DNA of 64,000 bases, taken from assembly GCA_902528515.1 (NCBI GenBank), contig CABZTD010000005.1, forward strand, positions 1 through 64,000, given 5' to 3'. Below are positions 1 through 64,000 of the stretch, in pieces. This stretch comes from K189A clade bacterium. GTDB taxonomy: Bacteria > Pseudomonadota > Gammaproteobacteria > Pseudomonadales > Azotimanducaceae. The notes beneath the pieces are model-generated. The model saw only the letters and a program-made list of their open reading frames with translations. It was not told where the DNA came from and ran no database searches. Position numbers and translations under genes: made by a program. The stretch's first letter is position 1. Every line of letters begins with the position of its first letter.

Positions 1-887
1 CAGTAGCACCGGCCATAGCTCCTGAAATGATAAGTGACGTTTCCAAAATGACTGGCTCTGACGACTGGCCTGCTGGTGAGTTGTCCGGCTTGACTCTATT
101 GGACAAATTTCTTGACAGCTCTGTTGAGAACTACGCAACGCACCGAGATCTGCCCAGCCTATCTGGCACCAGCAAACTTTCGCCGCATCTGGCGGCAGGG
201 ACCGTGTCTGCCAATCACTGCTTGCGCGAGGCCTACAAGCGCAACCAGGAGCGACTCGTTGGCGGCAATAAGAGCATCGATACCTGGATCAGCGAGCTTA
301 TCTGGCGGGAGTTCTATAACCACATCATGGCCGAAAACCCACGTCTGGCCATGGGGCGCGCATTTAAAACCGAGACCGATGCATTGCCTTGGAACTGTAA
401 TACCGAGCAGCTTGAACTTTGGCAACGCGGCGAGACGGGCTTTCCTTTTGTCGATGCGGGTATGCGTCAACTTAACAGTACTGGCTGGATGCATAATCGT
501 CTGCGCATGGTTACCGCGCAATTTTTGGCCAAGCACCTTTTTATAGACTGGCGACTAGGCGAATCCTATTTTTTAAGCCAACTGGTTGACGGCGATTTCG
601 CAGCAAACAATGGTGGATGGCAGTGGAGTGCGTCAACAGGCACCGATGCTGTGCCATACTTTCGTATCTTTAATCCTATTCGTCAGGCCGAGCGATTTGA
701 CCCGAACGGTGCCTTTGTGCGCAGCATGATTCCTGAGCTAGCTGGTGCCAGCGCAAAACAAACTCTAGAACCTTGGAAGTTTGGCGGCGTGGGAAGCTAC
801 CCAAAACCAATGATCGACTTGAGCGCGGCGCGAGACAAAACACTCCAGGCGTGGAAGAACTCCAAAAAACTGCTAGAACGTCGTTAA
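1..887 (+). CDS. phrB: Deoxyribodipyrimidine photolyase, C-terminal part (cut by window start)
   Basis: Repairs UV-induced cyclobutane pyrimidine dimers using FAD and blue light. The reading frame is open to base 3 upstream of the first ATG at 27, so the gene starts outside the window and the N-terminal antenna-binding domain is missing. The visible ~294 residues carry the class I FAD-binding core: IWREFYNHIM, FVDAGMRQLNSTGWMHNRLR and the strongly diagnostic GDFAANNGGWQWSASTGTDA followed by PYFRIFNP, very close to E. coli PhrB as I remember it. It converges on the histidine kinase gene; the two stop codons share the palindrome TTAA at 884-887. Photolyase next to DUF2878, FAD-oxidase and DUF1295 genes is typical of light or singlet-oxygen induced clusters. 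Identity is secure; the exact start is not visible. Confidence 0.95.
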   Translation, partial: VAPAIAPEMISDVSKMTGSDDWPAGELSGLTLLDKFLDSSVENYATHRDLPSLSGTSKLSPHLAAGTVSANHCLREAYKRNQERLVGGNKSIDTWISELIWREFYNHIMAENPRLAMGRAFKTETDALPWNCNTEQLELWQRGETGFPFVDAGMRQLNSTGWMHNRLRMVTAQFLAKHLFIDWRLGESYFLSQLVDGDFAANNGGWQWSASTGTDAVPYFRIFNPIRQAERFDPNGAFVRSMIPELAGASAKQTLEPWKFGGVGSYPKPMIDLSAARDKTLQAWKNSKKLLERR

Positions 888-2215
888 CCCTCGAAAAACT
901 CGATGGTGACCTCGGTCCCCTTGCCAACATTGCTCTGCACATGAATTAACCAATCAAACTGATGGACCAATCGTCGCACAATGGACAGTCCCAATCCGTG
1001 GCCCATGCTGCTGGCCCGGCTGCGCTCACCTCGATAAAACGGCTCAAAAGCATGCTGTAATTCCTCCGGACTCATGCCGATGCCGGTATCGATTACGCTG
1101 ATTGTGTTCTTGCGAATCCGCACAATAACCGAACCTTGCTGCGTATAGTTGATCGCGTTGCGCAGCAAATTCGTCAGGATGATCTGAATCACTCGAGACG
1201 GCGCTTTGACCCATAACTGCGCCTGTTCATCTATCAACAGATCCAAACCGCGCTCTTCCGCCATGGGCACTAGCTGCTCAACATAGCCAGGTATCAATTC
1301 GTTCAGACAGCGAATTTCATGAATGCGCTCGACTTCCTCGCCCCGTGCCAGCAGCAACAAGGTTTCTATCAGGCCTTCCATGTCGTCCACTGTGCGCCGC
1401 ATGCGCTTAAATGCTTTGACATCATCTTCCGAGCGATCATCTTTACGCTGCAGTAAATCCAAGGAGCCCTTAAATACCGCTATTGGCGTTCGCAGCTCAT
1501 GAGAAGCATCACGAGTAAAGATCCTTTCACGCTCAATGAAGGTATCAAGTCGCTCAGCAAAACTATCAATGGCGTCGATCATCACATCAACTTCTAGGTT
1601 CGCTAGGGCGCGTAGATCGCCGAGATCTACTGCGGGCTGGTTATAGCTACCAAACCGAAACTCCTCTAGGTAGTCTGCCAACTTCACGATTGGTGATATA
1701 GCTCTATGTGACAGTCGATAGGTCAGGAACGAAAAACCGTAAACTAATAACAGTGCCAGAGAGAGCGGCAGAATACCGAAATAGAAAGCAAGTTGAGAGA
1801 CGTCCTCACTGAAGAACACTAGATACAGCCTGGGGCCAAGGTCCTCGCTTTGCTGACTCACGAACAGTGTGGGAGATTCATCGTTCATGGACACGCGCCC
1901 TAAGAAACCAGCCGGGTGCTCCAGTAGTTGCTCTGGCACACTGTTGTTGGGTCGCGAGGTTGATTCAGGATTACCATCGGGATTAACCAGATACCCGCGC
2001 ATGTTAGCAGTATTAGGGAGTGGATGGTTCGGGTCCTCCTCGTATAAAGACCAGTAGTGGGAGGCCTCATTCTGCAGTGCTTCAGTTATGAGGAAATCTT
2101 CAACAATTGTATTGGTGATATAGATGCCCGCGGCTACGGTCGCACTAAGCAGTACAACCTGTAGCGCTACCACACGCCCGAGCTTGGTCATCAGCCTGGT
2201 TCGACGAATCTTCAC
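884..2215 (-). CDS. Orphan membrane sensor histidine kinase
   Basis: Predicted inner-membrane two-component sensor of 443 aa. Transmembrane segment 1 spans about residues 15-37, followed by a periplasmic sensor region (about 38-142) and transmembrane segment 2 at about 143-166. A HAMP-like linker leads to the HisKA domain with phospho-acceptor H239 (DASHELRTP). The ATPase domain shows the N box (LLRNAINYT, N353), G1 box (DTGIGMS) and F/G2 boxes (FEPFYRGER, GHGLGLSIV). All catalytic boxes are intact. No response regulator lies on either side: the upstream gene on this strand is a DUF2878 membrane protein 103 bp away and the downstream neighbour is convergent phrB. The start could also be the ATG at 2191 (MTKLGRV). 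The stimulus cannot be inferred; the neighbourhood suggests light or oxidative stress. Confidence 0.9.
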   Translation of the reverse strand: MKIRRTRLMTKLGRVVALQVVLLSATVAAGIYITNTIVEDFLITEALQNEASHYWSLYEEDPNHPLPNTANMRGYLVNPDGNPESTSRPNNSVPEQLLEHPAGFLGRVSMNDESPTLFVSQQSEDLGPRLYLVFFSEDVSQLAFYFGILPLSLALLLVYGFSFLTYRLSHRAISPIVKLADYLEEFRFGSYNQPAVDLGDLRALANLEVDVMIDAIDSFAERLDTFIERERIFTRDASHELRTPIAVFKGSLDLLQRKDDRSEDDVKAFKRMRRTVDDMEGLIETLLLLARGEEVERIHEIRCLNELIPGYVEQLVPMAEERGLDLLIDEQAQLWVKAPSRVIQIILTNLLRNAINYTQQGSVIVRIRKNTISVIDTGIGMSPEELQHAFEPFYRGERSRASSMGHGLGLSIVRRLVHQFDWLIHVQSNVGKGTEVTIEFFEG

Positions 2216-2318
2216 GCAGCATCCCCAAATGACAGTATTCTTAAAGTGAGAGTCTCCCTTCTCTCAGACCGAACACACCAGTGCATTTATTCGGTCCCTG
2301 TGGATAATGACATAGGAG

Positions 2319-2867
2319 TTACTCTACGGTCAGGCGGGATTTCGCTCTGCTAAAGACGAAGTAGAACAGCAGCATCCACACCAGAGCTAAGACTACTAGG
2401 CCCTGAGTGCTTGGTATCGTGACGGCGCCAAAACGCTCTCCCGTTAAATAGGACAAAGGTGCACCACCACCCACCAATAGCGCACCCAAGACCGGGCGGT
2501 TTACTAAAAATATCAGGCTGTGACGAATGCTCAATCCCACAGCAAGCCAAAGCATGATGATCCAAACGGGAGCAAGGGTGACACCGGGCGAGAGGGTCAG
2601 GGCTGCGCTGCCATAGTCGAGCACGCCAACGTGATTCCAAAACGTATCGAGACAAATACCGATTAAGGCCAGTGCTACGACGAAAGGACTGTCTTCTCGC
2701 AACTCTCCCTGCCAGAAACTCATCGCGAACATGATGGCAACCGCAGGTAAACCATAATCGATACCACCTAAGACACAGCATACCCAAGCCGCTTTTAACA
2801 TCAACGCGTTGGCTATTTTGTAACGCCCTGAAACCGCCAAAAAAGATTGTCCGGTGTCGCTAGCCAC
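2319..2867 (-). CDS. DUF2878-like integral membrane protein
   Basis: A 182 aa hydrophobic protein with about five membrane segments (for example LMLKAAWVCCVLGGI, FVVALALIGICLDTFWNHVGVL, VWIIMLWLAVGLSI). The W-x-CCVLG start region and the LDTFWNHVGVL segment match what I recall of the DUF2878 family, which is commonly found beside photolyase, FAD-oxidoreductase and cyclopropane-synthase-like genes. It begins with GTG at 2867, inside the last codons of the FAD oxidoreductase gene (8-bp overlap), so the two are probably translationally coupled. No catalytic residues are evident and the biochemical role is unknown. Assignment to DUF2878 is from memory of the family pattern. Confidence 0.75.
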   Translation of the reverse strand: MASDTGQSFLAVSGRYKIANALMLKAAWVCCVLGGIDYGLPAVAIMFAMSFWQGELREDSPFVVALALIGICLDTFWNHVGVLDYGSAALTLSPGVTLAPVWIIMLWLAVGLSIRHSLIFLVNRPVLGALLVGGGAPLSYLTGERFGAVTIPSTQGLVVLALVWMLLFYFVFSRAKSRLTVE

Positions 2868-4209
2868 CTTGGCTTTGATCAGCGTTGCCTATATCTGCGG
2901 CGAAGCCAGACCCCCTTTGTTCCGCGCTGGGGCTCAGAGTCGGCAGCTTCGCAAGCAGTTGCTCTGCAGCATCCACACCACTGCGAAACCCGTCTTCATG
3001 GCCACCCATTCCCCAATATGCACCGCAGTAAAATGTGCGGTCCAAACCACTAACCTGCGCTCGTCGCTGTTGGGCTTCATAAGCATCTGCGTCTAACACC
3101 GGATGCCGATATTTGCGCTCTGTCCAAATTCTTTTAGGCGTATCTTGCGGATTTAGCGTAATAAAGAACTGCGGACCTCGAATGCCCTGAACACGGTTCA
3201 TCCAGTATGTCGTCTCCGAACGACCTGTCTCCGAATCGATTCGCGCATTCCAGCTGGACCAATTACGTGGATCTCTCGGCATGTAGGTCGCGTCGCCATG
3301 CAAGACCACTTGGTTATCCATGTACTTGATCGCGCCGAGCACACTGGATTCAGCGAGGGTCGGCTCCACTAAGGCTTCCAACGCCTGATCGCTGTGACAA
3401 GCCATAACTACCGCATCGAACTCCAGCGACTCATGTTCGGTTTCAAGCACGACGCTGCTGTCAGTACGTAGCACGCGCAGAATCTTAGAGTTACAGCGAA
3501 TGTCGCCAGGAAATTGTTCCGCAAATACCTCGAGATACTGTGAAGCTCCGCCGCTAACCACTTGCCACAAGGACTGCGTCGGATGCTGGAATATCTTTTG
3601 GTTCTGCACGATCGAAGCAAGATGCTGCAACGGGGTGTCAAGAGCACTCGATTGGCTCTGGGCCCATAGCGCGGCACATAGCGGTGCCATATGACGCTGA
3701 ACGAAACGCTCACTGTAGTTGTTTTGCCGGAAATACTCACCGGCATTGAGCAGGCCCTGATGCTCTGCTGCCATGGGGGCTTCCAGGTGAAAACGCTGCC
3801 AATCCCACAACAAGCGCCAATGCTTCAAAGAAAAAAGTAATTCACTGGAAGAGAAAAATGTTCGCCAACCGATAGTGCTGTATTCGAGTGCCTCTTGGTC
3901 TGCGCGAACGCTAAACGTCATATCCGTCCGTTGGGTTGGCACACCAATTTGCGCTAGCCACTGACAAAAATTGGCATGTCCTGAAGGGTGAAAGGCGACA
4001 AAGCCTGTATCGATGGTATAAACCTTATCCTCGACCCAAACCGAGTGTGAATCTGTGTGCCCGCCCAAACGACGCTGAGCTTCGAAAAGCGTCACTTCGA
4101 CGGATTCTGCCAAGCGGTGCGCTGCCGCAACACCGGAGATACCGCCTCCAACAACAGCGACCCTGCGCGCCGCTGAGGCACCTTGGGCTGGGATCTTTGC
4201 ATTATTCAT
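2860..4209 (-). CDS. FAD-dependent amine-oxidase-like oxidoreductase
   Basis: A 449 aa cytosolic flavoprotein. The N-terminus carries the dinucleotide-binding motif VAVVGGGISGVAAAHRL, then the acidic strand end VTLFEAQRRLGGHTDS, as in amine oxidase/phytoene desaturase-like FAD proteins. The C-terminus has the second FAD contact, YCGAYWGMGGHEDGFRSGV. Members of this family sit in light-induced clusters with photolyase, DUF1365, cyclopropane-fatty-acyl-phospholipid synthase and DUF2878 proteins; a role in fatty-acyl modification of membrane lipids is the usual proposal. Here it is first in a minus-strand unit with the DUF2878 gene (8-bp overlap) and divergent from the NTF2-like/DUF1295 unit. 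The usual DUF1365 and Cfa partners are not in the window, so they are elsewhere or lost. Confidence 0.85.
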   Translation of the reverse strand: MNNAKIPAQGASAARRVAVVGGGISGVAAAHRLAESVEVTLFEAQRRLGGHTDSHSVWVEDKVYTIDTGFVAFHPSGHANFCQWLAQIGVPTQRTDMTFSVRADQEALEYSTIGWRTFFSSSELLFSLKHWRLLWDWQRFHLEAPMAAEHQGLLNAGEYFRQNNYSERFVQRHMAPLCAALWAQSQSSALDTPLQHLASIVQNQKIFQHPTQSLWQVVSGGASQYLEVFAEQFPGDIRCNSKILRVLRTDSSVVLETEHESLEFDAVVMACHSDQALEALVEPTLAESSVLGAIKYMDNQVVLHGDATYMPRDPRNWSSWNARIDSETGRSETTYWMNRVQGIRGPQFFITLNPQDTPKRIWTERKYRHPVLDADAYEAQQRRAQVSGLDRTFYCGAYWGMGGHEDGFRSGVDAAEQLLAKLPTLSPSAEQRGSGFAADIGNADQSQGG

Positions 4210-4390
4210 TAATTTGCTCTATGGATTACCTGCTGATTGAGCAGTCCTAAAGCAAGCAGGCTTCGACCTTGATCGCTGGTGCAGAGGGGTTTGACGTTCC
4301 TGAATCAACCCGTCTTCCTGTCACCTAGTACGCACGCTGGAGAATCAGTCTCTGCTTTGGGACTTCGTGAGAAGCATTTTCGTGGTCTTG

Positions 4391-4440
4391 CGTGAAGTTG
4401 TCGTGAAGCAGCAAATATAGTGCTTCACCGATTTTTCACG
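4391..4440. promoter_or_regulatory. GTGAAG repeat array, candidate operator in a divergent promoter region
   Basis: In the 253-bp divergent intergenic region, CGTGAAG occurs at 4391 and again at 4402 (11 bp apart, about one helical turn). The second copy forms a perfect 8-bp inverted repeat: GTGAAGCA (4403-4410), 10-nt spacer, TGCTTCAC (4421-4428). Another TTCACG follows at 4435. The array ends 22 bp before the ATG of the NTF2-like gene. This looks more like a dimeric regulator site than a terminator because no U-tract follows. The cognate regulator is unknown. Confidence 0.5.
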
Positions 4441-4462
4441 GAGAGATCAATAGCCTGCTGTA

Positions 4463-5050
4463 ATGAAAAATTTGCCCCTAATATTGTTTGTTAGTGCTTT
4501 AGCCTTAGGCTGCGCGAGCAGCACGCCCGAGCAAAATATAGGCGCCTCCTACCCAGATGCTTACCAACGGGCTCTAGTGCAATTTCGGGGAACACCGCAT
4601 GTTCAAAAAACTGACATCAATGACTTCATAAATTTTCTGTCAAATCTTGGCGCTGACGATACAGCTGACCGCGCTCGAGAGCTGTACGCTCAAGATCTCT
4701 ACTTCAGCGATGCACTGATGCTGACAGACAGCAAAGATGCAGTCGTCGCTCACTTTCGTGGATTGGTCGACGGAGGGGCCAGGGTTGAGGTGGACATGCT
4801 AGATGTGCTACTCCAGGAGTCAGACGTCTATCTCGTCTGGAAGATGACCGCGGAATTTCAGCCGATCCGAAAACCCGTCACCAGTACAACGATTGGCGTC
4901 ACTCATGCACGCTTCAATACCGCTGGCAAGGTAGTCCTCCACCAGGACTTTTGGGATACGGGCTTAGGCTTCTATCAAAATGTGCCCGGCCTTGGCACCG
5001 TCATCAAGGCCATCAATCAACGATTTACGGCCGAGGAAACCCAGAGGTGA
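4463..5050 (+). CDS. NTF2/SnoaL-like lipoprotein
   Basis: A 195 aa protein with a lipoprotein signal (KNLPLILFVSALALGCASS; lipobox ALGC), so probably anchored in the cell envelope. The mature part has a nuclear transport factor 2 (NTF2)/SnoaL-like layout: a helical start, ARELYAQDLYFSDALM, then the cone-fold strands VDMLDVLLQESDVYLVWKM and HQDFWDTGLGFYQNVPGLG. NTF2-like proteins ending in a HxDFWD-type motif recur in photolyase/DUF1295 clusters. No known substrate. It is first in a plus-strand unit and overlaps the next gene by 4 bp (GTGA), indicating translational coupling. Confidence 0.75.
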   Translation: MKNLPLILFVSALALGCASSTPEQNIGASYPDAYQRALVQFRGTPHVQKTDINDFINFLSNLGADDTADRARELYAQDLYFSDALMLTDSKDAVVAHFRGLVDGGARVEVDMLDVLLQESDVYLVWKMTAEFQPIRKPVTSTTIGVTHARFNTAGKVVLHQDFWDTGLGFYQNVPGLGTVIKAINQRFTAEETQR

Positions 5051-6513
5051 TCTTGATCGCAGTGCTTCCCGCACTGCTGACGTTGCTCGGTGGTATGATC
5101 GCCTGGCGCCTATCCTACCGCTACCAGTGTGCGAGCATCGCCGACATATTTTGGCCACTGCACCACATTGTCAGTATGACGACCATGCTGTTTGTTCTTC
5201 CGAAGAGCATTAACAAGCCAGAGCTTATTACTATTATACTAGTACTGCTTTGGGGCTTTCGATTAGCCACGCATCTGAGCATTCGTCAGGCAGGAGCGCC
5301 AGAGGATGCCCGATATCGGGCCATTCGCTCAAGCATAGGAGCAGACTTTGGCCGCAAAAGCCTATATCTAATATTTGCTCCTCAAGCGCTTATGGCTTGG
5401 TTCATTTCGTTGATGCTAATCCCAGCCCTTACCAAGGCTGAATGGAATGCCTGGGCCTATTCGGGTCTGCTATTAACAGGCGCCGGCTTGATTTGGGAAA
5501 TTACCGCTGACCTGCAACTAAGTGCATTTTTAAAGCAGAGAGCAAGCCCGGCGACCACTGACTTTGGGGTACTCGACCAAGGGCTTTGGTCTTTTAGCCG
5601 ACACCCGAATTACTTTGGTGAATGGGTTTTTTGGCTGGGTCATGCGATCACTGCGATAGCTCTTGATAACCACTTTTTGGTAGTAGCTCTGCTGGCCATG
5701 GGCCTGTTAACGTTTCTACTATTGCGATTCACTGGGGTCTCTAGGTCAGAACCTACGATTATCGCAAATCGGCCCGATTACGCTGCCTATCAATCAAAAG
5801 TGCCAGCTTTTTTTCCGAATCCAAAGAAACTTTGGTCGGCCCTGGCAAGCAACGTGCTCGAAAGTCGAAAGGCAAAGTATCAGATAGGCTGGTGGCTGCT
5901 GCCTTGCACCCTCCCCTTTACGGTTTTGCCCGATATTGCGAACGCCCAGTCAACCCCGGTCCAGAATTGGTTTTTCGACGTCCGCATAGACGAAAAAGAC
6001 GTTGGCTACCATGATTTCAGACTAAGGAAGGATTCAAACGGCTACACGATGGATGCGAGGGTTGAATTTCGCTACAAGGTACTGGGCGTGACCGTTTTCT
6101 ATTACGAACACGCGGTGACCGAGCGTTACGATAACAAGCTATGTCTGCAGAATATATCGAGCCAAACTAAAACCAATGGAAAGCTGCAGTCGCTTAGCGG
6201 CAGTGCCGGGCCTAACGGCTTTGTGCTGGCGACCCAGCCGACAACGACCATAATGATTGACTGCATTTTGACCTTCGCCTATTGGACCCCGAAACTTCTT
6301 GAACAATCACAGATTCTAAATGGGCAGACCGGCGACATCGTGGACATCGACGTCGCGCCAATGCCCTCTACAAAAATCGATGCCACTCAGCGTTATGCGC
6401 TTAAAGGTGACAAGATCGATATGCACCTAGCCTATGATGAATCCGGCAACTGGCTGACACTGGATTCAATTCTAGAAAATGGTCGTTCTTTGACCTATCG
6501 ACTGCGCGATTAG
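5047..6513 (+). CDS. DUF1295 membrane enzyme fused to a DUF6134-like domain
   Basis: About 488 aa from a GTG start at 5047, which overlaps the previous stop codon; the longer ORF from 4951 runs inside the previous gene and is unlikely. Residues ~1-260 form a polytopic DUF1295 (steroid 5-alpha-reductase/ICMT-like) domain with the hallmark FSRHPNYFGEWVFWLG. Residues ~276-300 (YQIGWWLLPCTLPFTVLPD, then IANAQS) look like a signal peptide with a cleavage-site-like ANAQ. The remainder (NWFFDVRIDEKDVGYHDFRL ... LSGSAGPNG ... FAYWTPKLLEQSQILNGQTG) resembles DUF6134 secreted proteins. These two are normally separate, adjacent genes as far as I recall, so this is a likely gene fusion; a sequencing error removing a stop is the alternative. 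Function probably concerns membrane lipid modification; unproven. Confidence 0.75.
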   Translation: MILIAVLPALLTLLGGMIAWRLSYRYQCASIADIFWPLHHIVSMTTMLFVLPKSINKPELITIILVLLWGFRLATHLSIRQAGAPEDARYRAIRSSIGADFGRKSLYLIFAPQALMAWFISLMLIPALTKAEWNAWAYSGLLLTGAGLIWEITADLQLSAFLKQRASPATTDFGVLDQGLWSFSRHPNYFGEWVFWLGHAITAIALDNHFLVVALLAMGLLTFLLLRFTGVSRSEPTIIANRPDYAAYQSKVPAFFPNPKKLWSALASNVLESRKAKYQIGWWLLPCTLPFTVLPDIANAQSTPVQNWFFDVRIDEKDVGYHDFRLRKDSNGYTMDARVEFRYKVLGVTVFYYEHAVTERYDNKLCLQNISSQTKTNGKLQSLSGSAGPNGFVLATQPTTTIMIDCILTFAYWTPKLLEQSQILNGQTGDIVDIDVAPMPSTKIDATQRYALKGDKIDMHLAYDESGNWLTLDSILENGRSLTYRLRD

Positions 6514-6543
6514 CCCGCCTTTTTCAGGCGATCGCACCGTTCG

Positions 6544-6562
6544 ACCCCCTGTCGGGGGTTTT
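6544..6562 (+). terminator. Rho-independent terminator after the DUF1295-DUF6134 gene
   Basis: Perfect hairpin ACCCCC-TGTC-GGGGGT followed by TTTT, 30 bp after the stop codon. The tetraloop and G/C stem fit an intrinsic terminator closing the 4463-6513 unit before the TonB receptor. Confidence 0.75.
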
Positions 6563-6592
6563 GAAGGGGCTTCTTTAAATTAACCAAAAGTG

Positions 6593-6614
6593 TACAATTT
6601 AGTTTGTCTAAACT
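6593..6614 (+). promoter_or_regulatory. Promoter/operator-like region of TonB receptor 1
   Basis: TACAAT at 6593-6598 is a good -10 hexamer but no convincing -35 is seen at 16-18 bp. Immediately downstream AGTTT-GTCT-AAACT (6601-6614) is a short inverted repeat containing TTTGTCTAA, the same word seen upstream of the HiPIP gene at 38650. The shared word may be an operator; this is inference. Confidence 0.35.
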
Positions 6615-6638
6615 AGAAACAAGTTTTTGGGGAGAATC

Positions 6639-9467
6639 ATGAACCACAGAAGATGGGCTTTACTGTCCTCTGCCTGGCTGCTTACTTGCTTTGCATTACA
6701 AGCCAGCGCAGAAGACGAGCGAAGACAAATTGAAGAGGTAATTGTCACAGCGGAGAAAGTAGAAGCGACTGTGTCTGATACGGCGCTCTCTATTACCGCC
6801 ATTGGCAGCGAAATGCTCGAAGACATGGGCATCCAGTCAGCCAACGAATTTATTAACTATATTCCCGCCACTACGCGGGACACTTTCGACATTCGCATTC
6901 GGGGTGTTGGGAGAAACTTTCGCGCATTGGGCGGCGATCCAGGTGTGGCTACTTACTACAACGGGGTTTATTCAGAAGACGCGCTAATTGCCCTGACGGA
7001 AAACGCACTGTTCGATATCGAGAGGATTGAAGTGTTGCGTGGCCCACAAGGGACACTCTACGGCAGAAATGCCATCGGCGGCGCGATTAACTATGTCCTG
7101 AAAAAACCGACTTCAGAACCCTATGCGATGGTTCGAGGGCAATTCGGTTCAAAAGATGCGCGAGAATACTACGGCGTCTTATCGGGCCCGATAACAGATG
7201 AACTGGGGATACGTGTCGTTGCGTCTAAAAGACAGTCAGATCCTCGACTCAAAAGTGTGGTAGGCGGCATCGGCGCGGACAGCACCGACGACAGCAACAC
7301 CGCAATATCTTTTAACTGGAAGCCGATTGAAAGACTTAATATTGATGCGCGTTTCAACGATCGCAATTCAGCTCGTGATATCGGAGCGAACGTGTTGATA
7401 AATGAAGGTTGGGGGTCATTTAGAGGATCTAGGATGACCGATGTATACGCTCAAGGTCTCAGATTAGTAGATGCGAGTACGCCTGGAGCGGAACTTTTTA
7501 CTAACCCCTATACTGGCGAAACAGCATATGGAGCAGTAAACCGACCTGGGGTGGATCTGGCTCCCTCAGCTCCCAACCCAGCCTTCGGTTCTATTGATTA
7601 CCTCAATAGTCCGGACGACCTGGATAGCGTTAAGCATGAATTGTTGAACAATGGTTATCACTTTGAAGGTTTTGATCAAAGAGGTACTCAGATAACAGTC
7701 AACTGGGATGCTTCTGACTCTCTCGCAGTCAAGTACATCTACGGTCACAGTGATTTTTCTTACGACTGGGATTTCGACTACGACAATTCAAACAGCAACA
7801 TATTAGACCAAGGTAGTGACGGATTTGAGGCCATATACAGCTATTCCCACGAACTTCAATTTCTTTGGGACGTTAATGAAAATCTCTTTGTGACCGCTGG
7901 GGCCTACTATTTCAAAAGCTCCAGAAATCAGGAATTGACCCTTCATAGCAGAGCGTCTCAGGGGAGAATTCAGAACTCTGCCAATTACGGGCAGTTAGCC
8001 GGATTCTTTCCTGCCTTGGGCATAATTACCGAAGATCCTGCCGTCGGAGGCCCATTAACTATGCAAAGCGCTCCCTTAAATCGCCTTCTTTTGGGCACTT
8101 GGCAGGGAGACACCTTCGGCGACAACAATAGCTACAAGCAAGATAACACTAATAAAACGGAGCAAACCGCGTTTTTCGCGCAGGGCGAGTACCAGCTGAA
8201 CGACGAATGGGCCATTACATTGGGCGTTCGATGGGCAGAAGATGAGAAAGCTGTAAGCGAGATTCGTGGTGGTCTGTACGAAGCGAATGAAGTCTGGTGG
8301 GGCCTCTTCGATGCGCCATTTTTCCAGATTGCACCCGGCGTTACGGCCGGCCAATTTTTGCGAAGCCCAGCTCTAACAGGAATTCCGGCTCTTGGGATTC
8401 CAGCGGCCGCATTCGCGGGATTCACAGACCTTGCGTGGACAAATTTCTACATGGGCAATGGTCTCCCAACTGGCAACCCCTTACAGCCGCTGGCGCCTGT
8501 GTGTCCTTTAGACGCTATCGAGTGCGCCAACCCACTACAACTTGCTGGCATTCCACTTGCTTTTGCCACATACGCGGAAGACGACAATTCGTGGGACGAC
8601 GTGAATTTTCGAGTCAATTTGGATTGGACACCCTCAGAGGAAACGCTCGTTTATGGTTACGTGACCACAGGTTACAGGTCAGGTGGCTATGGACTCGGCA
8701 TTTTGGATGCTAGAGCGGGAGGTCCCGGTGGCACGCCAATCAGTGTTCTTTCATACGATGAGGAAACCGTGACGGCTTATGAGCTTGGCTACAAAGGCAC
8801 TCTGTTCGATGGAACTTTGCAACTTTTCACCGCGATTTATACTTATCAATATGAGAATTATCAGGATCAAATCGACCAGTACGACCCAATACAGGGACAA
8901 TCAGTCGATATACCCGTGAATACTGGCGATACCTCAAATTCGGGAATTGAAATAGAGGGAACCTGGCTTGCCACTGATGCGCTGACGATAAACGGCAATT
9001 ACAGCTATACAAAAACCGAATATAAGGACGATGTATTTTTATTGGAAGACGAAAATGCACTGGCTCCTGAGCCTCTTTTTGGTGGCACCGCCTTCAATGT
9101 GAATGGCAATGCGCTCAAAGGCATTCCGGAGCATAAATTCACTGCTTGGGCCAACTATGAGTGGATCCTACCTGACGATTCGACGATAGCTCTGACAGGC
9201 GCCTATTCGTATATTGGCGAATACAACACCGACTCCATTGAAAGAGATTACGACAAAGTACCGGAGCGCCACCGAGTAGACCTAAGCCTAAATTGGCGGT
9301 CCGCTGACAGCAAATCCCGAGTGCGCCTATTCGTCGATAATCTAACAGACGAGACCAACTTCAGGCTGCTCTCTCAGGCAAATCACGAGAGCAACTTTCG
9401 CCTCACAGGTTCACTCCTTGGAGAGAGAACCGTTGGCGTTGATATAATTAGGGAGTTTGGAGGCTAA
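6639..9467 (+). CDS. TonB-dependent outer-membrane receptor 1
   Basis: About 942 aa from the ATG at 6639, which is preceded by GGGGAG at good spacing; the TTG at 6627 in the ORF track is less likely. A signal peptide (SSAWLLTCFALQASAE) is followed by a TonB box (IEEVIVTAEK) and a plug domain with FINYIPATTRD, FDIRIRGVGR and the VLRGPQGTLYGRNAIGGAIN motif. The long C-terminal barrel alternates aromatic strands and ends at REFGG. This is the Fe-siderophore/complex-substrate TBDR type that is expanded in sphingomonads and OM60-like gammaproteobacteria. It would import a large or poorly diffusing substrate across the outer membrane. It converges on a CoA-transferase gene and lies beside a catabolic cluster, so the ligand may be that pathway's substrate; no ligand can be read from sequence. 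Confidence 0.93.
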   Translation: MNHRRWALLSSAWLLTCFALQASAEDERRQIEEVIVTAEKVEATVSDTALSITAIGSEMLEDMGIQSANEFINYIPATTRDTFDIRIRGVGRNFRALGGDPGVATYYNGVYSEDALIALTENALFDIERIEVLRGPQGTLYGRNAIGGAINYVLKKPTSEPYAMVRGQFGSKDAREYYGVLSGPITDELGIRVVASKRQSDPRLKSVVGGIGADSTDDSNTAISFNWKPIERLNIDARFNDRNSARDIGANVLINEGWGSFRGSRMTDVYAQGLRLVDASTPGAELFTNPYTGETAYGAVNRPGVDLAPSAPNPAFGSIDYLNSPDDLDSVKHELLNNGYHFEGFDQRGTQITVNWDASDSLAVKYIYGHSDFSYDWDFDYDNSNSNILDQGSDGFEAIYSYSHELQFLWDVNENLFVTAGAYYFKSSRNQELTLHSRASQGRIQNSANYGQLAGFFPALGIITEDPAVGGPLTMQSAPLNRLLLGTWQGDTFGDNNSYKQDNTNKTEQTAFFAQGEYQLNDEWAITLGVRWAEDEKAVSEIRGGLYEANEVWWGLFDAPFFQIAPGVTAGQFLRSPALTGIPALGIPAAAFAGFTDLAWTNFYMGNGLPTGNPLQPLAPVCPLDAIECANPLQLAGIPLAFATYAEDDNSWDDVNFRVNLDWTPSEETLVYGYVTTGYRSGGYGLGILDARAGGPGGTPISVLSYDEETVTAYELGYKGTLFDGTLQLFTAIYTYQYENYQDQIDQYDPIQGQSVDIPVNTGDTSNSGIEIEGTWLATDALTINGNYSYTKTEYKDDVFLLEDENALAPEPLFGGTAFNVNGNALKGIPEHKFTAWANYEWILPDDSTIALTGAYSYIGEYNTDSIERDYDKVPERHRVDLSLNWRSADSKSRVRLFVDNLTDETNFRLLSQANHESNFRLTGSLLGERTVGVDIIREFGG

Positions 9468-9494
9468 TAAGAGGATCTGCTTTTGACGTGATCT

Positions 9495-9520
9495 AAACCC
9501 CGCAGCCGCGGGGTTTTTTT
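9495..9520 (+). terminator. Rho-independent terminator after TonB receptor 1
   Basis: CCCCGC-AGCC-GCGGGG hairpin (9498-9513), extended by AAA/TTT, followed by a run of seven T. It lies 28 bp after the stop codon and between two convergent genes. The T-run on the plus side makes it a strong terminator for the receptor gene. Confidence 0.85.
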
Positions 9521-9541
9521 GCCAAATAATCTAAGGTTCTT

Positions 9542-10738
9542 TCAAGACTTGGGCATGAAGTCGTCCTGTTGCAAAATTCCATTTGACTTAAGGAGCTCAA
9601 CACGGGTCCGGTCGAAACTGAGCCAGTCCTCAAGAACCTCGAAGTTGTGTTCACCTCGATAAGGAGCCGGGCCGCGAACACCACTGCTGGCTGAAGAAAA
9701 TCGATAGGGTGATTGCGTCAAAGGGCGACTGCCACCCGTTCTGTCGTCCATTTCTACAATAGCGCCACGCGCTATCAAGGTTGGCTGGTTAATTATGTCT
9801 TCGGGCTCACGCACCTTGCCCCAGGCAAGATTCATGGTCTGCATGTCCCTTTCAACCTTTTCCCAGCTATCCAGTCGCAACATGTATTCCGACACAATCG
9901 AACGACGAATTGCAATTTTCTCCGGCAATGGTGTCGCTTTGTTGGTTGGATCATCTATTCCTATAAGGGTGGTCAGTTGAACCCACAAGAAGCGAAAGTC
10001 CGCGGATAATAAAATAGATCCTGCCCCTGTTCGCCAAACGTCATTTGGCAGAGGGGCAGTTTCTTCTGCGTTTTCCATCGCATATTGAACTTGATCGTCT
10101 GTGGCGAATGTCGCATCGATCATGGCGATATCGATGTGCTGACCCTTGCCGGTGCGCTGACGCATAATGACGGCGGACAGAACACCGACTAAACCATGCA
10201 GGCTTGCATTGGTATCTGCCACGGAAAGCGGCAAATCTGTCACGGCAATGTCACCGCGATTTGCCTGACGCTGCATCAGGCCCGCTTCGGCATGAATGAT
10301 GGGTGCATACGCGGGACGGTGGGATTCAGGCCCACCCTGACCAAAGCCGGAGATCGACAGCATAATCAATGCCGGGTTGACCGCCTTCAACGTTTCGTAG
10401 CCGAGACCAAGGCGCGACATCACGTCCGGACGGTAATTTTCGATCACGATATCGGCCCCGGCAACCAGATCCTTGACCAGGTCTACCGCACCGGGTGCAC
10501 GAAGATCCATACAGATATTACGCTTCCCCGCATTTTGCTGATGGTAGTAACCGGGCAGCCCCGCGATGTCGCGGCCCCAAAGCCGGGTTACGTCGCCATC
10601 CGGCGGCTCGATCTTAACCACATCTGCCCCTAGGTCACTGAGCATACGTCCGGCAAAGGGACCCGCTAACACTCTAGAAAAATCCAGCACCCTCAGGCCG
10701 TTCAGCGGGTAATTTTCATCGGTTTTTTGAATCGTCAC
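9542..10738 (-). CDS. CaiB/BaiF family (class III) CoA-transferase
   Basis: Moves CoA between acyl donors and acids in the cytosol. Family signatures are plain: GLRVLDFSRVLAGPFAGRML at the N-terminus, SDLGADVVKIEPPDGD, ENYRPDVMSRLGLGYE, and a ADTNASLHG segment that should hold the catalytic aspartate. Length (~398 aa) is normal. The ORF track begins at a TTG (10753); a GTG at 10738 has GAGGA seven bases upstream and gives MTIQKTDENYPLNGL, so I prefer it. It is divergent from the PhyH-like dioxygenase with only ~67 bp between, suggesting shared regulation. In context with an acyl-CoA synthetase and an esterase it probably activates a carboxylic acid intermediate. Confidence 0.9.
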   Translation of the reverse strand: MTIQKTDENYPLNGLRVLDFSRVLAGPFAGRMLSDLGADVVKIEPPDGDVTRLWGRDIAGLPGYYHQQNAGKRNICMDLRAPGAVDLVKDLVAGADIVIENYRPDVMSRLGLGYETLKAVNPALIMLSISGFGQGGPESHRPAYAPIIHAEAGLMQRQANRGDIAVTDLPLSVADTNASLHGLVGVLSAVIMRQRTGKGQHIDIAMIDATFATDDQVQYAMENAEETAPLPNDVWRTGAGSILLSADFRFLWVQLTTLIGIDDPTNKATPLPEKIAIRRSIVSEYMLRLDSWEKVERDMQTMNLAWGKVREPEDIINQPTLIARGAIVEMDDRTGGSRPLTQSPYRFSSASSGVRGPAPYRGEHNFEVLEDWLSFDRTRVELLKSNGILQQDDFMPKS

Positions 10739-10805
10739 CGCCCCATTCCTCAAACGCTCCCAAGCGCTTATGCTCTCATGACTTTAGTCGTATTTGGCAA
10801 AGCAA

Positions 10806-11858
10806 ATGACGAAAACCACGACAAAACATGACGCCCGACTGTCAGCAGAACCACGCCTAGTTGCTGACGAGGCGACGCTTACGGGTTCGGTGCACGATCT
10901 CGGCTGGGTCCAATCCAGCGCCGATGCATTTGCCAAAAAGCGGGAATATCTTGAGGCGAATAACGGAATTCGTGGTCTCGAACGGTTGCAACCTACAGAC
11001 ATCGAGGACGCTGTACGCATCTTTTACCGAGACGGTTTTGTGGTTATCGAAAATACGCTGAACGATGAGCAGTTAACCCTACTAAAGGAAGCTTCGGAAA
11101 GAGTCATCCGCGAGATCTTGGCAAAAGATAAAAACCGTCAGGGCAACCGCGGCTCCCACCGGTACTCCTTTGGCTCAGCAAGCCTCACAGGGCAACTACT
11201 TCACGAACCTGCTTGGTCTATGTTGGTGGATCTACCCACGGTGACGCCCGTCATCACAGCGATCTTTAACAGCCGAGACTACATCCTGCGCGGTGCCGGT
11301 GGCGACTTTTGCCTACCGGGTGCGAGCACCTATCAGCCACTGCACTCGGACATGAATGACCGCATTGAGTATCAAGGTAAAACCTTCGGCTCGTTTCACG
11401 ATCCGAGGGGCAGACTCAACTACCGCGACCTACCCTGCCCCTACGTTTGTTGTAACTTCTTAACCAGCGACTTTACCGCGATCAATGGGCCTACCCGGCA
11501 GATTCCTGGCACCCAGCACAGTCAGCAGCGCATTCCAAAGCTGGCCCAGGAACCCGAATGGATGAAACTCAGCACGGTCTGCCCGGCCCCGGCTGGCAGC
11601 GTACTGATTCGAGACACCCGGGCTTGGCACGGCGGCACCCCAAATCTATCGGACAAAGTGCGCGCAATTCCCAACGCGGAATATCACGCGCCTTGGTACC
11701 GCGAACCCATGGGCCGATCCATGCCGCGAGAGATTTACGAATCTCTCAGCGAGCATGGCCAGTATATTGCACGCTACGTGGTCGCCGAGGCCGGTGAGGA
11801 GCTGGTCACCGGCTTTCGTGAAGACTTGGGTACGACGCCGCCGGATTTACGAGACTAG
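10806..11858 (+). CDS. Phytanoyl-CoA dioxygenase (PhyH) family oxygenase
   Basis: Fe(II)/2-oxoglutarate-dependent hydroxylase family, 350 aa from the ATG at 10806 (the track start is a TTG at 10794; no strong Shine-Dalgarno for either). The iron triad can be read as HSD in PLHSDMNDRIEY and the distal His in RAWHGGTPNLSDKVRAIPN, whose Arg would bind 2-oxoglutarate. The DGFVVIENTLNDEQL segment is typical of the PhyH N-terminal helix. The substrate is unknown; hydroxylation of a CoA-activated or free acid is plausible given the divergent CoA-transferase. The converging gene is the RraA-like protein after a ~400-bp gap. Confidence 0.88.
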   Translation: MTKTTTKHDARLSAEPRLVADEATLTGSVHDLGWVQSSADAFAKKREYLEANNGIRGLERLQPTDIEDAVRIFYRDGFVVIENTLNDEQLTLLKEASERVIREILAKDKNRQGNRGSHRYSFGSASLTGQLLHEPAWSMLVDLPTVTPVITAIFNSRDYILRGAGGDFCLPGASTYQPLHSDMNDRIEYQGKTFGSFHDPRGRLNYRDLPCPYVCCNFLTSDFTAINGPTRQIPGTQHSQQRIPKLAQEPEWMKLSTVCPAPAGSVLIRDTRAWHGGTPNLSDKVRAIPNAEYHAPWYREPMGRSMPREIYESLSEHGQYIARYVVAEAGEELVTGFREDLGTTPPDLRD

Positions 11859-12257
11859 GTTTAATCTCAAGGTATTGATACCTACTTGTTTCTTCTCGTG
11901 ATTGAGAGTGATGATAGTGGTGTCTGAGTGCAGGACCCTGCGAGACCGATCGACGGAAGAGCCGGTACCCGATGAGATCTGAGATTGAACTACTCTGTTC
12001 AGCCTAGCGATAACCGAATGCCATGGACAAACAAATCTCACTGCGCACCGAACAAGCGAGCCGAGTTCGCCTTTTTCTGTACCAGCTCGGGATAGTCCTG
12101 TTAGTCTTTCTCATCATGATGCCTGTGGCGCTATATTTATCTGGCGCATCGCCAATCGCTTTAACCGTCTGCACCGTCTGGACATTGCTTGGCTCAGCAA
12201 AAAACTGCTCGGTTCGACAGATCCAGGTCGACCGTATGAGACAACCTATCACACAAA
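11859..12257. other. ~400-bp gap between phyH-like and RraA-like genes
   Basis: No well-supported gene. It holds the start and main hydrophobic part of a small plus-strand ORF (12023) described separately. No strong terminator hairpin with a T-run was seen between the two convergent flanking genes. Confidence 0.5.
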
Positions 12258-12337
12258 TTAGTGAATCTCCGCCGCCTCACCTTGAGCCGCGCGCAGTTTT
12301 TCAATGTCGAAGTCTGGCTGCTGCGCGGCTGAAATAA
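12023..12337 (+). CDS. Small membrane-protein ORF of uncertain reality
   Basis: 104 codons with one clear hydrophobic stretch (LFLYQLGIVLLVFLIMMPVALYLSG) and a second weaker one (IALTVCTVWTLLGSA). The last ~80 bp overlap the 3' end of the RraA-like gene on the other strand and lose hydrophobic character (ESPPPHLEPRAVFQCR), as expected of antisense coding sequence. There is no good ribosome-binding site. It could be a small membrane protein, the remnant of a longer gene, or chance. No family is recognised. Confidence 0.25.
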   Translation: MDKQISLRTEQASRVRLFLYQLGIVLLVFLIMMPVALYLSGASPIALTVCTVWTLLGSAKNCSVRQIQVDRMRQPITQISESPPPHLEPRAVFQCRSLAAARLK

Positions 12338-12962
12338 TCACGGCTTCACGCCGCGCCAGCTGCTGCGCGGCTTCTTGCACCTGACCAATCACCTCAGCTG
12401 GGATTACCACTGCACCGTGCTGGTCAGCGTGGATAATATCTCCGTCGGTCACCCGCATACCTGCTACATCTACCGGTCGTGCGTAGTCAACCACATGCAC
12501 GAATGCGTGAGACGGCAGCACACTCGCTGCCAGCATCTGAAAACCCGGCGCAATATCGGGCAAATCGCGCACGCCGCCGTCAGTGATCACTCCCTGGCAA
12601 CCCAGACCATTGTGAATATTGGAGTTCACCTCACCCCACAAGCAGCCGTAGCCGTTATTACCATCAAGGTCCTGAATCACCGCGATGCTGGGTTTGGGCC
12701 CACGGTCGATGTACTCATAATATCCGTCGGAGACTGCTCGCGCTTCTTTGCTCGACAAGTCGGAAGGATGTGCCGCGCGTATTGTCGCGGTTCGGGCATA
12801 GCCGATCATGGGTGGTAGCTCTGGGCGGGTACAAACCAGCTGAGAGGTCGTAAAGCCGTAACCTCGACGCTGAGGAATAAGCAGCTCCAACGCGTTACAT
12901 ACGGTTGGGGTATCGAAGCGCTGCAGTGTTTTGATCAATGCTTCATCGAGTCCTGTGGGCAT
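12258..12962 (-). CDS. RraA-family / HMG-aldolase-like protein
   Basis: A 234 aa RraA-fold protein. The signature GCQGVITDGGVRDLPDI contains the RDxxD Mg-binding motif that distinguishes 4-hydroxy-4-methyl-2-oxoglutarate/4-carboxy-4-hydroxy-2-oxoadipate aldolases; the preceding LWGEVNSN and following ADQHGAVVIPAEV also match. In catabolic clusters these enzymes cleave or decarboxylate 2-oxo acids, whereas E. coli RraA modulates RNase E. The gene lies between an oxygenase and an acyl-CoA synthetase and is divergent from the latter (143 bp), which favours a metabolic role. Actual substrate unknown. Confidence 0.85.
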   Translation of the reverse strand: MPTGLDEALIKTLQRFDTPTVCNALELLIPQRRGYGFTTSQLVCTRPELPPMIGYARTATIRAAHPSDLSSKEARAVSDGYYEYIDRGPKPSIAVIQDLDGNNGYGCLWGEVNSNIHNGLGCQGVITDGGVRDLPDIAPGFQMLAASVLPSHAFVHVVDYARPVDVAGMRVTDGDIIHADQHGAVVIPAEVIGQVQEAAQQLARREAVIISAAQQPDFDIEKLRAAQGEAAEIH

Positions 12963-13105
12963 GATTCTTTCCTATTCAGTCAAAGCAATCGCAGACGAGG
13001 CCACCACTCGCCAAATACTGTCAAGTTGGGTTATGTCTGCGCTTTCGCTACAGTTTAACTAGTTATCATTGACATCGCCTAGGTCAAAGGGAGAGGAGTT
13101 TTACC

Positions 13106-14818
13106 GTGTCAGATCATCAACCAAGTCGCGCCGAGGTATTGGCAACACTGACCGCGCCAGGCCAGCCTTTTGAGCTCGTCGCGAGCACCGTGTATGGACG
13201 TAAATGCCAATTTTTCAAACGCGCTCCGCAAACGCTACGCAACTTATTCGCCGACAACATTAGCGATCTTGACTTTTTAGTCTATGAGGACGAGCGCCTA
13301 ACGTTTGCGGAGGCTTACCTGAAGTCAGCACAAATTGCTCAGCTGTTGGTCCGCCAGTACGCGATCACCAAGGGAGATCGTGTTGCGATTTCTATGCGCA
13401 ACTACCCGGAATGGGTGTTGTCCTTTATGGCTATCACCTCCATTGGTGGTATCGCTGTCGCTATGAATTCGCTCTGGCGACCTGATGAGATGGCCTACGG
13501 CCTGATCGACAGCGGTGCCAAGGTGTTGATAGCCGACGACGAGCGGCTGTCGCGTTTTGCGCAAATTGAAAATACCCCAGAGACCCGTGTCGACGTGCAA
13601 ACAATTGCTATCCGCACCAGTGCCTTCCCGAGCAGTCCCGAGCTGAGCTCATTACTGGATAACCTGGCGGGTCAGTGTGGAGTGCTCGATATGCCCCAGC
13701 AGCGCCCGGAGGCAGAGGACGACGCCACAATTTTGTATACGTCTGGCTCGACGGGCCATCCCAAGGGGGTGGTCTCCTGCCATAAGAATATCTTAGCCGC
13801 GCTCATGAGCTGGGAGCTGGATCAAGCGTCCGCGATTGCCATGTTACCTGAAGCGCCTCCGCCGCCGACTCACCAGGTAGCCACACTGCTCGCGGTGCCG
13901 CTGTTTCATGCCACGGGTTCTCATGCGGTGTATCTCGCGAGCTATCGCAGTCAGCGCAAAATTGTTTCCATGTATAAATGGGATGCAGCCCTAGCTGCAC
14001 ATCTGATCGAAGTCGAAAAAATCAGTTCCTTTATCGCCCCGGCAGCGATGACCGGCGACTTGGTACACGAGGCAGCGCGGACTCAGCGCGACCTGAGCAC
14101 CCTCGCCTCGGTGGGCGGTGGAGGCGCACCCCGTGCACCGGAGCAAGTCCGAAACATTGAAAAGACGTTCGACAACGCCCTGCCCGGCACCGGCTGGGGT
14201 ATGACGGAGACCAATGCCATTGGCACAGGCATTGGTGGAATGGATTATCTCGAACACCCGGAGAGTTCAGGCCGCTGCAGCGCTGTGATGGAGCTAAAAG
14301 TCATAGACGATCAAGGCAACGCCCTCGCTTCGGGTGAGCGCGGCGAACTGCTCATTCGGGGAGCCGCAGTGTTCCGCGGCTACTGGAATCGTCCAGATGC
14401 TAATGAAGAAACCTTTTTGCCCGGCGGCTGGATGCGCACCGGCGATGTGGCCTTTTTAGACGATGAGGGTTATCTCTACATCGTCGACCGAATCAAAGAC
14501 CTGGTCATTCGAGGCGGCGAGAACATTGGCTGCGGCGAGGTAGAAGCTGCCCTCCTGGAACACCCCCTAGTGCAAGAGGCATCGGTTTATGCCGTACCCG
14601 ACCAGCGACTGGGCGAAGAAGTAGGCACCACACTCTTTGTCTCTTCGAGCCTCACCGAGAGTGAGCTTACGGACTTTCTGCAGGAGCGGCTCGCCAAGTT
14701 CAAAATTCCACGTTACATCCATCAACAACGAGCACCCCTGCCACGCACTGCTTCGGGGAAAATTCTCAAACGCGATTTACGCGAAGAGGCCTGCCAGCGA
14801 CTTGGTCTAGCCCAGTGA
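13106..14818 (+). CDS. AMP-dependent acyl-CoA synthetase
   Basis: Adenylates a carboxylic acid and transfers it to CoA. 570 aa from a GTG start with an excellent GGGAGAGGAG Shine-Dalgarno. Motifs appear in order: P-loop-like ILYTSGSTGHPKGVV, GWGMTET, WMRTGDVAFLDDEGY, DRIKDLVIRGGENI, and the C-terminal catalytic lysine region RTASGKILKRDLR. The family covers medium/long-chain fatty acid and aryl acid ligases; the exact substrate is not predictable. Its stop overlaps the start of the esterase gene (GTGA), so the two are translationally coupled: the esterase could release the acid this enzyme activates. Confidence 0.93.
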   Translation: MSDHQPSRAEVLATLTAPGQPFELVASTVYGRKCQFFKRAPQTLRNLFADNISDLDFLVYEDERLTFAEAYLKSAQIAQLLVRQYAITKGDRVAISMRNYPEWVLSFMAITSIGGIAVAMNSLWRPDEMAYGLIDSGAKVLIADDERLSRFAQIENTPETRVDVQTIAIRTSAFPSSPELSSLLDNLAGQCGVLDMPQQRPEAEDDATILYTSGSTGHPKGVVSCHKNILAALMSWELDQASAIAMLPEAPPPPTHQVATLLAVPLFHATGSHAVYLASYRSQRKIVSMYKWDAALAAHLIEVEKISSFIAPAAMTGDLVHEAARTQRDLSTLASVGGGGAPRAPEQVRNIEKTFDNALPGTGWGMTETNAIGTGIGGMDYLEHPESSGRCSAVMELKVIDDQGNALASGERGELLIRGAAVFRGYWNRPDANEETFLPGGWMRTGDVAFLDDEGYLYIVDRIKDLVIRGGENIGCGEVEAALLEHPLVQEASVYAVPDQRLGEEVGTTLFVSSSLTESELTDFLQERLAKFKIPRYIHQQRAPLPRTASGKILKRDLREEACQRLGLAQ

Positions 14819-16452
14819 GAGCCGTCGTGTTGCTACTGGCCTGCTGGCTAATCGTCGCCTGCGGCCAAGAAGCACCTCGAAATGCAAGGATGACCATGAG
14901 CCAAGCGCTGATAAAGGAAACCCAGTCCGGTCGTTTGCAGGGCGCATGGGCGAGCGAGCAGGAAGGCATACAGGTCTTTCGCGGCGTGCCATTCGCACAA
15001 CCACCTTTAGGCGATCTGCGATGGCGTCCGCCGTTGCCCGCAGAGCCCTGGGAGGACGTCAAAAGCGCAGAACGCTTTGGCCCTGCCTGCTACCAAGCCT
15101 TTAGCCAAGACGCCTTTGTATGGAGTCGAGGACAATTTGAGCGCAGCGAAGACTGCCTTTACCTGAACATTTGGACTAAGGCTGAGACCTCGGCTCCTCT
15201 ACCAGTGATGGTGTGGTTTCATGGTGGCGCGCATACCGGCGGCTTCGCTCATGTTGAGCTTTTCGACGGAACAGCCTTGGCACGAAAAGACGTTCTGCTG
15301 GTTACCGCTAACTACCGCCTGGGGCCCTGGGGATTTTTAGCACATCCTGCGCTGAGCGCTGAATCCGACCAAGGCAGTAGCGGCAACTATGGGCTGCTGG
15401 ACAAAATAGCCGCGTTGCAGTGGGTACATGACAATATTGAGGCTTTTGGTGGTAATGCCTCTAATGTCACTATTTTTGGCCAATCCGCAGGGTCGATGAG
15501 CGTCTGCGCGCTGATGACATCACCCTTGGCAGAGGGGCTTTTTCACAAAGCCATTGGCCAGTCCGCGGCCTGTTTTTACCGCTTTACCCGGGACCTTAGC
15601 GGTGAGGCGCGGGGCACCAAACTTGCTAATTTCTTGTTACCGGATCAAGCACAGATCAGCGCGGAGGATCTGCGTCTTATTGACTCGGACCAGCTCTTGA
15701 AAGCAGCCACGGATAGCGGCTGGGATCACGGTGGCGGGCTAATCGCTGTCGACGGCTGGGTCTTGCCTGAAGCACCGCAGACCACGTTTGCCAAGGGCAA
15801 ACAAGCCAAGATCCCTGTGCTGCTCGGCTCTCTGGCCAACGAAGGCATTGAGCTTTTGCCGCTAAATGAGGGTCTAACCGAGCCCAAGTTCGACGCTTAC
15901 CTTGACAAACGCTTTGACGGGATGGCAGCACTGATCAAACAAGCCTACGAAACGGAAAGACTGATAAGCCCTGGGCTTGCCCAGCGCAGTATTGAAACAG
16001 ATCTTTTGATGGCGCTGCCCATGCGACAATGGGCTGCCTATCAAGCGGCCATTGGCATGCCGAGTTACTTGTATTTTATGGACTATGTGCCTCCGGCCTA
16101 CCAAATCTACCGAGCCGATAAGCCAAATCTCGACCTGCCCTGCGGACCACGAAGCGCAGGGGCCTATCATTCTGGTGATCTTGCCTTTGTCTTTAACAAT
16201 GTCGGCAAAACCGGTGACTTCTGGAACGAGGACGACCTAACGATGGCAAATCGAATCAGCGATTATTGGACCGGTTTTGCCAAAACAGGCGATCCGAATG
16301 GGCGCAACCAACCGACATGGGAGACATATGCGGCGTCGACCCATAACACCATGATGCTGAATTTAACCGGCGAACAAACAGAAGGCGCACTACGCAGGAA
16401 AGTTGATTTGCTCGCCGCCGCCATGGCCGCTCTGAACAAAAATAAGAATTAA
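14815..16452 (+). CDS. Type-B carboxylesterase lipoprotein
   Basis: 545 aa from a GTG start overlapping the upstream stop. The N-terminus (VLLLACWLIVACGQ) has a lipobox, so the enzyme is likely anchored to the outer membrane or periplasmic face. Family motifs: FRGVPFAQPPLGDLRW, SEDCLYLNIW, oxyanion HGGAHTGGF, nucleophile serine in TIFGQSAGSMSV, probable acid in LANEGIELL and catalytic His in YHSGDLAFVFN. It hydrolyses carboxylic esters. Together with the coupled acyl-CoA synthetase and the TonB receptor it suggests uptake and hydrolysis of an ester-bearing compound followed by CoA activation. Confidence 0.92.
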   Translation: MRAVVLLLACWLIVACGQEAPRNARMTMSQALIKETQSGRLQGAWASEQEGIQVFRGVPFAQPPLGDLRWRPPLPAEPWEDVKSAERFGPACYQAFSQDAFVWSRGQFERSEDCLYLNIWTKAETSAPLPVMVWFHGGAHTGGFAHVELFDGTALARKDVLLVTANYRLGPWGFLAHPALSAESDQGSSGNYGLLDKIAALQWVHDNIEAFGGNASNVTIFGQSAGSMSVCALMTSPLAEGLFHKAIGQSAACFYRFTRDLSGEARGTKLANFLLPDQAQISAEDLRLIDSDQLLKAATDSGWDHGGGLIAVDGWVLPEAPQTTFAKGKQAKIPVLLGSLANEGIELLPLNEGLTEPKFDAYLDKRFDGMAALIKQAYETERLISPGLAQRSIETDLLMALPMRQWAAYQAAIGMPSYLYFMDYVPPAYQIYRADKPNLDLPCGPRSAGAYHSGDLAFVFNNVGKTGDFWNEDDLTMANRISDYWTGFAKTGDPNGRNQPTWETYAASTHNTMMLNLTGEQTEGALRRKVDLLAAAMAALNKNKN

Positions 16453-16520
16453 CGCGCACCCTTGGCTATGGGGCGCCTAATAGTACTGATAACTGAAAGC
16501 CAGCGCGGTAAGATCACTAC

Positions 16521-16766
16521 ATGAGCAAAACGACAAACCCAACCAGCGACGACAAGCTGACTTTTGAACAGGCTATGGCAGAACTAGACGAGCTTGTCTC
16601 TCGTATGGAAGACGGCGAGCTTAGCCTAGATGATTCGCTCAAGGCCTTTGAACGAGGCGTTATGCTCACCCGCGAATGCCAAGAAGCACTAAGCCAAGCC
16701 GAACTGCGCGTGAAAACCCTCACGGACGCTGACACCTTGGAAGAACTGAGTTCAGGGAACGAATGA
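16521..16766 (+). CDS. xseB: Exodeoxyribonuclease VII small subunit
   Basis: 81 aa, the usual size for Xse[36 protein letters not shown] is the family signature helix pair. With XseA (not in window) it forms the nuclease that degrades single-stranded DNA in the cytosol. It overlaps ispA by 4 bp (ATGA), the standard xseB-ispA arrangement. Confidence 0.95.
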
Positions 16767-17644
16767 CCGACCTCTTCGCAGGCATTAGAGGCGACATTGC
16801 TGACGCCCTAGACGCTCTGCTTCCGACACATTCAGACATCGCCCAGCCCATGGTCGACGCCATGCGTCATGCGGTGTTGGGTGGGGGTAAGCGCATTCGT
16901 CCGCTCATGGCTTGCGCTGCCTGCGAGGCATTTAGCGGCAGCTTCACAGCGGCACTGCCAGCGGCCTGCGGGCTTGAGTTCATTCACGCATATTCATTAA
17001 TCCACGACGATCTACCGGCAATGGACGACGACGAGTTACGCCACGGTCAGGCTGCGACCCATGTTGCCTTTGGCGAGGCTAACGCAATTTTGGCTGGTGA
17101 CAGCCTGCATTCACTCGCTTTCCAATCACTCGCTGAGGCACCGGGACTAAGTCAAGCAGCCAAGCTGCGCTGCATCACCCTTCTGTCTACCGCTGCAGGA
17201 TGGCCGGGTATGGCTGGCGGTCAGTGTCTGGATATCGCCGCCGAGGGCGAGAATTTATCGCTAGCGCGCCTGGAAGCACTGCACAGAGCGAAGACCGGAG
17301 CTCTGATCGAAGCATCCTTGATGATCGGTGCTTATTGTGCGGAAGTCGAACCCGACAATCCTAGACTGGCCCTGCTACGCACCTTTGGGCAGCGTATCGG
17401 CCTGGCCTTTCAAATAGTCGATGACATTCTCGACGTAACCGAAAGTTCGCAAACCCTGGGCAAGCCCGCCGGCTCCGACGATGCTTTAAACAAGAACACG
17501 TTCCCAAAACTGATGGGGCTCGAGGGTGCTCAGCAGCGTGCAGAAGCCTTGCTGACTCAGGCGTTGACCTTGCTAGAGGAAGCTGACCTAGCCACAGACC
17601 TGCTGAAAAATTTAGCGGAGCGTTCTGTTAAGCGCCGCCATTAA
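16763..17644 (+). CDS. ispA: Farnesyl diphosphate synthase
   Basis: Condenses IPP with DMAPP/GPP to make farnesyl diphosphate for quinones and undecaprenyl phosphate. 293 aa. First aspartate-rich motif is [17 protein letters not shown], second is [23 protein letters not shown] is the IPP-binding start. Coupled to xseB. The usual third gene, dxs, does not follow: 5 bp later comes the end of convergent pgpA. That suggests a local rearrangement or relocation of dxs. Confidence 0.95.
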
Positions 17645-17649
17645 GGCGG

Positions 17650-18126
17650 TTACATCGGCCAATAAGCGGCCATTGGTGCGAGCAATGCCGCGCAAAGTGC
17701 GCCAGCTAGCATATCGTCTGCCATTATGCCCAGCCCGCTATGCATTCTACGGTCAAGCAGGCCAATAGGTCCGGGCTTGAAAATATCGGCAAGGCGAAAC
17801 AGCACGAAGGCTGCGAGAGCCCAGCCAAGGGATTGCGGCAGCCATACTAGTGCCAACCACATACCTGCCACCTCATCCGCCACAATTTGCGGCTCGTCTT
17901 TAACGCCTAGACGCGCGACAACAACACTGCATAGCCGCCAGCTCAACAAGAAATAGGCGGCAACAATGCCGAGCTGGATTTGCCAAGTAAGCGAACTTAG
18001 CAAGAACCACCAAAACACCAAGGCACCCAGTGAACCCCAGGTACCCGGCCCAAGGCGCAGAAAGCCTAATCCTCCTGCAGTCAGCCAAAGCACTGAGGGT
18101 TGCGTCAGATGGCGCGGTGTCAACAT
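17650..18126 (-). CDS. pgpA: Phosphatidylglycerophosphatase A
   Basis: Dephosphorylates phosphatidylglycerol phosphate in the inner membrane. 158 aa with family motifs GLGFLRLGPGTWGSLGAL, the metal-site region DEPQIVADEVAGMWLAL and RLADIFKPGPIGLLDRR, then MADDMLAGALCA. Three or four hydrophobic segments. Starts 3 bp after the thiL stop, last gene of the nrdR-ribD-nusB-thiL-pgpA run, the conserved gammaproteobacterial order. Confidence 0.94.
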   Translation of the reverse strand: MLTPRHLTQPSVLWLTAGGLGFLRLGPGTWGSLGALVFWWFLLSSLTWQIQLGIVAAYFLLSWRLCSVVVARLGVKDEPQIVADEVAGMWLALVWLPQSLGWALAAFVLFRLADIFKPGPIGLLDRRMHSGLGIMADDMLAGALCAALLAPMAAYWPM

Positions 18127-18129
18127 GAT

Positions 18130-19041
18130 CTATCGCTCCTCGCCAAAGTGATCAAAACCCTTGGGGGCTAGCGGTACGCTATCCAATGATAGGCCCAATT
18201 CTGCGGTCAGCACCCCAATCGGGTAGGTGCCGGGCAGGGGTTCATCACTGGCTATTAACAGTTCGTAGTCGTCCCCGCCAAATAAAGCGTCTTCCAGCGT
18301 TGCGCCTTCGGCGATGGGAATGGAAGAAGACTGCAGCGACGCGCCGCAGCCACTGGCTGCGCAGAGGTGGCCCAGGTCTTGGCTGAGCCCATCGGAAATG
18401 TCCAGACCTGCTGTCGCTGACATAATCATCTCGAGTGCATCGAAGCGAGCATGCGGTCGATAGTAGGCGCGCTGCAAAGGTGTTAACGCTCCAGAATCTG
18501 CCGGCAACATCTGGCCCCTGCGCACACAGGCTGCCGCTGCGCCAAGCGCACCTGTCACTGCTAGTCTTTGACCGGGTAGCCCCCCTGAACGTCGCAGTAT
18601 CTGTTGGGGCGCAACTTCGCCGTGGACGCTCACCGCAATGTTTAGCGGGCCTTTGGTCAAGTTACCGCCACAGACATATATCCCAAGCTCCTGGGCGGCG
18701 TCGGCCATGCCGCGGGCAAGCAAGAGCACCCAGTCCGCACCCAACGCGAGCTGAGATTCATCAATCGACAGCGATACCAAGCAGTATTTGGGCATCCCGC
18801 GCATAGCCGCAATATCAGAAAACGATACCATCAGCGCCCGATATCCAATCAGTTCTGGCGGTGCCTTGGCAGGAAAGTGCACATCTGGCAGCAGTGTGTC
18901 GATGGAGGCGATCTGTTTAAAGTTTGATGTAGTGGAAATGACTGCGGCATCGTCACCTGGTCCCACGGCAACCCATTCGCCTGCTGCCCGATCACCCAAT
19001 CCCCGGGTGATGGCATCGATTAACGCAAATTCGTTGCGCAT
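18130..19041 (-). CDS. thiL: Thiamine-monophosphate kinase
   Basis: Phosphorylates thiamine monophosphate to the active diphosphate. 303 aa, start MRNEFALIDAITRGLG with the following VGPGDDAAVI metal/ATP site. ASIDTLLPDVHFP, SFSDIAAMRGMPKY and the substrate-binding AGLDISDGLSQDL are standard ThiL motifs, and FGGDDYELLIA is present near the C-terminus. Sits 5 bp after nusB, as in most gammaproteobacteria. Confidence 0.95.
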   Translation of the reverse strand: MRNEFALIDAITRGLGDRAAGEWVAVGPGDDAAVISTTSNFKQIASIDTLLPDVHFPAKAPPELIGYRALMVSFSDIAAMRGMPKYCLVSLSIDESQLALGADWVLLLARGMADAAQELGIYVCGGNLTKGPLNIAVSVHGEVAPQQILRRSGGLPGQRLAVTGALGAAAACVRRGQMLPADSGALTPLQRAYYRPHARFDALEMIMSATAGLDISDGLSQDLGHLCAASGCGASLQSSSIPIAEGATLEDALFGGDDYELLIASDEPLPGTYPIGVLTAELGLSLDSVPLAPKGFDHFGEER

Positions 19042-19046
19042 CGAAG

Positions 19047-19514
19047 TTAGCGACTCTGATTTGCCGCAACTTCACTGCTGCGAACATCTTGAGCAAGACG
19101 ATCCAGCACCCCATTAACGTACTTGTGGGCGTCTTGCGCACCAAAGGTCTTCGTGAGTTCAACATATTCGTTAATCACCACGGAATACGGCACATCAATG
19201 CGATGATTCAGCTCGGTTGCCGCAAGACGAAGAATGCCACGTTCCACCAGGTCCAAGTGCTCTGCCGAACGGTCCAGCAGTGGCTCCAGCTGGGCGTCGA
19301 GTGTCTGTTGATGACGAACCATGAGCGAAAGGATATCAGCGAAAAACTCGGCGTCGGCTTTATCCAGGGCCTTTTCACCAAACTCCTCTCGCAGCTGCAT
19401 CACCTCGGTTTGGCTCACCTGCCACTGATAAGCGGCCTGGGCAAGCGCCCGACGTGCCTTACGGCGAGCCCAGATATGGGTTTCGTTTTTCGGGACGGTG
19501 TTTTTTTCGGACAT
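19047..19514 (-). CDS. nusB: Transcription antitermination factor NusB
   Basis: All-helical RNA-binding factor for rRNA antitermination with NusE. 155 aa, with RRKARRALAQAAYQWQVS at the N-terminus and the family core ERGILRLAATELNHRIDVPYSVVINEYVELTKTFG, then KYVNGVLDRLAQ. Preceded by AGGAA. The gene begins only 16 bp after ribD, without the ribE/ribBA/ribH genes that often separate them. Confidence 0.95.
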   Translation of the reverse strand: MSEKNTVPKNETHIWARRKARRALAQAAYQWQVSQTEVMQLREEFGEKALDKADAEFFADILSLMVRHQQTLDAQLEPLLDRSAEHLDLVERGILRLAATELNHRIDVPYSVVINEYVELTKTFGAQDAHKYVNGVLDRLAQDVRSSEVAANQSR

Positions 19515-19530
19515 GGGATTCCTGTTTCAG

Positions 19531-20628
19531 CTAACGCGTGGGCTGTAACCGTAGCTGCAAATCCTCGGCGATCATACGGTGTTCTACGACTTTTGCTCGA
19601 TGGGCTGCGGCCAGCCGGGACAACGCGAAATCGGCGAGGGGTAGGCTCGCGCTGCCAATGGCCATGGGCGCAATAAAGCAAACCCATTCATCCCACAGTG
19701 GTATACCGTGGTGGGGGTTCAGAAAACTGCCGAGGATCTTGGGGCCTGCCTCCACCAACACATTGTTGCAACCGCGCTCTGCTAAGGCCTCGAGTAAACC
19801 CGTCAAATTGCGCGGTCCGCCAGCCAAGGCGAGGTACTCTACGGCACCAGGTGTCTGCTGCCCATAGCGCGCGGCTTGATCAAGCCCGTGTACCACCAGG
19901 GTGCCATCGCTAAAGATCTGACGATCTGGTGGTGCGCGCAGGCCGCTATCTAGCACCACCCGCAGAGGTTGTTTTAGGGGCTTCGCTAAGAGCTCTTCAT
20001 CACGCACATTGAGTTGCGGATCATCTGCGACCACAGTGCCTACGCCGGTGATTACCGCATCACTTTGGGCGCGCAATCGCTGCACTTGACGGCGCGCTGC
20101 TGCTCCAGTGACCCACTGGCTTTCACCGCTTTCCAATGCCACGGCTCCGTCCAGGCTGCTGGCGGACTTCAGCACTACCCGTGGACGCTTGCGGGTAATT
20201 CTCGACACGAAGCCTGCAATCATCTGGCGCGCTGCAAGCAGATCAAACTCGACAACCTCGATACCTGCATGACGCAACATCTGGCAGCCCTTGCCCGCAA
20301 CTTGGGGATGAGGATCCTGGGTCGCTACCACCACCCGGGCAACCCGGGCATCAATCAGAGTTTGCGCGCAGGCCGGTGTGCGGCCTACGAAGGCACAGGG
20401 TTCCAAGGTGACGTACACAGTGGCTCCTGCTACCGAATGACTTGCATCTGCCAACGCATTCACTTCAGCGTGTGCGTGTCCGGCTCGCAGGTGACAACCT
20501 CTACCGATGACTTTACCCTCTCGAGCGATAATGCAGCCTACCGGCGGATTCGGCGCGCAGCTGTTGCGGCCTAGGGCAGCAAGTTCCAGAGCAGCTTCAA
20601 GAAACAAAATATCTGAATGGCGTGACAT
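19531..20628 (-). CDS. ribD: Bifunctional riboflavin deaminase/reductase
   Basis: Second and third steps of riboflavin synthesis. 365 aa with two domains. The deaminase domain (~1-145) shows the zinc ligands HAHAEVNAL and CAFVGRTPAC after NPPVGCIIA. The reductase domain (~146-365) contains RPRVVLKSASSLDGAVAL, SDAVITGVGTVVADDPQLNVR and the NNVLVEAGPKILGSF segment. Full length. Placed between nrdR and nusB as expected, but the downstream rib genes are missing at this locus. Confidence 0.95.
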   Translation of the reverse strand: MSRHSDILFLEAALELAALGRNSCAPNPPVGCIIAREGKVIGRGCHLRAGHAHAEVNALADASHSVAGATVYVTLEPCAFVGRTPACAQTLIDARVARVVVATQDPHPQVAGKGCQMLRHAGIEVVEFDLLAARQMIAGFVSRITRKRPRVVLKSASSLDGAVALESGESQWVTGAAARRQVQRLRAQSDAVITGVGTVVADDPQLNVRDEELLAKPLKQPLRVVLDSGLRAPPDRQIFSDGTLVVHGLDQAARYGQQTPGAVEYLALAGGPRNLTGLLEALAERGCNNVLVEAGPKILGSFLNPHHGIPLWDEWVCFIAPMAIGSASLPLADFALSRLAAAHRAKVVEHRMIAEDLQLRLQPTR

Positions 20629-20646
20629 AGTTACAGCCGCTATAGC

Positions 20647-21117
20647 TCAAAGGCTTCCTGGCTTTCGGCCATCCGCCAACTTGTTGATTTCAGCGGCAAA
20701 TTCGCTGATGTCCTGAAAGTCTCGGTATACCGAGGCAAAACGCACGTAGGCAACAGCGTCCAGGGCGCGCAGCTCTGCCATTACTGCTTCGCCCACCTGC
20801 AGCGCCGGAAGCTCGCGTTCTCCAGTTGAACGCAATTTGTGCTTGATATGATTCACGGCGGTTTCAATCTCGTTAACGCTGACCGGCCGTTTCTCCAGGG
20901 CCTTTGACAGTCCGTAACGCAGCTTCTCCTCATCGAAGGGTTCACGGCGTCCATCCCGTTTAATCAAATGCGGCATGACAAGTTCGGCGGTTTCAAACGT
21001 AGTGAAGCGCTCGCCGCAGCTCAGGCACTCACGTCGGCGTCTCACCGAATCGCCTTCGGCCACCAATCGGGAGTCGATCACCTTGGTATCAAGATCGCCG
21101 CAAAAAGGACAGTGCAT
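20647..21117 (-). CDS. nrdR: Transcriptional repressor NrdR
   Basis: Zinc-ribbon/ATP-cone repressor of ribonucleotide reductase genes. 156 aa from ATG 21117 ([17 protein letters not shown]), the canonical start; the track start is an upstream TTG. GGGAG lies about 8 bp upstream. Zinc ligands CPFC and CLSC are present, followed by the ATP-cone [19 protein letters not shown]. First of the nrdR-ribD-nusB-thiL-pgpA unit, 47 bp after glyA. Confidence 0.95.
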
Positions 21118-21164
21118 GTATCTGGCTCCCAAAAGGCGGGTGACCTTACCCGTCCTGAGCTTAT

Positions 21165-22427
21165 TTAAGCCCCTTTAGGATACACCGGGAAGCGCTGGCA
21201 GAGTGCAACTACCTTGGCCTGCACAGCTTTGTTAGTCGCTTCATTTTCGATGTCATCGAGAATGTCTGCAATCCAACCGGCAAGCTGCAAACATTCAGCT
21301 TCTCTAAAGCCGCGCCGCGTTACCGCGGGCGAGCCTATGCGAATACCGCTGGTAACAAAGGGTGAGCGGGGATCATTGGGTACGGCATTTTTATTGACCG
21401 TAATATTGGCTGCGCCGAGGGCGGTATCGGCCGCCTTTCCCGTGATGTCTTTATCGACAAGGTCGAGCAAAAACAGATGATTGTCGGTACCGCCGGAAAC
21501 GATAGAATAACCACGCTCCATAAGTCCTTGGGCAATCGCTCGGGCGTTGGCCAGGGTCTGGATTTGATATTCTTTGAATTCTGGCGTCATGGCCTCTTTA
21601 AAGGCCACCGCCTTAGCAGCGATCACATGCATCAGCGGCCCACCCTGGCTTCCTGGAAAAAGCGCCGAGTTCAGTTTTTTTTCGATCTCAGGATTCGAAC
21701 GCGCCAGAATGATGCCACCTCGAGGACCGCACAGCGTCTTGTGGGTTGTAGAGGTCACAACGTCTGCATAGGTAACCGGGCTGGGGTATTCACCGGCAGC
21801 CACGAGACCGGCAACATGGGCCATGTCGACCAACAGATAGGCGCCAACAGAATCGGCAATCGCTCGGAACTTTTGCCAGTCCAGCCGTCTCGAATAAGCG
21901 GAAAAGCCCGCGACAATCATTTTGGGCCGGTGTTCTTTAGCCAGCCGCGCGATGTCGTCGTAGTCGACCTCGCCAGTGGTGGCATCAGTACCGTATTGCA
22001 CTGGGTTGTACAGCTTGCCAGAAAAATTCACCGCCGAGCCGTGGGTCAGGTGACCGCCGTCAGCCAAACTCATGCCCAGAACCGTGTCGCCTCCTTCCAG
22101 CAAGGCAAGATAAACCGCGGCGTTAGCTTGGGACCCTGAATGCGGCTGCACGTTGGCGAAATCTGCGCCAAACAAGGCTTTTGCCCGCTCGATCGCCAGT
22201 ACCTCTACTTTATCCACATGCTCACAGCCACCATAGTACCGTTTACCTGGGTACCCCTCTGCGTACTTGTTGGTTAGGACGCTGCCTTGAGCCTCCATGG
22301 AGCGCGGGCTGGCGTAGTTTTCAGAAGCGATCAGCTCGATATGCTCTTCCTGCCTGCGGGTTTCGGCGTTGATGACTTCAGCCAGCTCCGCATCGAACTC
22401 TGCAATGGATTCTTTTCCTACAAACAT
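21165..22427 (-). CDS. glyA: Serine hydroxymethyltransferase
   Basis: PLP enzyme interconverting serine and glycine and charging tetrahydrofolate. 420 aa, normal length. Signatures: [37 protein letters not shown], and the PLP lysine in [15 protein letters not shown]. Upstream neighbour of nrdR, a common gammaproteobacterial arrangement. A TATACT hexamer on the minus strand at 22475-22470 could be its -10, giving a leader of about 35 nt. Confidence 0.97.
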
Positions 22428-22648
22428 GGGTACTCTCGTTTGGATTTCCGAAATTTACGGAGTGCCAAGAGTATAAACCAACAAGGGATCGACACGTCCT
22501 GAAAGAACTGTGACTTTTGCTAAAATACCGCCTAGAGCTCGGATTGCCGCTGGTTTAAGGGACTAAAGATATCAGGAAATCGCAATGCTCCTCGCACAGA
22601 GGTTGCTCTGCACCTTATACTGAGCTGCTTTAGCCTTCCGGAGTACTC
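22428..22648. promoter_or_regulatory. Divergent glyA / ettA promoter region
   Basis: 221 bp between divergent starts. Toward ettA, TGCTAAAAT at 22518-22526 is an extended -10 element, which would give a leader of about 115 nt. Toward glyA, TATACT (22475-22470, minus strand) is a -10 candidate. No convincing -35 elements or riboswitch-like structure were identified by eye. Confidence 0.4.
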
Positions 22649-24316
22649 ATGGCGCAATACGTGTACACCATGCAAGGGGTCACCAAGGTGGTGCCGCCGC
22701 AGCGAACGATTTTGCAGAATATTAATCTGTCGTTTTTTCCGGGCGCCAAAATTGGTGTGCTCGGGTTAAACGGCTCAGGCAAATCCAGCCTGCTGCGCAT
22801 AATGGCGGGCCAGGACAGCGAGATTGACGGCGAGGCCCGGGCGCAAAAGGACATTCGCGTGGGCTACCTGCCTCAAGAGCCTGCTCTGAACGATGACCTC
22901 GATGTACGCGGCAATGTTGAGCTTGGCGTCGCCGAGGTGATGAATATTCTCAATGAGTACAACGAAATTTCTGATCGCTTTGCCGAGCCCATGGACGATG
23001 ACGAAATGGCTAAGTTGCTTGAGCGTCAAGGCGATCTCGCGACTCAAATCGATGCAGTAGAGGGCTGGGAGATTGACCGTACTTTGGATATTGCGGCTGA
23101 TGCACTGCGCCTGCCGGCTTGGGAAACACCGGTCGCTAGCCTCTCCGGAGGTGAACGCCGTCGCGTCGCTCTGTGCGCGTTACTGCTGTCAAAGCCTGAC
23201 ATGTTGTTGCTCGATGAGCCCACCAACCACCTAGACGCCGAAAGCGTTTCCTGGCTGGAGCGATTCCTGGATGAGTATCCTGGAACCGTAGTGGCGGTAA
23301 CACACGATCGCTACTTCCTGGACAACGTGGCCAGCTGGATTTTAGAGCTAGACCGCGGCCGCGGTTTGCCCTACGAGGGCAATTACTCCACTTGGCTAGA
23401 AGCCAAGGAAAAGCGCCTGGAGCAAGAAGCCTCTACGGACGAAGCACGCCAGCGTACCATTAAGTCTGAGCTGGAATGGGTGCGCTCGAACCCCAAGGCG
23501 CGACAGGCTAAGAGCAAGTCGCGGATGGCGCGCTTTGAGGAGTTGGTTGCAGAAGAAGGCGAGGCAAGACGCGAGACTACAGAGCTTTTTATTCCTACCG
23601 GTGAGCGCTTGGGTGAAAAGGTGATCGAGATCAACAACCTTTCCAAGGGCTTCGGCGATCGTCTGCTGATCGATGACTTCAGCGCAATCATTCCGCGGGG
23701 TGCCATCGTGGGCATCATCGGCGGTAACGGTGCCGGCAAATCGACCTTTTTCAAAATGCTGACCGACCAGGAACAGCCGGATTCCGGCAACATCGAAAAA
23801 GGCGCAACCGTAGAACTCGCCTACGTCGATCAAAGCCGTGATGCCTTGGCCGACGACAAGACCGTTTGGGAAGAGATCTCCGATGGCCTCGACATCATTC
23901 GCGTGGGTAAACACGAAATTGCCAGCCGTCAGTATTGTGGTCGGTTTAATTTCAAAGGCACAGACCAGCAAAAGTTCGTCGGCACCCTCTCCGGGGGAGA
24001 GCGCAATCGCGTGCACCTAGCAAAGTTGCTACGACGCGGTGCCAATGTATTGCTACTTGACGAGCCTACTAACGATCTGGATGTCGAAACTCTGCGCGCC
24101 TTGGAAGAGGCACTGCTGTCCTACGCCGGCACTGCACTCGTGATCTCCCACGACCGCTGGTTCTTAGACCGCATCGCCACCCACATCATCGCCTTTACCG
24201 GCGACAGTCATGTGAGCTTCTTCGAGGGCAATTACACCGAGTATGAGGCAGATCGCAAGAAACGCTCGGGTGATGCTCAGCCAACTAGGGTCAAGTACAA
24301 ACCAATACACCGATGA
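22649..24316 (+). CDS. ettA: Energy-dependent translational throttle protein EttA
   Basis: ABC-F ATPase that binds the ribosomal E site and gates the first elongation step according to ATP/ADP. 555 aa, as for E. coli EttA. Two nucleotide-binding domains: Walker [13 protein letters not shown] and [15 protein letters not shown] signatures [13 protein letters not shown] and [13 protein letters not shown]; Walker [15 protein letters not shown] and [14 protein letters not shown]. The linker between them (~240-320) is charged and includes [17 protein letters not shown]. Starts [17 protein letters not shown], a near-universal EttA start. Confidence 0.97.
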
Positions 24317-24322
24317 GTGTTC

Positions 24323-24343
24323 TGGATGCCTTTATGGCATCCA
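24323..24343 (+). terminator. Weak hairpin terminator between ettA and radA
   Basis: TGGATGCC-TTTAT-GGCATCCA, a perfect 8-bp stem 6 bp after the ettA stop, located between convergent ettA and radA. Only a short TGAATTT follows, so intrinsic termination is uncertain. Confidence 0.4.
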
Positions 24344-24362
24344 TGAATTTGCTGCATTCAGG

Positions 24363-25727
24363 CTAAAAAGACTGCAGCACCTCAAGTGCCGCAGCCAGGG
24401 TCTTAACCCCGTGCACCTGCATCTTGCCTACTGCCTCCTTGGGCCTATTGGGAAAGGGTACGATCGCGTATTTAAAGCCGTGCTTTGCTGCTTCGCGTAG
24501 GCGCTCTTGACCGTTAGCCACCGGTCGCAGTTCTCCGGTTAAACCTAGCTCACCAAAGACGATCAGCTCTCGGGGCAGCACCCGATCGCGGAATGATCCT
24601 AGCACAGCAAGTAGCAGTGCAAGGTCAGCCCCAGTCTCGGTTATACGCACACCGCCAACAACGTTGGCGAACACATCTTGGTCGCCCAGCGCAATGCCAC
24701 AGTGCCGATGCAGTACCGCTAAGTGCATGGCCAAACGCTGCTGATCGAGGCCTACAGCCACCCGCTTAGGATAACCAGCCGTCACATCATCGACCAAGGC
24801 CTGCAGCTCCACCAAGAGCGGCCGGGTGCCCTCCCAAGTAACCGTGGCAATACTGCCGGGAGAATCCACATCACCACGCTGCAGAAATATGGCGGACGGG
24901 TTTGCGACTTCTTTCATGCCCAGATCGGTCATGGCGAAGATGCCAAGTTCGTTCACTGCACCGAATCGATTTTTATGACCACGCAGGGTGCGGTAGCGAC
25001 TTCCCGCTGGACTGTCCAACATCATGAAGCAGTCGATCATATGCTCCAACACCTTGGGCCCGGCGATTCCGCCTTCCTTGGTGATATGTCCCACCAGCAC
25101 AATGACAATGTCGTGCTGTTTCGCCAGGCGCGTAAAAAAAGAGGCCGTTTCACGCACTTGGGTGACAGAGCCTGGCGTGGAATCGAGGGCCTGCATTTGC
25201 ATGACCTGAATCGAATCAAGAATGACAACCTTGGGCCGCTGGCGTTCAACCAATTGCGCGATAACCTCCGCACGGGTTTCTGCGGCAACGTTTAGGTGTT
25301 CCATGGGTAGCTGCAGACGCTGGGCTCGCAGTGCCAACTGCTGGAGGGACTCTTCGCCTGTGACGTATAGCACCCCCTGATGCTGGGCTAATGCCGTAGA
25401 CGCCTGCAGCAGTAAGGTACTTTTCCCCGCACCGGGGTCGCCCCCAATCAGCACCACTGAACCCGGCACGAAGCCGCCTCCCAGCACTCGATCTAGCTCA
25501 GCAAAGCCTGTGCCAACGCGTTGGGCTTCAACAGCCTCCACTTCGCTAAGTTTGCGCGCTTGTGCTGTGACGCCTGCATAGCCCACAGAGGTCGAGGCAA
25601 TAGGTGTGATGTTAACTCGGCTTAGGGTATTCCAAGCGCCACAGGCACTGCATTGGCCCTGCCACTTTCCGTGCTCGGCGCCGCAGTCATTGCAAACATA
25701 CGCTGACTTTATTTTTGCCTTGGCCAT
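24363..25727 (-). CDS. radA: DNA repair protein RadA
   Basis: RecA-like ATPase that helps branch migration in recombinational repair. 454 aa. Order of domains: zinc finger (CNDCGAEHGKWQGQCSACGAW), RecA-type ATPase with Walker A GGDPGAGKSTL, the RadA-specific KNRFG motif (RGHKNRFGAVNELG), and a Lon-protease-like C-terminal domain (QDVFANVVGGVRITETGADL). Last gene of the rnr-...-dnaB run on this strand, 21 bp after dnaB. Confidence 0.96.
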   Translation of the reverse strand: MAKAKIKSAYVCNDCGAEHGKWQGQCSACGAWNTLSRVNITPIASTSVGYAGVTAQARKLSEVEAVEAQRVGTGFAELDRVLGGGFVPGSVVLIGGDPGAGKSTLLLQASTALAQHQGVLYVTGEESLQQLALRAQRLQLPMEHLNVAAETRAEVIAQLVERQRPKVVILDSIQVMQMQALDSTPGSVTQVRETASFFTRLAKQHDIVIVLVGHITKEGGIAGPKVLEHMIDCFMMLDSPAGSRYRTLRGHKNRFGAVNELGIFAMTDLGMKEVANPSAIFLQRGDVDSPGSIATVTWEGTRPLLVELQALVDDVTAGYPKRVAVGLDQQRLAMHLAVLHRHCGIALGDQDVFANVVGGVRITETGADLALLLAVLGSFRDRVLPRELIVFGELGLTGELRPVANGQERLREAAKHGFKYAIVPFPNRPKEAVGKMQVHGVKTLAAALEVLQSF

Positions 25728-25748
25728 AATGCTCAGCCCCGCTGCGAC

Positions 25749-27128
25749 TTATTGCACAAAGTCGTTGTACATTTCGTGGGCGAGGTCTTCGAACTTGGTG
25801 AGATTACTCGTAAATTTCAGCCGCACTTTGCCTATAGGACCGTTACGCTGCTTGCCGATGATGATCTCAGCGATACCGAGATCTTCGGTATTCTCGTTGT
25901 ACAACTCATCACGATAGATGAATAAAATTACGTCGGCGTCCTGCTCAATAGCGCCAGATTCGCGCAAATCACTGTTCATCGGACGTTTATCTGGACGAGA
26001 TTCCAGGGCTCGGTTCAGCTGGGACAGTGCAATCACCGGACACTTCATTTCCTTTGCCAGCCCTTTTAGAGAGCGAGAAATTTCAGAAATTTCCGTCGCC
26101 CGGTTCTCGCTGTCTTTAGCGGTACGCATCAGCTGTAGGTAGTCGACCATGATCATGTCGAGGCCCCCTGTCTCTCGCGCCACGCGACGGGCCCGGGAGC
26201 GTACTTCGCCCGGGGTCAAAGCCGCGGTATCGTCGATGTACAGCCTTTTGTCTTTCAGCTGACTGACCGCGCTGGCGAAACGGGTCCAGTCTTCGTCCTT
26301 AAGGTCACCGGTGCGCATGCGCGTCTGGTCAATGCGCCCAAGGCTCGACAGCATCCGCATCAAAATCTGCTCCGATGGCATCTCCATACTGAATACCAGT
26401 ACCGCGCCACCCGTCATCACCGCATGCTCCACCATGTTTACGGCAAATGCTGTTTTACCCATGGAAGGTCGCGCGGCGACAATGACCAGATCGGACTTTT
26501 GCCAGCCCGTTGTCATGCGATCCAGGTCCTCAAAACCCGATGCTTGACCAGTAAGCGCGCCCTTGGTCTGACGAAGGAACTCGACTTTTTCAACGGCCTT
26601 TGTAAGCAGCGGAGCCACTTTTTCTGGCCCGCTGTCTTTCAGGCGATTTTCCGCGATTTGGAAGACCGCCTGTTCTGCCAGCTCGAGCAGTGTGTCAGTA
26701 TCACGGCCCTCCGGCGTAAAGGCAGACTCCGCGATTTGATTGGCTGCACCAATCAGCTGGCGCATCACCGAGCGTTCTCGCACGATTTTTCCATAGGCCA
26801 CCACGTTGCTCGCACCTAACGTTGATTCCGCCAGTTCCGCCAAATAACTTATGCCGCCGGCCTTGTCGAGTAAACCTTTGGAAGTCAGACGTTCGGCAAC
26901 GGTCACCGCGTCGAGGAGATTATCGTCGGACGCTAGGTCGTTAATGGCCTCAAAAATAATCTGATGTTGGGTGCGGTAAAAATCCGACGCGGCCAGTATT
27001 TCAATTACATCGAACCATGCTCTATCGTCGAGCATCAGCCCCCCCAGCACAAGTTGCTCTGCCTCGATGGAATGAGGGGGAACCTTAAGCGCGGTAACCG
27101 GGTTGCTGTCTGGGACGTATTCGGACAT
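25749..27128 (-). CDS. dnaB: Replicative DNA helicase DnaB
   Basis: Hexameric 5'-3' helicase at the replication fork. 459 aa. N-terminal DnaB domain (PPHSIEAEQLVLGGLMLDD) and RecA-like domain with Walker A AARPSMGKTAFAVNM, Walker B MIMVDYLQLMR, and the LSQLNRALESR/DLRESGAIEQDADVI signatures. No intein. Located between rplI and radA, the expected order. Confidence 0.97.
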   Translation of the reverse strand: MSEYVPDSNPVTALKVPPHSIEAEQLVLGGLMLDDRAWFDVIEILAASDFYRTQHQIIFEAINDLASDDNLLDAVTVAERLTSKGLLDKAGGISYLAELAESTLGASNVVAYGKIVRERSVMRQLIGAANQIAESAFTPEGRDTDTLLELAEQAVFQIAENRLKDSGPEKVAPLLTKAVEKVEFLRQTKGALTGQASGFEDLDRMTTGWQKSDLVIVAARPSMGKTAFAVNMVEHAVMTGGAVLVFSMEMPSEQILMRMLSSLGRIDQTRMRTGDLKDEDWTRFASAVSQLKDKRLYIDDTAALTPGEVRSRARRVARETGGLDMIMVDYLQLMRTAKDSENRATEISEISRSLKGLAKEMKCPVIALSQLNRALESRPDKRPMNSDLRESGAIEQDADVILFIYRDELYNENTEDLGIAEIIIGKQRNGPIGKVRLKFTSNLTKFEDLAHEMYNDFVQ

Positions 27129-27271
27129 GTAGGTATTTTTGTGACAAAAACGCGTTTTGCTGCGAGCTTGGAAGACTCCTCCTATCCGGGAACTTTTGCA
27201 AGACTTGCAAGACGTAGACCCTTAATGACGGTCTTAATCACGGCATAGAGCAAATTGAGTCTGAACAAACG

Positions 27272-27302
27272 CGAAAAAAAACGGGCGAAGCCCGCTTTTT
27301 TG
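27272..27302 (-). terminator. Rho-independent terminator after rplI
   Basis: CGGGC-GAA-GCCCG hairpin (27282-27294) flanked by eight A on one side and five to six T on the other, so it can act on both strands. It lies just downstream of rplI on the minus strand and would separate the ribosomal protein unit from dnaB. Confidence 0.8.
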
Positions 27303-27323
27303 AGCTAGCAAAGATAGCGGGAA

Positions 27324-27770
27324 TTATTCCTCGACCACTGCCACCTTAATATCCACTGTGACATCAGAGTGCAGCTGCAGAGCAATGTCGTATTCGCCCA
27401 AGGCACGAATCGCGCCTTCGGGCATACGCACTTCGCTGCGCTCCACTTCATGACCATCAGCGACCAAGGCGTCGGCAATATTCTGCGTGCCCACGGAGCC
27501 GTACAGACGACCCTCTTCGCCCGACTTCATCATGATAGTGACAATGTGCTCTTGCAGCTTCTCTGCACGGCTTTGGGCTTCGCCCAGCTTTTCATTTGCA
27601 CTCTTTTCTAGCTCCGCTCGGCGGGCTTCGAATACTTCGCGGTTCGCCGCATTGGCCTGCACCGCCTTTTGCCGAGGGATTAGGAAATTACGTGCAAAAC
27701 CCGGCTTTACCGAGACCTCGTCACCAAGGTCGCCAAGGTTATTCAGTCGCTCCAACAGAATTACGTTCAT
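27324..27770 (-). CDS. rplI: 50S ribosomal protein L9
   Basis: 148 aa. MNVILLERLNNLGDLGDEVSVKPGFARNFLIPRQKAV is the N-terminal rRNA-binding signature; the long central helix (~40-75) and C-terminal domain (LYGSVGTQNIADAL ... EYDIALQLHSDVTVDIKVAV) are complete. Third gene of rpsF-rpsR-rplI, 17 bp after rpsR, followed by a terminator. Confidence 0.97.
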   Translation of the reverse strand: MNVILLERLNNLGDLGDEVSVKPGFARNFLIPRQKAVQANAANREVFEARRAELEKSANEKLGEAQSRAEKLQEHIVTIMMKSGEEGRLYGSVGTQNIADALVADGHEVERSEVRMPEGAIRALGEYDIALQLHSDVTVDIKVAVVEE

Positions 27771-27787
27771 GATTTTTCCCCAGTCCG

Positions 27788-28000
27788 TTATTTGTGTTGA
27801 TCGGTGTAGGGAATCAATGCCAGATAGCGAGCACGTTTGATCTGTTTCGCTAGGTTGCGTTGGAAACGCGCCGACGCGCCAGTAATTCGGCTTGGTACAA
27901 TTTTCCCAGTTTCGCCAACAAACTGGCGTAGGGAGTCGAGGTCTTTATAGTCCACCTCAAGATCTTTGAAATTAACCTGTGGTCTTCTTCCACCTCTCAT
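27788..28000 (-). CDS. rpsR: 30S ribosomal protein S18
   Basis: 70 aa. [43 protein letters not shown] is the S18 core. The N-terminus lacks the cysteine found in some S18 forms. Overlaps the end of rpsF by 4 bp (ATGA), matching tight S6-S18 coupling. Confidence 0.97.
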
Positions 28001-28461
28001 GATTCGGCCTCCTCTGTGGCTTCTGGCTCACTTGACTGTGCTTGCACAGATGCTTCCTCCTTCGTCTCGGCAGCAGCGGCTCGCGACGCGAAATCTTCCT
28101 GTCGGCGGCGATCGCGCTCGCGATCTTTCTCCTGCTCACGCAGCTCTTCTTCGTAAAGCTTGGAGTTTCCTATTTCAGCAGCATCGCGGCGGATGATCAG
28201 GTTGCGAATAACCGCGTCGTTGAAGCGAAAGGCGCTTTCTAGTTCTTCAATGGTCTCTTGCCCTACTTCTACATTCATTAAGATGTAGTGCGCCTTGTGT
28301 ATCTTGGCGATGGGATAGGCCAACTGTCTGCGGCCCCAATCTTCGGTGCGATGCACGACCCCATTGCCCCGCTCGATTACGCCCTGATAGCGTTCGACCA
28401 TGCCTGGCACTTGATCACTTTGATCAGGGTGCACCAAAAAAACGATTTCATAATGTCGCAT
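27997..28461 (-). CDS. rpsF: 30S ribosomal protein S6
   Basis: 154 aa. The first ~100 residues are canonical S6 ([39 protein letters not shown]). The last ~55 residues form a charged tail, first basic/acidic ([16 protein letters not shown]), then Ala/Glu-rich and ending EATEEAES. E. coli S6 carries a glutamate tail added by RimK, so an acidic end is not strange, but the length is above the E. coli protein. S6 binds S18 in the 30S platform; the gene leads the rpsF-rpsR-rplI unit. Confidence 0.97.
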
Positions 28462-28679
28462 TGCGCTTCCTTATGGTTGTAGCCCCCAGCGTTCATGTTC
28501 TGTGGAGCAAGGATATAAACGGACCTAGTTCAGCCCCGCTAGATTCGTTGCCACTTCATTTTAGGGGCGGCAGAGTATGCACGCAACCGCGTTGTCGATC
28601 GCTGCAAAGAGTTTTTCGGTCTTTTTGCGGTGTGAATTAAGTTCGTAAAGTGTCTTGCGCGCGCGGGGCATGGTCAGTC
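28462..28679 (-). promoter_or_regulatory. rpsF upstream leader region
   Basis: 218 bp between rlmB and rpsF on the minus strand. TTTATAT (within the complement of ggatataaac near 28511-28520) could be a -10, leaving a short leader of about 50 nt. Gammaproteobacterial rpsF mRNAs can carry an S6:S18-binding structure; I could not confirm one by eye. Confidence 0.3.
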
Positions 28680-29414
28680 TCATTGCCGACGTTGACGAAC
28701 GACCTCATAAAGCAAGACTCCCGTTGCCACACTCACGTTGAGGCTCTCCACCTTGCCGAGCATGGGAATGCTCACCAGCTTGTCACAGAGACTGCGCGTT
28801 AGGCGTCGCAATCCCCGACCCTCTCCGCCCATCACCAAGGCTATGGCGCTAGAGCTGTCTAAAGACTGCCAGACCTCATCGCCGTTTGCATCGGCCCCGA
28901 AGAGCCAAACACCCTGCTCCTTCAACCATGCCAGAGTTCGCGCCAGATTCGTAACCTGCACGATGAACAAATCCTCGGCCCCGCCCTGAGCGGTTTTCAT
29001 CGCCACGGCGCTGAGTGGCGCGCTATTGCGCTTGGGCACAATGACGACATCGACCGCCGCCGCGTTGGCCGTGCGCAGACAGGCACCCAGGTTGCGCGGA
29101 TCTGTGATGCTGTCGAGCACCAGTATCACGGGGGTCGGCCCTAACTCTGCCCAGCGCTGCTGCAGGGTCTTTTCATCGGCCAGCTGGCGCGTGTGGCATT
29201 CCAGCAGCACACCTTGGTGAGCTCCCTCAATATCGCGCCTTTCGAACCAAGCTTCGTCAATTACCCGATAACGCACACCAGATTCCCGCGCCATGCCGAT
29301 CAACTCGTTGAATCGCGCATCGCGGCGCCCCTTTATCACGTACAGGTTTCGCGCCAGGCTCGGCGTGTCACGCAGCGCTGCGCGCACAGCCTGAATGCCA
29401 ATCACCTCATCCAT
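28680..29414 (-). CDS. rlmB: 23S rRNA (guanosine-2'-O)-methyltransferase RlmB
   Basis: SpoU-family methyltransferase modifying Gm2251 in 23S rRNA. 244 aa with an N-terminal substrate-binding domain (VIGIQAVRAALRDTP) and the trefoil-knot SPOUT domain: LVLDSITDPRNLGACLRTANA (motif 1), VMGGEGRGLRRL (motif 2) and IPMLGKVESLNVSVATGVLLYE (motif 3). Overlaps rnr by 8 bp. Confidence 0.96.
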   Translation of the reverse strand: MDEVIGIQAVRAALRDTPSLARNLYVIKGRRDARFNELIGMARESGVRYRVIDEAWFERRDIEGAHQGVLLECHTRQLADEKTLQQRWAELGPTPVILVLDSITDPRNLGACLRTANAAAVDVVIVPKRNSAPLSAVAMKTAQGGAEDLFIVQVTNLARTLAWLKEQGVWLFGADANGDEVWQSLDSSSAIALVMGGEGRGLRRLTRSLCDKLVSIPMLGKVESLNVSVATGVLLYEVVRQRRQ

Positions 29415-31803
29415 CAGTCTTTCTCTTGCGCCGTTTCATGGCTTTAGGTGTCGCCTGCTTTTTCTTCTTTGTGGTCTTCCCGTTCTTCCAGGGTTCCTTG
29501 CCTTTGGTGTCGGACGGGGATTTTTTGGTCTGGGCATTTTTCGTCGAAACCGGTGACTTTTGCTTGCCCAGCTTCTTCTGCGATACCACCAGCTGCAGCT
29601 CAATTTTGCCTTGGGGCGGTTCGACATTGGCGACGGTGACCAACAGGGGCTCTCCCAGGGTAAATCGCTCGCCGCTACGATCACCAATCAAGCTTTGCTT
29701 ACGAGAATCATAGCGAAAGTAATCGTGCCCCAAGTCAGATATATGCAGCAGACCCTGCACAAAGAAACCGTCGAGATCTACGAAGAGGCCGAATTCCGTC
29801 ACAGCGACGATGGTGCCGGGAAGCTGTTCACCAAGGTGCTGCTTTACCAAGTCACACTTAAGCCAGGCTTCTACCGTCCAGCCAGCCGATTCGGCGCGTC
29901 GTTCGTTAGTAGAGCAATGCTCACCAAGGTCGTTAAGCTGTTCTATAGAGGGAACCCAACCACCTCGATTGGTTTTGCCCTGCAAAATGGACTTGATGGC
30001 GCGATGCACGAGCAAATCCGGGTAGCGTCGTATGGGGCTGGTGAAATGCATATAGCGCTCTAGCCCAAGACCAAAGTGGCCGACGTTGTTCGGCCCGTAG
30101 ACCGCCTGCTTCATGCTGCGCAGTATCAGTTGCTGGTATAGCCAGCCTTGATTTTTATTTGCGATTTCTCTCAGCAGGGTTTGATAGGTCTTAGAACTGG
30201 GCACCCCGTCCGGCAGCTTTAGACCTACGGCCATCAAGTCTGCGCGCAAAGTTTCGAGCTTGAGCACATCAGGGGCTTCGTGCAGACGGTAAAGCGAGCG
30301 ACTGTCGTTGGCTTCGACGAAGGCTGCGGCGCAGACGTTGGCGTTGATCATGGCTTCTTCAATGATCTGGTGCGCCTGCAGTCTGGCAACCTGCTGAACA
30401 CCAGTAACATGGCCTTGCTCAATGTCGATGACGCCCTCGCGGCTATCGAAGTCGAGGCCGCCGCGTTCGTCCTTGGCGCCGCGAAAGGCTTTATGCACCT
30501 CGGCTAGCGCCGAGACGGACTTATTAACAGCAGCGCGATCCTCGTCCCGACACGGCAGAAGTGCCTTTTTATCGATATGAGCCTGCACCTCTTCGTAGGT
30601 CAATCGACCATGAGATCGGATGAGAGCGTCATAAAAGGTAAAGGTGCGCACCATGCCCTTCGGCGACACTTGCATTTCGCAAACCAAGGCCAAACGAGAC
30701 ACATTGGGTTTGAGCGAACACAGCTCATTTGAAATGGCTTCGGGCAGCATGGGTACGACGTGGCCGGGCAGATAGACCGACGTTGTGCGTTCGGCTGCCT
30801 CGTTATCCAACACAGATCGGGGTTTCACGTAGTTAGCAACATCGGCAATGGCTACCACCAGCCTCCAGCCCTTTTGCTCGCCGAGGGACTCGGCAAAAAC
30901 CGCATCATCAAAGTCTTTGGCGGAAGCCCCATCAATCGTCACCAAGGGTAGCTGAGTGATGTCGCGCCGGTCTTTATGCTGTTTTGAGTCAACTTGCTTA
31001 GGCAGCCGCTGGGCGGCTCGGAGCACTGCATCTGGCCAATGCCGAGGGATGCTCAAACTCTCCAGCGTCGCCTCTATGGCCTGGGCGACCACTGAGGCAT
31101 TTGGCATCACATCCCGAATTCGGCCAACCGGCCCAAAACGGTCATGATCAGTAATTTCAACACGGACCGCATCGCCTTGCACAGCGGCGCCAGTTCCCTC
31201 TGGCAGGCTGATGCGGCCCTCAATGCTTCGGGCAATCGGTTCCACGTAAGGATAGCGACCTAGCTTCTTAAGTATGCCAACCACCGGAAGGCTGCTGCGC
31301 TGACTAATCGACATTACCAAGGCACCGACGCCGCTGGCCTGTTCGACTCGATGATAGACGACCGTGTCGCCTAGCCGCGCGGCAGGAACGTCTTTGCGCC
31401 GATCTTGCGACCTGATGATGGGCAAACCGTCTACCGCTAGCTTGCCGCCATAGCCTGTTACTTCGCCTTGCACAGCACCTTGCAAAGTATCGATTTGCGC
31501 TTCGGTTTCAGGCACCCGGGGCATCTTGCCTAGACCTTGGCTATTCGCCCGCGCCTTGGCCAAGGCGTAGCGATGTCCATCTCGCTCGGTGATCTCGCCC
31601 TGCCTGATCAGGCCCTTGAGTAATTGTCGTGCTCGCTTAATCTCGTGCGGCGCCTTGGCGCCAAGCGCGGCGGTAATGGCCTGCCACGATTGCGGCTGAT
31701 CATCTGACAAAAACGTTAGCAAAGAACGGGCGTTGAGCTTTTCCAGGCTACGCGGCGGCGGAGGTGGCGCTTTGTCGTCGGTAGGTTTCGTCAAGATTGA
31801 CAC
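29407..31803 (-). CDS. rnr: Ribonuclease R
   Basis: Processive 3'-5' exoribonuclease of the RNB family. About 798 aa. N-terminal helix-turn-helix-like region, cold-shock domains, the catalytic RNB domain (LVTIDGASAKDFDDAVFAE holding the metal-binding aspartates; HFGLGLERYMHFTSPIRRYPDL), an S1 domain (GTIVAVTEFGLFVDLDGFFVQGLLHIS) and a Lys-rich C-terminal tail. The N-terminus includes a run of six prolines. The track start is GTG 31803; TTG at 31794 has AAGGTG six bases upstream and may be the true start. Confidence 0.96.
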   Translation of the reverse strand: MSILTKPTDDKAPPPPPRSLEKLNARSLLTFLSDDQPQSWQAITAALGAKAPHEIKRARQLLKGLIRQGEITERDGHRYALAKARANSQGLGKMPRVPETEAQIDTLQGAVQGEVTGYGGKLAVDGLPIIRSQDRRKDVPAARLGDTVVYHRVEQASGVGALVMSISQRSSLPVVGILKKLGRYPYVEPIARSIEGRISLPEGTGAAVQGDAVRVEITDHDRFGPVGRIRDVMPNASVVAQAIEATLESLSIPRHWPDAVLRAAQRLPKQVDSKQHKDRRDITQLPLVTIDGASAKDFDDAVFAESLGEQKGWRLVVAIADVANYVKPRSVLDNEAAERTTSVYLPGHVVPMLPEAISNELCSLKPNVSRLALVCEMQVSPKGMVRTFTFYDALIRSHGRLTYEEVQAHIDKKALLPCRDEDRAAVNKSVSALAEVHKAFRGAKDERGGLDFDSREGVIDIEQGHVTGVQQVARLQAHQIIEEAMINANVCAAAFVEANDSRSLYRLHEAPDVLKLETLRADLMAVGLKLPDGVPSSKTYQTLLREIANKNQGWLYQQLILRSMKQAVYGPNNVGHFGLGLERYMHFTSPIRRYPDLLVHRAIKSILQGKTNRGGWVPSIEQLNDLGEHCSTNERRAESAGWTVEAWLKCDLVKQHLGEQLPGTIVAVTEFGLFVDLDGFFVQGLLHISDLGHDYFRYDSRKQSLIGDRSGERFTLGEPLLVTVANVEPPQGKIELQLVVSQKKLGKQKSPVSTKNAQTKKSPSDTKGKEPWKNGKTTKKKKQATPKAMKRRKRKTDG

Positions 31804-31850
31804 CTTGTTATTGAGTTAAGTAAAGTCCGCCGCCCTATCGGATCACGCTT

Positions 31851-31937
31851 GCCCAGGTGGTGAAATTGGTAGACACGCTAGCTTCAGGTGCTAGTGGGGG
31901 CAACCCCGTGGAGGTTCAAGTCCTCTCCTGGGCACCA
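31851..31937 (+). tRNA. tRNA-Leu (anticodon CAG)
   Basis: 87 nt including encoded CCA. Acceptor stem GCCCAGG pairs with CCTGGGC. D-arm GGTGAAATTGGTAGACAC. Anticodon stem CTAGC/GCTAG with loop TTCAGGT, so the anticodon is CAG, reading CUG. A long variable arm (GTGGGGGCAACCCCGT) is typical of leucine tRNA; T-arm GAGGTTCAAGTCCTC. TTGAGT at 31811 may be a -35. In related genomes a tRNA-Leu lies near rnr; here the region beyond its 3' end is the accessory segment to 41.3 kb. Confidence 0.97.
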
Positions 31938-32499
31938 TTCAGAAGTTTTCGCAATTGCTTCCGACACTTCTTTGACGTCCTTAGGGCGAGTTTGCAGCAG
32001 TGCATTCTGCCACCGCGAAGCGCGCATTACTGGCTTGTTTACTGGAATTTCTGGACTCTGCTCTGGGATCTATGCGAATTCACGACTCCTCGCAGTTCAG
32101 GTGTTGTAGAGATCTTGTTGTGGAGATGCATGACCAAGCTATCCCAGCAGCATCCATGCTTTCTTTAGATAATTCTTGGCCAACCTTTGGTTAACAAATA
32201 TTTGGTAACTTTTAGTGCCTGCTGGGTGCTACCGACAGAGGCTTATAGAACCAACAACCAACGAGTACTTATCGCTGCGACTGATAATCATTGGCCTACA
32301 ACGGTTTTCACACAGTATTTTCATTGATCTTTTTACAAGCACCAGTTGCTTTTAAACCTAACGTAAATCGGTTATTGCTTGGTTACTCTAACTTCCTAAT
32401 TTAGCTGCAATTTTCTCGGTTTTTGGCTCAAAAAAAACCTCGACGGGAAGGTGAGAATGCGTAACATTCGCGGCCTAACCAAGAGCAAGGAGAGTTGAG
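31938..32499. other. 562-bp gap between tRNA-Leu and TonB receptor 2
   Basis: No gene supported. The ORFs at 31857-32194 read through the tRNA and look like chance. The second half is AT-rich and probably carries the receptor promoter. A small inverted repeat GAATG-CGTAA-CATTC lies near 32455-32470, about 30 bp before the start codon. No clear tRNA terminator was seen. Confidence 0.5.
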
Positions 32500-34944
32500 T
32501 TGAACCCTTTTTCTCGTTCAGTTCTGAGCGCAGCCTTTATGGTTAGCATTGCATTTGCACCAGCAGTGCATGCTGAACAAATGGTTATCGAAGAAGTTAT
32601 TGTGACCGCTCAAAAGCGCGAGCAAAGCATCCAAGATGTACCCATCGCCATTTCGGCTTTCGATCAACAATTTTTAGACGACGCTGGTATCGATGACGTT
32701 TTGGAACTGCAGTTTTTCGTTCCTGGACTGACTATTTACAACAATCAATCTCCTGCGCAGACGAATATCAACATTCGCGGCGTGGGTACCGCTGGAAACA
32801 GCCTTTCGTTGGAATCATCCGTTGGCGTTTACGTTGATGGCGTATATCGCTCCCGACAGTCATCGAGCATCGGCGATCTTGTCGACATCGAGCGTGTCGA
32901 GGTACTAAAAGGCCCTCAAGGCACCCTCTTCGGTAAAAACACTGCATCAGGCGCTGTTCAGTTTCTGACCGTTAAGCCGAATCTTGAAATCCGTGAGGGC
33001 TTTTTCGAAGTTCAAGGTGGATCTGAGGACTACCGGAACTATAAAGGCGCTATCAATGTGCCGCTGGTCCCCGGGACTTCAGCCATTAGAGTTACTGGCA
33101 GCCGTACCGAACGCGATGGATACATGAAAAATCTGGCCACCGGCAATGATTTGAACAATCGCGACCGCTACAGTCTTCGCGGTCAGTTTCTGTTCGACAA
33201 TGGAGATGGCTTCACAGCACGAGTTATCGCTGACGTGTCAGAACTCGAAGAACAATGCTGCGCGGCTAGCAACATTTTCGATGGGCCGGGCGATACCAGC
33301 GCGGGCTTCCTGGCTGCTGGTGGCACACTGCCTCCCGCTGGCAACTTGCCCGGTGCTAGTTTCGTGTTACCCCTCGATTTCGTCGCATCCGCAGTTGGCT
33401 ACACAGACGCGCCAGTGGTTTTGGCCGATCGTTATAACGAGGATGTGGTTGCACAAAATATCGATCCCTACGCGGACATTAGAGAATCCGGCCTATCAGC
33501 GGAGCTCAATTGGGAAGTATCTGAGACGATGACGTTGACCTCGATAACAGCGTTTAGGGCTTACGATGCCGACGACTTCGTCGATGCTGACTTCAATGCT
33601 TTAGACATTCTGAGTACTAGTGGCGGAACAACCGAACAAGACACCTTCAGTCAAGAGTTTCGCATTGCAGGTACCTACTCTGATCGTATCAACTACGTCG
33701 CGGGCGCTTACTTCTTCAATCAAGAAATTGACCGTCAGAACCGGCTAGGGCTCGGCACAGTGGCCAACCTCTTACTTACTGGTGGTTTGCCAACATCGTT
33801 CTTCGTTGGAGGCGCTGAGGCATGTCCTTTGATCGGCATTTCTGAAGAGGTCTGCAACAGCGCGGCATTCCCTGCTGGCGAATACGCTGACAATGTCTCG
33901 ACCCAAGAACAAAAAAGCTGGGCGGTATTTGCTCAAGCCGACTTCGACGTCAGTAAACAACTGGTGTTGACGGCTGGCGTTCGCTACCTGAACGAAGAGA
34001 AGGACATGAACGTCACGTTCACCGAGTCGATCTTTACACCAGTATGGGGGGCATTTACTCCGCTATCGCCGTTCGTTCCCGACGTTGACAAAGAAACCTT
34101 TGAAGACACCGCAGTTACTGGCACGTTGAAGCTATCTTACTTCTTCAACGAAAACGTGATGGGCTACGTATCTTGGGGCCGAGGCTACAAATCCGGCGGC
34201 ACGAACATTGACCGTATCTCGCCAGCGACTGGCGCACCTCTGCTGTTTGACCCCGAGACTTCTGACTCCATTGAGGTTGGTCTAAAGGGCGATTTCTTTG
34301 ATCAGCGTCTTCGTATCAATGCATCTGCCTATCAAACTGACTTCGAGGATTTCCAAGCGAATAGCTTTGTCGGCACAGGCTTCGTCCTGCAAAACGCCGG
34401 TGAGATTCAAAGCAGTGGATTCGAGTTAGACGCTCAGGCATTGATCAATTCTTGGTTGACCATCGCTAGCGGTGTTGCTTACGTGGACGCAGAGTATGAT
34501 TCGTTTGTCGGCGGAGCCTGCATCCGCACGCCTTACGGCGCGGAACCAGATGCGAATGACGCGAACTTCCCTACATTCTGTGACGTCTCAGGCAATCGAG
34601 TCGGCAGCACGCCAGAATGGACCTACTATGCTTCATTAGTTGCTGAACGCCAACTGGGCGAGGGTTTCCTGTATGGGCGCCTTGATTACAATTGGCGTGA
34701 CGAGATGTTCATTGGCAACGACAACGACCCGAATAAAGCCACTGACTCCTTCGGCATTGGCAACGTTAAGGTTGGATACCGCTTTAACGACGATCGTTAC
34801 GACTTAGCGATTTGGGCGAAGAACGCCTTCGACAAGGATCACCGAACCAGCGCGTTCAACTCTGTGATACGTGAAGGGTCTTTGACTAGCTACCATTTGG
34901 AACCCAGAACCGTTGGCATCACTTTGCGAGCAAGCGTGCAGTAG
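32500..34944 (+). CDS. TonB-dependent outer-membrane receptor 2
   Basis: 814 aa beginning at TTG 32500, preceded by AAGGAGAG. Signal peptide LSAAFMVSIAFAPAVHA, TonB box IEEVIVTAQKREQSIQDVP, plug motifs INIRGVG and VLKGPQGTLFGKNTASGAVQF, then a full barrel. Ends GITLRASVQ. Same broad subfamily as receptor 1, but clearly not a recent duplicate. It is a lone receptor: no TonB/ExbBD, FecIR or periplasmic binding protein lies alongside, so its ligand cannot be deduced. Closed by a strong hairpin. Confidence 0.93.
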   Translation: MNPFSRSVLSAAFMVSIAFAPAVHAEQMVIEEVIVTAQKREQSIQDVPIAISAFDQQFLDDAGIDDVLELQFFVPGLTIYNNQSPAQTNINIRGVGTAGNSLSLESSVGVYVDGVYRSRQSSSIGDLVDIERVEVLKGPQGTLFGKNTASGAVQFLTVKPNLEIREGFFEVQGGSEDYRNYKGAINVPLVPGTSAIRVTGSRTERDGYMKNLATGNDLNNRDRYSLRGQFLFDNGDGFTARVIADVSELEEQCCAASNIFDGPGDTSAGFLAAGGTLPPAGNLPGASFVLPLDFVASAVGYTDAPVVLADRYNEDVVAQNIDPYADIRESGLSAELNWEVSETMTLTSITAFRAYDADDFVDADFNALDILSTSGGTTEQDTFSQEFRIAGTYSDRINYVAGAYFFNQEIDRQNRLGLGTVANLLLTGGLPTSFFVGGAEACPLIGISEEVCNSAAFPAGEYADNVSTQEQKSWAVFAQADFDVSKQLVLTAGVRYLNEEKDMNVTFTESIFTPVWGAFTPLSPFVPDVDKETFEDTAVTGTLKLSYFFNENVMGYVSWGRGYKSGGTNIDRISPATGAPLLFDPETSDSIEVGLKGDFFDQRLRINASAYQTDFEDFQANSFVGTGFVLQNAGEIQSSGFELDAQALINSWLTIASGVAYVDAEYDSFVGGACIRTPYGAEPDANDANFPTFCDVSGNRVGSTPEWTYYASLVAERQLGEGFLYGRLDYNWRDEMFIGNDNDPNKATDSFGIGNVKVGYRFNDDRYDLAIWAKNAFDKDHRTSAFNSVIREGSLTSYHLEPRTVGITLRASVQ

Positions 34945-34950
34945 CTGACA

Positions 34951-34988
34951 GAATAACGGCGCGGTTTTCACCAACCGCGCCGTTATTC
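34951..34988 (+). terminator. Long hairpin terminator after TonB receptor 2
   Basis: Perfect 16-bp stem GAATAACGGCGCGGTT/AACCGCGCCGTTATTC with loop TTCACC, 6 bp after the stop codon. The 3' arm itself ends in TTATTC and only a short T-rich stretch follows, so termination is likely but not textbook. Confidence 0.7.
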
Positions 34989-35189
34989 CAATGTTTCTCA
35001 CTAATCATCCAGCTCTGGATGTGTTCTGGTCACTTTCAACACCTATCGTCACCCTGACCTGTGTTTTGCAGCGGGACTGCGTCGCCAATCTAGTCGAGGC
35101 GATTTAGTCATTTGTCTGCATCAGGTGCGCTGCTATGCTCGTCGTGTTCGCATCCACGGACCGATCTTCACAAACAACAAGGAAAAGAA

Positions 35190-35918
35190 ATGCTGAAGCT
35201 AATTACGTTATTTGCCGCAACACTCTTCGCCAGTGTCTCCATGGCTGACGATCACATGAGCCAAGATCTTGAATCGACTGTTTATGGCTCTTCAACGGCC
35301 TTAGTGGTGAGTAATCCCACCGCTGTCGTGGCAGCAATGAATGCTTTTCGAGCATCCGATTCAGGTAAAAATTTCCCCGGCAACGTACTTCTAAACCAAG
35401 TCGTTGCGGATGGCACGAGTGCGGCAACTCATGCGATTAACGTCTTCTATCCCAGTGCCGCGGCGATGGACATGGTGCAATCTGCCCCTCCCAGCGCAGC
35501 TGGTATGCAGATGTTCTCAACGGTGCAAGCCTCCGCTGATCCAACCGAGCGATTTGTTTTTAGAATGCAAAGAGGTCGGGGCTTGGCAAGTGAGCCCGGT
35601 AACTTGACCCTAATAATTGGCCTTGAAGTCACTGACGGCGCAGCCTTTCTCACGGCCTTCGACAAGCTCTGGAATTCTGCTGCCATGAAGGATTTTCCCG
35701 GTGGCACCTACTTTGGAGATTTCATGGCTGATGGTGATGCCCCAGCAACTCATTGGGTGTCATTCGTTGCCAAGGATATGGCCTCGCTGAGCGCTGGCAT
35801 GGACGCCGTGCAGGGTTCAAAAGCGATGGCCGCGTATCTGCAAGACGCCAACGCCTTCAGAAAGGTTACTCGAAATACCATGTACAGAACCGTGCTTGCC
35901 TTCCGGGCGGGTCAATAG
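35190..35918 (+). CDS. Secreted protein with internal duplication, family unknown
   Basis: 242 aa from ATG 35190 (AAGGAAAAG upstream); the longer ORF from 35112 lacks a signal peptide. Signal peptide MLKLITLFAATLFASVSMADD points to the periplasm or exterior. The mature protein has two homologous halves, about residues 36-128 and 138-238: KNFPGNVLLNQVVADGTSAATH aligns with KDFPGGTYFGDFMADGDAPATH, each preceded by a helix with an xFxxxW/F pattern. No cysteines or obvious catalytic residues. The fold might be a duplicated ferredoxin-like (dimeric alpha-beta barrel) unit, which is only a guess. It is followed by gntK; no operon partner is evident. Confidence 0.8.
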   Translation: MLKLITLFAATLFASVSMADDHMSQDLESTVYGSSTALVVSNPTAVVAAMNAFRASDSGKNFPGNVLLNQVVADGTSAATHAINVFYPSAAAMDMVQSAPPSAAGMQMFSTVQASADPTERFVFRMQRGRGLASEPGNLTLIIGLEVTDGAAFLTAFDKLWNSAAMKDFPGGTYFGDFMADGDAPATHWVSFVAKDMASLSAGMDAVQGSKAMAAYLQDANAFRKVTRNTMYRTVLAFRAGQ

Positions 35919-36023
35919 TCCAGGACGACACCTCCTCTGTCCAACGATAGCCAGCGGCATTCTACCGGGAGCGCCGCTGGCTCTGCGTCCACACGAAACT
36001 ATTAGTCTCACCCGCTTGCGCCA

Positions 36024-36521
36024 ATGATCATTATCGTCTGGGGCGTTGCTGGGTCTGGTAAAACCACCATTGGTAAGGCTCTTGCGGTTGGCATGTCGTG
36101 CCCCTACTTTGACGCCGATGACTTTCACCCAGCCGCCAACATCAAAAAGATGGCTAGCGGCCAACCACTCACCGACGTCGACCGGCTGCCATGGCTGAAG
36201 CAGCTGCGCGAGATCGTCGATGCATACGATGGCCAGAAGAGGGCCGTTCTCGCCTGCTCTGCACTCACCGCCTCTTATCGAAGCATCCTCGGATTCGGCT
36301 TACCCCATGTGCGGAGCGTGCTGTTGGATGGCCCAGAAAGCCTCATTGCCCGTAGGTTGAAAATGCGCAAAGACCACTTTATGCCGGCATCGCTGCTGCG
36401 CAGTCAGATCGCCTTACTCGAACCAGAGCATGGCGGTCTGACCATCAATATAGAACAAGCGCCAAGCGCCTTGGTTCAGGTAATACAGCACTGGCTGCAG
36501 ATCGAGGAGCGCGCTAATTAA
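36024..36521 (+). CDS. gntK: Gluconokinase
   Basis: Phosphorylates gluconate to 6-phosphogluconate. 165 aa, usual size. P-loop VWGVAGSGKTTIGKAL, then the gluconokinase-specific FDADDFHPAANIKKMASGQPLTDVDRLPWL, VLACSALTASYRSIL and the lid region KDHFMPASLLRSQIALLEP. No gluconate permease, edd or eda nearby; it appears as a lone kinase in the accessory stretch. Confidence 0.92.
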   Translation: MIIIVWGVAGSGKTTIGKALAVGMSCPYFDADDFHPAANIKKMASGQPLTDVDRLPWLKQLREIVDAYDGQKRAVLACSALTASYRSILGFGLPHVRSVLLDGPESLIARRLKMRKDHFMPASLLRSQIALLEPEHGGLTINIEQAPSALVQVIQHWLQIEERAN

Positions 36522-36587
36522 AATGATTCTAAGGCTTTCCACCCGCTGCAATCGGTTTTAGCATCGCTACGCAATCACGGAGTATGT

Positions 36588-37151
36588 ATGACAAGCCCAA
36601 CCGCCCTTGACCTACCCATGGTCGACCCACTGCCCGAGGTCACCCGAAAGTATTTTGATATCTGCCAAGAAAAGCTTGGCTTGGTGCCGAACGTGCTACA
36701 GGCCTATGCCTTTGACATCGACAAACTCAATGCCTTTACCACGTTCTATAACGATCTCATGCTCGGCAATAGTGGCTTGAGCAAGTTGGAGCGCGAAATG
36801 ATCGCCGTGGTTGTCTCATCGATAAACCGCTGCTTTTATTGCCTGACCGCCCATGGCGCAGCGGTGCGCGAGCTTTCTGGAAACCCAATATTGGGTGAGC
36901 AACTGATGATGAATTACAAAATCGCCGAGCTAGCACCAAGGCAGCGTGCCATGCTGGATTTTGCTGCCCTGCTGACCACCGCCAGTTCGTCGGTTGAGGA
37001 GTCTGATCGCCAGAATTTGCGAGATCACGGCTATAGCGATCGCGACATCTGGGATATCACCAGCGTGGCGGCTTTTTTCAACATGACCAATCGAGTCGCC
37101 AGCAGCACAGCCATGGTACCTAACGATGCCTATCATTCTCAGGCTCGCTAA
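36588..37151 (+). CDS. AhpD-like peroxidase-related protein
   Basis: 187 aa of the carboxymuconolactone-decarboxylase/AhpD fold. The active-site helix is EREMIAVVVSSINRCFYCLT followed by AHGAAVREL, giving the E...CxxC...H set expected of AhpD-type thiol reductases. The LGLVPNVLQAYAF start matches the 'uncharacterized peroxidase-related enzyme' group. Likely a cytosolic thiol-dependent antioxidant; the natural electron donor is unknown. Its neighbours (SOUL, SDR, HiPIP, MerR) fit an oxidative-stress theme. Confidence 0.85.
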   Translation: MTSPTALDLPMVDPLPEVTRKYFDICQEKLGLVPNVLQAYAFDIDKLNAFTTFYNDLMLGNSGLSKLEREMIAVVVSSINRCFYCLTAHGAAVRELSGNPILGEQLMMNYKIAELAPRQRAMLDFAALLTTASSSVEESDRQNLRDHGYSDRDIWDITSVAAFFNMTNRVASSTAMVPNDAYHSQAR

Positions 37152-37235
37152 GAGTGCTATGTCCCGCTACCGCTTAAGCTTTGATGCGACCTTCACCAAG
37201 TTTTTGACACAGTTAGTGTTTTACGGAGTGCGATC

Positions 37236-37829
37236 ATGAAGCAGTTTCTTTTATCGTTTAGTGCCACAGTGCTGCTGGCCTGCTCGGGTACCGCCCTGGC
37301 AACTGAGTCTTTAGCCTTCGACGTGCTCGAAACTCATGACGATATCGAGATCAGACAGTATGCGCCCCACCTGTTGGCCACGGTTCGCGTGGATGGTCAG
37401 TTCGATGAAGCGGGGTCTCAGGCGTTTCGTCCGTTGTTTAATTACATCAGCGGCGATAATCGCAGCGACGAAAAGATCGCTATGACCGCACCTGTGCTGC
37501 AGCAACCAGATGAGCGCAAGGGCAGCTGGCTGGTCTCCTTTGTCATGCCCAGTGGCTTTGACAAAGACTCTTTGCCGGTGCCAACTTCTAAAATTGTCCA
37601 AGTGTCCGAGCAACCCACCATGCGCATGGCTGCGCTTGAATACCGCGGTGGCTGGAGCCAGTCACGCTATGACGAGCACGAACTGCTGTTACGTAGCGCG
37701 CTCAGTGCCAAGACCCTAACAGCCTGTGGTGATCCAAGGTGGGCCAGACACGACCCGCCGTTCATGCCCTGGTTCTTGCGCAAAAATGAAATTTTGATTC
37801 CGCTGTGCGAGTCCTCTGGAACCCTCTAG
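37236..37829 (+). CDS. SOUL-family heme-binding protein, exported
   Basis: 197 aa with a signal peptide (LLSFSATVLLACSGTALATE); the LLAC could also act as a lipobox. The mature part is a full SOUL/HBP domain: FDVLETHDDIEIRQYAPHLLAT, FNYISGDNRSDEKIAMTAPV and the C-terminal PPFMPWFLRKNEILIPL. SOUL proteins bind heme or tetrapyrroles; several bacterial versions sit next to photolyase and LitR-type genes. It converges on the SDR gene with 39 bp between. Confidence 0.9.
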   Translation: MKQFLLSFSATVLLACSGTALATESLAFDVLETHDDIEIRQYAPHLLATVRVDGQFDEAGSQAFRPLFNYISGDNRSDEKIAMTAPVLQQPDERKGSWLVSFVMPSGFDKDSLPVPTSKIVQVSEQPTMRMAALEYRGGWSQSRYDEHELLLRSALSAKTLTACGDPRWARHDPPFMPWFLRKNEILIPLCESSGTL

Positions 37830-37868
37830 CACCCATTCTGCGACCGCCCGTGTTTTAGAGGCTAAAGT

Positions 37869-38570
37869 CTACCAAGGTAGCCGCTCACCGCTCAGGCGCA
37901 AGAACGCACCGTTATGCTCTGGCTGCAAAGATTCGATCAGTTGTTTCAGGCTGCTTGCACAAGCTGCTGAGGATTGCACAGGTGCCTTACGCGTCTGAAT
38001 AAATGCACGTGAGAGGTTCGTTGCTGTGGTTCCGGGATGCACCGCCACAATGGCTGGATTACTGCGCCAGCGCGCGCACTCAATCGCCAAACAGCGCACG
38101 CCCATGTTTAAGGCGGCTTTTGACATTCGGTAGCCGTGCCAGCCGCCGATTCGATTGTCTTCAATACTGCCTACCTGCGCTGACAGAAACGCTGCTCGCA
38201 GGCCGGGCGTGCGCAGCTTCGAAGCCATGGCAGAAAATGCCGTCAGTGGACCAACGGCATTGATCATATAATCACGCTGCAACTTTTCTGCATGCAACTG
38301 GCGAAGGGATTTCTCTGGCCCGTGATCCGTATAGGCTAGTACACCGGTACAGCAAATCCAACGATCTATGGTGTCTTCAACTTTATCCGCCAGAGCCTTC
38401 ACCGACGCAGGATTCGCTAGATCAAGCTGCACCCAACGCACCAAGGGTGAGACGTCACTGACCGCACGATGGTGCGTCGCATAGATCTGTGTTGTTTCCC
38501 GCGCCCCGGCGTAAACTTCTAACAGCGCCCGACCAATGCCGCCGCCTGCACCCAAGATCATGACTTTCAT
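37869..38570 (-). CDS. Short-chain dehydrogenase/reductase (C-factor-like)
   Basis: About 233 aa from ATG 38570 (MKVMILGAGGGIGRAL; GGTGA upstream); the track start at 38621 adds an unlikely N-terminus. NAD(P) site GAGGGIGRAL, then LDLANPASV, NAVGP for the structural Asn, and the catalytic YRMSKAALN with a preceding SAQVGSIEDN. This CsgA/C-factor type SDR commonly appears in LitR-regulated light clusters. It is divergent from the HiPIP/MerR pair across a 156-bp region with paired TGTCTAATTT words. Confidence 0.88.
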   Translation of the reverse strand: MKVMILGAGGGIGRALLEVYAGARETTQIYATHHRAVSDVSPLVRWVQLDLANPASVKALADKVEDTIDRWICCTGVLAYTDHGPEKSLRQLHAEKLQRDYMINAVGPLTAFSAMASKLRTPGLRAAFLSAQVGSIEDNRIGGWHGYRMSKAALNMGVRCLAIECARWRSNPAIVAVHPGTTATNLSRAFIQTRKAPVQSSAACASSLKQLIESLQPEHNGAFLRLSGERLPW

Positions 38571-38726
38571 GAGTTCACCATTTAACAAATTAGACATATA
38601 AATTAACCAAAACATGGTCAAAGCGCCGTGATAATCAAATTTCCAGCTTTTTGTCTAATTTAGAGTTGACTAACTGACAAAAAAAGTAGATTTTACTTCG
38701 ACATTTCAATGAGGGAGCCATAACGT
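38571..38726. promoter_or_regulatory. Divergent SDR / HiPIP-MerR promoter with inverted TGTCTAATTT words
   Basis: TGTCTAATTT is present at 38652-38661 and, inverted (AAATTAGACA), at 38587-38596, one copy facing each gene. Toward HiPIP, TTGACT at 38666-38671 is a good -35 with either TAGATT (16-bp spacer) or TTTTAC (19-bp spacer, as in MerR-controlled promoters) as -10. TTGTC (38651) and GACAA (38676) also form an outer inverted repeat around the -35. This is a strong candidate for autoregulation by the MerR protein; binding is inferred. Confidence 0.55.
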
Positions 38727-39050
38727 ATGACTCAATCTAGACGTGATTTTCTAAATACCGGCGTCGCCCTCTGGGCGACAGCCCTAATGCCCAGCGTCAC
38801 CGTCGCAGCGGGCCCGCCAGAACTACAAGAGTCGGACCCTATCGCCATTGCGCTTGGTTACAAGAAAGACGCCAACACCGTCGACACGGCCAAGTACCCG
38901 AAGCGCGCTGGCGCCGCTGGTGCTACTCAGTTCTGCAACAACTGCGCCCTGTACTCTGCAGGCGAGGACGGTTTGGGAGGGTGCACAGCTATTCCTGGCA
39001 AACAAGTTGCGGGCCTCGGTTGGTGTAACGCATGGATACCCACGAGCTAG
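38727..39050 (+). CDS. High-potential iron-sulfur protein (HiPIP), Tat-exported
   Basis: 107 aa. Twin-arginine signal SRRDFLNTGVALWATALMPSVTVAA implies folded export to the periplasm. Cluster ligands CNNC ... GGC ... WC in QFCNNCALYSAGEDGLGGC and QVAGLGWCNAW match the four-cysteine HiPIP pattern. HiPIPs carry single electrons at high potential, usually to photosynthetic reaction centres or oxidases. No photosynthesis genes are visible. It begins the unit with the MerR regulator 33 bp downstream, so both are probably co-transcribed. Confidence 0.92.
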   Translation: MTQSRRDFLNTGVALWATALMPSVTVAAGPPELQESDPIAIALGYKKDANTVDTAKYPKRAGAAGATQFCNNCALYSAGEDGLGGCTAIPGKQVAGLGWCNAWIPTS

Positions 39051-39083
39051 CTAGAAACCCTTTTATCAAACAGGTATAAAAAC

Positions 39084-40016
39084 ATGGAACGACTTACAAT
39101 CGGCGCTGTCGCCAACCTAACTGGCGTACCCACGCACACATTACGTAAATGGGAGAGCAGACATTCCATCGTGACGCCTAATCGAAGCGAGTCGGGGCGC
39201 CGCTTCTACACCAACGAACACGTTCAGAGATTGCTGCTGGTCAAACGTTTGATGGGCGAAGGTCACTCCCTAGCGGAACTTGCGAGACTTAGTAACGATG
39301 AGCTGGATATTTTGGCAGTTCGTCACGAGCAAAGTCGAGCGGCAAACCATGACGGGGGCGCCGACGTAGTAGGCCTCAATCTCACCACGCTGTTTGAGCG
39401 TGCGAATCCATCGCTTACGCCCTCCTTCAGCGGTTTTTCGCAAACGCTGGAAAAGTGGCTGGATCAAACTCAGCACGTCAAAAACAGTAACCACGGCACC
39501 TTAGTCGTGGAGAGCGATACACTACCAGACACAGTAGTCGAACGCCTCGTGACACTGCGTAACCGGCATTACCAGCGCGTGGTCGTGATCTACGCCTTCG
39601 CGCCGCGACGCATAGAGCAGCTGTTATCATCTCATGGCATTCAGGCAATAAAAGCACCGGCGACGTCGGAAAAAATTCGTTCTTATTTGAACGTCGATGC
39701 TCCTAAGGCGATAGATATCGATTACCAGGTAGGTGTAAGCGCTTTCGATCCGGAGCAGCTATCACATATCGCAAACATGATGCCAAGCCTCAATTGCGAG
39801 TGCCCCAATCACATCGCCAAACTGCTGATCGACATTAACGGTTTCGAGAAATACTGCATGCAGTGTGTTGAAGACGATCCGTCCCAAGGCGCCTTACATA
39901 CGCAATTGGCAGAGATGACCGCTCATGCGCGATCCATTTTCGAGGCGGCGCTGCGGGCGGTTGCTGTAGCTGACGGACTGGACTTGGAGTCGCTGCCAAC
40001 CCAAACCAAGCACTGA
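39084..40016 (+). CDS. MerR-family regulator, LitR/CarH-like with Cys/His-rich C-terminus
   Basis: 310 aa DNA-binding regulator. N-terminal MerR helix-turn-helix (LTIGAVANLTGVPTHTLRKW ... PNRSESGRRFYTNEHVQRL, residues ~1-70). The central part (~100-235) resembles the cobalamin-binding-like fold of LitR/CarH but has no DxHxxG cobalamin motif. The C-terminus contains NCECPNHIAKLL ... FEKYCMQCVEDD, giving C238, C240, H243, C258 and C261 in a possible metal or Fe-S site. LitR-type regulators control photolyase, SDR and FAD-oxidase genes in related bacteria. Located behind HiPIP with a likely self-regulated promoter. The sensing chemistry is inference. Confidence 0.85.
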   Translation: MERLTIGAVANLTGVPTHTLRKWESRHSIVTPNRSESGRRFYTNEHVQRLLLVKRLMGEGHSLAELARLSNDELDILAVRHEQSRAANHDGGADVVGLNLTTLFERANPSLTPSFSGFSQTLEKWLDQTQHVKNSNHGTLVVESDTLPDTVVERLVTLRNRHYQRVVVIYAFAPRRIEQLLSSHGIQAIKAPATSEKIRSYLNVDAPKAIDIDYQVGVSAFDPEQLSHIANMMPSLNCECPNHIAKLLIDINGFEKYCMQCVEDDPSQGALHTQLAEMTAHARSIFEAALRAVAVADGLDLESLPTQTKH

Positions 40017-40170
40017 GCAAAACGGGGTGGGCAGACTCTCCACCTCCCCTACAAGTGCAGATTCAGCAACCTTCACTTATACAAATGCAGCGACAAACAG
40101 CTGCAGCAAAAGAAGGCTCGATACACCGTTTTTAGTTTGTTAAACGCTACCTCGGCGTGCTCAGCCTAGA

Positions 40171-41121
40171 CTAAGGAATCGGCAGATAGCCGTTCTCTTC
40201 GCCTTTAGTAAATACACCCACTGCGTCGTGAGCGTGCAGGCTTTCGTGGTGCTCAATACGCACCCAGAAATCCTGCCAGCGCTGATCTTCACACAGCGCA
40301 CCTTTGAGGCGGCGGCCCGCGTCTTCTACAAACATCAGGTTCTTACCATTCAAACGTGCAAATTCCTGCTCATCCTCGCGTTTCACCGCGCTTTGTACAG
40401 GGGTCTTCAGTGATTCTTCGACGCCGTTGATCAGCTGGGTAATGGGTAGATCTTCCAGGGCGCTGTCAAGGCGAACCAAGATTTTCGCCGTGCTGCGCTG
40501 ACTGTGGGGCGTCGCCAAAATACCTTCTTCTGTACCAAGCCAATCTTTAACGGCTTCAATACTGACGTCACCAGCATCGCCAAAGTCTTTCTTGAACTGC
40601 TCTTGAATTAGTTGGCGAGCCAACGCTGCAGAGCATGGACAGGTAGAGGAATACTGTACTTCGACGGACAGCTCTAAGGCGATCTGGCCCTTGATCAGGG
40701 TGCCCTTGACCATAACCGGGTAGGAGGCCCAGCCAACGTTATCGCTAAGCAGAGCTGGGCGGCGAACAAAGTGATCAAACTCAAACTGCACGAAGGCGTT
40801 GGTGCTAAGATCGTGGTGTGATTCCAACACCGAGCCCAGCAACATTTTCAGACCTGAAGCCGTCAGTGGACGTGTTGCCGCGTGCTCGTCAAGCAATAAA
40901 TAAAGACGCGACATGTGAATGCCCTTGGCCAGGGGGTCTGCCAGATTGACATAGACCTGGATGTTGGCGTGAACGTCTTTCGTCTGTTCCCCGTCTTTGA
41001 CTTTGAGCGGTTGGTGAACATTGCTCATGCCAACCCAGTCGAGAGTCGCCTGTGCTTCTGAAAGGGCACGATTGGCAATGTCGGGCATGTTGGGAACGGA
41101 GATCAGCTTTGCTGTACTCAT
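40171..41121 (-). CDS. folE2: GTP cyclohydrolase I type 2 (FolE2)
   Basis: Makes dihydroneopterin triphosphate for folate and queuosine precursors without strict zinc dependence. 316 aa. Start LISVPNMPDIANRALSEAQATLDWVGMSNV; active-site cysteine in VQYSSTCPCSAALARQL; the C-terminal FWVRIEHHESLHAHDAVGVF is conserved. Many folE2 genes are Zur-regulated backups; I saw no obvious Zur-type palindrome in the 149 bp upstream. No classical folE lies in the window. Confidence 0.94.
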   Translation of the reverse strand: MSTAKLISVPNMPDIANRALSEAQATLDWVGMSNVHQPLKVKDGEQTKDVHANIQVYVNLADPLAKGIHMSRLYLLLDEHAATRPLTASGLKMLLGSVLESHHDLSTNAFVQFEFDHFVRRPALLSDNVGWASYPVMVKGTLIKGQIALELSVEVQYSSTCPCSAALARQLIQEQFKKDFGDAGDVSIEAVKDWLGTEEGILATPHSQRSTAKILVRLDSALEDLPITQLINGVEESLKTPVQSAVKREDEQEFARLNGKNLMFVEDAGRRLKGALCEDQRWQDFWVRIEHHESLHAHDAVGVFTKGEENGYLPIP

Positions 41122-41270
41122 GATACTTCCTGAAAAATTTTGCGTGTGATTTCAGGCTACGTAGAGATCGGTCAACGTAACGTGAACAATCAAACGCTCT
41201 ACTCAGACTCTTTGGTGACTCTGGATTTATCTGCTAAGACCTTGAGCCCTCGGGTAGTCCGCTTTGTGAC

Positions 41271-41459
41271 CTATTGTTTCTGCTGTAGTTCCTCGGCGCT
41301 TAGCTTGCGCGCTTCATCCGGCACCAGCACGGGAATGCCGTCATCGATAGAATACGCCAGCTGGCTCACCGAACACCAAAGCTCCTTGAGCTCACGTTTG
41401 TACACCAAGGGCGCTTTACTGACAGGGCATACCAAGAGTTCGAGCAACTTCGCATCCAT
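41271..41459 (-). CDS. YcaR/Trm112-like small protein
   Basis: 62 aa from ATG 41459 (MDAKLLELLVCPVSKAPLVY); the track start adds ten residues. CPVSK and WCSVSQLAYSIDDGIPVLVPDEA are the UPF0434/Trm112-like signature. These small proteins support methyltransferases or other partners. In many gammaproteobacteria the gene sits between lpxK and kdsB; here it follows purA by 4 bp and is likely its operon partner. Confidence 0.88.
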   Translation of the reverse strand: MDAKLLELLVCPVSKAPLVYKRELKELWCSVSQLAYSIDDGIPVLVPDEARKLSAEELQQKQ

Positions 41460-41463
41460 CGGC

Positions 41464-42888
<1,425 letters not shown>

Positions 42889-42903
42889 TTAGCTGGCGTA
42901 TTA

Positions 42904-44088
42904 CTATGCGTTCGGTGCCGTGTTACCGGGCTGCACTAGCCATCCATCTTGGCCATACACAAGCATGCCGATGCAATCATGTGGCGGTTGCTCATCCTCA
43001 GCAGCCGCCACAATCACACGATGACCCTCGCCTCGCAGCCTGCTGACAAGGCCAGTCAGCTCTGCATAAGGTGCGTCAGCGGTATAGGGCGCAAAGTAGG
43101 CGCCTTGCCTCTGGTATGAGCTGTCCATCAACTGCTTCAGATTAAGATCAAAACCTGTCGCTGCTCGGCCACGACCAAATATGTCTCCAACGCCATCGTA
43201 GCGCCCACCCTGGGCCAACGCTCTGCCATGCTGCGGATGATAGACGGCGAAGACAGGGCCGTTGTGATAGCCGTATCCAGAAAGCTCGGAGACATCGATA
43301 CGCAAATCCACCTGCGGGTAGCGCGCTTTGATAATTGCGGCCAGATCTTTGAGTTCATCCAGCGCGGATAGCACACTTTCTGCCGCGCTGTTCAGAACCT
43401 TTCCTGCCAATTCTAAAACACCGATGTCGCCCATCAAATCTGGCAACGCGCTCAACATTGCCGCCGTGGACGAATCATCAAGCAACGCGCGAATATCGCT
43501 GGCGCCCTTGCGCTGGATACAGCTAAAAAGCTCGCCTCGGCGAGCCTCATCTAGCCGACCCTCGGCAAGCAACTGCTCAACCAGGCCTAGGTAGATACCC
43601 ATGTGCCCGAGCAGCAATACCGGTGTGTGCATATTTGCGACCTTGAGTCCCTCCAGCATCAAGCCAATAACTTCGGCGTCGGCGGCGACGCCGCTAGCTC
43701 CAAACATTTCCGCGCCGGCTTTAAGTGGTACTCTGGAAGCTTGGTTGCCATGTGGTTTAGCGAATACGACAGGGCCAGCGTAGCAGTAGCGCTGCACGTT
43801 ATCGCTGCGCAAACTATGAGCATCGACGCGCACTGCTTGTGAGGTCATGTCTGCCCGCACACCCAGTTGACGGCCACTGTCCTGATCGACCACTTTGAGC
43901 GTTTGCAGATCGAGATCTTCGCCGCTGCCTACCAACAGGGCATCGAGGTATTCGATCACCGGTGGTTCCAAGTAGTCATATCCCCACCGGTCAAATACGT
44001 CCAAAACCCTGCGCCGCAATTGCTCGAGCTGCCACGCCCCGGGCGGCAGGACCTCATCCACCCCCTTGGGCAACCTCCAGTAGGTCAT
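42904..44088 (-). CDS. hisZ: ATP phosphoribosyltransferase regulatory subunit
   Basis: Catalytically inactive HisRS paralogue that, with short HisG, catalyses the first step of histidine synthesis. About 394 aa from ATG 44088 (MTYWRLPKGVDEVLPPGAWQ). HisRS-like parts: RWGYDYLEPPVIEYLDAL, QLGVRADMTSQAVRVDAH, RYCYAGPVVFAKPHG. The late HisRS motifs are degenerate, as expected. Conserved position between hflC and purA. Confidence 0.95.
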   Translation of the reverse strand: MTYWRLPKGVDEVLPPGAWQLEQLRRRVLDVFDRWGYDYLEPPVIEYLDALLVGSGEDLDLQTLKVVDQDSGRQLGVRADMTSQAVRVDAHSLRSDNVQRYCYAGPVVFAKPHGNQASRVPLKAGAEMFGASGVAADAEVIGLMLEGLKVANMHTPVLLLGHMGIYLGLVEQLLAEGRLDEARRGELFSCIQRKGASDIRALLDDSSTAAMLSALPDLMGDIGVLELAGKVLNSAAESVLSALDELKDLAAIIKARYPQVDLRIDVSELSGYGYHNGPVFAVYHPQHGRALAQGGRYDGVGDIFGRGRAATGFDLNLKQLMDSSYQRQGAYFAPYTADAPYAELTGLVSRLRGEGHRVIVAAAEDEQPPHDCIGMLVYGQDGWLVQPGNTAPNA

Positions 44089-44127
44089 CGATTTACCGCC
44101 AGCGTTTCTAAGCAAATATTGCGACGA

Positions 44128-45000
44128 TCACTTCGTGGAACCGCTTTCGAGATACTTAAAAAAATCACTGTCGGGATCCAGCACCAGAAGGTCGCCTTTA
44201 TCCTTAAAAACTTCGCCGTAGGCGTTAATGCTTCGATAAAAGCCATAGAACTCGGGATCCTGACTGTAAGCGCTCGCATAGATTTCAGCCGCCATGGCGT
44301 CTCCATCGCCTCGCAGGCGTTCGCTCTCGCGATACGCTTCTGCCTCAATAACTACCGAATCACGATCAGCTTTGGCGCGAATTGCTAACGCCTGCTCTTG
44401 TCCCTCGGCTCGATATTGCCGTGCTTCGATTTCACGCTCTGAGTTCATACGCTCGTACACCGTGGTGGAAACCTCTGAAGGTAAATCGATTTTCTTTACT
44501 CGCACGTCTACCACCTCGAGTCCCACAGATTCCCGCATTACAGTATCCAAATCCTTGCGCAGCTCGGCCATCAATTGATCACGTTGGCCAGAAATGACCT
44601 CATACATTTCCCGACGGCTGATCTGGTTACGCAGGCCTTCATTTACGCGCTCAGAGAGCAGACGCTGAGCGCGGCGTTCATCAAACGATGTGCCTGTATA
44701 GAAACGCTCGATATCCGCCACCCGCCACTTTACGAAGGAATCTACAATTAGCGGTTTCTTTTCCAGGGTGTAATACGTTTCACCCTGAGAATCTAAAGTA
44801 AGTACACGAGCGTCAAACTTTTTGACTTCTTGAGCAATCGGCAGCTTGAAATGCAGACCAGGCTTAATCTCTGCGTCAATAAGATTACCGAACTCAAGCA
44901 AGATGGCTTTTTCGGTTTCCATTACGCGATAGGCCGACTGATTCAGCAAACCGAAACCAATCAGCAAAAATGCTGCAACAAGAAACGTTTTCATCGGCAT
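44128..45000 (-). CDS. hflC: FtsH protease modulator HflC
   Basis: SPFH/prohibitin protein of the inner membrane that forms the HflKC cage around FtsH. 290 aa. N-terminal anchor FLVAAFLLIGFGLLN, then the SPFH domain (AILLEFGNLIDAEIKPGLHFKLPI, FVKWRVADIERFYTG) and coiled-coil REIEARQYRAEGQEQALAIRAKADRD. The start has GGAG ~9 bp upstream. 47 bp after hflK. Confidence 0.96.
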   Translation of the reverse strand: MPMKTFLVAAFLLIGFGLLNQSAYRVMETEKAILLEFGNLIDAEIKPGLHFKLPIAQEVKKFDARVLTLDSQGETYYTLEKKPLIVDSFVKWRVADIERFYTGTSFDERRAQRLLSERVNEGLRNQISRREMYEVISGQRDQLMAELRKDLDTVMRESVGLEVVDVRVKKIDLPSEVSTTVYERMNSEREIEARQYRAEGQEQALAIRAKADRDSVVIEAEAYRESERLRGDGDAMAAEIYASAYSQDPEFYGFYRSINAYGEVFKDKGDLLVLDPDSDFFKYLESGSTK

Positions 45001-45047
45001 TTTTTCTTTCTCCTTTACTCGCTTTTAGCGTTTATCGCTACGACGAT

Positions 45048-46196
45048 CTATTGGTTTGGTCGGCCTCGAGTGTTGCTCGTGCGGCTGGCGCCAAGGTCAC
45101 GCCGCAGCTGCTCTAAATCTCGACGCAGGTTTTGAATATCCGTAGTGCCATTGACCGTCGTGGTCGCCTGCCCAAGCTTGTCCAGCGGCAGGTACATCAT
45201 ATTGTTACCGCCTTCCACATCGATCATCACTTTGCTGGAGTTCTTAAACACATTTTCCATGGCATCGATATAAAGGCGATCCCTTGTTACTTGCTTGGCT
45301 TGTGAATACTCCGCCAGCAACTTTTCGAAACGTTGAGCCTCACCCTCGGAGCGAGCTACTACTCGATCTCGATAACCCTGAGCTTCCTCCAACTGGCGCT
45401 GAGCTCGGCCCCGCGCCTCCGGTACGACCTGTTGAGCATAGGCAGTCGCCTGGTTAATGAACTTTTGTTGGTCCTCCTTCGCCTTTTGCACATCATTAAA
45501 GGCATCTTGAACCTGAATGGGTGGCGCACTGCGATCGATATTTACCTTGGTAACATCGATACCGGCACCATAGCTTTGCAGGTACTGCTGCAACCGGGCC
45601 TGCACTTCAATAGCAATAGCCTCTCGACCGTCTGTAATCACTTCGTCCATGCTCGCAGACCCGACTACGTGGCGCAGCGCACTCTCTGTGGCCTGAGCCA
45701 AGCTATCACGTGGTTCACGAACGTTGATCACAAAATTTGAGGCGCTGTCGATCACCCACTGCACAGTGAGACTTACGTCAACGATGTTTTCATCTTCGGT
45801 CAGCATCAGCGCCTGATGGCTGTGCGACTGAACTTGGGTGACGTTGACGGAGGTCCTTTCGTCTATAATCGGGGGATTCCAGTGCAAGCCCGGCCCTACT
45901 TCCTCGGGCAGCGCCTGACCAAATCGAAAGATGACAACGCGCTCTTGCTCATCGACTTGGTACACACCGGCAAAGGCATAGAGGCCAAGCGCCAGAACCA
46001 CAAATAGGCTGATCGAGCTACGCGATAGCTTGCTACCAGAACCGCCTTTATCCCCGCCACCTCCGCCGCCAAACATGCCTGACAGTTGGCCTTGGAGTTT
46101 ACGGATCGCTTCATCAAGATCTGGCGGACCATCATTTTTATTGCCGCGATTTCCCCAGGGGTCTTTATCACCACCGCCGGATTCATTCCACGCCAT
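45048..46196 (-). CDS. hflK: FtsH protease modulator HflK
   Basis: Partner of HflC. 382 aa. Gly-rich N-terminus (MAWNESGGGDKDPWGNRGN and a GGGGGG run at ~43-48), transmembrane segment ~58-78 (LSRSSISLFVVLALGLYAFAG), SPFH domain (VVIFRFGQALPEEVGPGLHW) and a long C-terminal coiled coil (VPEARGRAQRQLEEAQGYRD). Order hflX-hflK-hflC conserved. Confidence 0.96.
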   Translation of the reverse strand: MAWNESGGGDKDPWGNRGNKNDGPPDLDEAIRKLQGQLSGMFGGGGGGDKGGSGSKLSRSSISLFVVLALGLYAFAGVYQVDEQERVVIFRFGQALPEEVGPGLHWNPPIIDERTSVNVTQVQSHSHQALMLTEDENIVDVSLTVQWVIDSASNFVINVREPRDSLAQATESALRHVVGSASMDEVITDGREAIAIEVQARLQQYLQSYGAGIDVTKVNIDRSAPPIQVQDAFNDVQKAKEDQQKFINQATAYAQQVVPEARGRAQRQLEEAQGYRDRVVARSEGEAQRFEKLLAEYSQAKQVTRDRLYIDAMENVFKNSSKVMIDVEGGNNMMYLPLDKLGQATTTVNGTTDIQNLRRDLEQLRRDLGASRTSNTRGRPNQ

Positions 46197-46361
46197 AGGT
46201 TTACTCCGAAAGTTGATTCAATAGTTTGGACGACTCACAGGCTTAGAGCATGCACCCTCTTCCGTAAAGTGCGCGTGAGTTTCCCTTGCTGGCTTAGCCA
46301 TTGTAGTGCCTGTCATACATTCTTTTTTGGTTTTTCGGCTTATCGCCATGATTTTAGCGAG

Positions 46362-47630
46362 TTAGTGCGCAGTCTCGACATGCACCCGTCGCTGACGTAT
46401 TTGACCCAGAAGTTTGTCGTCCGCTCGTACTGTAAGCCTCACGCTACCATCTGTCAGCAATGTTTCGTCGAGCACTGCACCGGATTGATACAACCAGGCG
46501 CGATTCCTGCCGTCCCTCGCACTTAGCACCACTTGGTGCGGTGCCACAACCCCGAGCGCTGTACCGATACTGTCGAGCAGTTGAATAATGCCCTGACCGG
46601 TCAATGCTGACACCAAGGTCGTGTTACCGAGCATGGTGCGCAGTTCTGTGTCCATCAAGTCTACCTTGTTGACGGCAATTAGGGTCGGCACTTCTCCGGC
46701 TCCGATTTCATCCAGCACCGCCTGTACTTGTTCAATACGATCCTCATGCAAAGGGTCCGAGCCATCTACCACATGCAATAACAGGTCAGAGTGTACGACC
46801 TCTTCCAAAGTGGCCTTGAAGGCCTCCACTAGGGCATGAGGTAAGGCGCTTACAAAACCGACAGTATCCGTCATCACCACATTGCCGGCCCCAGGCACCT
46901 CGATCTTCCGTGTGGTCGGATCAAGCGTGGCAAACAGCAAATCTTGCGCAAAAACGTCGGCTTGAGTGATAGCGTTAAACAATGTGCTCTTGCCCGCATT
47001 CGTATAGCCTACAAGCGAAACGGTGGGGGTACCCTGGCGGTTTCGGCTGCGTCTGTTTTGCTGGCGGCGGCGCGCGACGTTCTGCAGCTTTTGTTCAGTC
47101 CCCTTCACACGAGCAGATAACATACGCTGATCCAACTCGATCTGCTTTTCGCCCGCTCCGCGCATTCCGATACCGCCCTTTTGTCGGTCAAGGTGCGTCC
47201 AGCCCCTCACTAGCCGGGTTTGCGCATGCTTTAGCTGAGCAAGCTCGACCTGCAGCTGGCCCTCGTGGCTGCGGGCACGCTCAGCAAATATCGTCAGAAT
47301 CAATTCCGTTCGCGTGATCAAGCGGCAATTAAGCGCTTGCTCGAGATTTCGTTGCTGGCCCGGAGATAATTCGTGATTGATCAAGATCAAAGATGCGCCA
47401 GCCCACTGCAGCACTGCTTTGAGATCGTCCACCTTGCCACTGCCCACGAACCAACGCGGATGCGGTGAGCTGCGCTTGGCGCTGGCAACGTGCACTACAT
47501 CGATTTGCGCTGAGCGCGCCAGTTCGGCGAACTCAGCTTGGTCTGGATTATCTTTACCGTGCACCTCGACGTGCAAAAGCACGGCCTTGTCGCCAGATTC
47601 TGGTCGCTCAAACAGCATGGGTAGTGGCAT
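46362..47630 (-). CDS. hflX: Ribosome-associated GTPase HflX
   Basis: GTPase that splits stalled or stressed 70S ribosomes. 422 aa. N-terminal HflX domain (HPRWFVGSGKVDDLK, LELSPGQQRNLE-like segment NHELSPGQQRNLEQALNC), coiled-coil linker, GTPase domain with G1 GYTNAGKSTLFNAI, G3 DTVGFV and G4 NKVD. Begins 142 bp after hfq, the usual neighbour. Confidence 0.96.
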   Translation of the reverse strand: MPLPMLFERPESGDKAVLLHVEVHGKDNPDQAEFAELARSAQIDVVHVASAKRSSPHPRWFVGSGKVDDLKAVLQWAGASLILINHELSPGQQRNLEQALNCRLITRTELILTIFAERARSHEGQLQVELAQLKHAQTRLVRGWTHLDRQKGGIGMRGAGEKQIELDQRMLSARVKGTEQKLQNVARRRQQNRRSRNRQGTPTVSLVGYTNAGKSTLFNAITQADVFAQDLLFATLDPTTRKIEVPGAGNVVMTDTVGFVSALPHALVEAFKATLEEVVHSDLLLHVVDGSDPLHEDRIEQVQAVLDEIGAGEVPTLIAVNKVDLMDTELRTMLGNTTLVSALTGQGIIQLLDSIGTALGVVAPHQVVLSARDGRNRAWLYQSGAVLDETLLTDGSVRLTVRADDKLLGQIRQRRVHVETAH

Positions 47631-47772
47631 TAAGGCTCGTTTTCATCAGTCCACTGTGCTGTCTATTCCGCTATTTTCAAGGGGACCGATGCCAGACTGT
47701 TTTGGGGGTTTCTGCTCGTCGACGCTGTGACAGCTACGCCCGTAATTGACGAGTACCCGACGATAGTGGAGG

Positions 47773-48018
47773 CTATTGCAAATCGCTCTCACTAATCGCC
47801 ACGTTGCGTGCGGGCACCACTGTTGAAATACCGTGCTTGTATACAATTTGACTCACCGTATTCTTCAGCAGAATTACAAATTGATCGAAGGACTCGATTT
47901 GCCCCTGCAACTTAATACCATTAACGAGAAAGATCGAAACAGGCACTTTTTCGCGGCGCAAAGCGTTAAGAAAGGGGTCTTGTAGGCCATGACCCTTTGA
48001 GACGTTATCAGAATTCAT
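47773..48018 (-). CDS. hfq: RNA chaperone Hfq
   Basis: Hexameric Sm-like protein pairing small RNAs with mRNAs. 81 aa, short C-terminal tail. Sm1: [43 protein letters not shown]; Sm2: [15 protein letters not shown]. Lies between miaA and hflX as usual, but with a 320-bp gap on the miaA side, so it probably has its own promoter. Confidence 0.98.
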
Positions 48019-48338
48019 TTTTTTTCTTCTTGCATTTATTTATCCGTTTCTCACGCTCGCTATAGGCCACAAAGCGGGGAGTACACTGCGACTCTTCAAG
48101 CGAGTTGTCGCTAATCGCGGTAAATGCCGCTGGCCAATAGTTGGGATTCCCTGAGTCTTGTTGGTACTGAATAGGTCGCCCCTAGAGACGATAACGTCTC
48201 GGTAAGCACCTTGGCCCGAGCGCGATCTAGTATACTGCGAAGAGAACCTTTTTGGACAGTTTAGTTTGAAGTGTCTAATTCAAAATCCTGTGCTGCGTCA
48301 TATAGGTCTAAATTGCCCATGCCGATCACTTCTCGCTC
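48019..48338. other. 320-bp miaA-hfq intergenic region
   Basis: No gene supported. Contains a hairpin GAGACG-ATAA-CGTCTC (48187-48202) without a T-run, a copy of TGTCTAATT at 48272-48280, and a T-rich stretch before hfq on its upstream side. Probably holds the hfq promoter and leader; the exact elements are not resolved. Confidence 0.45.
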
Positions 48339-49280
48339 TTATTGCCTCAAAATGGCCTGAATCAATTGATCTGGTGTGTCGGCGACCAACTTTAGGGCAT
48401 CTGGCCATTTCCTAAGCCATGTTATTTGACGCTTAGCCAGCTGCCGAGTCGCAGCTATACCCTGATCAATAAAGGTGGTTTCGTCAGTCTCTTCAACCAA
48501 ATGTCCCCAAGCCTGCCGATAACCCACCGCTCGCATGGAAGGCATATCCCTAGTGAGATCGCCCCGATTCATTAGCTCTCGAACCTCATCAAGAAGCCCC
48601 ACCCTTAACATTTTCCTAAATCTAGCGGCGATGCGCTGATGCAATCGATCACGCTGCATAGGGAGCATCACGACGCTTTCATGCCGCAACCCGGTACGTT
48701 CAAATAACCCACCCCTAGATTTATCGAGCCACTGCGCAGACATAGGCTGTCCTGTGGTACGCACGACTGCTATGGCCCTCAGCAGCCGCTGATGATTATT
48801 TGGGTGAATAACCCCGGCTGCTACTGGGTCTTGCTGAGCTAACTCGTAATGCAACGACTGGGCGCCGCGCTCCGCCAATTCCCGCTCAAGGTCCTGACGC
48901 AGGGCGATATCCGTAGCAGGCAGATCTGCGATGCCCTCGAGCAGGCATTTGAGATACATCATAGTGCCGCCTACAACAATCGGCTTCTTTTTCGCCGCGA
49001 TAGCACTAGCAATCTCTGCATCAGCGTCCGCTACAAAATCCGCTGCAGAATAGGTTTCACTGGGATCACGAATGTCGATCAACGCGTGTGGATAGCGCCG
49101 TTGCTCATGGAGGGTTGGTTTGGCGGTGCCAATATCCATGCCTCGGTATATCAAGGCGGAGTCTGCGCTGATCAACTGGGCGCGTTTCGTCCCACCTAGT
49201 GCGTCCTGCACGGCCATGGCGACCGCAGTTTTACCGATGGCCGTTGGCCCACAGATAACAAGCACCGAACCCGGATCCAT
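48339..49280 (-). CDS. miaA: tRNA dimethylallyltransferase
   Basis: Adds the isopentenyl group to A37 of tRNAs reading UNN codons. About 313 aa from ATG 49280 (MDPGSVLVICGPTAIGKTAV; AAGGAAAC upstream). Motifs: SADSALIYRGMDIGTAKPT, HALIDIRDPSETYSAADF, GGTMMYLKCLLEG, and AVGYRQAWGHL. Starts 23 bp after the mutL stop, standard mutL-miaA-hfq order. Confidence 0.96.
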   Translation of the reverse strand: MDPGSVLVICGPTAIGKTAVAMAVQDALGGTKRAQLISADSALIYRGMDIGTAKPTLHEQRRYPHALIDIRDPSETYSAADFVADADAEIASAIAAKKKPIVVGGTMMYLKCLLEGIADLPATDIALRQDLERELAERGAQSLHYELAQQDPVAAGVIHPNNHQRLLRAIAVVRTTGQPMSAQWLDKSRGGLFERTGLRHESVVMLPMQRDRLHQRIAARFRKMLRVGLLDEVRELMNRGDLTRDMPSMRAVGYRQAWGHLVEETDETTFIDQGIAATRQLAKRQITWLRKWPDALKLVADTPDQLIQAILRQ

Positions 49281-49303
49281 CAGGTTTCCTTGCACCACGC
49301 CGG

Positions 49304-51193
49304 CTACTGTCCGCGCAAAAACAGGCGATCGAGCTCTGACATGCTGCGCTGAACAAATGTTGGTCGGCCGTGATTGCATATCCCAGCGTTTTCTGTTTTT
49401 TCCATAGAGCGTAGCAGGGCATTCATCTCGGTAATGGTGAGTTGGCGATTAGCGCGCACTGAACCGCGACACGCTAAGGTGGCCAGCACGTCGAAGTTGC
49501 TACGAGATAGAGTATCGCTGGTACCGAATTCCATCAGCTCTGCCAGCAAGTCCTGCACCATTCTCTGAATATCGGCTTTTGCCAACAGCACCGGCACCTC
49601 GCGAACGACCACACTGACCTGACCCATTCGTTCTACCAGCAGACCTGATGCGTCAAGCTGCTCTCTGTAATCTTCAACCAAATTCGCCTCGTGCTCACTC
49701 ACGTTGAACGTAAGCGGCACCAACAGACGCTGGCGCGCGATACCATCACGGGCCTGCGCCTTTTTCATCTGCTCGTAAACGACGCGCTCGTGAGCCGCGT
49801 GAGCATCTACTACAACAAGGCCCTGGTTGTTTTGGGCCAAGATATAAACGCCGTGCAGCTGGGCAATGGCATAGCCTAGCGGATGCTCATCTGACTCGGT
49901 CTGATCAGATTGAAAGGCGCTAGAGCCGCCGCGCTCCTGGGACCACTGACCGTGCTGATCTGCCGCTAAATCGTCGTTGCCAGCGCCGGGGCCATCACTC
50001 CTTTGTTCGTACTCGCGCGCCAATTGAGCGAGGCCGCCTGGCGGATGGTCGTTTGAGGGCATGAACCGTGGAAAATGAGTTTGTCTGGATGGGCCGGCGA
50101 AGACGCCGAAAGAGTTCGCTGTGGATGCCACAGGATCAAGCGTAAATTCGCTATCGAGCTTTTCGCTTGGGCGCAAGCTGCGTAGCGCCCGATTAAGTCC
50201 GGAAAAAATAAAGTCGTGCACCTGCCTAGCATCACGGAAACGAACCTCGTGCTTGGTGGGATGCACGTTGACGTCTACCCCATCGCAGGGCACCTGCAGG
50301 TAGAGCACGTATACCGCGTGACGCCCATGAAACATCACATCACTGTATGCCTGCCGAATCGCATGGCCCACCAGCTTGTCGCGTATGGCGCGGCCATTCA
50401 CATAAAAGAACTGCTGATCCATCTGACGACGATTGTGGTGGGGGAGACCCACCCAGCCATAGAGCCGCAAATTGAGATTGCTTTCGTCGATGTAGATCGA
50501 ATTTTCAACGAAATCGGGACTGAGAACCCGTGACAGCCGATCCAGCGGATCTCCGGACGCCAGCATCAACGGACGATTCACGCGGCCAGAACTTCCAGTG
50601 GTTCTTGCCTGAGAAAGCGAAAACCCGACATGCATATGCGCCAAACTCAGCCGACGCAGTATCTGATCGATTTGACTGGCCTCCGTGCGCTCGGCCTTCA
50701 AAAATTTACGGCGGGCTGGCGTGTTGTAAAACAGGTCCCGCACTTCTACGGTGGTACCCTGGGGATGCGCCGTCGGGCCAGAATTCTGGATTTTGCCGCT
50801 AAAGGATTCAACGAACCACCCCCCATCATCTACCGAAGTTGCGGAGGCAATTTTTACTCTGGCCACCGAGGCCACGCTGGCCAGCGCCTCACCTCGAAAA
50901 CCCAAACTTTCGATACCAATCAGGTCGTCAGTGCTGCTAATTTTGCTAGTGGCATGTCGCTCAAGCGCGAGGGGCAGATCATCTGCATGGATTCCCTTTC
51001 CGGAATCGCGCACCCAAACCAGGCCCACACCGCCTGCCTCGGTACGAACCTCAATCTTCTTAGCACCCGCATCGAGGCTGTTCTCGAGCAATTCTTTGAC
51101 GATGGACGCCGGTCGCTCAACGACTTCACCCGCTGCAATTTGGTCGGCCACGAAGGCGCTTAATCGCTTCACTCGGCTCACTTGCTCACTCAC
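49304..51193 (-). CDS. mutL: DNA mismatch repair protein MutL
   Basis: Links MutS recognition to strand incision. About 629 aa. N-terminal GHKL ATPase: VADQIAAGEVVERPASIVKE, DAGAKKIEVRTEAGG, GIHADDLPLALERHATSKI, GFRGEALASV. A variable Gln/Ser-rich linker (~380-440) precedes the dimerisation domain. The start is one of two GTGs: 51193, which overlaps the amidase stop (GTGA), or 51181; I chose the former for coupling. The upstream ORF extension in the track is a shadow of the amidase gene. The C-terminus has no clear DQHAxxE endonuclease motif (VVDAHAAHERVVYEQ instead aligns nearby), so endonuclease activity is uncertain. Confidence 0.95.
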   Translation of the reverse strand: MSEQVSRVKRLSAFVADQIAAGEVVERPASIVKELLENSLDAGAKKIEVRTEAGGVGLVWVRDSGKGIHADDLPLALERHATSKISSTDDLIGIESLGFRGEALASVASVARVKIASATSVDDGGWFVESFSGKIQNSGPTAHPQGTTVEVRDLFYNTPARRKFLKAERTEASQIDQILRRLSLAHMHVGFSLSQARTTGSSGRVNRPLMLASGDPLDRLSRVLSPDFVENSIYIDESNLNLRLYGWVGLPHHNRRQMDQQFFYVNGRAIRDKLVGHAIRQAYSDVMFHGRHAVYVLYLQVPCDGVDVNVHPTKHEVRFRDARQVHDFIFSGLNRALRSLRPSEKLDSEFTLDPVASTANSFGVFAGPSRQTHFPRFMPSNDHPPGGLAQLAREYEQRSDGPGAGNDDLAADQHGQWSQERGGSSAFQSDQTESDEHPLGYAIAQLHGVYILAQNNQGLVVVDAHAAHERVVYEQMKKAQARDGIARQRLLVPLTFNVSEHEANLVEDYREQLDASGLLVERMGQVSVVVREVPVLLAKADIQRMVQDLLAELMEFGTSDTLSRSNFDVLATLACRGSVRANRQLTITEMNALLRSMEKTENAGICNHGRPTFVQRSMSELDRLFLRGQ

Positions 51194-52536
51194 CCTCTGG
51201 GAATGACAATGGTTTGTCCCACGCGGATTCTGTCGCCGGACAAGCGGTTGCGTTTTTTCAGCGCCGCTGATGTAACACCATAACGTTGAGCGATCTCGGA
51301 AATGGTGTCTCCGCGTCCGATGGTGTAGCGAATCTCTTCGCCGCGCTGGGCAAGCCATGTGGCAGGCGGCGGGTTCGATCGCATGAATTCTTCAACGCCG
51401 TTCGCAATAGCCTTTGCGAGCTTCAACTGATGGGAAGCTTTAGCGAGCTCTCGCGCTTCATCTGGATTCGAAATAAAGCCTGTCTCCACCAAAATGGATG
51501 GCATATCCGGCGACTTGAGCACCAAGAAAGCCGCCTGCTCGACACTCTTCTTATGCAGCTTAGTGACCTGCCCCATGTTTCGAAGCACTGCCTTACCTGC
51601 CTGTATACTTTGGTTGCGATTGCCGTCCATGGACAAGTCCAGCAGCACTTGTGCGAGCATGGGGTCTTTATCGTTCAAGCTAACGTTGCCCACACCTCCG
51701 AGCATATCAGACTGATTTTCGCGCTCGGCCAGCCATTTCGCTGTTTCACTGGTTGCTCCCCGATCTGACAGGGTATATACGGAGGCTCCAAACACAGAGG
51801 CCTGTCTAAAAGCATCAGCATGAATTGAAACGAAGAGATCGGCGCGCTTGTTGCGCGCCAAAGCCGTACGCTGGCGGTGCCCAAGGTAGTAGTCGCCACT
51901 GCGAATCAAAAAGGCATCAAAGCCCTTTTTGCTCTTTATTTGATTCATAGTGCGACGCGCAATCTGCAGCACCACATCTTTCTCAAGAATGTTGCGCGGC
52001 CCCAGAGCTCCAGGGTCTTCGCCGCCATGGCCGGGATCAATAGCGATGACAATATCCCGCCCATCCTTCACAGCCGCTTTACGAGGTACCCTAGTGAGCT
52101 GAGCTTTTTTGACGCTACCCTTTGGAAAATACAAATCGGCGACCAGCCTATGACCATATGGCGCGATCGGTTTAAGTGTAAAACTCTTTGGGTCAAAGGC
52201 GACGTCGGCATCGACAACGATGCGATAGCCGTTGTCGCGGTTAGCACCGCGCAGGCCTGTAACAAAGGTCAGATCCTTTGACGAGTTGAGCGAAAGCCGT
52301 TTCGCTGGCTTTGCCCCTTTTACGTCGATCACAATTCGGTGAGGATTTGCCAGGGCAAAAATCGAGTATTTCGAGGCCTTGGACGTGTCGACTACGACGC
52401 GGATATAGTCCGGGGCCTCATGAGTCCGTACACTTTTAATGATATTTGCCACCGCCGTCGAAGACAGCAGCACAAATGCCAAACAAACCAATGACAAAAA
52501 AAGAGAGGCGCCCAGGCGACTAAGCAAAGCCAACAC
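51190..52536 (-). CDS. N-acetylmuramoyl-L-alanine amidase with AMIN and LysM domains
   Basis: Periplasmic cell-wall hydrolase for daughter-cell separation (AmiB/AmiC group). 448 aa. Signal peptide SLFLSLVCLAFVLLSSTAVA, AMIN domain (SVRTHEAPDYIRVVVDTS), Amidase_3 domain with zinc ligands and catalytic residues in VIAIDPGHGGEDPGALG, LEKDVVLQIA, FVSIHADAF and ILVETGFISNPDEA, and a C-terminal LysM domain (YTIGRGDTISEIAQRYGV). Position between tsaE and mutL is the amiB position in E. coli. Overlaps tsaE by 17 bp. Confidence 0.95.
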   Translation of the reverse strand: MLALLSRLGASLFLSLVCLAFVLLSSTAVANIIKSVRTHEAPDYIRVVVDTSKASKYSIFALANPHRIVIDVKGAKPAKRLSLNSSKDLTFVTGLRGANRDNGYRIVVDADVAFDPKSFTLKPIAPYGHRLVADLYFPKGSVKKAQLTRVPRKAAVKDGRDIVIAIDPGHGGEDPGALGPRNILEKDVVLQIARRTMNQIKSKKGFDAFLIRSGDYYLGHRQRTALARNKRADLFVSIHADAFRQASVFGASVYTLSDRGATSETAKWLAERENQSDMLGGVGNVSLNDKDPMLAQVLLDLSMDGNRNQSIQAGKAVLRNMGQVTKLHKKSVEQAAFLVLKSPDMPSILVETGFISNPDEARELAKASHQLKLAKAIANGVEEFMRSNPPPATWLAQRGEEIRYTIGRGDTISEIAQRYGVTSAALKKRNRLSGDRIRVGQTIVIPRG

Positions 52537-52996
52537 TTACCTTACGCTGCATCAACTGGGCCTTTTCGGCGTCGCAAGCCGATTTGTACAGGCTCAATGA
52601 CACCTCAACATTGGCTGGCGGCAACCAACCTGCTCCCTGCTCCGGCCACTCCACAAATTTATAGCCGGGTCCCTCGAAGATTTCATCAAAGCCTAAAAAC
52701 TCCAGCTCTTCCGGTGATTTCAGCCGATAGAGGTCGAAGTGAAACACCTCGCCGCGCTCCGTGGTATAGGGCTCGAGCAATGTGTAGGTTGGGCTTTTGA
52801 CCGCCCCAGCATAATTCATCATCCGCAGAACCCCGCGTACCAGAGTAGTCTTTCCCGCGCCAAGATTCCCGTGTAAATAGACCACGGCAGTATCGCCAAG
52901 GCGCTGTCGAATGGCGTCGTGCAGCACTCTGCCAAAAGCAACAGTGGCATCTTCATCTGCTAGCACACGGGTCAGCATCTCATCAGCACCGGACAT
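52520..52996 (-). CDS. tsaE: tRNA threonylcarbamoyladenosine biosynthesis protein TsaE
   Basis: ATPase of the TsaBDE complex that makes t6A37. 158 aa. Walker A LHGNLGAGKTTLVRGVLR, the SPTYTLLEPY switch and the FHFDLYRLKSPEELEFLGFDE/VEWPEQG motifs are diagnostic. Sits between nnrD and the amidase gene as in E. coli. Confidence 0.95.
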   Translation of the reverse strand: MSGADEMLTRVLADEDATVAFGRVLHDAIRQRLGDTAVVYLHGNLGAGKTTLVRGVLRMMNYAGAVKSPTYTLLEPYTTERGEVFHFDLYRLKSPEELEFLGFDEIFEGPGYKFVEWPEQGAGWLPPANVEVSLSLYKSACDAEKAQLMQRKVSVGFA

Positions 52997-53027
52997 GGTT
53001 CGACTCTCGGTTGGATTGGTCGCGATC

Positions 53028-54539
53028 TTAAACGCTCCGTTGTTCCCGCAGCAATGCGGCGATGTTGGCGATAATAAAGCTAGCAGTTAACCCGCGCATG
53101 CCAATCTTTTCCGCTGCTTGATCTGCAGCGGCGCTATGCAGCAATACCCCGGCGGTGAACGCCAAGTCTGGGCTGCTGGGTTGCTGAGCAATCAGGCTGC
53201 CCACCAAACCCGCCAGCACGTCGCCCATGCCAGCGCTGGCCATACCCGGATTGCCGTGGGCGCAAATCGCCTGGCCCATTCGAGTACCTATGATCGTACC
53301 CGGGCCCTTCAACAAACAGGTTGCGTTAAAACGCTCCGACATGTCGATCACTGCTTGCCGCCGGTTGCTCAAAATTTCATCTGTGCGGCACTCCAACAAT
53401 CGCGCCGCCTCACCTACATGGGGGGTTAAAAATAGTGGTCTACCCCGATTCCTCAATGTTTTCGACCGAGCCGAATCCGCTAGCCAATACAGGCCGTCCG
53501 CATCGATCACTATAGGGCCGTCATAGCTTTCCAGAGCGCCGATGACCTGCTGGGCCCAAGCGCCGCGCCCAAGACCCGGACCCAAGACCATCACGCTAGC
53601 AGCAGCCATCGCCGAGGACAGAGTCGGTTCAGCATCAGCACCGAGGACATCAACCCACATGGCCTCAGGCACTCTTGCCAGCAGACCCGACAGATTGGCA
53701 GGATCTGTGGCGACTGTGACGAGGCCCGCACCACTGCGCAGGGCGGTTTCTGCCCCCAAGATGGCGGCCCCGCCCATACCCTTGCAGCCTCCCACAATGA
53801 GCACATGGCCTTGCTGCTGTTTGTAAGTGTCCACGGGCAGCCTGGGCACAAGACCAGGATGCCATCGACGCAGGGGCAGGTTGGGATAGGGTTCCGCAAA
53901 GGTGTCCGGCACGCCAAGATTGGTGAAGAGACGCTCTCCACACAGACCGGGGCCCATGCCGGTGTACAGGCCAATTTTTCGCGCAATAAAGGAAACGGTC
54001 ACATCGGCCCTCACCGCCAAAGTTGCGCTGCCCGTGTTTGCGTTTAGCCCAGAGGGGAGATCAATACTCAGTACATAACCCTCGAAAGCATTGATCGCTT
54101 CGATGGCCTCGGCATAGCCGGCGCGCGGGGCACCGCGCATGCCCGTGCCCAGCAAAGCATCGACCACGACAGAACCTCGAATGGGCGAGTCTGAATCTTC
54201 GACCACGAGGCCTGCGGCTTCAGCGCGCTCACAGGCTAGCAGCGCATCGCCAGAAAGCTGGCGTTTGGTAGCAATGCCAATGAGCTGCACATCAAGTCCT
54301 AGCTGCTTTGCCAACATGGCCACCCAATAGCCATCACCAGCGTTGTTGCCCTTGCCACATAGGATGCTGATAACCGCAGTATTGGGGCAGCGGGACAGCA
54401 GAGTATCCAGCGCAAACTGGGCTGCCCGCTGCATCAGTTCTTGTCCGCTAACACCCAGCCCACCATCTGTCAGGGGCTGCATTGCCATGGCATCAATGGC
54501 TTGGCAAGCTTCAGCAGTGTATAGCGGCACGTCGGTCAT
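53028..54539 (-). CDS. nnrD: Bifunctional NAD(P)H-hydrate epimerase/dehydratase
   Basis: Repairs hydrated NAD(P)H. 503 aa with two domains. The N-terminal YjeF_N epimerase (~1-215) has ISILCGKGNNAGDGYW and VDALLGTGMRG. The C-terminal ADP-dependent dehydratase (~225-500) has GHVLIVGGCKGMGGAAILGA, LGPGLGRG, TPHVGEAARLL and the catalytic HGNPGMASAGMGDVLAG. 31 bp after it comes tsaE; divergent from queG across 59 bp. Confidence 0.95.
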   Translation of the reverse strand: MTDVPLYTAEACQAIDAMAMQPLTDGGLGVSGQELMQRAAQFALDTLLSRCPNTAVISILCGKGNNAGDGYWVAMLAKQLGLDVQLIGIATKRQLSGDALLACERAEAAGLVVEDSDSPIRGSVVVDALLGTGMRGAPRAGYAEAIEAINAFEGYVLSIDLPSGLNANTGSATLAVRADVTVSFIARKIGLYTGMGPGLCGERLFTNLGVPDTFAEPYPNLPLRRWHPGLVPRLPVDTYKQQQGHVLIVGGCKGMGGAAILGAETALRSGAGLVTVATDPANLSGLLARVPEAMWVDVLGADAEPTLSSAMAAASVMVLGPGLGRGAWAQQVIGALESYDGPIVIDADGLYWLADSARSKTLRNRGRPLFLTPHVGEAARLLECRTDEILSNRRQAVIDMSERFNATCLLKGPGTIIGTRMGQAICAHGNPGMASAGMGDVLAGLVGSLIAQQPSSPDLAFTAGVLLHSAAADQAAEKIGMRGLTASFIIANIAALLREQRSV

Positions 54540-54583
54540 GATCGAGCAGCTCTCCTAATAATCTATTTTGTGAATCTATTGAG

Positions 54584-54599
54584 TATACTCGCGCAACCG
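54584..54599 (+). promoter_or_regulatory. -10 element close to the queG GTG: possible leaderless start
   Basis: TATACT at 54584-54589 is a near-consensus -10 only 9 bp before the GTG start at 54599, so a transcript would begin at or just before the start codon. No Shine-Dalgarno precedes the GTG. The -35 is weak. Confidence 0.4.
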
Positions 54600-55735
54600 T
54601 GACAAAAAGCGAGCCGACCATCGACCCTTCTGCGGACGACCCTTTAGCCAATAACAATGCACGCCCCGCAGGCTGGGACGCCCATGGGGTAAAGCTTCGC
54701 ATCTTGGCGGAGGGCGCTGCCCTGGGGTTCGACAAAATTGCGGTTACCGATACGGACCTTTCCAAAGAAAAGCCCCATGTGCTGTCTTGGCTGGCCGAGG
54801 GCTTTGCTGGAGAAATGGGTTACCTAGAGCGCCACGTGGACAAGCGGCTGCAGCCGAACCTGCTGGAACCCAGCACCTGCCGCATCATCACCGCGCGCAT
54901 GCAGTATCTGCCTGCGGACACTAACCCCATCGAGGTTCTGGAGAGCAGTGACAAAGCTTATATCTCGCGCTATGCCCTAGGCCGCGACTATCACAAAGTG
55001 CTGCGCCGACGGCTAGCCAAGCTTGCCAACCAAATTAACCTGACTCTGGCCGACGCCGAACCCAGGTTCACCTTCCGCGCCTTTACCGATTCGGCTCCGG
55101 TTTTGGAAAAGGCGCTGGGCGAAAAATCTGGCCTTGGTTGGATTGGTAAGCACACTCTGCTTCTCGACAAAGAGGTGGGTTCTTGGTTTTTTCTCGGCGA
55201 GATTTATACCAATGCCCCGCTGCCCATCGATGAAGACGCAGTCGAAGAGGCCTGCGGCAAATGCAGTGCCTGCATGACCGTGTGTCCAACAGATGCCATC
55301 GTGTCACCCCGACGTCTCGACGCACGGCGCTGCATCTCCTATCTGACCATTGAGCATAAATCCGCGATTCCGGAAGAATTTCGCAAGCCCATGGGTAATC
55401 GAATTTATGGCTGCGACGACTGCCAGCTGTTTTGCCCGTGGAACCGCGAAGCCCCCACCACGACAGAGCCAGACTTTGCCGTGCGTAATGGCCTCGACAG
55501 CCCGCGGCTGGTGGATTTATTCGCGCTCAGCAAGGATGAGTTTCTGGCGTTAACCGAGGGCTCTGCCATGCGTCGTGTTGGCTATGCTCAGTGGCAGCGC
55601 AATATCGCCATTGCCCTGGGCAACAGCCCAGGAGGCAAAGAAGTTGATCGCGCGCTGAAAGCAGGACTTGGACGCGTGAGCGCCATGGTGGACGAACACA
55701 TCCACTGGGCGCTGGATCAGCGGGCGTCTTCTTGA
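54599..55735 (+). CDS. queG: Epoxyqueuosine reductase QueG
   Basis: Cobalamin- and Fe-S-dependent last step of queuosine synthesis. 378 aa from a GTG start. Cluster ligands are seen in CGKCSACMTVCPTDAI and YGCDDCQLFCPWNR; GLGWIGKHTLLL and RYALGRDYHKVLR are conserved. Length is normal, with an N-terminal ~25-residue Pro/Asp-rich extension. Divergent from nnrD, convergent with orn (19-bp overlap). The adjacency of queG to nnrD/tsaE is common in gammaproteobacteria. Confidence 0.95.
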   Translation: MTKSEPTIDPSADDPLANNNARPAGWDAHGVKLRILAEGAALGFDKIAVTDTDLSKEKPHVLSWLAEGFAGEMGYLERHVDKRLQPNLLEPSTCRIITARMQYLPADTNPIEVLESSDKAYISRYALGRDYHKVLRRRLAKLANQINLTLADAEPRFTFRAFTDSAPVLEKALGEKSGLGWIGKHTLLLDKEVGSWFFLGEIYTNAPLPIDEDAVEEACGKCSACMTVCPTDAIVSPRRLDARRCISYLTIEHKSAIPEEFRKPMGNRIYGCDDCQLFCPWNREAPTTTEPDFAVRNGLDSPRLVDLFALSKDEFLALTEGSAMRRVGYAQWQRNIAIALGNSPGGKEVDRALKAGLGRVSAMVDEHIHWALDQRASS

Positions 55736-56265
55736 ACGAATAGGTGGGCGCGGTAGTAGCGCAGCTCTTCGATGGACTCGCGGATATCCGCTAGGGCCGT
55801 GTGCTGATTGGTTTTCACCACACCAGAGGCAATTTGCGGATGCCAGCGTTTGGCCAGTTCCTTAATACTGCTGACATCGATCATGCGGTAGTGCAGGTAT
55901 CCTTCTAAGGTTTTCATATAGCGGGACAGAAAACGGCGGTCTTGCCAGATAGTGTTACCGCATAGCGGGGCAGAATTGGGCGCTACGTGATCCTCGATGA
56001 AGGCAAGGGTGCGCGCCTCGGCTTCAATTTCCGCAACCCCCTCCCTTGCAATGCGACCGAGTAACCCCGACGCGGAGTGATGGGTCTGATTCCATTCGTC
56101 CATGCCATCGAGAAACGCTTGCTCCTGACGAATCGCTAGCACCGGGCCTTCAGCGATGACGTTTAAGTCGCCGTCGGTGATGACGGTCGCCATTTCGATG
56201 ATGCGATCGTGCTCAAGATTAAGGCCGGTCATTTCCAGGTCGATCCATACCAAATGGGCGCTCAC
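55717..56265 (-). CDS. orn: Oligoribonuclease
   Basis: 3'-5' exonuclease that finishes degradation of short RNAs including pGpG. 182 aa. DEDDh residues: D and E in LVWIDLEMTGLNLEHDRIIE, D in GNTIWQDRRFLSRYM, and HTALADIRESIEELRYYR at the end. Overlaps the 3' end of queG. Confidence 0.96.
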   Translation of the reverse strand: MSAHLVWIDLEMTGLNLEHDRIIEMATVITDGDLNVIAEGPVLAIRQEQAFLDGMDEWNQTHHSASGLLGRIAREGVAEIEAEARTLAFIEDHVAPNSAPLCGNTIWQDRRFLSRYMKTLEGYLHYRMIDVSSIKELAKRWHPQIASGVVKTNQHTALADIRESIEELRYYRAHLFVQEDAR

Positions 56266-56364
56266 TGATTTCTCCTGTTGTAGCGATTTACTGATTCATT
56301 GCCAGTGCTTATGACCGGCCTATTCCGCTAAGATCTACCCACAACCATAGCTGGGGAGCCTCCC

Positions 56365-57195
56365 GTGTACCACCAACATCCGGTAGAAGTTCTGGAGCCC
56401 GACGCGGCCGCAGATTTGCCAGAAACGGACGCGTTACTAGTACAAGTCACATCCAGCGCACTGTTCGAGCAAGCTCACATTCCCGGCGCAGTGCTTATCG
56501 AGCCTGGGGAGTTAATGTGCGGCATACCTCCCGCCAGCGGCAAACTACCCCGTGCCGAACAGATATCCGCGGCCCTGTCCAGAATCGGCTATCAACCGCA
56601 CCAGCGCATTATTGCCTTTGATGACGAAGGCGGCGGCTGGGCGGGGCGACTGTGTTGGACGCTGGATGTCATCGGCCACTATGACTGGGCCTATCTCGAC
56701 GGTGGACTGCGCGCATGGCATGCAGCGGGACTGCCGCTGGCCCAGGGCTCTAGCGCGCCAGCGCCTACCGAACCTTGCAGGATAACCCTAGATAACGACC
56801 CCATCGCGGAAATAGCGGATGTCATGGCGGCCATCGACGATACTGACAGCGTCATTTGGGATGTGCGTTCTGCAGAGGAATATGCCGGTCTACGCTCTGG
56901 GTCTGCCCGACGCGGGCACATCCCCGGGGCAGTGAACTTAGACTGGGAACTGCTCAAGGACGCCAACCGCCAGCTCAGGCTGATTGAAAATCTCGAAGAA
57001 GTCGCCGAATCTCTTGACCTCTTCGGGGCGAAGCAGGTCATCACCCACTGTCAGACCCACCATCGTTCTGGATTGTCTTATCTCGTCGGTCGGCTGCTTG
57101 GACTGAACATCAAAGCCTTTCATGGCTCTTGGGCAGAGTGGGGCAATGACCCGAGCACACCGATTACCAACCCCAGCGAGACAGGTATCCCATGA
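56365..57195 (+). CDS. Tandem-rhodanese sulfurtransferase
   Basis: 276 aa with two rhodanese modules. N-terminal inactive domain (HIPGAVLIEPGELM, RIIAFDDEGGGWAGRL) and C-terminal active domain (VIWDVRSAEEYAGLRSGSAR, RRGHIPGAVNLDWEL). The active-site loop is HCQTHHRSGL, with Cys as the sulfur carrier. Starts at GTG with GGGGAGCC upstream. Overlaps psd by 4 bp. The exact acceptor is unknown. In many gammaproteobacteria rsgA lies between orn and psd; it is absent here. Confidence 0.9.
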   Translation: MYHQHPVEVLEPDAAADLPETDALLVQVTSSALFEQAHIPGAVLIEPGELMCGIPPASGKLPRAEQISAALSRIGYQPHQRIIAFDDEGGGWAGRLCWTLDVIGHYDWAYLDGGLRAWHAAGLPLAQGSSAPAPTEPCRITLDNDPIAEIADVMAAIDDTDSVIWDVRSAEEYAGLRSGSARRGHIPGAVNLDWELLKDANRQLRLIENLEEVAESLDLFGAKQVITHCQTHHRSGLSYLVGRLLGLNIKAFHGSWAEWGNDPSTPITNPSETGIP

Positions 57196-58013
57196 GCGGT
57201 TTTTTTCTGGGTCTGCAAAAAATTCTGCCCCAGCATAGCCTTTCGCGGCTGGTAGGCTGGCTAGCGCAAAGCCAAATACCGCTTATTCGCCGCCCGTTTA
57301 TTCACCTCTTTGCCTGGGCCTACGACATTTCCTTGGCCGATGCCGCACGCAAAGAACTGGATGACTACCATAGCTTCAACGACTTCTTTACCCGTGCCCT
57401 CGCCGATGGCGCACGACCGCCACCGGAGCAACCCAACGCACTAGCCTGTCCGGTAGACGGCACGATAAGCCAGATTGGTCGGATACAAAGCGATCTGCTG
57501 ATGCAGGCCAAGGGTCACCAGTACACGCTTAATTCATTGGCGGGAGAAACGGGCAGAGGATTTGAGGACGGTGACTTTTGCACCATCTATCTTGCGCCCA
57601 GCAATTATCATCGCATCCACCTACCTTGGGACGGAACGCTGGTAGAGACGCGAGCCGTTCCAGGCGCGTTGTTTTCCGTGAATGGCGTAACCGAAGCCGG
57701 CATACCCGGATTGTTTTGCAGAAACGAACACCTAGTCTGCCGCTTCGAAACCGAGCACGGTCCTATACTTTTAGTTTTGGTGGGCGCGCTCATCGTCGCC
57801 TCCATAGAAACCGTATGGGAGGGACCCGCATCGCCCTATCGAGAAGAGATCGTTACCCAGCATGATCAGGCATTTAAGCGCGGGGATGAGATTGGCCGGT
57901 TTTTGCTAGGCTCGACAGTGATCTGCTGCTTCGTCAAAGACGCGGTGACTCTGGCAGAGCATTTGGATGCAGGGACAGTGGTCAGGCTTGGGGAAATGAT
58001 AGGAGCGCCTTGA
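57192..58013 (+). CDS. psd: Phosphatidylserine decarboxylase
   Basis: Makes phosphatidylethanolamine in the inner membrane. 273 aa proenzyme; self-cleavage to the pyruvoyl form would occur at the LGST motif (GRFLLGSTVICCF). Other motifs: DYHSFNDFFTRALADGARP, CPVDGTISQIG, FCTIYLAPSNYHRIHLPWDG. Coupled to the upstream rhodanese gene (ATGA overlap). Confidence 0.96.
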   Translation: MSGFFLGLQKILPQHSLSRLVGWLAQSQIPLIRRPFIHLFAWAYDISLADAARKELDDYHSFNDFFTRALADGARPPPEQPNALACPVDGTISQIGRIQSDLLMQAKGHQYTLNSLAGETGRGFEDGDFCTIYLAPSNYHRIHLPWDGTLVETRAVPGALFSVNGVTEAGIPGLFCRNEHLVCRFETEHGPILLVLVGALIVASIETVWEGPASPYREEIVTQHDQAFKRGDEIGRFLLGSTVICCFVKDAVTLAEHLDAGTVVRLGEMIGAP

Positions 58014-58149
58014 GTTAGAAGGGTCGAGGATCACTAAGTTGATGAATACCTCTCGCAGTCAAAAAAACCCAACATGCTAAGGCTCGCCGAGGCCTTCCCC
58101 GTTTTTTATATATGCTAATTTCGGGCGTGGGATATTTGGAGACTAGTCG

Positions 58150-59070
58150 ATGACATACCTCTTAGCGATTGCGTTTGCACTGCTAGCACCTGCAGTTCCA
58201 CAAGCGTCCGAAACCATGAGCTACAACAACAAACTGAAAGAAGCGCTGCCGGGTTTTGAGATACCTGCCGAATGGCTCAGATCACATCCCCCGTTTCGGG
58301 TCGTCGGTAATTTGTACGGCGTTGGCGGCTTCGACCTAGCCACCTACCTCATCACCTCCTCCGAAGGTCATATTTTAATCAACACCGGCATCGAAGGCTC
58401 CATAGATGACATCAGCGCGAACATAGACGCTCTCGGCTACGACATAGCCGACGTAAAAATCCTTTTATCGATGCAATCACATTTCGACCACACCGCAGAT
58501 CTGGCACGCATTAAAAAAGAAACGGGTGCCAAAATGTACGCAACCGCACCTGATGTGCGCGTGTTAGAAGACGGAGGGTTCAGCGACCCCCACTTTGGTG
58601 GGCTCGAAACGTTTAGGCCAATTAGGGTTGATAGGGTTGTCAGGGACGGCGAAATCATTGAATTGGGCGAGATAAAACTTACCGTCCACTATCACCCCGG
58701 CCATACCGAAGGTAGCTCTAGTTATGGGATGAAGGTCCGAGAGAACGGAAAAACCTACAACGTACTGATAGCGAATATGGGCACCATCAATCCTGGAAAA
58801 AAGCTGTTGGTAAAACCAACGTATCCCGGTGTCTCGGAGGATTTCGCCACTACCTACCGCACACAAAAGGCCATGCCCGTTGATATTTGGGTAGCCGCAC
58901 ACAAGAGCCAATACGGTTTTTATTACAAATACAGCCGTTCAAAGCCCTACAGTCCCGATACCTTTGTGGATCCAGAGGGGTTTGTTGACGCCGTTGAAAA
59001 ACTCGAAGCGGTGTACCGGGTGCAGCTTTGGCAAGAAATGAAAGAAAGAGAAGCTGCCGTCAGCAATTAG
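58150..59070 (+). CDS. Subclass B3 metallo-beta-lactamase-like hydrolase (Gln variant)
   Basis: 306 aa with a signal peptide (LAIAFALLAPAVPQAS), so periplasmic. The zinc-site motif is QSHFDHTAD (Q109, H111, D113, H114), where most B3 enzymes have H at the first position; GOB-type B3 enzymes also carry Gln. Further ligands: H185 in HPGHTEGSSSY and H251 in AAHKSQYGFYY. GNLYGVGGFDLATYLI and NMGTINPGKKL also fit B3. It may be a true carbapenem-hydrolysing enzyme or a related hydrolase; sequence alone cannot say. GGAG lies ~8 bp before the ATG. It is monocistronic after psd with a 136-bp gap. Confidence 0.82.
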   Translation: MTYLLAIAFALLAPAVPQASETMSYNNKLKEALPGFEIPAEWLRSHPPFRVVGNLYGVGGFDLATYLITSSEGHILINTGIEGSIDDISANIDALGYDIADVKILLSMQSHFDHTADLARIKKETGAKMYATAPDVRVLEDGGFSDPHFGGLETFRPIRVDRVVRDGEIIELGEIKLTVHYHPGHTEGSSSYGMKVRENGKTYNVLIANMGTINPGKKLLVKPTYPGVSEDFATTYRTQKAMPVDIWVAAHKSQYGFYYKYSRSKPYSPDTFVDPEGFVDAVEKLEAVYRVQLWQEMKEREAAVSN

Positions 59071-59247
59071 CGAGAGTTTGGCTTATAGCTAAAAACAGTA
59101 GGGCAACCCCGCCTGTTAGGAGGATACGGAAGCTTCATCGGCTCCTCCATGCGGTTCTCGCCAATGAGGATCCCTTTTTTAGAAAGATCGCGTGAATGGC
59201 GGGAAAGAATTCAACGGGCAAGAAAGTATTTCTGGTCGCTATGTCGC

Positions 59248-60090
59248 TTAACTACCCCTAAACGCCATCACGTCAGAAAGAGCTTTTGCGCCACCCCCCA
59301 ACATCACCAGCCGATCAAAGCCCAGGGCAACGCCTGCGCATTCGGGCAGCCCGTGTTCCAAGGCCGCTAAGAAGGCCTCGTCCACCGCCATGGCTGGCAG
59401 CCCGCGCTGCTGCCTTATTTCACTATCAATTTTAAATCTCTGACGATGCTCGTCGGCGTCTAGCAACTCCCAGTAGCCGTTAGCAATTTCAATGCCGTCG
59501 ATGACCAGTTCGAATCGTGCTGCGGTTTGGCCGTCTGGGTTTATGCGCGCTAGCGCGGCTTGGTCCGCGGGGTAATCGGTAATAAAAAACCGTCCGGGGG
59601 TTAGGCGCTCGCAGGCTTCGGCGAAGGCGAGGTCGAGTGCATCCCTCCCGCGACCTTTGCTCTTACCGACAACGTCCTCATAGGTCAGCCGCTGATAGGG
59701 TTTGGGGCCTAAGAGGACATCCACCAGGTCTGCGACTTCGTGCATAAGCTGGTTGTGGTCAAAGCCTAGGCGGTACCACTCCAGCATGGTGAATTCAGGG
59801 TTGTGCAGCATACCCTGCTCGCCGTGGCGAAAGGCTGGGCCTAGCTGATAGCAACTGGGCATGCCTGCGGCGAGCAGGCGTTTCATCTGATATTCCGGCG
59901 AGGTTTGTAGGTAGCCGTACCCGGGCACTTCGATGCTTTGAACATCGGGTTCTGTGATCGAGTCCCTGGCAAGCGCCGGGATTTGCACTTCGATCACGTC
60001 GCGCGCCACGAGAAAGGCCCTTGCCTGAGCCAGTAGCTCGGCCCGCTGCTTTAAATGCTCAATGCTTGCCAAGGGCCGCCAGTTACTCAC
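59248..60090 (-). CDS. epmA: EF-P lysine ligase EpmA
   Basis: LysRS-like paralogue that attaches (R)-beta-lysine to EF-P Lys34. 280 aa, catalytic core only without the anticodon-binding domain. Motifs: EVQIPALARDSITEPDVQS, YLQTSPEYQMKRLL, FRHGEQGMLHNPEFTMLEWYR, and GVALGFDRLVMLGGGA. Directly downstream of efp (15 bp), so this is an efp-epmA unit with epmB divergent. Confidence 0.95.
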   Translation of the reverse strand: MSNWRPLASIEHLKQRAELLAQARAFLVARDVIEVQIPALARDSITEPDVQSIEVPGYGYLQTSPEYQMKRLLAAGMPSCYQLGPAFRHGEQGMLHNPEFTMLEWYRLGFDHNQLMHEVADLVDVLLGPKPYQRLTYEDVVGKSKGRGRDALDLAFAEACERLTPGRFFITDYPADQAALARINPDGQTAARFELVIDGIEIANGYWELLDADEHRQRFKIDSEIRQQRGLPAMAVDEAFLAALEHGLPECAGVALGFDRLVMLGGGAKALSDVMAFRGS

Positions 60091-60105
60091 GGGTGCATAG
60101 GGTTG

Positions 60106-60681
60106 CTAGGTTTTTGCGCGGGAGACGTATTCGCCGGTTCGGGTATCGACTTTGAGCACGTCGCCAATGTTGATGAACAGCGGCACGCCCTTGATGGTTG
60201 CGCCGGTCGACAAGGTAGCTGGCTTCGTGCCGCCATTGGCGGTGTCGCCTTTCAGGCCCGGGTCGGTGTCGGTGACTTCCAGCTCTACGAAATTCGGCGG
60301 AGTGACCGCAATGGGGTCGTCATTCCAAAGCGTGACTTGGTACACCTCTTGTTCTTTCAACCAGTTTTCCGAATCGGCTACCGCTGACTGGTCTGCTGCG
60401 ACCTGTTCATAACTGTCGTCGGTCTTCATGAAGTGCCAGAACTCGCCGTCGGTGTAGAGGTATTCCATGTCCAGCTCAATGACGTCGGCGGCTTCGATAC
60501 TTTCACCAGACTTGAAGGTACGCTCCCAAACCCGTCCGTTTTTGAGGTTACGCATCTTTACGCGGTTGAAGGCTTGGCCCTTACCCGGCTTCACAAATTC
60601 GTTCTCAAGAATGTTGCAAGGGTCGCCGTCCAGCATCACTTTCATGCCTGAGCGAAATTCGTTGGTAGAATAAGTAGCCAT
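60106..60681 (-). CDS. efp: Elongation factor P
   Basis: Relieves ribosome stalling at polyproline stretches. 191 aa from ATG 60681 ([20 protein letters not shown]). The modified lysine is K34 in [16 protein letters not shown]; ends with [20 protein letters not shown]. The track ORF up to 61140 is an antisense extension over epmB and is rejected. Confidence 0.97.
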
Positions 60682-60711
60682 AGTCCCGCAGTCATCCGTT
60701 GGTGAGACGTC

Positions 60712-61728
60712 ATGATAACCCCGAACAGAACGCCGTGGCAGCCCGACGAGTGGCAAAAGCTTCTGCGCGAGGCGTTTCGGCAGCCCCAGGCCCTGTTGAG
60801 CCACCTTGATCTGCCCGCTGATCCGCTGACGCCGGATCTTCAACCCGACTTCGCCATGCTGGTACCTGCCCCCTTTGCCGCGCGCATGAACCCAGCCGAC
60901 CCCAGGGACCCGCTGCTGCGGCAGGTACTCCCGTTGCAGCAGGAGCGCGACGAAGACTTGGGCTTTGTCGCCGACCCCTTGGGCGAAACTGACGCCCAGC
61001 TTGGGTTTAAACGCGCGCCCACACTCATACAAAAATATCGGGGCCGGGTGCTGATGATTACCACGCCGGGCTGCGCAGTGAACTGCCGTTACTGCTTTCG
61101 TAGGCATTTTCCCTACCAAGACCACCGGCCCGCAGGTCATGGCGAGGCCCTTGAAGTGATCGCCGGTGACGCATCGATTAGCGAGGTGATTCTATCGGGT
61201 GGCGATCCGCTGCTACTCGGCGATGCTCAGCTCGCCCGGCTGATCGATGGCATTTGCGCCATCGCCCATGTGAGGCGCATACGCCTGCACAGCCGTTTGC
61301 CCATTGTGTTACCCCAGCGCGTTACCCAAGCGCTGCTAGAAAGCTTAGCGGCAAGCCGGTGTTCGGTAACCATAGTCGTGCACTGCAACCATGCCCAGGA
61401 GCTCGACGAGGATACGGCGCGCGCATTCGCGTGCCTGCGCGAGGTTGGAGTGCATCTGCTGAACCAGACCGTGCTGCTGCACGGAGTGAACGACGAAGCC
61501 GATATCCTATGCGAGCTATCCGAGACGCTGTTCAAGCAGGGCGCGCTGCCCTACTACCTGCATATGCCGGATCCGGTGACCGGCACCGCGCACTTCATGG
61601 TGTCGGATGCAGAGGCGCAGCCGCTTTATGAGGCTATGCGCGAACGCCTGCCGGGCTACCTGTTGCCGCAACTGGTGCGCGAGGAACCCGGCGAAGTGTC
61701 GAAGACGGCTTTGGCTTTTAACAACTAA
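60712..61728 (+). CDS. epmB: EF-P beta-lysylation protein EpmB
   Basis: Radical-SAM lysine 2,3-aminomutase supplying beta-lysine. 338 aa. Radical SAM motif [15 protein letters not shown], glycine-rich [14 protein letters not shown] and the PLP-lysine region toward [17 protein letters not shown]. Divergent from efp by 30 bp, so the complete EF-P modification set is clustered here. Confidence 0.95.
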
Positions 61729-61841
61729 GCCGTAAAAACCTCAAAGGACGCCAATCCAGCTCCTGCCGTCTGCCCGAGTGTTCAGGCGGTGCTTTTACCG
61801 GCAGACTCTCTCGCTGAGGAGACGAGGGAACAGGGAACACG

Positions 61842-63020
61842 ATGATAGCTGAAATAAATCCGGGTACCCCGAAAGGCTGCGAACGCATTGCCTACGCGGT
61901 AGGTTTTCAAGAGGACGCTACCTACAGCGATGTCTATGGCGGCGGCGGAGCCATTGTCGGGCTCGACTGCCATTTAATTCGGCCCATCAACCATGCCAGC
62001 GATACGCTGATCGTGTTTATGCATCCTGTCGGAGGAGGCATGTACCTACCCCTGGTGCGGCAACTGGCAAAGCAGGGGCGCCATGTGCTGTGGGCCAACT
62101 CCCGCTACCGCGGCGCAGACTATGCGCTAATAATGGAGAAAGTTGCCTGTGATTTAGGCGAGGCCATATGCGATGCCACGGAACGCCTTGGCTATAGCAA
62201 CATTGTGCTCGCGGGTTGGTCCGGCGGCGGCTCGCTCATGATGTGGTATCAGGCGCTGGCGGAGGCTGGCGCTGGCATTAGCGATACCGCGGCGGGTGAC
62301 CCTTATACCGTGGCTGCATCGCGTCTGCCTGCGGCCAGCTCGATCATCATGATGGCGGCGCACGTAAGCCGACACCGCATTTTTACCGAATGGCTCGACC
62401 CGTCGATTAGCGACGAGAGCCAGCCCAACCTGCGCGATGCCCAGCTGAATCTGTACGATGCCGGCAATCCAAATCAACCGCCCTATTCGGCGGACTTTCT
62501 CGAACGCTTCGCCCGAGCCCAGGTCGCTCGCAACCGGCGCATCACTGCTTGGGTGAAGGAAAAACTGGCAGTCATTCGCTCATCCGATAGCCCGTGGAGC
62601 GAGTTCGCCTTTACCGTACACGGCACCATGGCCGATCCACGCTGGCTCGACCCCAGCATTGAACCCAGCGATCGTAAGGCCGGAAGCTGCTACTTGGGTG
62701 ACCCTCAAATTGTCAATGACGGCCCGGTCGGGCTGGCGAGGTTTTGTACCTTGCGCAGTTGGCTCAGCCAGTGGAGCTATGACGATGCGCGCTGCGATGC
62801 CATTGCTTCAGGCAGCAGAATCAGCGTGCCGGTACTGGTGATAGGCAACTCGGCGGACGACGCCTGCACGCCAAGCCACACCCAGCGACTGTATGACGCC
62901 GTGACTCACGAGCAAAAGCATCTGCATGTGGTGAAGGGGGCAACACACTACTACACCGGCGTGAAGGGTGCCGAGCATATGGCCGAGGCCTGTGGAGTGA
63001 TTGAGAAATTTCTGGCATAG
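61842..63020 (+). CDS. Alpha/beta hydrolase of unknown substrate
   Basis: 392 aa, no signal peptide, so likely cytosolic. A lipase-type nucleophile motif GWSGGGSLMMW, oxyanion MHPVGGGMYLPLV, probable acid in VLVIGNSADDACTPSHTQRL and His in VVKGATHYYTGVKGA. ANSRYRGADYALIMEKVACDLGEAI precedes the nucleophile. The large insert between ~residues 155 and 315 is a cap domain. It resembles uncharacterised family-II alpha/beta hydrolases often annotated near PHA or steroid genes; I do not recognise a specific family. Convergent with serB. Confidence 0.75.
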   Translation: MIAEINPGTPKGCERIAYAVGFQEDATYSDVYGGGGAIVGLDCHLIRPINHASDTLIVFMHPVGGGMYLPLVRQLAKQGRHVLWANSRYRGADYALIMEKVACDLGEAICDATERLGYSNIVLAGWSGGGSLMMWYQALAEAGAGISDTAAGDPYTVAASRLPAASSIIMMAAHVSRHRIFTEWLDPSISDESQPNLRDAQLNLYDAGNPNQPPYSADFLERFARAQVARNRRITAWVKEKLAVIRSSDSPWSEFAFTVHGTMADPRWLDPSIEPSDRKAGSCYLGDPQIVNDGPVGLARFCTLRSWLSQWSYDDARCDAIASGSRISVPVLVIGNSADDACTPSHTQRLYDAVTHEQKHLHVVKGATHYYTGVKGAEHMAEACGVIEKFLA

Positions 63021-63040
63021 CGGCGATAAACGCACGTGCC

Positions 63041-64000
63041 TTAGTCGCGAGTCAGCGCCTGTTCAATATCCAGATCGCTGAAGCCGATGAGGTACAGAAT
63101 TGCATCTAGTCCGAAGTTAGAGATAGAGTGCTCGGCGCTTTCCCGCACGATAGTTTTTGCATGATAGGCCACTCCTAGTCCTGCCTGCTGGAGCATGGGT
63201 AGGTCGTTGGCGCCGTCGCCTACCGCAATGGTTTGGGCGAGGGAGATGTTTTCTTTAACGGCAATCTGACGCAGCAGTTCGGCCTTGCGCTGGGCATCGA
63301 CGATGTCGCCCAGCACCTTGCCGGTCATTACCCCATCGACTTCTTCCAGTTCATTGGCAAAGACGTAGTCGATACCCAGTTGCTGCTGCAAGCACTCGCC
63401 AACGTACTGAAAGCCGCCGGAGAACACGGCGACGGTATAACCGAAGTGCTTGAGCGCCTTAATCAAACGCCGTGCGCCAGTGTTAAGCGCCACGGACTCG
63501 GCCACCTCGTGCAACACCTGCAGGGGCATTCCCTCAAGCAGCGCAGCCCGCTGGCGAAAACTCTCTTTGAAATCCAGCTTACCGGCCATGGCGGCATCGG
63601 TAATGGCCACCACTTTGTCGCCCACACCGTGGCGCTTGGCCAGCTCGTCCATGACCTCTTCGGCGATAAGGGTAGAGTCCATGTCGAAGGCGACGAGGCG
63701 CCGATTGCGCCGAAAAACCGAGTCCCGCTGCAAACTCACGTCGAAATCACTTTGGTCTGCGAGCTTTAGCAGCGCCGCCTGGAACTCGACACTGTTGACC
63801 AGCTCACCGCTGAGTCGCATTTCCACACCGAATCGTTCATCGACGCCGCGCGCGTCCACCAGCGCCCTTGGCTTGGTGAGACGGCGCACAGTGTCGATGT
63901 TCATTTGCCACGCGTGCGTGAGCGCGCTAACCGCCTGCAGGGGTTTTGCGGCGGAGCCGTTGGTGAGCAGAGTCAAGATCAGCGGGCTGGCAAAAATCGA
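63041..64000 (-). CDS. serB: Phosphoserine phosphatase, N-terminus cut by window end
   Basis: Last step of serine synthesis. The frame is open beyond the TTG at 63976 to the window edge (SIFASPLI precedes it), so the true start lies outside. Visible ~320 residues contain the end of an ACT-like domain (LLTNGSAAKPLQAVSALTHAW), then the HAD phosphatase with FDMDSTLIAEEVMDELAKRHGVG, SGGFQYVGECLQQQLGIDYVFANELE, KAELLRQIA and the metal motif AVGDGANDLPML. All HAD motifs are intact. Confidence 0.95.
   Translation of the reverse strand, partial: SIFASPLILTLLTNGSAAKPLQAVSALTHAWQMNIDTVRRLTKPRALVDARGVDERFGVEMRLSGELVNSVEFQAALLKLADQSDFDVSLQRDSVFRRNRRLVAFDMDSTLIAEEVMDELAKRHGVGDKVVAITDAAMAGKLDFKESFRQRAALLEGMPLQVLHEVAESVALNTGARRLIKALKHFGYTVAVFSGGFQYVGECLQQQLGIDYVFANELEEVDGVMTGKVLGDIVDAQRKAELLRQIAVKENISLAQTIAVGDGANDLPMLQQAGLGVAYHAKTIVRESAEHSISNFGLDAILYLIGFSDLDIEQALTRD

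Follow-up and report, generated by a model that had tools for sequence, protein, structure and literature searches.

A DUF1295-DUF6134 gene fusion in a gammaproteobacterial genus, with a predicted signal peptide between the two domains

In Bradyrhizobium, cytochromes b and c1 are made from the FbcH precursor, a single chain with an internal signal peptide that is cut by signal peptidase; this cleavage has been demonstrated. Bacterial precursors that release a membrane enzyme together with a periplasmic protein are rarely described. Lipid-modifying systems provide a second point of comparison. Genes like the neighbours of the fusion described below respond to light or oxidative stress in related systems, among them the furan fatty acid pathway (UfaM, UfaD and UfaO; PMC7380195) and a nine-gene cluster of Stenotrophomonas, controlled by ChrR, in which two CFA synthases occur with a desaturase, an FAD enzyme and a lipocalin (PMC11832516). 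Neither DUF1295 nor DUF6134 is named in the passages on these two systems. In Chlamydomonas, DUF1295, DUF1365 and CFA genes are induced by singlet oxygen (PMC4067076). The Brucella protein EipB (structure 6NTR) is a periplasmic beta-spiral protein required for envelope integrity, and its shape has been likened to those of LolA and LolB (PMC10787603). Our literature search found no paper naming DUF6134 and no detailed treatment of bacterial DUF1295.

We studied a window of 64,000 nucleotides (the whole stretch of DNA analysed) from a K189A-clade gammaproteobacterium, in which DUF1295 and DUF6134 are encoded by one gene. Its features are as follows.

5047..6513, + strand: fused DUF1295-linker-DUF6134 gene, 488 amino acids, uninterrupted frame from GTG to TAG
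5104..5802, + strand: DUF1295 domain (PF06966, from Pfam), a multi-pass membrane enzyme in the fold group that includes SRD5A, sterol reductases and ICMT
5599..5622, + strand: RHPNYFGE motif, residues 185-192 (from alignment)
5818..5967, + strand: linker, residues 258-307, 50 amino acids long in the nearest seven species
5890..5937, + strand: hydrophobic core WWLLPCTLPFTVLPDI, residues 282-297, preceded by a K/R-rich stretch; internal signal sequence by pattern
5938..5946, + strand: ANA, predicted signal peptidase I site by pattern, cut after 5946 (residue 300)
5974..6507, + strand: DUF6134 domain (PF19630), predicted EipB-like beta barrel or spiral (from Pfam, model and Foldseek)
6142..6144, + strand: Cys366 of DUF6134, unchanged in all 26 DUF6134 sequences aligned; may form a disulfide with Cys406
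6262..6264, + strand: Cys406 of DUF6134, invariant in the same 26 sequences

A sequence-only reading of this DNA had described a complete DUF1295 domain with RHPNYFGE, joined in frame to DUF6134 at 5047-6513 through a buried signal-peptide-like segment ending in ANAQS. The coordinates were exact and the frame is open throughout. Both halves gave full-length Pfam matches far above their curated cut-offs: DUF1295 at residues 20-252 (model positions 2-235 of 235, 162.6 bits against a cut-off of 20.4, E 1.4e-47) and DUF6134 at residues 310-487 (model positions 1-184 of 184, 115.3 bits against 27.9, E 4.6e-33). The second match contradicts the possibility, raised in that reading, that the second half is not DUF6134. 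The hydrophobic stretch and ANAQS lie in the linker, at residues 282-302.

Of 40 genomes of the genus, 22 carried the fusion, intact in 21 and cut by a contig end in one (G002), and the fused orthologs spanned 81-38% identity. The DUF6134 cut-off was passed by 21 of 274 genomes surveyed in the class and 32 of 392 surveyed in the order; all the fused copies among these DUF6134-positive genomes were within the genus of the window, and none was found outside it. To judge from its named relatives, the group that bears the fusion appears to consist of uncultured marine gammaproteobacteria.

Many other gammaproteobacteria carry DUF1295 and DUF6134 as adjacent genes on the same strand, the DUF6134 protein having its own signal peptide. 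In these split pairs, DUF6134 often follows DUF1295 directly, sometimes with an ATGA overlap. For example, one pair with such an overlap (L080) has a DUF6134 protein that starts with MKLLALLFCLGLFSTGAQA, a plain signal peptide, and a GAGGA ribosome-binding motif upstream. In a longer operon (L075), the order is CMAS, DUF2878, DUF1295, DUF6134, Lipocalin_2, fatty-acid desaturase, FAD oxidoreductase, DUF1365, CMAS and DUF3429. The proposal that two neighbouring genes were joined, and that their products are functionally linked, was supported by these split adjacent forms. A simple loss of a stop and start, as also proposed, did not hold: the fusion is an old event common to at least 22 species, and a change of frame was also required. 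The reading frames of the two genes were out of register in every split pair checked, so that loss of the stop by substitution would have been insufficient on that arrangement and an insertion or deletion would have been needed too. In the DUF6134 tree, the 21 fused rows and the unfused copy of one genome (G014) formed one starred branch (99/93), in which the G014 row is long and its placement weakly supported. The G014 gene occupies the same genomic place, is unfused and has kept its signal peptide. On the simplest reading of the tree, the fusion would have arisen once, and G014 would later have lost its DUF1295 part; one gain and one loss suffice.

For the linker, we judged a signal peptide by pattern: a basic stretch, a hydrophobic core and a permissible site. 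The linker in the window has this layout, with a basic stretch, then the core, then ANA followed by QS. Twelve of the 21 linkers could be aligned by distance to DUF6134. All 12 had Ala at position -8 from the domain and A, V or S at -10, and position -9 varied (N, K, R, Y, S, H, F, I, L or M). As a sequence pattern, this combination of Ala at -8, a small residue at -10 and a free -9 follows the -3/-1 rule for signal peptidase I. Across the seven nearest species, the Ala at -8 was the sole invariant column among the last 22 of the linker. An all-Ala column occurred in 0 of 200,000 shuffles, a count that is not a probability because the species are related. The remaining nine linkers had permissible sites at other distances, some of them weaker and others farther from the domain; the best sites in L018 (SYG) and L039 (SQA) were not textbook. 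The hydrophobic core in the window is modest (best 14-residue KD mean, 1.39). The substrate pattern of signal peptidase I, consisting of a basic n-region, a hydrophobic core and small residues at -3 and -1, was present in the window and in most orthologs. In one ortholog (G017; L020, 727-2265), a run of SDHP repeats lies just past the predicted cut site, which suggests that this end tolerates insertions.

We conclude that the segment still directs export and that it is probably still cleaved. We are highly confident that DUF6134 is exported, and cleavage by signal peptidase between the two halves seems likely from the linker pattern. The predicted freed DUF6134 fragment would start near Gln301, with the N-terminus QSTPVQNWFFDVR. 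The sequence-only reading had placed DUF6134 on the periplasmic side of the same membrane enzyme. The periplasmic location is supported by the signal peptides of the split relatives and by the invariant cysteines. The attachment to the enzyme is not secure, as conservation of the -3/-1 pattern points to a separation of the halves by signal peptidase.

The fusion might instead stay uncut, with the old signal peptide serving as a transmembrane anchor that keeps DUF6134 tethered to the DUF1295 enzyme on its periplasmic side. Internal hydrophobic segments can be uncleaved anchors, and the fusion has been kept in at least 22 species, where its benefit would be obvious if the domains cooperate. If the segment served only as an anchor, however, there would be no reason to expect that Ala at -1 is invariant and the residue at -3 small while -2 is free. 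The hydrophobic core is also short, and pLDDT in the model was below 50 over residues 276-302. We consider an uncut protein unlikely and prefer separation of the halves.

The properties of the DUF6134 half fit a periplasmic protein. Cys366 and Cys406 were invariant in all 26 aligned sequences, fused and split, which fits a periplasmic disulfide; the residues invariant across the family (the two cysteines, YW and an NxxxG region) were all present. The structure model of the domain, built with the 26 fused and split sequences, had a mean pLDDT of 94. Among solved structures, Foldseek ranked the Brucella DUF1849 structure 6NTR first (probability 1.00, 11% identity, TM-score by query as high as 0.70), followed by weak matches to LolA. 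The fused protein had no Pfam match to DUF1849, its second half matching PF19630 only, so the likeness is one of fold alone.

In the DUF1295 half, RHPNYF was invariant in 24 of 24 aligned sequences. The best secondary Pfam match was Steroid_dh (PF02544), with 21.4 bits, just under the cut-off of 22.6, and ICMT (PF04140) gave 20.2 bits, under its cut-off of 24; as both cut-offs were missed, we assigned the domain to neither family. It may nevertheless work like a steroid 5-alpha-reductase, to judge from these matches, without being classed as one. Could it be a methyltransferase of the ICMT/PEMT kind and not a reductase? The best profile match to a solved structure was the prokaryotic ICMT 4a2n (E 1.2e-5), and there were weak Pfam matches to ICMT and PEMT. 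Sterol and steroid reductases were nearly equal in the profile search (4quv, E 1.4e-5), however, Steroid_dh ranked first among the secondary Pfam matches, and in the fold search PbSRD5A (7c83, probability 1.00) exceeded ICMT in TM-score (0.57, by target, against 0.39). We consider a methyltransferase unlikely. By sequence the domain is intermediate between reductases and methyltransferases, and by fold it is closer to PbSRD5A. We rejected naming a substrate from solved structures, to which the matches were weak and divided between methyltransferases and reductases. The genome of the window also carries another DUF1295 gene, which is only distantly related (31% identity; L002 1501-2166, contig C6).

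Five genes precede the fusion in the window.

4463..5050, + strand: SnoaL/NTF2-like gene, directly upstream of the fusion
2860..4209, - strand: gene of the FAD-dependent amine-oxidase/desaturase-like kind, a divergent neighbour that most fused loci retain
2319..2867, - strand: DUF2878 membrane protein, conserved neighbour
884..2215, - strand: sensor histidine kinase, conserved neighbour
27..887, + strand: DNA photolyase, C-terminal part

The GTG start of the fused gene overlaps the TGA of the SnoaL-like gene as GTGA, so the two are probably translationally coupled. Across the 40 genomes of the genus, the SnoaL-like gene was confined to G014 and 21 of the 22 genomes with the fusion. The FAD oxidoreductase, DUF2878, histidine kinase and photolyase genes recurred in most fused loci with enough flanking sequence. 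The photolyase is truncated at its 5' end because the contig begins at base 1 of the window; relatives have a full photolyase of about 470 amino acids adjoining the same histidine kinase. A response regulator is absent beside the histidine kinase of the window and present in a split operon (L074) and in an Acinetobacter plasmid cluster (L125, 1-11919). In this cluster a version of the operon occurs on a plasmid, with no DUF6134 annotated: it carries photolyase, lipocalin, desaturase, FAD oxidoreductase, DUF1365, CFA synthase and DUF1295 genes, and also methyltransferase, kinase/regulator, chalcone-isomerase-like and NTF2-like genes.

Downstream, a TonB-dependent receptor gene (6639-9467) is conserved beside several fused genes and at the G014 locus. 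Between it and the fused gene, a GC-rich hairpin followed by T's was seen by eye at about 6543-6562, which the scan did not report. Farther on (9542-16452) are CoA-transferase III, PhyH dioxygenase, RraA-like, AMP-ligase and carboxylesterase genes; genes that match this set in size, order and strand only follow the locus in L034, L036, L038 and L042.

The furan fatty acid pathway was considered as the function and rejected. DUF1365 (the UfaO family) was found in none of the 22 fused genomes and in 7 of the 18 others of the genus, and Lipocalin_2 in none of the 22 fused genomes. The fused clade therefore does not appear to run the known pathway, and its retention of DUF1295 and DUF6134 without DUF1365 and lipocalin suggests that the pair is separable from furan fatty acid synthesis. 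One UfaM-like CMAS is encoded in the genome of the window (C15); at E 1e-30, only 3 of the 22 fused genomes had a close relative of this enzyme. By association, the fused pair might alter another membrane lipid by oxidation and reduction under photo-oxidative stress, a tentative suggestion to which we give somewhat less than even weight.

Translation of DUF6134 might also, or mainly, be initiated within the linker, giving two overlapping products. An ATG lies just ahead of the hydrophobic core in three loci (L034, L035 and L036), but no conserved in-frame ATG, GTG or TTG was found in the linkers, no Shine-Dalgarno-like motif (AGGA, GGAG or GAGG) was found upstream of the start candidates there, and the linker of L016 has zero candidates; the split relative, by contrast, has GAGGA ahead of its DUF6134 start. 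We rejected an internal start as very improbable.

That the fusion is genuine is nearly certain. Eleven of the fused loci are on named public contigs from separate projects, including OM182, a K189A-clade single cell and unclassified Pseudomonadales. Stop codons were sought in the linkers of the fused orthologs and none was found in any. Linker dN/dS in five species pairs was 0.44, 0.19, 0.30, 0.24 and 0.59, all below 1 and mostly above the values for the domains. The sequence-only reading had named a stop or frameshift near 5850-5880 as a refuting result, which the independent assemblies contradict. A joining of two genes by assembly or sequencing error, conceivable in a draft genome of 89 contigs and 75% completeness, or a stop lost in one genome, is ruled out for practical purposes: independent MAGs and a single-cell genome also carry the fusion, at identities down to 38%, and the substitutions in the linker are codon-like. 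A mobile or viral origin was also rejected: the fused protein had no match to viral contigs, and among the matches listed, those on plasmids were limited to DUF1295, covered about half of the query or less and had at most about 35% identity.

Our preferred reading, which we consider fairly likely, is that the gene is translated as one chain, from which signal peptidase I probably releases two parts, a membrane enzyme like SRD5A or ICMT and an EipB-like barrel in the periplasm. One gene would then encode two proteins that other gammaproteobacteria make from adjacent genes. The DUF1295 membrane enzyme would be made first, its C-terminus lying in the cytoplasm, to judge from the SRD5A/ICMT fold group. 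What was once the signal peptide of DUF6134 would act as an internal export signal, Sec would move DUF6134 into the periplasm, and signal peptidase I would most likely cut after ANA (residue 300). Two products would result in equal amounts: the membrane enzyme, and a free beta barrel in the periplasm that is stabilised by a disulfide. DUF1295 may be a lipid reductase of the NADPH type, and DUF6134 may bind or shuttle its lipid. Together with the neighbouring FAD desaturase-like enzyme, DUF2878 and the SnoaL protein, they could form a membrane-lipid system for photo-oxidative stress.

Whether the locus encodes a natural bacterial polyprotein, in which signal peptidase separates a membrane enzyme that modifies lipids from a periplasmic partner that binds them at a conserved site within the chain, is in our judgement evenly balanced. 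If it does, the ratio and the place of export of both products would be fixed by the polyprotein. Two families that carry DUF names are tied together by direct fusion besides conserved adjacency, and DUF6134 gains a likely compartment and fold.

The proposed processing resembles that of FbcH, in which a membrane and a periplasmic protein also come from a single chain. The FbcH proteins are unrelated to DUF1295 and DUF6134, and cleavage is demonstrated in FbcH but predicted here. EipB shares its fold, as predicted, with DUF6134 but differs from it in sequence (11% identity), Pfam family and gene neighbourhood. PbSRD5A/SRD5A2 and ICMT have in common with DUF1295 the membrane fold and a PNYxGE-like or RHPxY-like region, whereas DUF1295 falls below the Pfam cut-offs of steroid 5-alpha-reductases and ICMT. 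In the Ufa system and the Stenotrophomonas cluster, the genes are of the same kinds as the CMAS, FAD oxidoreductase and DUF1365 genes that adjoin the split relatives; the Ufa system has DUF1365, which the fused clade lacks. Closest are the split gammaproteobacterial operons with CMAS, lipocalin, desaturase, FAD and DUF1365 genes, which have the same two domains as the fusion, in the same order and on the same strand, with an exported DUF6134. These operons use two genes with separate starts, whereas the fused clade has one protein, and the remainder of the operon is reduced at the fused locus to the FAD enzyme, DUF2878 and the SnoaL-like gene.
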